Positions 1 through 20,541 of a stretch of DNA of 20,541 nt are shown here, piece after piece (within the stretch, counting starts at the first letter, position 1; every line of letters starts with the position of its first letter). Location of the stretch: positions 1-20,541 of the IMG/VR virus record IMGVR_UViG_3300042542_002239; one strand, written 5' to 3'. Source of the stretch: a virus. The notes beneath the pieces are model-generated. The model was not told the origin of the DNA. It ran no database searches and worked only from the letters and a program-made list of their open reading frames with translations. Both the position numbers and the translations under genes were made by a program.

Positions 1-186
1 TTATATTTCTGTCACACTTGCGGTAAGGGTGGCAACGCAGTAAACATTATTAGTCTTATAGAGAATATGGAGTTTAAAGATGCTCTCGCCCGCGCAATTG
101 AAATCCTCGCTAGAAGCGGCAGTACAGTACAACAAGGATCTAAACGAGGAAGCAATAAACTTTCTCGCAGGTCGTGGGATTTCTAA
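1..186 (+). CDS. DNA primase, zinc-ribbon part (5' end outside window)
   Basis: Frame +1 is open from the first base to TAA at 184-186 and encodes 61 residues. Residues 4-11 (CHTCGKGG) are the second half of a DnaG-type zinc ribbon, matching the CxxCGxGG signature after which primases continue with a helix (here about residues 12-36, AVNIISLIE then FKDALARAIEIL). In DnaG-type primases this domain contacts template DNA and helps choose where primers start. The first half of the ribbon and the start codon lie upstream of the window. The frame stops before any Toprim domain. The Toprim domain is encoded in the next frame from base 80, so the two frames overlap by about 107 bases. This could be a natural two-gene primase, programmed frameshifting or an indel. 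Identity as primase zinc domain is good; the expression mode is unknown. Confidence 0.75.
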   Translation, partial: LYFCHTCGKGGNAVNIISLIENMEFKDALARAIEILARSGSTVQQGSKRGSNKLSRRSWDF

Positions 187-727
187 AGAGGTAGCTGATC
201 AGTACTACTTAGGTTATATAAAAGAACCTGTTGCAACTCACGAGCACTATAAAGGCTGGCTATCCATACCTTATATGACGGTAATGGGACACTGTGTTGG
301 CTTTAAGTTTAGAAGATTAGATGAAGGTAAACCTAGGTATGGAGCACCACTAGGACAGAAGGGTCATCTATATAATGTTAGCGATATTATTTTAACTAGT
401 GAATACATAGCAATCTGTGAAGGTGAGCTAGATACTATTGTTGCATCTGCAATCTTAGGTATACCAGCAGTAGGAGTTCCTGGTGTACAGGCTTGGAAGT
501 CCCACTTTACAAGGATGTTTACTGGCTATGGCAAGGTTTATATTATTGGTGATAATGATTTAAAAGAGGATGGTTCTAATCCTGGCGCAGAGTTTTCTAG
601 GATGGTAGCCCAAGAAGTTATTAACTCCACTATCGTGTCGCTTCCTGCTGGTATGGACCTCAATGATCTATACTTAGCAAAGGGTATAGAAGAGACAAAA
701 CGGACAATTGGAGTACCTAATGTATGA
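80..727 (+). CDS. DNA primase, Toprim catalytic part
   Basis: This 215-residue protein resembles the catalytic half of phage DnaG-type primases. About residues 12-46 carry the conserved pre-Toprim element (LNEEAINFLAGRGIS followed by LGYI). The Toprim fold follows, with the glutamate motif EGELD at 114-118 and the metal-binding DND at 158-160, and then a C-terminal MDLNDLY at 192-198. No helicase domain follows, so this is primase only; a separate helicase is expected elsewhere. The start at 80 is supported by GGAG at 69-72, seven bases upstream, so it can be translated without frameshifting even though the zinc-ribbon frame runs through its first 35 codons. Its stop overlaps the ATG of the next gene (720-722). 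Function is to make RNA primers for phage replication in the cytoplasm. Confidence 0.8.
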   Translation: MLSPAQLKSSLEAAVQYNKDLNEEAINFLAGRGISKEVADQYYLGYIKEPVATHEHYKGWLSIPYMTVMGHCVGFKFRRLDEGKPRYGAPLGQKGHLYNVSDIILTSEYIAICEGELDTIVASAILGIPAVGVPGVQAWKSHFTRMFTGYGKVYIIGDNDLKEDGSNPGAEFSRMVAQEVINSTIVSLPAGMDLNDLYLAKGIEETKRTIGVPNV

Positions 728-1142
728 AGAACTCAGACCTGATGGTACTAGCAGAGTGGTTGGCGACCTTAGGGATCTCTATTATCAGGATCAATTACGA
801 AAAGCACACAATAGAAATCGCACCACCTCCAACGAAGGAGTAGAAGAAGAGTTTATTAATAATATGTGGCGCGTTATGGATGCCGCCGGTGATTTACTTA
901 TCAGTAAGCATCACGATTACGGTCCATTAAATATTGCAAGATCACCTGGTGGTCCTATCAACGGACTAAGAGTGCGTATGTGGGACAAGATAGCTCGCAT
1001 TAATAACCTAGTAGATTCTAAAGTTGCACCAAGTAATGAATCACTGCGAGATTCTTTTGTTGACTTACTTAACTATTCAGCTATTGCGCTGATGGTATTA
1101 GATGGCAACTGGCCTGAGGTGCAAACGCTGGATTGTGAATGA
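720..1142 (+). CDS. DUF1599/Nmad1-like nucleotide-related protein
   Basis: A 140-residue protein. Its core reads KHHDYGPLN, then an arginine-rich stretch ending in MWDKIARINNL, then SLRDSFVDLLNYSAIAL. This order (DYG, DKIxR, DxxxDLxNY) is the signature of DUF1599, also called nucleotide-modification-associated domain 1, an all-alpha family related in style to MazG-like nucleotide pyrophosphohydrolases. The D/N/Y residues would form the metal and substrate face. I chose the ATG at 720 instead of the upstream TTG at 708, because TTGGAG at 708-713 makes a good ribosome site six bases before 720 and the start then overlaps the primase stop. A role in nucleotide-pool control or base modification is inferred from family context; no substrate can be assigned. 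The end overlaps the sigma-like gene by four bases. Confidence 0.65.
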   Translation: MYEELRPDGTSRVVGDLRDLYYQDQLRKAHNRNRTTSNEGVEEEFINNMWRVMDAAGDLLISKHHDYGPLNIARSPGGPINGLRVRMWDKIARINNLVDSKVAPSNESLRDSFVDLLNYSAIALMVLDGNWPEVQTLDCE

Positions 1143-1774
1143 GTCCAGAACTACATCCAACTCTATACGAGTTAGTACCTTCAGTTGCTTACAGTATAGT
1201 TAATAAGTTTAAAGGTTGGGTTGATATTGATGATGTAAGACAAGAGTGTTATCTCTGGGCTATTGGTCGCGGTCAACAGTTTACTGATCTACTTAACGAA
1301 CCTGATTTAAAAAAGCGTGAACACAATGAAAAGCGTATTGTTTATCAGATGCGTAGAGTTGCAGAAAGATATGCTCGTAAAGAGAAGGCTCGTAAGGCTG
1401 GATATAAAGTAGGCGATGAAGCGTTCTACGATACCTCAACTATTGCACAGTTAATCCCATTTATTATTGCATCCGTTGTAGAAGGTACAGTATTAGAGCA
1501 AGCACAAGAGATGATCAACGATGGCACACCTCGTAAGCAGTCAACACCTGCTGAGGGTGGCAACCTATTAGCTATCCTAATTGATTTAAAGAAGGCTTAT
1601 CTAAAGCTAGGTCAAGAAGATAAGACTATATTACAGATGAGATACCACGATAACTTTACATTAAATCAGATAGCGCAGTACTTAGAGTGTGCTATATCTA
1701 CTGCTGATCGTAGGTCAACCTCAGCCTTGCGTAGATTACAGGACAGGCTAGGTGGTGAGACACCTTGGGCATAG
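1139..1774 (+). CDS. Sigma-70-like transcription factor
   Basis: A 211-residue protein with the two ends of a sigma-70 family factor. About residues 10-45 (AYSIVNKFKG then DIDDVRQECYLWAI) look like region 2.1-2.2, which binds the RNA polymerase beta' clamp. About residues 155-205 (DKTILQMRY, LNQIAQYLECAISTADRRS, ALRRLQ) are a clear region 4 helix-turn-helix that would read a -35 element. The middle is a basic stretch (residues 64-86, MRRVAERYARKEKARKAGY) followed by a long linker. Aromatic promoter-melting residues of region 2.3 are not obvious. It would redirect host RNA polymerase to phage promoters. ATG overlaps the preceding stop (ATGA) and the next TTG start lies within its last codons, so translation is coupled. 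It could instead be a sigma-like regulator without promoter-opening activity. Confidence 0.7.
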   Translation: MSPELHPTLYELVPSVAYSIVNKFKGWVDIDDVRQECYLWAIGRGQQFTDLLNEPDLKKREHNEKRIVYQMRRVAERYARKEKARKAGYKVGDEAFYDTSTIAQLIPFIIASVVEGTVLEQAQEMINDGTPRKQSTPAEGGNLLAILIDLKKAYLKLGQEDKTILQMRYHDNFTLNQIAQYLECAISTADRRSTSALRRLQDRLGGETPWA

Positions 1775-2157
1775 AGTTTAAAGAGCCACAACTATTTGAT
1801 TATCTAAAAGAGAATTACTATTCAGACCTTGAGAAGAGTGAAGAGTTTGATAACTGGGATTGTATATCACTTGAGGCTAAGATGTTTATAGAATTAAAGT
1901 CTCGCAAGACCCATTACCCTGATCTACTTATTGAAGAGAGTAAGTATCAGGGATTACTTTTGGCAGCAGGTATCAGATCACTTACACCTTGGTATATTAA
2001 CTCCACACCTGATGGTGTGTGGGGCTTTAACTTAACCGAGATACCTCAGCCTAAGTGGGAGGAGAAGTGGCTACCTATTACTACTGAGTTTGAGAATAGA
2101 ACTAAGCGTACTAAACTAGTAGGATTCTTAAAGCTAGAAGATGGGATAGTGTTTTGA
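1765..2157 (+). CDS. Probable PD-(D/E)XK nuclease-like protein
   Basis: A 130-residue protein. Around residues 28-50 an acidic residue in FDNWDCIS is followed by MFIELKSRK, the D...ExK spacing of PD-(D/E)XK nucleases. The next segment (YPDLLIEESKYQGLL, then PWYIN) fits the following helix and beta strand of that fold. Phages use such small nucleases for recombination, DNA debranching or host DNA breakdown; the substrate here cannot be read from sequence. The start is TTG at 1765, preceded by AGGTGG at 1750-1755 with suitable spacing; it overlaps the end of the sigma-like gene by ten bases. No plausible ATG exists until deep in the protein. Family call is from motif reading only, so it remains tentative. 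Confidence 0.5.
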   Translation: MGIEFKEPQLFDYLKENYYSDLEKSEEFDNWDCISLEAKMFIELKSRKTHYPDLLIEESKYQGLLLAAGIRSLTPWYINSTPDGVWGFNLTEIPQPKWEEKWLPITTEFENRTKRTKLVGFLKLEDGIVF

Positions 2158-2324
2158 TCTACGAATATAGATGTAATACTTGTAACCTAGTTAGCTCAGT
2201 TGAAAGGTCTGTATATGATGATGAGAATATACCTCTCTGTTGTAGTGATCTCACTAGTCGCGTTTATGCTCCTCCTGCTGTGAGTTTTAAAGGTGATGGT
2301 TTCTACAGTACGGACAAGCGATGA
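2154..2324 (+). CDS. FmdB-family mini zinc-ribbon protein
   Basis: A 56-residue gene. It begins with TTG at 2154, overlapping the previous TGA, and ends overlapping the methyltransferase ATG. The protein starts IYEYRCNTC, has a second cysteine pair (CC) near residue 32, and ends PPAVSFKGDGFYSTD. This closely follows the FmdB regulatory-protein layout: YEYxCxxC at the start, a second cysteine knuckle, and the terminal FKGxGFYxTD. FmdB proteins are small zinc-ribbon proteins of uncertain, putatively regulatory role. The second knuckle is CC here instead of CxxC, so zinc binding may use an altered set. The four-base overlaps on both sides, the intact frame and the match to the family end make a real gene very likely. 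Confidence 0.75.
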   Translation: MIYEYRCNTCNLVSSVERSVYDDENIPLCCSDLTSRVYAPPAVSFKGDGFYSTDKR

Positions 2325-2896
2325 CTGATTATCCTAATTGGTTTGCACAAACTGCACAGAATAATTTTACTATCTACCTATCAGAGTATGCAGGTAAAGA
2401 AAACCTAAGGTTCTTACAACTAGGTGTATACACAGGTGATGCTAGTGTGTGGTTATGTAATAACATTCTAACTGATAAGAGTTCAATACTAATTGATGTT
2501 GATACTTGGGCTGGTAGTGATGAGGAAAGCCACGCCGAGATGGACTTCAGCGATGTTGAGAGGGTATACAAAGAGAAGATTAATAACCTATCTATTGTAT
2601 CTGTAGTCAGTGATACTGTTGAGTATCTAATTAGACAACGCAATAACTTTATGAACTCATATGATTTTATTTATATTGATGCAGACCATACAGCAGTTAG
2701 TGTGCTAATGGATGCTGAACTTAGCTGGCCTCTACTAAAGTCCGGTGGTGTTATGGCATTTGATGATTACACTTGGGGTCGCCATCTCCCACCGTCTAAG
2801 ACACCTCGCCCTGGCATACTCTTATTTACTGAGCGACACAAGGCTGAGCTAGATACATTAGTTATCAATGATCAGTATTGGATTAGAAAAAAGTAG
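2321..2896 (+). CDS. Class I SAM-dependent methyltransferase
   Basis: A 191-residue protein with a Rossmann-type methyltransferase layout (Methyltransf_24-like). Motif I is FLQLGVYTGDAS at about residues 31-42, the acidic end of strand 2 is LIDVDTW at 57-63, and DFIYIDADHT at 115-124 corresponds to motif IV with its following helix. SGGVMAFDDYTW at 141-152 resembles the post-motif strand of the family. It would transfer a methyl group from S-adenosylmethionine. The substrate (small molecule, sugar or protein) is not evident, and no N-terminal DNA-recognition domain is present, so a DNA methylase role is unlikely. It is the last gene of the left rightward operon: ATG overlaps the FmdB stop, and a terminator hairpin begins inside the stop codon. 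Confidence 0.75.
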   Translation: MTDYPNWFAQTAQNNFTIYLSEYAGKENLRFLQLGVYTGDASVWLCNNILTDKSSILIDVDTWAGSDEESHAEMDFSDVERVYKEKINNLSIVSVVSDTVEYLIRQRNNFMNSYDFIYIDADHTAVSVLMDAELSWPLLKSGGVMAFDDYTWGRHLPPSKTPRPGILLFTERHKAELDTLVINDQYWIRKK

Positions 2897-2930
2897 AAAG
2901 CCCTGCTGGAAGGGTAGCAAGGCTTTCTTT
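2895..2930. terminator. Intrinsic terminator between converging operons
   Basis: AGAAAGCC (2895-2902) pairs perfectly with GGCTTTCT (2921-2928), with an inner TGCT/AGCA extension across one mismatch. It is followed by TTT on the plus strand. On the minus strand the run of A before the hairpin (2887-2892) becomes a U tract, so the element may stop transcription in both directions. It sits exactly at the end of the rightward methyltransferase gene. Confidence 0.75.
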
Positions 2931-2933
2931 AGA

Positions 2934-2955
2934 TAGATCGGAGAGAGCCGATCTA
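2934..2955 (-). terminator. Second hairpin at end of leftward operon
   Basis: TAGATCGG (2934-2941) and CCGATCTA (2948-2955) form a perfect 8-bp stem with a 6-base loop (agagag). It lies just beyond the stop of the leftward lytic transglycosylase gene. No clear U tract follows on either strand, so it may act with the neighbouring hairpin or protect the transcript end. Confidence 0.5.
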
Positions 2956-2969
2956 AGAGTTAAATACTA

Positions 2970-3398
2970 TCAGTAGTATCGGTGTTTGAGGAAGAACCTG
3001 TGCGCCTTGCAAGGTGTTCCGTATCGCTTAGAAATATATTTAAGACCTCGCAAGATTTGATACTCAGCTCTACTATCTTTCTCTCCAAGGAGTTGAGCAA
3101 TTCCGTAAGCACTTGATCCTCGTTGGTTCTTTGCGTAGTTATCAAACCTGCTTTCACTGGTCCAAAGGGCGAGTAAGCACTCGCTCTCTCTCCCACTCCA
3201 CCCGAAACCAGCCGAAGCGTAGGCCTTTGCGATCTTTCTATTGTAGTTCTTCTCATCTTTAGTTGCCTTCCTATTCTCTATTACACCATTAGGTATTTGC
3301 CCTGCCGGTGGTGGGAATAATTTATCTTGACCTACTAGTAGTAGACCTAGTGCGACCACTAATATCAAGCCATTTCTTATTACCTTCTTCATCAGCAC
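2970..3398 (-). CDS. Membrane-anchored lytic transglycosylase (SLT/Rpf-like)
   Basis: A 142-residue protein from GTG at 3398, or 140 from ATG at 3392; GAGGAG at 3403-3408 can serve either. Residues 4-25 are a basic start plus a hydrophobic span (LILVVALGLLLVG), a signal anchor. About residues 66-142 form a lysozyme-like domain: LLALWTSESRF with the likely catalytic glutamate at 82, then SSAYGIAQLLG, LKYISKRYGTPC, and an end in YY where family members usually end in WY. Cys74 and Cys130 could form a disulfide. This resembles actinobacterial transglycosylases that cleave peptidoglycan glycan strands. It is the last gene of the leftward operon, not in a lysis cassette with a visible holin. It could aid lysis, wall remodelling or exclusion. 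It overlaps the upstream gene by 77 bases. Confidence 0.75.
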   Translation of the reverse strand: MLMKKVIRNGLILVVALGLLLVGQDKLFPPPAGQIPNGVIENRKATKDEKNYNRKIAKAYASAGFGWSGRESECLLALWTSESRFDNYAKNQRGSSAYGIAQLLGEKDSRAEYQILRGLKYISKRYGTPCKAHRFFLKHRYY

Positions 3399-3543
3399 TC
3401 ATCTCCTCTTCTAGGTAGGTGCGATACACATTTGGGTAGTCATTACTCAAACGCGCCAACGCCCTGTCCCTAGCTCTGCGATAGTTTCTCTGACGAACGG
3501 CTTGTGCCTTCGCCGTTTCTATTCTTTTTTTAACCTTATCCAC
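3322..3543 (-). CDS. Small basic conserved phage protein
   Basis: A 73-residue protein if it starts at GTG 3543 (TAGTG overlap with the upstream stop, AGGTGGG a few bases before). An ATG at 3564 would add seven residues but lies inside the upstream gene with no obvious ribosome site. The first half is a basic helix (KVKKRIETAKAQAVRQRNYR, then RARDRALARL), followed by the conserved-looking NDYPNVYRTYLEEEM and a low-complexity tail rich in Thr, Ser and Arg. Similar short YRRARxRALxRL...YLEEE proteins occur in actinobacteriophages; their role is unknown. The charge suggests nucleic-acid contact, but no HTH is clear. Its last 77 bases also encode the start of the transglycosylase in another frame. 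Confidence 0.6.
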   Translation of the reverse strand: MDKVKKRIETAKAQAVRQRNYRRARDRALARLSNDYPNVYRTYLEEEMSADEEGNKKWLDISGRTRSTTSRSR

Positions 3544-3806
3544 TAAACCCACCTGTCCATACAATTAGCAATAGTAGATAATACTATAGGTGTTATCTCT
3601 ATTTGGGAGGACACTTCCTTAGCATCTTCCTCATCTGTTAGCCACTCTTGGACATAGATTTTACTACCAGTAGGGCTATTCCTATACCATTTCAGGGCTT
3701 CTAATGCACTCTCCCCGCCCCATATGGCTATGTTTTGTGAGTCAGCTACCTCATAGAATATAATCCTCTTTACTGACCCGTTGCGTAGCTCTACTACATT
3801 ACTCAC
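3543..3806 (-). CDS. Conserved hypothetical phage protein
   Basis: An 87-residue protein from GTG at 3806, which overlaps the TGA of the upstream zinc-ribbon gene (GTGA). A purine-rich GAGAGAGAGGGAGAG tract just upstream serves as ribosome site. The pattern IAIWGGESALEALKWYRNSP followed by KIYVQEWLTDEED and a C-terminal ITPIVLSTI resembles a small alpha/beta family common in actinobacteriophage early regions. I know of no function for it. It has no membrane span or cysteine cluster. Neighbours are equally small genes joined by four-base overlaps. Confidence 0.65.
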   Translation of the reverse strand: MSNVVELRNGSVKRIIFYEVADSQNIAIWGGESALEALKWYRNSPTGSKIYVQEWLTDEEDAKEVSSQIEITPIVLSTIANCMDRWV

Positions 3807-3973
3807 TTGCTCTCCCTCTCTCTCTTGATTATCTTATCTTCACAATCTGAACAGGTGTAAGAGTGATACTCAGCGTAGTCATACTCACTAGCACACTCTT
3901 TACACTTTACTATGTCTAACTCTACCCCAGTATGGGCATACTCATCTCCGGATAGATAGCGTGGCTCACTCAC
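3803..3973 (-). CDS. Mini zinc-ribbon protein (56 aa)
   Basis: A 56-residue protein from GTG at 3973, overlapping the upstream TGA, to TGA at 3803-3805, overlapping the next GTG. It carries CKECASEYDY near residues 24-33 and CSDC at 41-44, two CxxC knuckles 13 residues apart that would bind one zinc ion, followed by a charged tail ending KRERESK. The N-terminus (YLSGDEYAHTGVELD) is acidic. Mini zinc ribbons like this can act as adaptors to host proteins or nucleic acid; no specific partner can be read. The coupling on both sides and the intact cysteine pairs support a real gene. Confidence 0.7.
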   Translation of the reverse strand: MSEPRYLSGDEYAHTGVELDIVKCKECASEYDYAEYHSYTCSDCEDKIIKRERESK

Positions 3974-4185
3974 TCGCGCTCACGCCTTACTACTACCTCA
4001 TCATAACCTTGATCTTTCCACGCTTGCGCCATATTTTGTGCTTGAGTTTCTGATAAGTAAACTGAATTAACCTCACCACCGCCCACCCATACACTCCAAC
4101 TTGGCACTTCCTCTCTCTCACTCTCATCTATTAACTTAACCATATCGTTGATACTCATAGCCTTTAAGATACCTCTCCTACTCAT
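3970..4185 (-). CDS. Small conserved phage protein (VWVGGGEVN type)
   Basis: A 71-residue protein. ATG at 4185 overlaps the upstream TGA, with GAGG seven bases before it. The segment SWSVWVGGGEVNSVYLSETQ, then AQNMAQAWKDQGYDEVVV, predicts strand-strand-helix-strand. It resembles short proteins of the form VxVGGxEVNxxYLtxxxAxxxAxxxxxxGYDxV that recur in phage genomes without known function. An internal ATG (residue 10) is possible but has a poorer ribosome site. The end RRERE is encoded by a GA-rich tract that also lies upstream of the next start at 3973. Confidence 0.65.
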   Translation of the reverse strand: MSRRGILKAMSINDMVKLIDESEREEVPSWSVWVGGGEVNSVYLSETQAQNMAQAWKDQGYDEVVVRRERE

Positions 4186-4382
4186 ACTGATACCTCGTTC
4201 ATAATAGATATAATATCTTCCCGTAATTCAATTAGTTCACACCAAGCACCACCGATAAATTGGTGATTACCCCACGACTTTAGGTCTTGGTCTGTATCCC
4301 ATATCCATTGGGTGTGGTCGTTAGCCTTATCTAAATTGGCTATGCGGTTATCTATCAGTTTTAGTATCTCGTCTGTATTCAT
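4182..4382 (-). CDS. Small acidic hypothetical protein
   Basis: A 66-residue protein starting MNTDEILKLIDNRIANLDKA. I chose ATG 4382 because it overlaps the stop of the newly recognised upstream gene (ATGA) and follows a GAGAGAGAG ribosome-site-like tract. A longer reading from GTG 4430 would run through that upstream gene. The protein is helical and acidic, with tryptophans in the middle (HTQWIWDTD). Its first helix resembles the MSINDMVKLIDES start of the next gene's product, so the two could share a short N-terminal motif. No function is recognised. Confidence 0.6.
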   Translation of the reverse strand: MNTDEILKLIDNRIANLDKANDHTQWIWDTDQDLKSWGNHQFIGGAWCELIELREDIISIMNEVSV

Positions 4383-4510
4383 TTCGCTAGCTCTCTCTCT
4401 ACTATCTCCTGATAGTGGTCGTTCCACCACAGTTTAGCCTTATCACTTATCTCAGCACCCCACCATAGACTGGTGATAGCTTCGTCTATCTCTTTCAGTT
4501 CCTTTTCCAT
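4379..4510 (-). CDS. 43-residue hypothetical protein
   Basis: The gene starts at ATG 4510, which overlaps the upstream TAA (TAATG), after GGAGAGG. It ends with TGA overlapping ATG 4382. The product is an amphipathic acidic peptide with paired tryptophans (SLWWGAEIS and KLWWNDHYQE), ending VERELAK. It is predicted helical. It was found by following the chain of overlapping start and stop codons. Coupling on both sides is the main support; no family is recognised. Confidence 0.55.
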   Translation of the reverse strand: MEKELKEIDEAITSLWWGAEISDKAKLWWNDHYQEIVERELAK

Positions 4511-4635
4511 TATGCTACCTCTCCTTCAGCTTTTGTATCGGTCTCTCCTTCTTTAATACAGCCAGCACATACATACCAGCCACCATCTAGCCATATAAAA
4601 TCGGCTACGCCTTCACAATATACGCACTCGTTCAT
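4510..4635 (-). CDS. Mini zinc-ribbon protein (41 aa)
   Basis: A 41-residue protein from ATG 4635, overlapping the upstream TAA, to TAA at 4510-4512. Residues 4-7 (CVYC) and 23-26 (CAGC) are two CxxC knuckles separated by a short beta-like stretch with three tryptophans (FIWLDGGWYVC), a compact treble-clef or ribbon. The tail is acidic. It looks like a stand-alone zinc knuckle. Function unknown; it could be an adaptor that contacts nucleic acid or a host protein. Frame, cysteine spacing and gene coupling support it. Confidence 0.65.
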   Translation of the reverse strand: MNECVYCEGVADFIWLDGGWYVCAGCIKEGETDTKAEGEVA

Positions 4636-4919
4636 TACTTAGTCCTTTCCCAAGTTAATCCATCTAAGTAAGACTCAAAACTATCTCCATTATGCGCTTC
4701 TTCGTCCCACTCAACTACCCAAGCGGGTGTATGTATCATCTGTTTACCATCACAAAATCGCCACACAATATCGTAGCCGTCAAACTCACCCCAAAATAAG
4801 GTTAGTTCATAGTTATTACCCTGATAATCAAAGGAGATACGCCTCTTCCAGCCCGTATTCTCCTCTTCAGAGTGAGCAATTACTATCTGCTTCTCTAAGT
4901 GTTGCTTGATCTTACTCAT
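4635..4919 (-). CDS. Hypothetical beta-rich protein
   Basis: A 94-residue protein from ATG 4919, overlapping the upstream TGA and preceded by GAGG. It has a basic first helix (SKIKQHLEKQ) and then alternating hydrophobic and aromatic strands (WKRRISFDY, YELTLFWGEF, DIVWRFCDG, AWVVEWDEE) that suggest a small all-beta domain. It is rich in tryptophan and acidic overall at the C-terminus. I do not recognise a family. It has one cysteine only and no membrane span. It sits in the middle of the leftward operon, coupled on both sides. Confidence 0.65.
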   Translation of the reverse strand: MSKIKQHLEKQIVIAHSEEENTGWKRRISFDYQGNNYELTLFWGEFDGYDIVWRFCDGKQMIHTPAWVVEWDEEAHNGDSFESYLDGLTWERTK

Positions 4920-5062
4920 ACCTCTACCTCTTCCTTGTATTCAGATAGCACCCACTCTAAGGCTTCTACCCAGCCAGTTAATATATCTTCTGTGCCGTCT
5001 GTGGTATTAGAGTTGCGCTTGATATCTTCTAGTTCATCTTTAACTTCTTGACTTGTCCTCAT
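4916..5062 (-). CDS. 48-residue acidic hypothetical protein
   Basis: The gene runs from ATG 5062 (overlapping the upstream TGA) to TGA 4916-4918 (overlapping ATG 4919). The product begins MRTSQEVKDELEDIK and ends EWVLSEYKEEVEV, two acidic helices around a Thr/Asn-rich turn. The same VEV-TGA ending, encoded by GAGGTAGAGGTATGA, closes the upstream gene as well. It looks as if this short block is used as a combined C-terminus, ribosome site and start junction. No known family. Confidence 0.55.
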   Translation of the reverse strand: MRTSQEVKDELEDIKRNSNTTDGTEDILTGWVEALEWVLSEYKEEVEV

Positions 5063-5235
5063 ACCTCTACCTCTTCCCCTTCTACATAACCTTCAGCTAA
5101 TACACCTTCAAAGAAGTCCCATATTTTCATAAGTCCTTCTCTTAACTCAGGCTCTCCCATATCTATTGCCATCAGTTCAGCAAGCCTTAGCGTTGAACCA
5201 AAGCCTTGTATATCTTTATACTTATATCCAAGCAT
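5059..5235 (-). CDS. 58-residue acidic hypothetical protein
   Basis: The gene starts at ATG 5235 after GGAGAGAG, the first gene after the long leader at 5236-5344, and ends overlapping ATG 5062. The product (MLGYKYKDIQGFGSTLRLAE and onward) is helical and strongly acidic toward the end (EGYVEGEEVEV). It leads the second half of the leftward operon. No cysteine pairs, membrane span or known motif is visible, and the function is not recognised. Confidence 0.6.
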   Translation of the reverse strand: MLGYKYKDIQGFGSTLRLAELMAIDMGEPELREGLMKIWDFFEGVLAEGYVEGEEVEV

Positions 5236-5348
5236 TGCTCTCTCCTATCTAACTAAGCGAGCTATCTGCCCGCCCTCTCCCACTATTGGTTAGTAGAATA
5301 CCACGCCACACTCCCCTAGACAAGGAGTATGGCATAGTTCGCCACTAA
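5236..5348 (-). promoter_or_regulatory. Leader element A with conserved hairpin
   Basis: This is a non-coding gap in the leftward operon. Reading the minus strand it has TTAGTGG (5342-5348, overlapping the preceding stop), then a 10-bp hairpin (arms 5324-5333 and 5305-5314, one U-G wobble, 9-base loop), then GTGGCGTGG and a CTACTAA-containing segment, then GGGAGAGGGCG (5271-5281), and finally the ribosome site of the next gene. The same order occurs at 6675-6765 and 7025-7107. No clear -35/-10 pair is seen. It could be an RNA processing, attenuation or protein-binding element. Confidence 0.5.
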
Positions 5349-5590
5349 ATTACTTTACTTGCCGAGTTAGCTATATCTAAAATTGCGCCTAATTGCTCAC
5401 CAATTAGATCATCATCATCTAAGTATTCGCCCTCGTCTTTCTCCTTATTCCAACCGATATAACCATTAGTCCACTCTTGCGCTTGCTCGTTCCATACTGT
5501 GCCGTCTGAGTAGCGTAGCTCTTCGCTATCGGTATCCCACTCCCAGCCCCCCTCTTTACTGTATTTTATAATAAAGTGGTGCTCTATCAT
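5345..5590 (-). CDS. Highly acidic hypothetical protein
   Basis: An 81-residue protein from ATG 5590, which overlaps the TGA of the upstream zinc-ribbon gene and follows a GAGAGAGAGGGCG tract. A longer start at 5623 would run inside that gene. It contains WEWDTDSEELRYSDGTVWNE, a beta-hairpin-like aromatic segment, then a strongly acidic DEGEYLDDDDLIGEQ stretch and a helical tail. Very acidic early phage proteins sometimes mimic DNA (Ocr-like anti-restriction), but that is only a possibility here. It is the last gene before leader element A. Confidence 0.6.
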   Translation of the reverse strand: MIEHHFIIKYSKEGGWEWDTDSEELRYSDGTVWNEQAQEWTNGYIGWNKEKDEGEYLDDDDLIGEQLGAILDIANSASKVI

Positions 5591-5733
5591 CTCGCGCCCT
5601 CTCTCTCTTGTAGTTGTAAGCAATCATCACAGACCCACTCTCCCGACCTAGTCCCAGCGTATAAACTCCATAAGCTAAAACTCCACCCGCACCCCTTACA
5701 AAGTGCGGTTTGCTCTCTCTCTCTTACGCTCAT
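5587..5733 (-). CDS. Mini zinc-ribbon protein (48 aa)
   Basis: A 48-residue protein from ATG 5733, overlapping the upstream TGA, to TGA 5587-5589. CKGC at residues 12-15 and CDDC at 35-38 form two knuckles around a Trp/Ser-rich turn (GWSFSLWSLYAG), followed by LQLQEREGAR. The N-terminus VREREQ is encoded by a GA repeat. Layout matches the other mini zinc ribbons of this operon. A zinc-stabilised adaptor role is plausible but unproven. Confidence 0.65.
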   Translation of the reverse strand: MSVREREQTALCKGCGWSFSLWSLYAGTRSGEWVCDDCLQLQEREGAR

Positions 5734-6035
5734 TTACTTGCCTCTCTCTCCCATAGTGTTATCCAATAAGCATTACCCTCTCCGTCTAACTCCTGCGCCT
5801 CTAACTTTATTAAAGGGTTATTGTAATTAAGTAAGCTCCACCAGCGCATACTGCGCCAAGTGTATCTAATACCAAGCCAAGCCCCCTGCTCTTTATAGGC
5901 GTAGCCCGTCTTAGTTGGCAAACCTTCTCGGTTAATTCGTATCTTCTGACCTAACCTTATCTTATCGCTAGGCTCGCTCCACCCCTCTAATGCCTCTTTA
6001 TAGGTGTTATCATTTAATAGATTAACAACTTTCAC
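5730..6035 (-). CDS. Hypothetical basic protein
   Basis: A 101-residue protein. I start it at GTG 6035, which has a strong AGAGGAGG ribosome site seven bases upstream and overlaps the TGA of the upstream gene (GTGA); the longer reading to 6077 lies inside that gene. It begins MKVVNLLNDNTYKEALEGW. The middle has GQKIRINREGLPTKTG and IRYTWRSMRWWSLLNYN, rich in Arg and Trp, and the end is ITLWEREASK. It is likely a small alpha/beta protein. No family recognised. It sits between two zinc-ribbon genes. Confidence 0.6.
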   Translation of the reverse strand: MKVVNLLNDNTYKEALEGWSEPSDKIRLGQKIRINREGLPTKTGYAYKEQGAWLGIRYTWRSMRWWSLLNYNNPLIKLEAQELDGEGNAYWITLWEREASK

Positions 6036-6175
6036 GCTTTTGCCTCCTCTAAATGGTAGCAATCGGAACGCAAGCAATCACCGCAAAGCACTCTCTCGCT
6101 CTCTCTCTCGCCAATAGATAAGTGAAAGCACAATCTAATTCCCTTAATCGCGCAACTTGTGCAGGTGATACTCAT
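6032..6175 (-). CDS. Mini zinc-ribbon protein (47 aa)
   Basis: A 47-residue protein from ATG 6175, overlapping the TGA of the membrane-protein gene, to TGA 6032-6034. CTSC at residues 5-8 and CGDC at 30-33 are the two knuckles; an additional Cys and His (RLCFHLS, and DCYHLEE at the end) could contribute. GERESERV between them is encoded by a GA repeat. A longer reading starting at 6277 overlaps the upstream gene out of frame and is not needed. Unknown function, same mini-ribbon class as three other genes here. Confidence 0.65.
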   Translation of the reverse strand: MSITCTSCAIKGIRLCFHLSIGERESERVLCGDCLRSDCYHLEEAKA

Positions 6176-6327
6176 AACCCACACCCCACTCCCCAGCACC
6201 AGCCTGAGCCGTTCCACCATAGACGGGAGCTTATTAAATAAAGTCCAGCCAATAGTCCCGCCAATAGTGAGAGCCAAAACACCGCCCGCACCACCCTTCT
6301 AACCTTGTAATAATTAACTGACTTCAT
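6172..6327 (-). CDS. Single-span membrane protein (51 aa)
   Basis: A 51-residue protein from ATG 6327, overlapping the upstream TAA (TAATG). A basic N-terminus (VNYYKVRRVVR) is followed by one hydrophobic span, AVFWLSLLAGLLAGLYLI, and a Trp/Gly/Cys-rich end (LWWNGSGWCWGVGCGL). Positive charges before the span suggest the N-terminus stays in the cytoplasm. Small one-span proteins of phages include holins, spanin parts and superinfection-exclusion proteins. It is far from the transglycosylase gene but in the same operon, so a holin-like role is possible though not shown. Confidence 0.6.
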   Translation of the reverse strand: MKSVNYYKVRRVVRAVFWLSLLAGLLAGLYLISSRLWWNGSGWCWGVGCGL

Positions 6328-6674
6328 TAGTAGCCACACTCTTCTCTTGCTTGGATTACTGTGGCGCAATACTCCCAAACTTTAGAGCCTTCTTCTACAT
6401 CTCTTCTAGCCCCATCAAACCAGTCTTGGAAGTGATAAGTTATTGAGAGAATATCTGCCCCCTCGTGCTTGACTTCTAAGAAGTCGCTTGGTCCACCCCA
6501 AGACAATTCAATCTTGGTCAGTTGATAAGTGCTAACCGCTAGAGGGTAGTTATTCCACTCTCCCTCTTGGTCGCCATCATAGTAATGCTCTAGAGGGTGA
6601 ATAACACTCTCCTCTAGGTTTTCAAGTTGCTCATCTATACGAGCCTCGCAACTCTTCTCTCTTACTTGGTCCAT
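6327..6674 (-). CDS. Conserved hypothetical protein
   Basis: A 115-residue protein from ATG 6674 with AGGAG six bases upstream, directly after leader element B. The N-terminal half is helical (CEARIDEQLENLEESVIHPL). The core YPLAVSTYQLTKIELSWGG, then PSDFLEVKHE, and ILSITYHFQDWFDGA resemble a small protein type found in phages and microbes (aromatic DWxDGA after a WGGPS turn). Its function is unknown to me. It ends coupled to the single-span membrane protein. Confidence 0.65.
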   Translation of the reverse strand: MDQVREKSCEARIDEQLENLEESVIHPLEHYYDGDQEGEWNNYPLAVSTYQLTKIELSWGGPSDFLEVKHEGADILSITYHFQDWFDGARRDVEEGSKVWEYCATVIQAREECGY

Positions 6675-6778
6675 CTCTTGCTCCTATCGTCTAGTTAGAT
6701 TACCAATTTAGTAACCTACCGCCCTCTCCCCTAGCGTAGCAGAGGAGAGGACAATAAACCACTAACGCACCAGCTTTT
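6675..6778 (-). promoter_or_regulatory. Leader element B with conserved hairpin
   Basis: On the minus strand: TTAGTGG (6759-6765), a 7-bp hairpin (CCTCTCC from 6744-6750 pairing with GGAGAGG from 6723-6729), the tail GGGCGGTAGG, then TTACTAA, then the ribosome site of the 6327-6674 gene. The right arm and tail share CGCCCTCTCCC (plus strand, 6720-6730) exactly with leader A (5271-5281). A run of six T on the plus strand precedes the upstream gene's stop. No promoter pair is evident. Confidence 0.5.
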
Positions 6779-7024
6779 TTAAGAGTTCGCCCCCTCTCTT
6801 ATCTCCGTAATTACTACCGCCTCCGCGTCCTTTACGGCACAGTAATTCTTCGCCTCTCCCGCCGTCCTAAACACTAAGTTTCTGAATTGGATATCCTTCC
6901 CAAACCCGTAATAGCCCGCCACAAAATGATATGCGCCCTCTTGCTTTACCCAATAAAATAAGTGAGCCTTAGCCGTCCCATTTATTGACTTGTAAATGCG
7001 TCCTCTCCTTGTGTGCCATTTCAT
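6779..7024 (-). CDS. Hypothetical basic protein
   Basis: An 81-residue protein from ATG 7024, with AAGGATAGGGG shortly upstream. It is basic at the start (MKWHTRRGRIYKSING), then has aromatic strand-like segments (AHLFYWVKQ, YHFVAGYYGFG, QFRNLVFRT), then AGEAKNYCAVKDAEAVVITEI. This reads as a small alpha/beta fold. No family recognised. Codon use is noticeably richer in GCG/CGC than the virion genes. It is flanked by leader elements B and C, so it may be expressed as its own unit. Confidence 0.6.
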   Translation of the reverse strand: MKWHTRRGRIYKSINGTAKAHLFYWVKQEGAYHFVAGYYGFGKDIQFRNLVFRTAGEAKNYCAVKDAEAVVITEIREGANS

Positions 7025-7110
7025 AAGTTGCCCCTATCCTTCTCACTCTTCTAGTTTAGGAGAGTGCCACCGCCCACCCGCAAGGGTGGGAGATAGCCCG
7101 CCACTAAGCC
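7025..7110 (-). promoter_or_regulatory. Leader element C with conserved hairpin
   Basis: On the minus strand: TTAGTGGCGGG (from 7107), a perfect 7-bp hairpin CCCACCC/GGGTGGG (7084-7090 with 7073-7079, 4-base loop), the tail CGGTGGC, then a second 6-bp stem CACTCT/AGAGTG (7061-7066 with 7044-7049) whose loop carries CCTAAAC, then the ribosome site. Order and motif match leaders A and B while the stem bases differ. Confidence 0.5.
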
Positions 7111-7422
7111 CTATTGTATATTTTGCTCATCTTGGCACTTATCACAATCACCCAAGCAACAGGCACAAGCACTCTCATAATCGTGGTCACAGCACTTAGG
7201 GTCAAACAAGGTTATATCTTCTTCACTTGCGCAATATGAGCCGTCCCAAGTGCCTAAGTCAATTTTAAAATCAACACCTAAGCCTTCTTTAACCGCCTCT
7301 AGTTTTAACTCTAGGCGGGCAATTTCAAGCGCTACGCCTTCCCAACTAGCGCCACCATTTTCAAACTCTTGTTTAATCTCTTGCGCCTTAGATTTTAAGG
7401 TTTCATTAGTAAAGTAACTCAT
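7111..7422 (-). CDS. Cysteine-rich hypothetical protein, first gene of the leftward operon
   Basis: A 103-residue protein. I start it at ATG 7422 (MSYFTNETLKSKAQEIKQEF) because AAGGAG lies nine bases upstream; the longer reading to 7506 has an unnatural N-terminus and would cover the operator-like leader. About residues 1-52 are helical, with EIARLELKLEAVKEGLG as a possible short coiled coil. The C-terminal third has eight cysteines (CASEED, then KCCDHDYESACACCLGDCDKC), possibly a metal cluster or zinc site. It is the promoter-proximal gene of the leftward operon, so probably the first made. No family recognised. Confidence 0.6.
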   Translation of the reverse strand: MSYFTNETLKSKAQEIKQEFENGGASWEGVALEIARLELKLEAVKEGLGVDFKIDLGTWDGSYCASEEDITLFDPKCCDHDYESACACCLGDCDKCQDEQNIQ

Positions 7423-7508
7423 TAGATTATTCTCCTTGCGTCTAGTAGTGGGCGGGGTGCTCACTAAGTAAAGAGTAAGGGATACTACCCCATTAAGCAA
7501 GGACAATT

Positions 7509-7529
7509 AGATAACAATCAGATAACAAT
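7509..7529. repeat. Tandem 10-bp direct repeat, operator-like
   Basis: AGATAACAAT occurs at 7509-7518 and again at 7520-7529, an 11-base period that places both on the same face of the helix. On the minus strand they read ATTGTTATCT and lie about 90-110 bases ahead of the first leftward gene. They could be regulator sites or overlap the leftward promoter (TATCTAAT is -10-like). Confidence 0.5.
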
Positions 7530-7682
7530 TTACTGAGAATTGGCTGAGTTAAACCTAAGGTAGAGGGTTAGTGTTAAGGGCTGGCAACTGCTAAGGGTGC
7601 GCCCCTAGATTGTGCCGATTGTTTAGTAAGCCCTCCACTCTTTACCAATACCCCCACAAGTCGGGCAAAGTATGGCAATACG

Positions 7683-7732
7683 GACAAGAAGGGCAAACAA
7701 TACATACCCGACAAGGCAGACAAAAGCGACAA
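7683..7732 (+). repeat. GACAA motifs with 9-bp period
   Basis: GACAA occurs at 7683, 7710, 7719 and 7728. The last three are exactly 9 bases apart, forming three consecutive units (GACAAGGCA, GACAAAAGC, GACAAAACG). Short iterons next to AT-rich DNA are typical of replication-initiator sites, but the copies are few and the call is tentative. Confidence 0.35.
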
Positions 7733-7793
7733 AACGGACCCCCGTATGCTTAACGCCCGCGTGCTGTACTGTATACACCCCAAATAAAAATAT

Positions 7794-7822
7794 TTGATAA
7801 AGTTAAGCTGCCGTAATATCTG
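7794..7822 (+). promoter_or_regulatory. Weak candidate rightward promoter
   Basis: TTGATA (7794-7799) and TATCTG (7817-7822) are 17 bases apart in the correct order for a sigma-70-type promoter reading toward the terminase. The -10 match is poor (three of six). The region between here and the terminase would be a 370-base leader. Confidence 0.25.
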
Positions 7823-7893
7823 TCCGATATGTCCGTATTATACCAGTATGCTAGTGAGGTGTATCACATTTATAAAGATTTATTAGATAAAAA

Positions 7894-7916
7894 CGGGAAA
7901 TGCGTTATATTTCCCG
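7894..7916. other. 8-bp hairpin
   Basis: CGGGAAAT (7894-7901) pairs perfectly with ATTTCCCG (7909-7916) around a 7-base loop. No U tract follows on the plus strand; on the minus strand the AAAA before it becomes UUUU, so it could end a leftward transcript coming from the terminase side. Confidence 0.5.
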
Positions 7917-7930
7917 CCTTATATATAGTA

Positions 7931-8023
7931 GGGGAGTAAAACGATCCCTTATTAGTTTTACGACCCATCATCGCCTCAGCGATGCTTCGGCGAGACCCCT
8001 AAGGGCGAGCCGAGTTTTACCCC
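7931..8023. ncRNA. Candidate structured RNA or DNA element, nested stems
   Basis: Three nested helices can be read by eye. GGGGAGTAAAAC (7931-7942) pairs with GTTTTACCCC (8014-8023) with one bulged A and one base unpaired at the end. Inside it CCCTTA (7946-7951) pairs with TAAGGG (8000-8005). Inside that CATCGC (7969-7974) pairs with GCGATG (7979-7984) over a 4-base loop. A competing partner for GTAAAAC exists at 7955-7961 (GTTTTAC), so two folds are possible. Strand and transcription are unknown; it could be an RNA leader, a small RNA, or a DNA site for packaging or replication. Confidence 0.4.
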
Positions 8024-8024
8024 T

Positions 8025-8077
8025 CACTGCGCTTGGAGCTTGTTCGGGAGCGAAGCGCCAGCGAAGTGAACCGAACA
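8025..8077. other. Interleaved stems, pseudoknot-like topology
   Basis: GCGCTT (8029-8034) pairs with AAGCGC (8053-8058), and TGTTCGG (8041-8047) pairs with CCGAACA (8071-8077). The arms alternate in the order of an H-type pseudoknot. An alternative imperfect stem pairs 8025-8036 with 8058-8068. AGCGAAG occurs twice (8050 and 8060). Directly follows the nested fold. Could be real RNA structure or palindromic DNA-binding sites. Confidence 0.35.
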
Positions 8078-8166
8078 CACACACACTACGCGGCAGGTGT
8101 AAACTATTAAACACCCAGTAACCTATTATCCGCCTAGTAATGAATCAAAGATTTTAATTACGGCGT

Positions 8167-8188
8167 TTATCCACAGGTTTTATACACA
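8167..8188 (+). promoter_or_regulatory. Pair of DnaA-box-like sites
   Basis: TTATCCACA at 8167-8175 is identical to the classic DnaA box, and TTATACACA at 8180-8188 differs at one base. They are direct repeats 13 bases apart, ending where the terminase ribosome site (AAGGAG, 8188-8193) begins. With the AT-rich patches and short repeats upstream they could belong to a replication origin that uses host DnaA; two 9-mers alone are modest evidence. Confidence 0.45.
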
Positions 8189-8197
8189 AGGAGATTA

Positions 8198-10060
8198 ATG
8201 GCTGAGAACTCAGCAGATATCGCGAAGCGAATTATTCTCGGTTGTGTAGCTGAGAATATGACTGTGGAGCAAGCCTGTGCTTCAGCCGGTAAATCATTAA
8301 AGACCTATGAGTACTACCGCAGATCAGATCGTGTCTTCGCCGATAAGATGGATAGAACTAGACTAGGTCTAAGGGATAAGAACTTTGCACTGGGAGATAT
8401 CTCAGAGATTACCTTTGCACAATTTAGAGACCGCTTCCTAAAGAATAAGACATTCCCCCATCAACAAAATTTAGTAGATATGATTGAGGTTGGTAAACCT
8501 TCGTGGTTACACCCCTCTATGAAGTATGAACCAGGACTTGCTAATAACCGCATACTTCTAAATATTCCGCCCAACCACGCCAAGTCAATGACTATCACTA
8601 TTGACTACGTAACCTGGCAGGTCTGTAAGAATCCAAACTTTAGAGTTCTAATAGTTTCCCAAACTCAAAGGCTTGCCGCAGATTTCTTATACGCTATAAA
8701 GCAAAGATTAACCCATCCCTCATATGAGGAGCTGCAATCAGCTTACGCTGCCGGTGTGGGCTTCAGATCAAAGAGTGCTTCTTGGCAAGCGACCAGAGTT
8801 ACCTTCGGGGATGAGTTGCGTGAATCATCTGAAAAGGATCCCAATATAGAAGCAGTTGGTATTGGCGGTCAGATCTACGGTAAGAGAGCCGATATGATCA
8901 TAGTAGATGATGCTGTGACTCTATCTAATGCTAATGACTTTGAACGACAGATCAAGTGGTTAACCCAAGATGTCCGGTCTCGTCTTAACCCTAGTGGTAA
9001 ATTAATTATTATTGGTACCCGCGTTGCAGCAGTTGATCTATATAAAGAACTACGCAACAACGATAGATATCCTGGCGGCCTAGTACCTTGGTCATACCTT
9101 GCAATGCCAGCCCTATTAGAATCTAGTGAGAAGCCTGAAGAGTGGGTCACCTTATGGCCAGCTTCAGATCAAGCATTTGATGGTCAAGAAGAAACAGAGA
9201 AGGATCCAGAAACAGGATTATATCCTAGATGGAATGGGCGTAACCTATATAACGAACGTCAATCTATGGATGCTTCAACTTGGGCGCTTATCTATCAGCA
9301 ACAAGATATATCAGATGATGCGGCCTTTGACCCTGTCTGTGTTCGTGGTTCTATAGATGGTATGCGTAAGTCAGGCAGGTTAACCGCAGGTCATCCAGGA
9401 CATCCAAGAGATTTAAATGGCTTTACCTATATCTGCGGATTAGATCCTGCGATGGTAGGAGATACCGCAGCTATCTGTTATGCAATAGATAGAGCTACTA
9501 GTAAACGCTATATTGTAGATGCTATTAAGATAACTAGACCTAGCCCTGCTGCTATTAGAAATCTAATATTTGATTGGACATCCTTGTATGGTCCTAGTGA
9601 GTGGATAGTAGAGAAAAACGCATTTCAATCTTTCTTAACACAAGATGAAGGTATCAAGATGCACTTAGCATCTAAAGGTGTACAGTTTAAAGAGCACCAT
9701 ACCGGCAGTAATAAATGGGATGCAGGTTTCGGTGTTGCATCTATGGCTAGCCTATTTGGTACTAAACAATTTGATGGCAAGCACCATAGGGATAATCTAA
9801 TACACCTTCCTTCAGATCAAACTGAAAACATTAAGGCTCTAATAGAGCAGTTAATTACTTGGTCTCCTACGACTAAGGGTAAGACAGATATGGTAATGGC
9901 TCTTTGGTTCTGTGAGATCAGAGCAAGAGAGATGCTCAACTATGGTAAGTACCAGACACACCATCTTAAAAATCCATTCCTATCAAAGTATGAACAAAAC
10001 AAAAGAGTAGTCGTCAATCTAGATGAACTCTTTGCTGAGAAGGAACGCACATTTATTTAA
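8198..10060 (+). CDS. terL: Terminase large subunit with N-terminal HTH-like extension
   Basis: A 620-residue packaging motor protein. The ATPase domain has a Walker A-like PPNHAKSM at 124-131, Walker B MIIVDD at 233-238 and the coupling motif GTR at 273-275. The RNase H-like nuclease has acidic residues in CGLDPA (Asp416), WIVEKN (Glu472) and KTDMVMALW (Asp564). It pumps DNA into the prohead through the portal and cuts it. About residues 5-58 precede the usual start of TerL and look like a helix-turn-helix (EQACASAGKSLKTYEYYRRS), of the type found in small terminase subunits. No separate small-subunit gene is seen nearby. ATG 8198 has AAGGAG upstream. Portal follows ten bases later. Confidence 0.92.
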   Translation: MAENSADIAKRIILGCVAENMTVEQACASAGKSLKTYEYYRRSDRVFADKMDRTRLGLRDKNFALGDISEITFAQFRDRFLKNKTFPHQQNLVDMIEVGKPSWLHPSMKYEPGLANNRILLNIPPNHAKSMTITIDYVTWQVCKNPNFRVLIVSQTQRLAADFLYAIKQRLTHPSYEELQSAYAAGVGFRSKSASWQATRVTFGDELRESSEKDPNIEAVGIGGQIYGKRADMIIVDDAVTLSNANDFERQIKWLTQDVRSRLNPSGKLIIIGTRVAAVDLYKELRNNDRYPGGLVPWSYLAMPALLESSEKPEEWVTLWPASDQAFDGQEETEKDPETGLYPRWNGRNLYNERQSMDASTWALIYQQQDISDDAAFDPVCVRGSIDGMRKSGRLTAGHPGHPRDLNGFTYICGLDPAMVGDTAAICYAIDRATSKRYIVDAIKITRPSPAAIRNLIFDWTSLYGPSEWIVEKNAFQSFLTQDEGIKMHLASKGVQFKEHHTGSNKWDAGFGVASMASLFGTKQFDGKHHRDNLIHLPSDQTENIKALIEQLITWSPTTKGKTDMVMALWFCEIRAREMLNYGKYQTHHLKNPFLSKYEQNKRVVVNLDELFAEKERTFI

Positions 10061-10069
10061 GGAGCAATA

Positions 10070-11824
10070 TTGTTATCAACTAAAGAGGTAGTCTCAAAGA
10101 TAGATCGGTTGAAGAACCGCTATGCAGCTAGAGACCAGCGTATGCGCGATGTTCTTTCTGTGCGCCAAGGTGATATATCAAAAGTATATCCAGCTATGTT
10201 CTCAGAGGATTACCCAAAGCCTTTAGTTGCAAACTTTGTAGATGTAGCAGCAAGAGATCTAGCAGAGGTAATGGCACCACTGCCATCCTTTAATTGTGCA
10301 GCAACTAATATGGTATCTGATACCCAACGCCGTGCTGCTGATACTAGAACTCGTATTGCTAATTACTATGTAGCATCTTCTGATCTACAGATCCAGATGT
10401 ATACCGGTGCTGATTACTTTAATACCTACGGTCTATTACCAGCAATGATTGAAATGGATTATGAGACAAACAATCCTCGTATCCGTTTACTAAATCCTTT
10501 CGGTGTATATCCTGAGGTAGATAGATTTGGTCGCTGCCTATCTATATCACAGATTATTGCATCCGATGCTGAAACTATCGCATCCCAATATCCTGAGTTC
10601 TATGATCAGATAGTTGGAAAAACAGTTTATTCTTACGCATCTCCTTACCTATCTATCGTTAGATACCACGATAAAGATCAAGACTTAATTTTTATACCAG
10701 AGCGTAATAACTTAGTTCTATCTAATACACCTAACCCAGTCGGTAAGTGTTTAGCAAGAGTTGCACTTCGTTCATCTTTAGATGGTGAAGCTCGTGGACA
10801 GTTTGATGATGTTCTATCTGTTCAGTTAGCCCGTGCTCGTTTTGCAGTATTACAAATCCAAGCAGCAGAAAAATCTATTCAAGCACCTATTGCTATTCCA
10901 CAAGATGTACAGGAGTTAGCACTAGGACCTGATGCAATTATGAGGTCTGCTAATCCACAAGGTATTCGTAGAGTTCCACTAGAACTACCAGCAGGAGTAT
11001 TTACAGAGTCAGGTGTACTAGAGCGTGAGTTAAGATTAGGTTCTCGCTACCCTGAATCTCGTTCAGGTAATATTGATGCCTCTGTTGTTACAGGTCGTGG
11101 AGTTCAAGCATTACAGGCTGGCTTTGATACACAAGTTAAAGCAGCACAAGCACAGTTTGCTAGATTGTTCCAAGAGCTAACCTCACTTTGTTTTGAAGTA
11201 GATGAGGTTGTCTTTGGTAATATGACTAAGACTATTAAGGGAACCGATGACGGTACACCTTATACAATGAAGTACACACCATCTCGTGATATTAAAGGCG
11301 AGTATGGCGTAGATGTACGTTACGGCATTATGTCTGGTATGGATCCTAACCGAGCCATCATTGCATTACTACAAATGCGTAGCGATAAGTTAGTGTCCCG
11401 TGATTATGTCCGCCGAGAAATACCAATGGAGTTAAATGTTACGCAAGAAGAACAAAGAGTTGACATTGAAGAAATGCGTGATTCTCTTAGGGTTGCTGTT
11501 GCTCAGTATGCACAAGCTATTCCCGCGCTTGCTGCCCAAGGTCAAGACCCATCTCAAATCATTACGAGAATTGCCGAAGTAATACAAGGCAGACAAAAAG
11601 GTTTCCAGTTAGAAACTATTATAGAAAAAGCATTTGCACCAGAACCACAACCGGTAGCACCAACAGCACCGGCACTTCCAGAACAATCTAGTATTCCAGC
11701 AGTAGGAACGGCCCCCGTTCCTGCCTCGCAGCCAACTGAACAACAACAAAGCGGAGAGGCCCCTGCTGCTGGACCTAGACCTGACATCGCACAACTACTC
11801 GCCTCCATTGGCGGAGCAGCATAA
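10070..11824 (+). CDS. Portal protein
   Basis: A 584-residue protein directly after TerL, from TTG at 10070 with GGAG five bases before. Position, size and composition fit a phage portal of the SPP1 Gp6-like/P22-like type. It has an N-terminal basic helix region (KIDRLKNRYAARDQRMRDVL), a beta-rich wing with LLNPFGVYPEVDRFG, a long helical stem region around residues 245-300 (LSVQLARARFAVLQIQAAEKS), and a second helical part (ALQAGFDTQVKAAQAQFARL) near 350-370. The tail from about 520 is rich in Pro, Ala and Gln and is probably disordered. It forms the ring through which DNA enters and leaves and is the attachment site for terminase and tail. No single diagnostic motif exists, so the call relies partly on synteny. 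Confidence 0.78.
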   Translation: MLSTKEVVSKIDRLKNRYAARDQRMRDVLSVRQGDISKVYPAMFSEDYPKPLVANFVDVAARDLAEVMAPLPSFNCAATNMVSDTQRRAADTRTRIANYYVASSDLQIQMYTGADYFNTYGLLPAMIEMDYETNNPRIRLLNPFGVYPEVDRFGRCLSISQIIASDAETIASQYPEFYDQIVGKTVYSYASPYLSIVRYHDKDQDLIFIPERNNLVLSNTPNPVGKCLARVALRSSLDGEARGQFDDVLSVQLARARFAVLQIQAAEKSIQAPIAIPQDVQELALGPDAIMRSANPQGIRRVPLELPAGVFTESGVLERELRLGSRYPESRSGNIDASVVTGRGVQALQAGFDTQVKAAQAQFARLFQELTSLCFEVDEVVFGNMTKTIKGTDDGTPYTMKYTPSRDIKGEYGVDVRYGIMSGMDPNRAIIALLQMRSDKLVSRDYVRREIPMELNVTQEEQRVDIEEMRDSLRVAVAQYAQAIPALAAQGQDPSQIITRIAEVIQGRQKGFQLETIIEKAFAPEPQPVAPTAPALPEQSSIPAVGTAPVPASQPTEQQQSGEAPAAGPRPDIAQLLASIGGAA

Positions 11825-11839
11825 TAGAAGGAGGTGAAA

Positions 11840-11971
11840 ATGAAAAAGGGAACATTTCAAAAGTCTGTAGAGGTCAAGCCTGTACAAGGCAAGATGGATA
11901 CAGCCAAGCCAGCAGGTGGAGAAGTTAAGTTCGGCTACACACCAGCAGGTCGCAAAGGAACAAAGGCGTAA
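11840..11971 (+). CDS. 43-residue basic hypothetical protein
   Basis: A short gene, with one of the best ribosome sites in the window: AAGGAGGTG, four bases before ATG 11840. The product (MKKGTFQKSVEVKPVQGK and onward, ending GYTPAGRKGTKA) is lysine- and glycine-rich with no hydrophobic core, so likely an extended or disordered peptide. It lies between portal and the 69-residue gene in the virion module. It might be a small head component or a scaffold-like cofactor; nothing in the sequence settles this. Confidence 0.65.
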   Translation: MKKGTFQKSVEVKPVQGKMDTAKPAGGEVKFGYTPAGRKGTKA

Positions 11972-11995
11972 TTATTTTAATGACAGGAGTACTGG

Positions 11996-12205
11996 GTGAA
12001 TAACGATAACAATCTTAATCGCCCAGTACGAACGTCTGATTACTTTGTAATCGCTACAGGATTCGTTTTAAATATAGCATCGGCTATAGATGCTTTAGCA
12101 GATGACTTACACCAGTTAGCTGTCTATCATTCAAATCAAAAAAGCCAAGAAGATAAAGTTTGGCAAAAATTTTCGCAAGACTTAGAGACTTTAAAGGAGG
12201 ACTAG
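11996..12205 (+). CDS. 69-residue hypothetical protein
   Basis: Starts at GTG 11996 with CAGGAG six bases upstream. After a polar start (MNNDNNLNRPVRTSDY) it has one hydrophobic to amphipathic helix, FVIATGFVLNIASAIDALAD, continuing into a polar acidic helix ending LETLKED. The hydrophobic part is marginal for a membrane span because aspartates follow closely; a helical oligomer is as likely. It is located in the virion module between the portal and the giant protein. No family recognised. Confidence 0.6.
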   Translation: MNNDNNLNRPVRTSDYFVIATGFVLNIASAIDALADDLHQLAVYHSNQKSQEDKVWQKFSQDLETLKED

Positions 12206-12206
12206 T

Positions 12207-12611
12207 ATGTCAATGATGAATCCACTAGCTGGTCCATCAGGTCCAGGTCCGTATTCTACAAGAACAGATAAATTATCTTTAGGTTCAACATCATATGGTG
12301 ATGATACTGCTGAACTTAATACAGCAGCACCTAAATCAAAGACTCGTGGTGTAGCAGATGATGTAGGTGGAAGACCTGCTAGTCCAGCAACACAAACTCC
12401 TATAACTCCACTATTTGCTCCATCACAAAGACCAGATGAAGCCGCTAATGCTGGCACTGATATTGGTGATGGACCTGGATCATCAGCATTAATGATGCAA
12501 TCACAGTTTGCTAATCGCAAATTATCAGATGTTTTAGCAGAGATGATTCCTTACGACACTACCGGTGAGATCCAATATCTTTATCAGAACGCTTTATCTA
12601 GAGGTAATTAA
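12207..12611 (+). CDS. Pro/Gly-rich virion-module protein
   Basis: A 134-residue protein from ATG 12207 with AAAGGAGG nearby. Residues 1-95 are rich in Pro, Gly, Ser, Thr and Ala without hydrophobic blocks and are probably disordered. About residues 100-134 (NRKLSDVLAEMIPYDTTGEI, then QYLYQNALSRGN) look folded and helical. The TAA overlaps the ATG of the 1623-residue gene (TAATG), so the two are made together. A linker or cofactor for the giant protein is a reasonable guess from position only. Confidence 0.6.
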   Translation: MSMMNPLAGPSGPGPYSTRTDKLSLGSTSYGDDTAELNTAAPKSKTRGVADDVGGRPASPATQTPITPLFAPSQRPDEAANAGTDIGDGPGSSALMMQSQFANRKLSDVLAEMIPYDTTGEIQYLYQNALSRGN

Positions 12612-15600
12612 TGTCTGAGAGCTTAAAAGCAGCAGCATATGCGGCAGGGTTATCAGAACAAGATAAAAGAACAATAGATAACCTTGGTAAAGCATTAACT
12701 GTGCATCAAAATTTACTTGCTATGCCAGCAGAAACTGCTAACGCAGTATATAATTCTTTACCACAAGCACAACAACAAAACCTTGTACAAAATTTTGGTA
12801 ATGAAACTGAAGAAGAAAAACCAAAACAGGGTTGGCTTGGTACTGCTAATCACTATACTGGATATCAAGCATTTAAAGCATTAAATTTTCTAGCCGATAG
12901 AGTTAGTCAAACTTATCGTGCAGTAGCTATCCCATTGGTAGAGCGTAATCAGATTGGCTTTGCTTGGGATGAAGCAGGTAAAGATGGCGAGAAAGTATAT
13001 AACACAGGTCGTATTGAAGCAGCCACTAAAAAATATACTGAAGCACAGATTAAGATTGCACAAAAGATTAGTGAAGGCGTTGATGTAGCAGATTTAATAA
13101 ATACTGCAACTGAACAAGAAAAATACTATCTTCGTATAGCAGATCCTACCAATAAGGAATCAACTAGAGAAGAAAGAGAAGAATTTGACGAAGCATTAAA
13201 TGCTGTTAATGCTGCTAAGTTTTCACCTGGTCGTCAACTTGCAAATATTATTGATGTATTAACACCTGGTGATCTTTATAAACAAGGTTTTTTCTACAAA
13301 GCAGTTTCAGGTGTAACTGATGCAATATTTCGTCTACGCACCGATCCATTTATTGTAGCGAGTAAAGCAAAAAAACTTTATGATTTAAATAATTATTCAG
13401 TGCAGGTAGTAGCTGCACAAGCTGGCGGTAAAGGCGTAAGGTTTGATAAATACTTTGATCAACCATCAACTATAGCTTTATGGGATAAAGCTGGTGTGCC
13501 TCTTAAAAAATTAATAGAGAATAAAAGTGTAAATCCTCAAGCAGCAGCAGAGGCAAGGAAAGAACTTGCTGTTCTTTTGCCAGAGTTTGGTCGTTCTGTA
13601 ATAGATGAATTTATCAAAGGACCAACCCCAATTACAAGCGCTAGTACTGCTAAGGCTTGGTTTGAAAATACTAGAGATGTTCTAAAAGTTGTAGCAGACG
13701 GATCAATAGCTCGTCAAAGAGTTATTCTTCCTCGTATGACTGTTGCTCGTAAATTACGAGTTAATGCTCTTACTGGAGTAAATAAAGTATTTGACATCAA
13801 TAAGGTGTCGCCTAGTTTAGTAAATGCAGTATTTGGTTCTCCTGATAACGCAGATGGCATACTTGACGACCTTGTTAAATTAGAACCAGGTAAATTAAAA
13901 GAAGCATTAGATGGTGTTCGGGTAAAAGGTTCTGCTCGGTTTTCTATGCTTCAGATAGCAACTGGTTTAGATAAAATTAAAAGATCACTAACTCCAGTAC
14001 CAATGTTTAAAAACGAGGAATTTGATCTTCTTGCAAAAGATGCTCCTGATCAAATATACCGACTTGCAGCAATATTTGCGCCTACAAATTTTGCAACAGT
14101 AATGAAAGAACTATATGCTGGTACAGATTCTGTTGCTAAAAAAATGAGTATTTATCAAGGTTTGTTAAAGCAAACTAATAATGCAAGAGGTTTAGATTTA
14201 ACAGACACTGGAAATACTGTATCTAGAATGTACGCCAAGAAAGGTGATGTTCGGCACGGTTTAGGTGATGGTGAATTATCTAGAAAAGCATTATTACCTA
14301 GTGAAATGAATACAACAGTTTCCGCACCAAGCCTTGCAGATTTAGATATTTTAGCAGGTAAAAGCACTATTGCTAAATTTGTACTAGGTACAGCCAATAG
14401 TAAATGGGTAGAAGGTATAACTAATGGTTGGTCATTCTTAACCCTAGCTGGTCCTCGTTATGCAATTCGTAATGCCGGAGAAGATTTAATGGTTGCCTTG
14501 GCTATGGGTACAAGTCCTTGGGGACTTGCAAAGCAAAGATATACTGCTACTAGATTAAACACAGCCTTGCAATCAGTTAAAGGATTAGACAAATTAGAAG
14601 CCTTTGCTGCTAATCCACTTGGCGTAATGATGAGATTTATTAATAGAAAAGAAGCAGAAGTAAACGCTGCTAGAATAAAAGCAATTGACTTAGATATAAT
14701 TAATAATAGAGAAGAACTATTCCAACTTAAAAAAGAACTTGGAAGTATGAATGTTTTAACCTTTGATGCTAAAAGATCAGGGGAGATCACATCCAAAATT
14801 GCAGCCTTAGAAGATAAAATTCAAGGTGGAGTTGCTGGTCAAACTAGAAAGATACTAGCTGAATCTTTATCTAAGGGTAAGGTAGATACTTTCTTACGCC
14901 AGTTTGGTATTAAAGTAATAGATGATGAATCTATAGAGATACTAACTGAACAGATAATTTACGGTAATATAGATAACCTATTAGCAGAGGTGTCTGAAGG
15001 TGGTATGAACTTCGCTAATGGTGCTACCTATAACGAATCAGTATTGCAGTTAGTTAAAGATTTAGGTGTTGATGTTAGACCACTTAGATTAGATTTAACT
15101 ACTGCTACTAAAAAATATAGAGCATCTGCAAATGTGGCAGGTTTTGGTACTAGGGCCATTACCAGTGATAAGAGTGAAGCATCATTAATTGGATACCTAT
15201 TACGTCTTAGATTTTATGGCAACGATGAATTAGGTTCTCTTGCTTTAGCAAATGCGGATTTACCCGATGAACAATCTATGAAGATTCTTGTTGATTGGTT
15301 AAGAACTTCTAGAGGTAAACAATTAAAGTCTGAAGCAACTGCTGTGAGCGAACTTGATATAGATGATATTAGATATGCTAGAGAAGTTCTTACTAGGGCT
15401 AAGGAATTAGTTACTAAAAGAGGCGATGGCAATATAAATAAGAAACTTTTAGATAAGATCCGCGAGTATGATCCATCTGCTCCTTTAGGTAAAGGTGTAA
15501 ATACTTACACTATCTCTGGTAAATTAGGTTTGGATGATGTTAGAGGTATAGATCTTCAAGATCTACCAGCAGAGTATGTTGGACCAGAGTTAGTACCAGT

Positions 15601-17482
15601 TGTTGAAGAATCACAACGTACTTATAACCTAATGAAGAATGGTTGGGTATGGCTTGGCCTTGCCAATGCTCGTATCTCTCGTCAACCTATGGCACTATAT
15701 GAATCAATCCGTATTCGTAAAGAAATGCGAAGTACTGGGTTTGAACAAAAGTTTATTGATGAATGGACTAAAGGTACTCAAAAAGGAACTCTTAGTTATC
15801 AAGCTGGTATAAAAGCAGCCAAGACGGAGTTAGCTAAAGCAGCAGAAGAAAGAGCAATTATGCAAGTTCTTTCTTATGTAGATAATCCTTTGATTAGATC
15901 TCAAGGTTCATTTGCAATACGTAACTGGGCTAGATTCTATCGCGCTCAAGAAGATTTCTACAGACGTTTAGGTCGTCTTGCTAAGTATAATCCAGAAGCA
16001 TTTGCTAGGGCAGCAGCCACATTTGACGGAATAGATCATAATGGATTTATTCAAAAAGATGAGAATGGTGATGCTTACTTTGTTTATCCTATGATGGCTC
16101 CTGGATACAAGATTATGCAAACTGCATTGGCGGGAATGGGAATACCACAAGACTTTAAAGTTCCGTTTCCAGTACAGTTTGGTGGATCTGTAAAGATGTT
16201 AACACCATCTTTAAACCCAGATTCAATTCTTCCAACATTCTCTGGACCATTAGCAGCGCTTTCTGTATCAACATTAGGCAATATAGCCAGCTTCCTACCT
16301 TTCCAAGGTGCACAGCAAAACGCAGATACCGTGACAGGTATGCTTTTAGGTAAGTATGCAGTAAATCAACCAATTCTTTCTAGGCTAATGCCAGCACACG
16401 TTAATAGAGGATTTGCTCTAATGAGTCAAGATGACAGAGATTCTCAATATGCTTCTGCATATCGTAAGGCAGTCACATACCTAGAAGCATCTGGTAATGG
16501 TCTACCTAAAAAATTAGATGCAAGTGGAAATTTAATAGCACCTTCTATTGCTGAAAGAGAAGCATACAGAGAAAGATTAAAGAACGCTACTTTATCTGTT
16601 CTTGCTCTTAGATTTACATTTGGTTTCTTTGCACCAGCTTCAGTTCAAACTGAACTTAAATCAGAGATGGCTGATTGGATTAAAGATTCTGGTAAATCAA
16701 ATTGGAAAGAAGTTTGGTATAAGTTATACGAAAAGAATAACTTTGATAAAGATGTTGCAATGGCAAAATGGGTAGAACTATATCCTAACCAAGTTCCATA
16801 TACTGTATCTGAATCAGATCGTAAAACTGTAGCTATATTTCAGTCAGCAGAAGATTCTGGTAAATTCGTAGAAGATAACCAAGTATTATTTAATACCTAT
16901 AAAGAAGGTGCTGCCTTCTTAATACCTAATGAAGGCGCTTTTTCTTACGATGCTTATAGAACTATGAAGACTATGGGCCTTAGAGAAAATAAAAGAGTAG
17001 AAGATTATCTAGTACAGGTACAGGCAGCAGCAGATGCTGAGATATATTATGAAAGAAAAAACAAGTTTGATGAATCTTTATCTGTTATCAGCAGTCCTGA
17101 AATAAGGAAGATACTACGCCAACAATATAATACTTGGAAAGATACTTATATGGCAGGTCGCCCAATGCTAGAAGAATATCTAGGTAAGGGTAGAGAAAAA
17201 GCAATAGAGAGAGTTAGAGCGTTAGATGATTTAAGCGCTATGTTAGATGACTCAAAATTTGCAAACATTAGACCTGAAACTCAAGATGTTCTAAGAAAGA
17301 TGGTAGATACTTATAAAGGTTATGTAAAGCAAAAAGAAATGTTTGAACTAACCGGTGGTAATAGAGATACTTTAGATTTAACTAGATCACTATCTTTAAG
17401 AAAAATAAAAGAACTATCTAATTTTAACGAGAATACATTATCGGCATATATGTCAATATTTAGTAGATTGTTAGGAGAGTAA
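12611..17482 (+). CDS. Giant virion-associated protein (candidate internal/ejection protein)
   Basis: A 1623-residue protein, the largest of the window. It is mostly alpha-helical, with charged helices (for example NREELFQLKKELGSM near 700) and moderately hydrophobic blocks (for example WSFLTLAGPRYAIRN and NAGEDLMVALAMG near 605-635; FSGPLAALSVSTLGN near 1215). Around 1095-1180 it reads YVDNPLIRSQGSFAIRNWA, then FYRAQEDFYRRLGRL, then DAYFVYPMM, a block I associate with very large phage structural or polyvalent proteins. It lies between portal and scaffold, where podovirus-type phages keep internal core proteins that are ejected with DNA. No protease, ADP-ribosyltransferase, polymerase or lysozyme motif is evident. 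A tape measure is less likely, given position ahead of the capsid genes. Confidence 0.5.
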   Translation: MSESLKAAAYAAGLSEQDKRTIDNLGKALTVHQNLLAMPAETANAVYNSLPQAQQQNLVQNFGNETEEEKPKQGWLGTANHYTGYQAFKALNFLADRVSQTYRAVAIPLVERNQIGFAWDEAGKDGEKVYNTGRIEAATKKYTEAQIKIAQKISEGVDVADLINTATEQEKYYLRIADPTNKESTREEREEFDEALNAVNAAKFSPGRQLANIIDVLTPGDLYKQGFFYKAVSGVTDAIFRLRTDPFIVASKAKKLYDLNNYSVQVVAAQAGGKGVRFDKYFDQPSTIALWDKAGVPLKKLIENKSVNPQAAAEARKELAVLLPEFGRSVIDEFIKGPTPITSASTAKAWFENTRDVLKVVADGSIARQRVILPRMTVARKLRVNALTGVNKVFDINKVSPSLVNAVFGSPDNADGILDDLVKLEPGKLKEALDGVRVKGSARFSMLQIATGLDKIKRSLTPVPMFKNEEFDLLAKDAPDQIYRLAAIFAPTNFATVMKELYAGTDSVAKKMSIYQGLLKQTNNARGLDLTDTGNTVSRMYAKKGDVRHGLGDGELSRKALLPSEMNTTVSAPSLADLDILAGKSTIAKFVLGTANSKWVEGITNGWSFLTLAGPRYAIRNAGEDLMVALAMGTSPWGLAKQRYTATRLNTALQSVKGLDKLEAFAANPLGVMMRFINRKEAEVNAARIKAIDLDIINNREELFQLKKELGSMNVLTFDAKRSGEITSKIAALEDKIQGGVAGQTRKILAESLSKGKVDTFLRQFGIKVIDDESIEILTEQIIYGNIDNLLAEVSEGGMNFANGATYNESVLQLVKDLGVDVRPLRLDLTTATKKYRASANVAGFGTRAITSDKSEASLIGYLLRLRFYGNDELGSLALANADLPDEQSMKILVDWLRTSRGKQLKSEATAVSELDIDDIRYAREVLTRAKELVTKRGDGNINKKLLDKIREYDPSAPLGKGVNTYTISGKLGLDDVRGIDLQDLPAEYVGPELVPVVEESQRTYNLMKNGWVWLGLANARISRQPMALYESIRIRKEMRSTGFEQKFIDEWTKGTQKGTLSYQAGIKAAKTELAKAAEERAIMQVLSYVDNPLIRSQGSFAIRNWARFYRAQEDFYRRLGRLAKYNPEAFARAAATFDGIDHNGFIQKDENGDAYFVYPMMAPGYKIMQTALAGMGIPQDFKVPFPVQFGGSVKMLTPSLNPDSILPTFSGPLAALSVSTLGNIASFLPFQGAQQNADTVTGMLLGKYAVNQPILSRLMPAHVNRGFALMSQDDRDSQYASAYRKAVTYLEASGNGLPKKLDASGNLIAPSIAEREAYRERLKNATLSVLALRFTFGFFAPASVQTELKSEMADWIKDSGKSNWKEVWYKLYEKNNFDKDVAMAKWVELYPNQVPYTVSESDRKTVAIFQSAEDSGKFVEDNQVLFNTYKEGAAFLIPNEGAFSYDAYRTMKTMGLRENKRVEDYLVQVQAAADAEIYYERKNKFDESLSVISSPEIRKILRQQYNTWKDTYMAGRPMLEEYLGKGREKAIERVRALDDLSAMLDDSKFANIRPETQDVLRKMVDTYKGYVKQKEMFELTGGNRDTLDLTRSLSLRKIKELSNFNENTLSAYMSIFSRLLGE

Positions 17483-17489
17483 AGGATAA

Positions 17490-18905
17490 ATGGCTGAATC
17501 ATTAAAGGAACTTAAATCTCAACTAGCAAACGCTACAAACAAGGCAAAAAATGCTAGAGACAAAGTCACCTATGAAATGTCTGTTAATAGGAATAAAAAA
17601 CTACCAGAGAAATCTGGTGCTGCTTATGAAGCGGCAGATGCGGCGTTTAAAGCAGCAGGAGAAGAAGTAAAAAGATTAAATACATCTATTGCTAATTTTA
17701 AAGAAGTGAAAAAAAAGAAGACTCCAAAACAAATAGCAGATGAAGAAGAAAAACTAAGACAAGAAGATATTATTGCAGGTAGAGATCCTATTGCTGAGGC
17801 AGAAAAAAGAAAAAAGGTTGTTACTCAAGAGCAGGTTAAAACTGAACAACAAACAGCGCTAGCAACTCTTCGGGATTATCAATCAGAACTTGCAACAGCT
17901 ACTAATACTGTCGCAAAACTTAGCGAGACCAAAAGAAAAGATTTAGCTGGACAGTTAAATAGAATCTATGGAACAAGTCTTCCACAAGATGGACTATGGT
18001 CACAACAATTATCTGATCTTTATGCCAAGGCTATACAGGATAATTATGGTCGCTCAGTTGCTTTTAATGAAGAGATACCATTTGCTAATTTTTTATTAAT
18101 AGCAGAAAAAGAAGGAACTTATAGACCTGGTGCTGGTGGTAAAGATGAACTACCTAAACCTTTTGGTCAACAGGAAATTTATAATAGAAGCACCGCAGAA
18201 GGTGTAATTGATAGTATATTCACATCTCTTAATCTTGGAAGAGAAGCCTCAAAGACTGAGATAGATACTCTTTACAAGCAATTACAAGCTGAACAAAAGA
18301 AACTATCTAGTATGTCTAAAGGTACATACAAGATGGTTAATGGCAGAAGAGTCCTTGTTCAAGAATCAGGTCTTGATGCTAGAACATTCCTAGAGAATAA
18401 AGTTAAAGAATTACCTGCCTATAAGGAAAGTCAAGTAGCAAAGTCTGAGAAAACTAAAAACACTCTTGCGGCTACTGCTTTAGCTAATGGATATAATCTT
18501 GAAACAGATTTTGCTTTACAATTGCCTGGATGGTTAGAGGCTGTAAATAACGGTAAGTCTATAGATGAATTTCAAAATGTTATTAGAGCAAACGCTAGAA
18601 GATCATTGCCAGAGGCAGTAAGAAATCAGATTCCTCCTACTGAAGATTTAGGAACTACATTTTCTACCTATCTTAGCAAGTGGTCAAAGTCTCGTGGTCT
18701 ACCCATTAACTATGCTAACCTATCTAAAGTAATACCATTAGCGTACAATGATAAAGGTTTTGCTACAGATAAAGAATTTACAATTGCTAATAGATCCCAA
18801 CCTGATTGGGAAGGTGGGCCAGAGGCTATTGATATATATTCAAGATTAGTTAATGACACATTAAAAGACTTTGGAATGATTGGACAGGGAGTGCGAACAG
18901 TATAA
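17490..18905 (+). CDS. Virion-module protein (471 aa), coiled-coil N-terminus
   Basis: A 471-residue protein from ATG 17490 with AAAGGA before it. Residues 1-125 are highly charged coiled-coil (LKELKSQLANATNKAKNARD; later KKKKTPKQIADEEEKLRQED). The middle (EEIPFANFLLIAEKE, then STAEGVIDSIFTSLNLGREA, then KTEIDTLYKQLQAEQKK) and the end (YNLETDFALQLPGWLEAVNN, IRANARRSLPEAVRNQI) match a protein type I associate with actinobacteriophage virion modules, placed just before the scaffold and capsid. Function is unknown; an internal-core or portal-associated role is inferred from position. Its end overlaps the next gene's start (TAATG). Confidence 0.55.
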   Translation: MAESLKELKSQLANATNKAKNARDKVTYEMSVNRNKKLPEKSGAAYEAADAAFKAAGEEVKRLNTSIANFKEVKKKKTPKQIADEEEKLRQEDIIAGRDPIAEAEKRKKVVTQEQVKTEQQTALATLRDYQSELATATNTVAKLSETKRKDLAGQLNRIYGTSLPQDGLWSQQLSDLYAKAIQDNYGRSVAFNEEIPFANFLLIAEKEGTYRPGAGGKDELPKPFGQQEIYNRSTAEGVIDSIFTSLNLGREASKTEIDTLYKQLQAEQKKLSSMSKGTYKMVNGRRVLVQESGLDARTFLENKVKELPAYKESQVAKSEKTKNTLAATALANGYNLETDFALQLPGWLEAVNNGKSIDEFQNVIRANARRSLPEAVRNQIPPTEDLGTTFSTYLSKWSKSRGLPINYANLSKVIPLAYNDKGFATDKEFTIANRSQPDWEGGPEAIDIYSRLVNDTLKDFGMIGQGVRTV

Positions 18906-20173
18906 TGGCTGAAAAAGTAACGTTATCTGAGGCTAAAGCCCTTGGTTTTGATAGTACAAAAGGTATCACCAAAGAAGGTGGTATGTATAAATTTGACGTT
19001 TCACTTGCTCCTGATAGAGGTGGATTTGGATCTGTTGGTGTAGCAAAACCTGGTCAAGTACAAATGACTCCTTATTTTGGAGATGTCACTGGTGCCTATA
19101 GATTAACGCAAGAGCAATTTGGTGGTGCATATAAAGCAGGTGCTGGTACTAAAAATAGTGATGAACTATTACGCATTATGCGACAGAATGAAATTAAAGG
19201 ATTAGTTGATAGTGGTATGTCAGTTGCTGATGCAACTGCACAGATTGATGGTAAAGCAGGTGGTGCCGGTGGTACTTCAGGGAGTGCAGGGGTAGGTGCT
19301 GCAGGTACAGCATCTGCTGAAGCTCAAAGTAAAGCACTTTCGGCCTACAACTTATTGCTATCAGAATTTTCTAGATACGGTCTTGAGGCTTTAGTAACGC
19401 CTTTAAGAGATTTAGTTAAACAAGGTTTAGAAGGCCCTGAGTTTCAAATTGCATTGAGAAATACTGATGCTTATCAAAAAAGATTTATAGCTAATGCTGA
19501 TCGTATTAAAAAAGGATTAATAGCATTATCACCTGCTGAGTATATAGCATTAGAAGATGGATATCAAAGTCTTATGCGTAACTATGGGTTACCTGCATCT
19601 TATTACGCTAAAGATACTCTAGGCACACAGGCAGGTTTTAATAAATTAATTGCTAATGATGTATCAGCACTTGAATTAGAAGATCGTATTGTTACTGCAC
19701 AAAAAAGAGTCTTAGATGCAGCACCAGAGGTAACTACTGCATTAAGACAATTCTATCCTGATATTAATAACGGTGATATTCTTGCTTATACTCTTGACCC
19801 AGAAAAAGGATTAACAGAGATTAAGCGTAAGATAACTGCTGCTGAAATAGGTGGAGCTGCACTATCTGCTGGATTAAAGACTAGTCTAACTGATGCAGAG
19901 TATCTACGCCGTTATGGTGTAACTGCTGAAACTGCTAAACAAGGTTATGGCGCTATTGGTGGCGGTCTTGAGCGAGGTAGACAACTAGCATCTATCTATC
20001 AAGAACCAGATTACACACAAGCAGTAGCTGAAGAAGAAATATTTAATTTACCAGGACAAACAGAAGCCCAAGAAAAACGTAAGAAAATTATTGGGTTAGA
20101 GAAAGCCACCTTTGGTGGACAAACTGGAGTTTCAGGCGGAGCACTGGGCCAAAATAGAGCTGGCTCTTACTAA
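18905..20173 (+). CDS. Virion-module protein (422 aa) with Gly/Ala linker
   Basis: A 422-residue protein from ATG 18905, coupled to the previous gene. Residues 1-112 form one domain (KFDVSLAPDRGGFG, TQEQFGGAYKAG). Residues 113-140 are a Gly/Ser/Ala linker. About 140-350 form a helical domain (EFQIALRNTDAYQKRFIAN, SPAEYIALEDGYQSLMRNYG, ELEDRIVTAQKRV, ITAAEIGGAALSAGL). The tail is Gly-rich. The helical domain resembles proteins next to scaffold genes in actinobacteriophages. No enzymatic motif. Together with the 471- and 1623-residue proteins it likely forms one assembly; that is inference. A hairpin-rich leader follows. Confidence 0.55.
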   Translation: MAEKVTLSEAKALGFDSTKGITKEGGMYKFDVSLAPDRGGFGSVGVAKPGQVQMTPYFGDVTGAYRLTQEQFGGAYKAGAGTKNSDELLRIMRQNEIKGLVDSGMSVADATAQIDGKAGGAGGTSGSAGVGAAGTASAEAQSKALSAYNLLLSEFSRYGLEALVTPLRDLVKQGLEGPEFQIALRNTDAYQKRFIANADRIKKGLIALSPAEYIALEDGYQSLMRNYGLPASYYAKDTLGTQAGFNKLIANDVSALELEDRIVTAQKRVLDAAPEVTTALRQFYPDINNGDILAYTLDPEKGLTEIKRKITAAEIGGAALSAGLKTSLTDAEYLRRYGVTAETAKQGYGAIGGGLERGRQLASIYQEPDYTQAVAEEEIFNLPGQTEAQEKRKKIIGLEKATFGGQTGVSGGALGQNRAGSY

Positions 20174-20182
20174 CTAGACCTA

Positions 20183-20206
20183 CCATCAGGACCACCGGTC
20201 TGATGG
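20183..20206 (+). promoter_or_regulatory. Hairpin 1 in scaffold-gene leader
   Basis: CCATCA (20183-20188) pairs with TGATGG (20201-20206), a single G is bulged, and GACC (20190-20193) pairs with GGTC (20197-20200) over the loop ACC. It begins ten bases after the stop of the 422-residue gene. There is no U tract, so it is not a standard terminator. Confidence 0.45.
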
Positions 20207-20225
20207 AGCGATACCAAAACCGGGA

Positions 20226-20266
20226 GTAGAAGCCATACAGAAATCCCCACACTGTATGAGGTCTAC
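20226..20266 (+). promoter_or_regulatory. Hairpin 2 in scaffold-gene leader
   Basis: GTAGA (20226-20230) pairs with TCTAC (20262-20266), followed by a 3x3 internal loop and CATACAG (20234-20240) pairing with CTGTATG (20252-20258) over an 11-base loop. It ends about 17 bases before the ribosome site of the scaffold-like gene, where it could influence its translation or mRNA stability. Confidence 0.5.
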
Positions 20267-20294
20267 GACAACTACAACGAATGGGAGATGGACT

Positions 20295-20541
20295 ATGTCC
20301 AACTATGACTACGAGGATGATGACGATACTGACAACAGTGTTGAGTCATTAAGCAATGATCTCGTTAAACAACTACGCAAGGCTAATAAGCAAAAAGATA
20401 AAGAGTTGGCAGAACTTAAAGCTAACTTTGAATCTTTAAATAAAGCGCAAAGAGAACGAGCAATCAAAGAAGCCCTCGCAAGTCGCGGGGTAAATCAGAA
20501 GATTTCTTCTTTTATTCCGCAGGATATAGACCCAACTGAGG
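20295..20541 (+). CDS. Scaffolding-like protein (3' end outside window)
   Basis: The first 82 codons of an open frame that runs off the window. ATG 20295 has GGGAG at 20283-20287 with good spacing; an in-frame ATG at 20256 has no ribosome site and lies in a hairpin arm. The start is very acidic (NYDYEDDDDTDNS), then a charged heptad-like helix (LVKQLRKANKQKDKELAELK, followed by ANFESLNKAQRERA), then ALASRGVNQKISSFIPQDID. An acidic, coiled N-terminus placed after the portal-side genes is typical of phage capsid scaffolds, and the major capsid gene would be expected next. Identity rests on composition and position. Confidence 0.6.
   Translation, partial: MSNYDYEDDDDTDNSVESLSNDLVKQLRKANKQKDKELAELKANFESLNKAQRERAIKEALASRGVNQKISSFIPQDIDPTE

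Follow-up and report, generated by a model that had tools for sequence, protein, structure and literature searches.

In a 20,541-base IMG/VR phage record (the whole of which is hereafter called the window), a folded element of about 150 bases (7931-8077) lies ahead of the large terminase gene. Homology, synteny and covariation indicate that it is almost certainly a new structured RNA. The reading that we favor, with a probability of roughly 0.4, is that it serves as a folded leader RNA without coding function at the 5′ end of the late operon (packaging and structural genes) and governs read-through. A new structured element ahead of the terminase, assignable to no known family, had been proposed in the initial annotation, and this proposal is borne out. 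The features involved are the following:

7853-7868, strand unassigned: CRP/GlxR-like site AGTGAGGTGTATCACA, matching TGTGA-N6-TCACA at 9 of 10 positions, its centre lying about 70 nt upstream of the inferred start
7894-7916, strand unassigned: palindrome CGGGAAAT-GCGTTAT-ATTTCCCG beside the promoter, also read in relatives; possible operator or −35 substitute
7919-7930, + strand: promoter-like −10 region TTATATATAGTA, with a fixed spacing of about 12 nt from GCC to the first G of the element
7931-7966, + strand: 5′-terminal hairpin P1 (7936-7942/7955-7961, tandem GA at 7934-7935/7962-7963, outer GG/CC), present in the minimum free energy (MFE) fold
7969-7984, + strand: hairpin P2, CATCGC-CTCA-GCGATG (7969-7974/7979-7984), present in the MFE fold, with counterpart stems in relatives
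7986-8014, + strand: helix P4 (7986-7991/8009-8014), enclosing P3 and assessed by comparing own with swapped partners
7996-8005, + strand: hairpin P3, CCC-CTAA-GGG (7996-7998/8003-8005), with compensatory variants in relatives
8018-8048, + strand: conserved core TACCCCTC..GCT..TCGGG with helix PX (8021-8023/8046-8048 and 8026-8027/8042-8043)
8029-8077, + strand: clade-specific 3′ domain (8041-8047/8071-8077 and 8030-8034/8053-8057, in pseudoknot order), weak
8198-10060, + strand: large terminase gene (PHROG 38, E=2e-63), the first gene 3′ of the element

The stretch had been described as free of genes and different in composition from its surroundings. Both descriptions hold, as no tRNA or Rfam gene was detected at 7931-8077 and the GC content is 0.55, compared with 0.33-0.43 in the adjoining sequence. 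On the + strand, the element has an MFE of −56.4 kcal/mol (z −3.3) and its first part, 7931-8023, reaches z −4.3; in each case, none of 200 dinucleotide shuffles was as stable. Taken separately, the second half shows no unusual stability (z −1.2), and among 146 tiles of the window 3 are equally extreme. Because stability by itself is indecisive, the case for a structured RNA rests on covariation.

A terminase search in IMG/VR yielded 80 loci. A homologous stretch was found just before the terminase in all those with enough upstream sequence except L071, whose contig breaks off within a partial copy in inverted orientation (positions 1-54), probably an assembly artefact. The family was extended with a second terminase search and a covariance model, R1, which scored between 16 and 115 bits in 55 of 69 further loci; every match lies on the + strand and precedes the terminase, and some of these contigs were already in the earlier set. 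The first terminase search and a DNA pattern of the core together gave about 180 IMG/VR phage loci with a homologous element among the matches listed, some of which overlap on the same contig, with 138 distinct core sequences. R1 scores 92.7 bits on the window (E 1e-25), a rough E-value for a sequence that belongs to the seed and matches by construction; the non-seed members L135, L095 and L141 score 49-59 bits. R1 gave no matches in ct2KA10-like loci or in Streptomyces loci. The DNA pattern matched at least 120 IMG/VR contigs, a regular-expression count from which divergent members may be missing, and 19 of 20 long records carry a single copy of the element. Among 84,980 genomes of bacteria and archaea, the same single pattern had no match, and a bacterial or prophage origin was discarded on this basis.

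No Rfam 15 family matched the window above its gathering threshold or at a lax threshold, the best sub-threshold match being Termite-leu (16.6 bits versus 51), and no Rfam match was found in eight relatives (L033, L064, L135, L095, L044, L120, L212 and L200). A tRNA or tmRNA identity was rejected, since neither was detected in the element. Comparison with annotated phages at the DNA level gave chance-level matches only, and we found no account of this RNA in the open-licence literature. The element thus represents an RNA family with strong covariation that Rfam does not contain and that very many environmental phage genomes carry. Judging from relatives, it belongs to a large group of freshwater phages whose hosts are probably Nanopelagicales.

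The search for relatives followed by covariation analysis, as suggested in the initial annotation, gave its clearest result in the core helix. PX has the general form CCC(C)-UC-x1x2-[conserved loop]-x2′x1′-UC-GGG, where x2/x2′ correspond to 8027/8042; it is unbroken in L324 (CCCCUGC/GCAGGGG) and carries a long hairpin in L335. On the terminase tree (105 rows), 8027/8042 flips between G-C and C-G 14 times, the two columns and the pair changing 14 times each, and independent contrasts agree in 11 of 11 cases (p=0.001). It was the top pair in a tree-based covariation scan and the only one above all null values; the R-scape-like scan used a plain MAFFT alignment and was noisy. Exchange of alleles by recombination could carry linked pairs along together, yet it poorly explains repeated flips confined to these two columns. 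For the whole fold (20 pairs, 64 sequences), the covariation score is 0.254, compared with 0.141 after shuffling (reached in 0 of 500) and at most 0.113 when the fold is slid.

The remaining helices were examined in the same spirit. P1, which in the window reads GG-GA-GUAAAAC...GUUUUAC-GA-CC from the first G of the element, has arms that beat all swapped partners in 40 relatives (0/2000), with variants such as GCAAAGC/GCUUUGC, GCAAAUC/GAUUUGC, GUAAAGU/ACUUUAC and GCAAAUGC/GCAUUUGC, among others. P3 is a 4-bp hairpin in relatives (GGCC/GGCC, GCCC/GGGC, GUCC/GGAC, AUCC/GGAU) and shows 16 changes on the terminase tree. P4 beats its swapped partners outside class B (0/1000) and receives no support inside it (640/1000). 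In close relatives (class A), the 5′ strand of P4 lies in the P2 loop, forming an H-type pseudoknot; in the window, P2 and P4 are nested. Loop and segment lengths differ among relatives and shift the reading frame, an observation that would speak against a coding leader.

These results modify the architecture previously proposed. Of the three-stem nested fold at 7931-8023, P2 and P4 around P3 are kept in relatives and the outer arm is not: the pairing of GGGGagTAAAAC with GTTTTACCCC (8014-8023) is absent from the MFE fold, and swapped partners do equally well (1022/2000 in 40 relatives). The switch in which GTTTTAC at 7955 and 8014 would compete for that arm falls with it, as the arm is unconserved and the local P1 pairing prevails over every swap. 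Given the swap test of the outer arm, we regard this switch as fortuitous, confined to the window and a few of its close relatives. Regarding the interleaved stems at 8029-8077, the arms do exist (TGTTCGG/CCGAACA and GCGCTT/AAGCGC), but the pseudoknot is weak: one compensated pair (8043/8075) was found among 7 sequences, and 94 of 500 shuffles reached its covariation score.

One feature of the core helix agrees with a different interpretation, namely that the conserved function belongs to the − strand or to the DNA itself. At 8026/8043, A-C mismatches occur in 24 of 143 sequences and G-U never does, a pattern unexpected for a simple pair on the + strand; on the − strand, A-C reads as G-U. Divergent leftward genes and the palindromic DNA sites upstream of the element agree with such a function. 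In contrast, the + strand carries terminators with U-runs, the promoter-like box adjoins its 5′ end, and it folds better, with a family mean z of −1.7 compared with −1.3 on the − strand. A − strand or DNA function is therefore highly improbable, and the predicted promoter next to the element, together with the terminators on the + strand, favors an RNA over a DNA element.

In most relatives, the 3′ domain is replaced by the hairpin CGGGC-GCUAA-GCCCG (P5), often followed by a terminator. Stems followed by UUUUAG are found near +127 to +175 in 30 of 66 and in 35 of 60 leaders of relatives, with the variants GCGGAGC/GCUCCGC, GUGGUGC/GCACCAC, GCGGUGC/GCACCGC, GAGGUGC/GCACCUC and GUCGUGC/GCACGAC; the covariation of their arms identifies them as intrinsic terminators. 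No terminator is recognizable before the terminase in the clade of the window, and a universal terminator was rejected because only about half of the phages have one.

Mutually exclusive pairings other than that of GTTTTAC, and absent from the initial annotation, are conserved in relatives. The GGG of the core can pair upstream with CCCC (PX) or downstream with CCCG (P5). Of the distinct sequences, 36 have the run lengths C4/G3/C3 and 3 have C5/G4/C4; this joint change is consistent with both pairings of GGG and may perhaps be a single event. An explicit choice between terminator and antiterminator is found in one clade (L293-L295), where the terminator GCGGAGC/GCUCCGC (−11.6 kcal/mol) cannot form together with GCGCUC/GAGCGC (−19.4 to −19.5 kcal/mol); the window does not have this choice.

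Another view would be that the structure stabilizes the 5′ end of the late mRNA or tunes its translation, leaving termination unaffected. A hairpin that begins at the inferred +1 would suit this role, as would the absence of a terminator in the clade of the window. Nevertheless, the structure exceeds what a stabilizer needs, many relatives have terminators, and several phages have an extra ORF or a tRNA-Arg gene inserted between the element and the terminase; we consider this view improbable. Given the same insertions, a direct switch acting solely on the translation of the terminase is disfavored. The tRNA-Arg (ACG) genes detected near the element are located at 537-612 in L060, 477-550 in L074 and 9168-9241 in L106, those of L060 and L074 being between element and terminase.

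The genomic setting is constant. In all loci of sufficient length, the element precedes a homologous large terminase gene on the same strand, and wherever the flanks can be read this terminase comes next, either directly or after one small gene. Upstream, relatives mostly have leftward genes; in the window, small leftward genes precede the element (the nearest at 7111-7443, − strand), and the rightward operon starts at the terminase. Within the structural operon, a 1623-aa protein (12611-17482) has no Pfam or PHROG match.

This strict linkage would also be expected of a packaging element, either a pRNA-like motor RNA or a DNA pac/cos site beside the terminase. Such a role finds additional backing in the repeats and palindromes between element and terminase and in the fact that no small-terminase gene was recognized in the window; perhaps the DNA-recognition part is fused into the large terminase. 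However, no Rfam match was obtained with a library that includes the phi29 pRNA family, long related records (around 40 kb) end at varied places and not at the element, the records of the Streptomyces relatives have their ends about 400 bp upstream of the promoter, and the many terminators point to a role in transcription. We therefore hold a packaging function to be a poor candidate. The sequences in this interval include at least two short CC-N-AGTA-like repeats, such as GCCTAGTAA, at 8110-8145 and in relatives, a palindrome GATAGnnCTATC in relatives, and two DnaA-box-like motifs, TTATCCACA (8167-8175) and TTATACACA (8180-8188), just before the terminase and also present in close relatives. 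The N-terminus of the terminase (8198-8380), read by eye, is helix-turn-helix-like.

The promoter-like stretch (palindrome, TATATATAGTA box and GGGG) adjoins the 5′ end of the element. The palindrome and TTATATATAGTA, or a variant of it, follow one spacing pattern in 130 of 130 loci, and the −10-like motif is unique in the window and absent from 100 shuffles. On sequence grounds, the element is very likely transcribed from the predicted promoter that abuts it. A CRP/GlxR-like site scoring at least 8/10 is present in 125 of 125 loci (around 3-5% of control stretches) and one scoring at least 9 in 113 (0.1-0.3% of controls), with two preferred distances in relatives, centred about 53 or 69 nt upstream; this suggests a phage promoter under host CRP-family control. 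A sigma-like protein (Sigma70_r4) encoded at 1139-1774 is found in 11 of 11 long related records, and it may read the late promoter. The motif TATAGGGAG raised the idea of a T7-like RNA polymerase promoter; PF00940 had no match in 11 records, a search in which the control was also silent.

The existence of a promoter, a 5′-terminal hairpin and, in about half of the phages, a terminator of its own is also what an independent small RNA of about 150 nt would show. Such an RNA would act in trans on host RNA polymerase, a host mRNA or a defence system, and would merely sit before the terminase; a core conserved beyond the needs of a simple attenuator fits this possibility. It is the main rival, unlikely though less so than those above. 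Against it, the element is never found away from the terminase in about 180 loci among the matches listed, and roughly half of the leaders have no terminator. The fixed late-operon position, the abutting promoter, the frequent terminators and the many leaders without one, including that of the window, favor a leader acting in cis over a free small RNA, and a cis-acting leader of the late operon is the probable interpretation. That it controls read-through into the operon is more tentative, with odds a little short of even.

The following mechanism can be envisaged for such a leader. Transcription would start at the GGGG run, around 7931, from the promoter made of palindrome and box, and the first 130-180 nt would fold into the 5′-terminal hairpin, the P2/P3/P4 domain and the conserved core helix. 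An intrinsic terminator, present in about half of the phages and perhaps ancestral, lies directly after the fold and before the terminase, so that late genes would be read only once RNA polymerase passes it. Read-through might be set by alternative pairing (CCCC:GGG versus GGGC:GCCC, and antiterminator versus terminator in one clade), by binding of the leader to RNA polymerase or a phage factor, or by both. In the clade of the window, which lacks a terminator, read-through control would need another target.

Known systems offer partial parallels. In phage lambda, the Q-controlled late promoter PR′ produces a short leader, 6S RNA, that ends at the intrinsic terminator tR′, followed by the late genes. 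A similar order of promoter, leader, intrinsic terminator and late genes is predicted in the relatives with terminators; the element differs in its conserved covarying fold, in the lack of a terminator in the clade of the window, and in that no Q-type antitermination protein was detected with PF06530, which covers one Q family, in 11 long records (the control matched in E. coli). The pRNA of phi29 is a structured phage RNA tied to packaging, and the element is likewise structured and linked to packaging functions, but it has no Rfam match, belongs to another type of phage, and shows terminators and a late-leader position. The put RNA of HK022 (PMC9378689) is, like the element, a structured nascent RNA of a phage operon that could alter read-through by RNA polymerase; put, however, serves early genes, whereas the element precedes late genes, their sequence relation being judged by Rfam only. 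By itself, put RNA counteracts both pausing and termination. By analogy, the element may work like the lambda late leader or put; it is apparently unrelated to them in sequence and is assigned to neither. GOLLD and other large ornate RNAs share with it a lake metagenome origin and a conserved complex structure (PMC12286853), but the element has about 150 nt, no Rfam match and a fixed place before the terminase.

A similar layout is seen in the Streptomyces Beephvirinae (RosePharie, Immanuel3), which have CRP-like sites, a palindrome, a TATATATAATGGGG promoter, a structured leader with hairpins and the terminase as first gene; their leader RNA differs in sequence, and R1 matches nothing there. 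A bolder and doubtful proposal is that the element represents a new class of phage RNA that would license the entire late operon, either by acting on host RNA polymerase during elongation or by way of a sigma-like partner from the phage, being widespread in freshwater phages of probable Nanopelagicales hosts and keeping its architecture as far as Streptomyces phages. The leader model suggests how phages related to viruses of some of the commonest bacteria in fresh water may turn on their virion genes. The similar layout in cultured Streptomyces phages and the isolation of Planktophila phages E7 and F5 (PMC10202952; OX376640, OX376641) make the idea amenable to bench testing. The terminase of E7/F5 is 46% identical, and these phages fall in a sister group (L201-L280) with a different structured AT-rich stretch upstream of the terminase, containing CGCTTCG..CTACGC modules.
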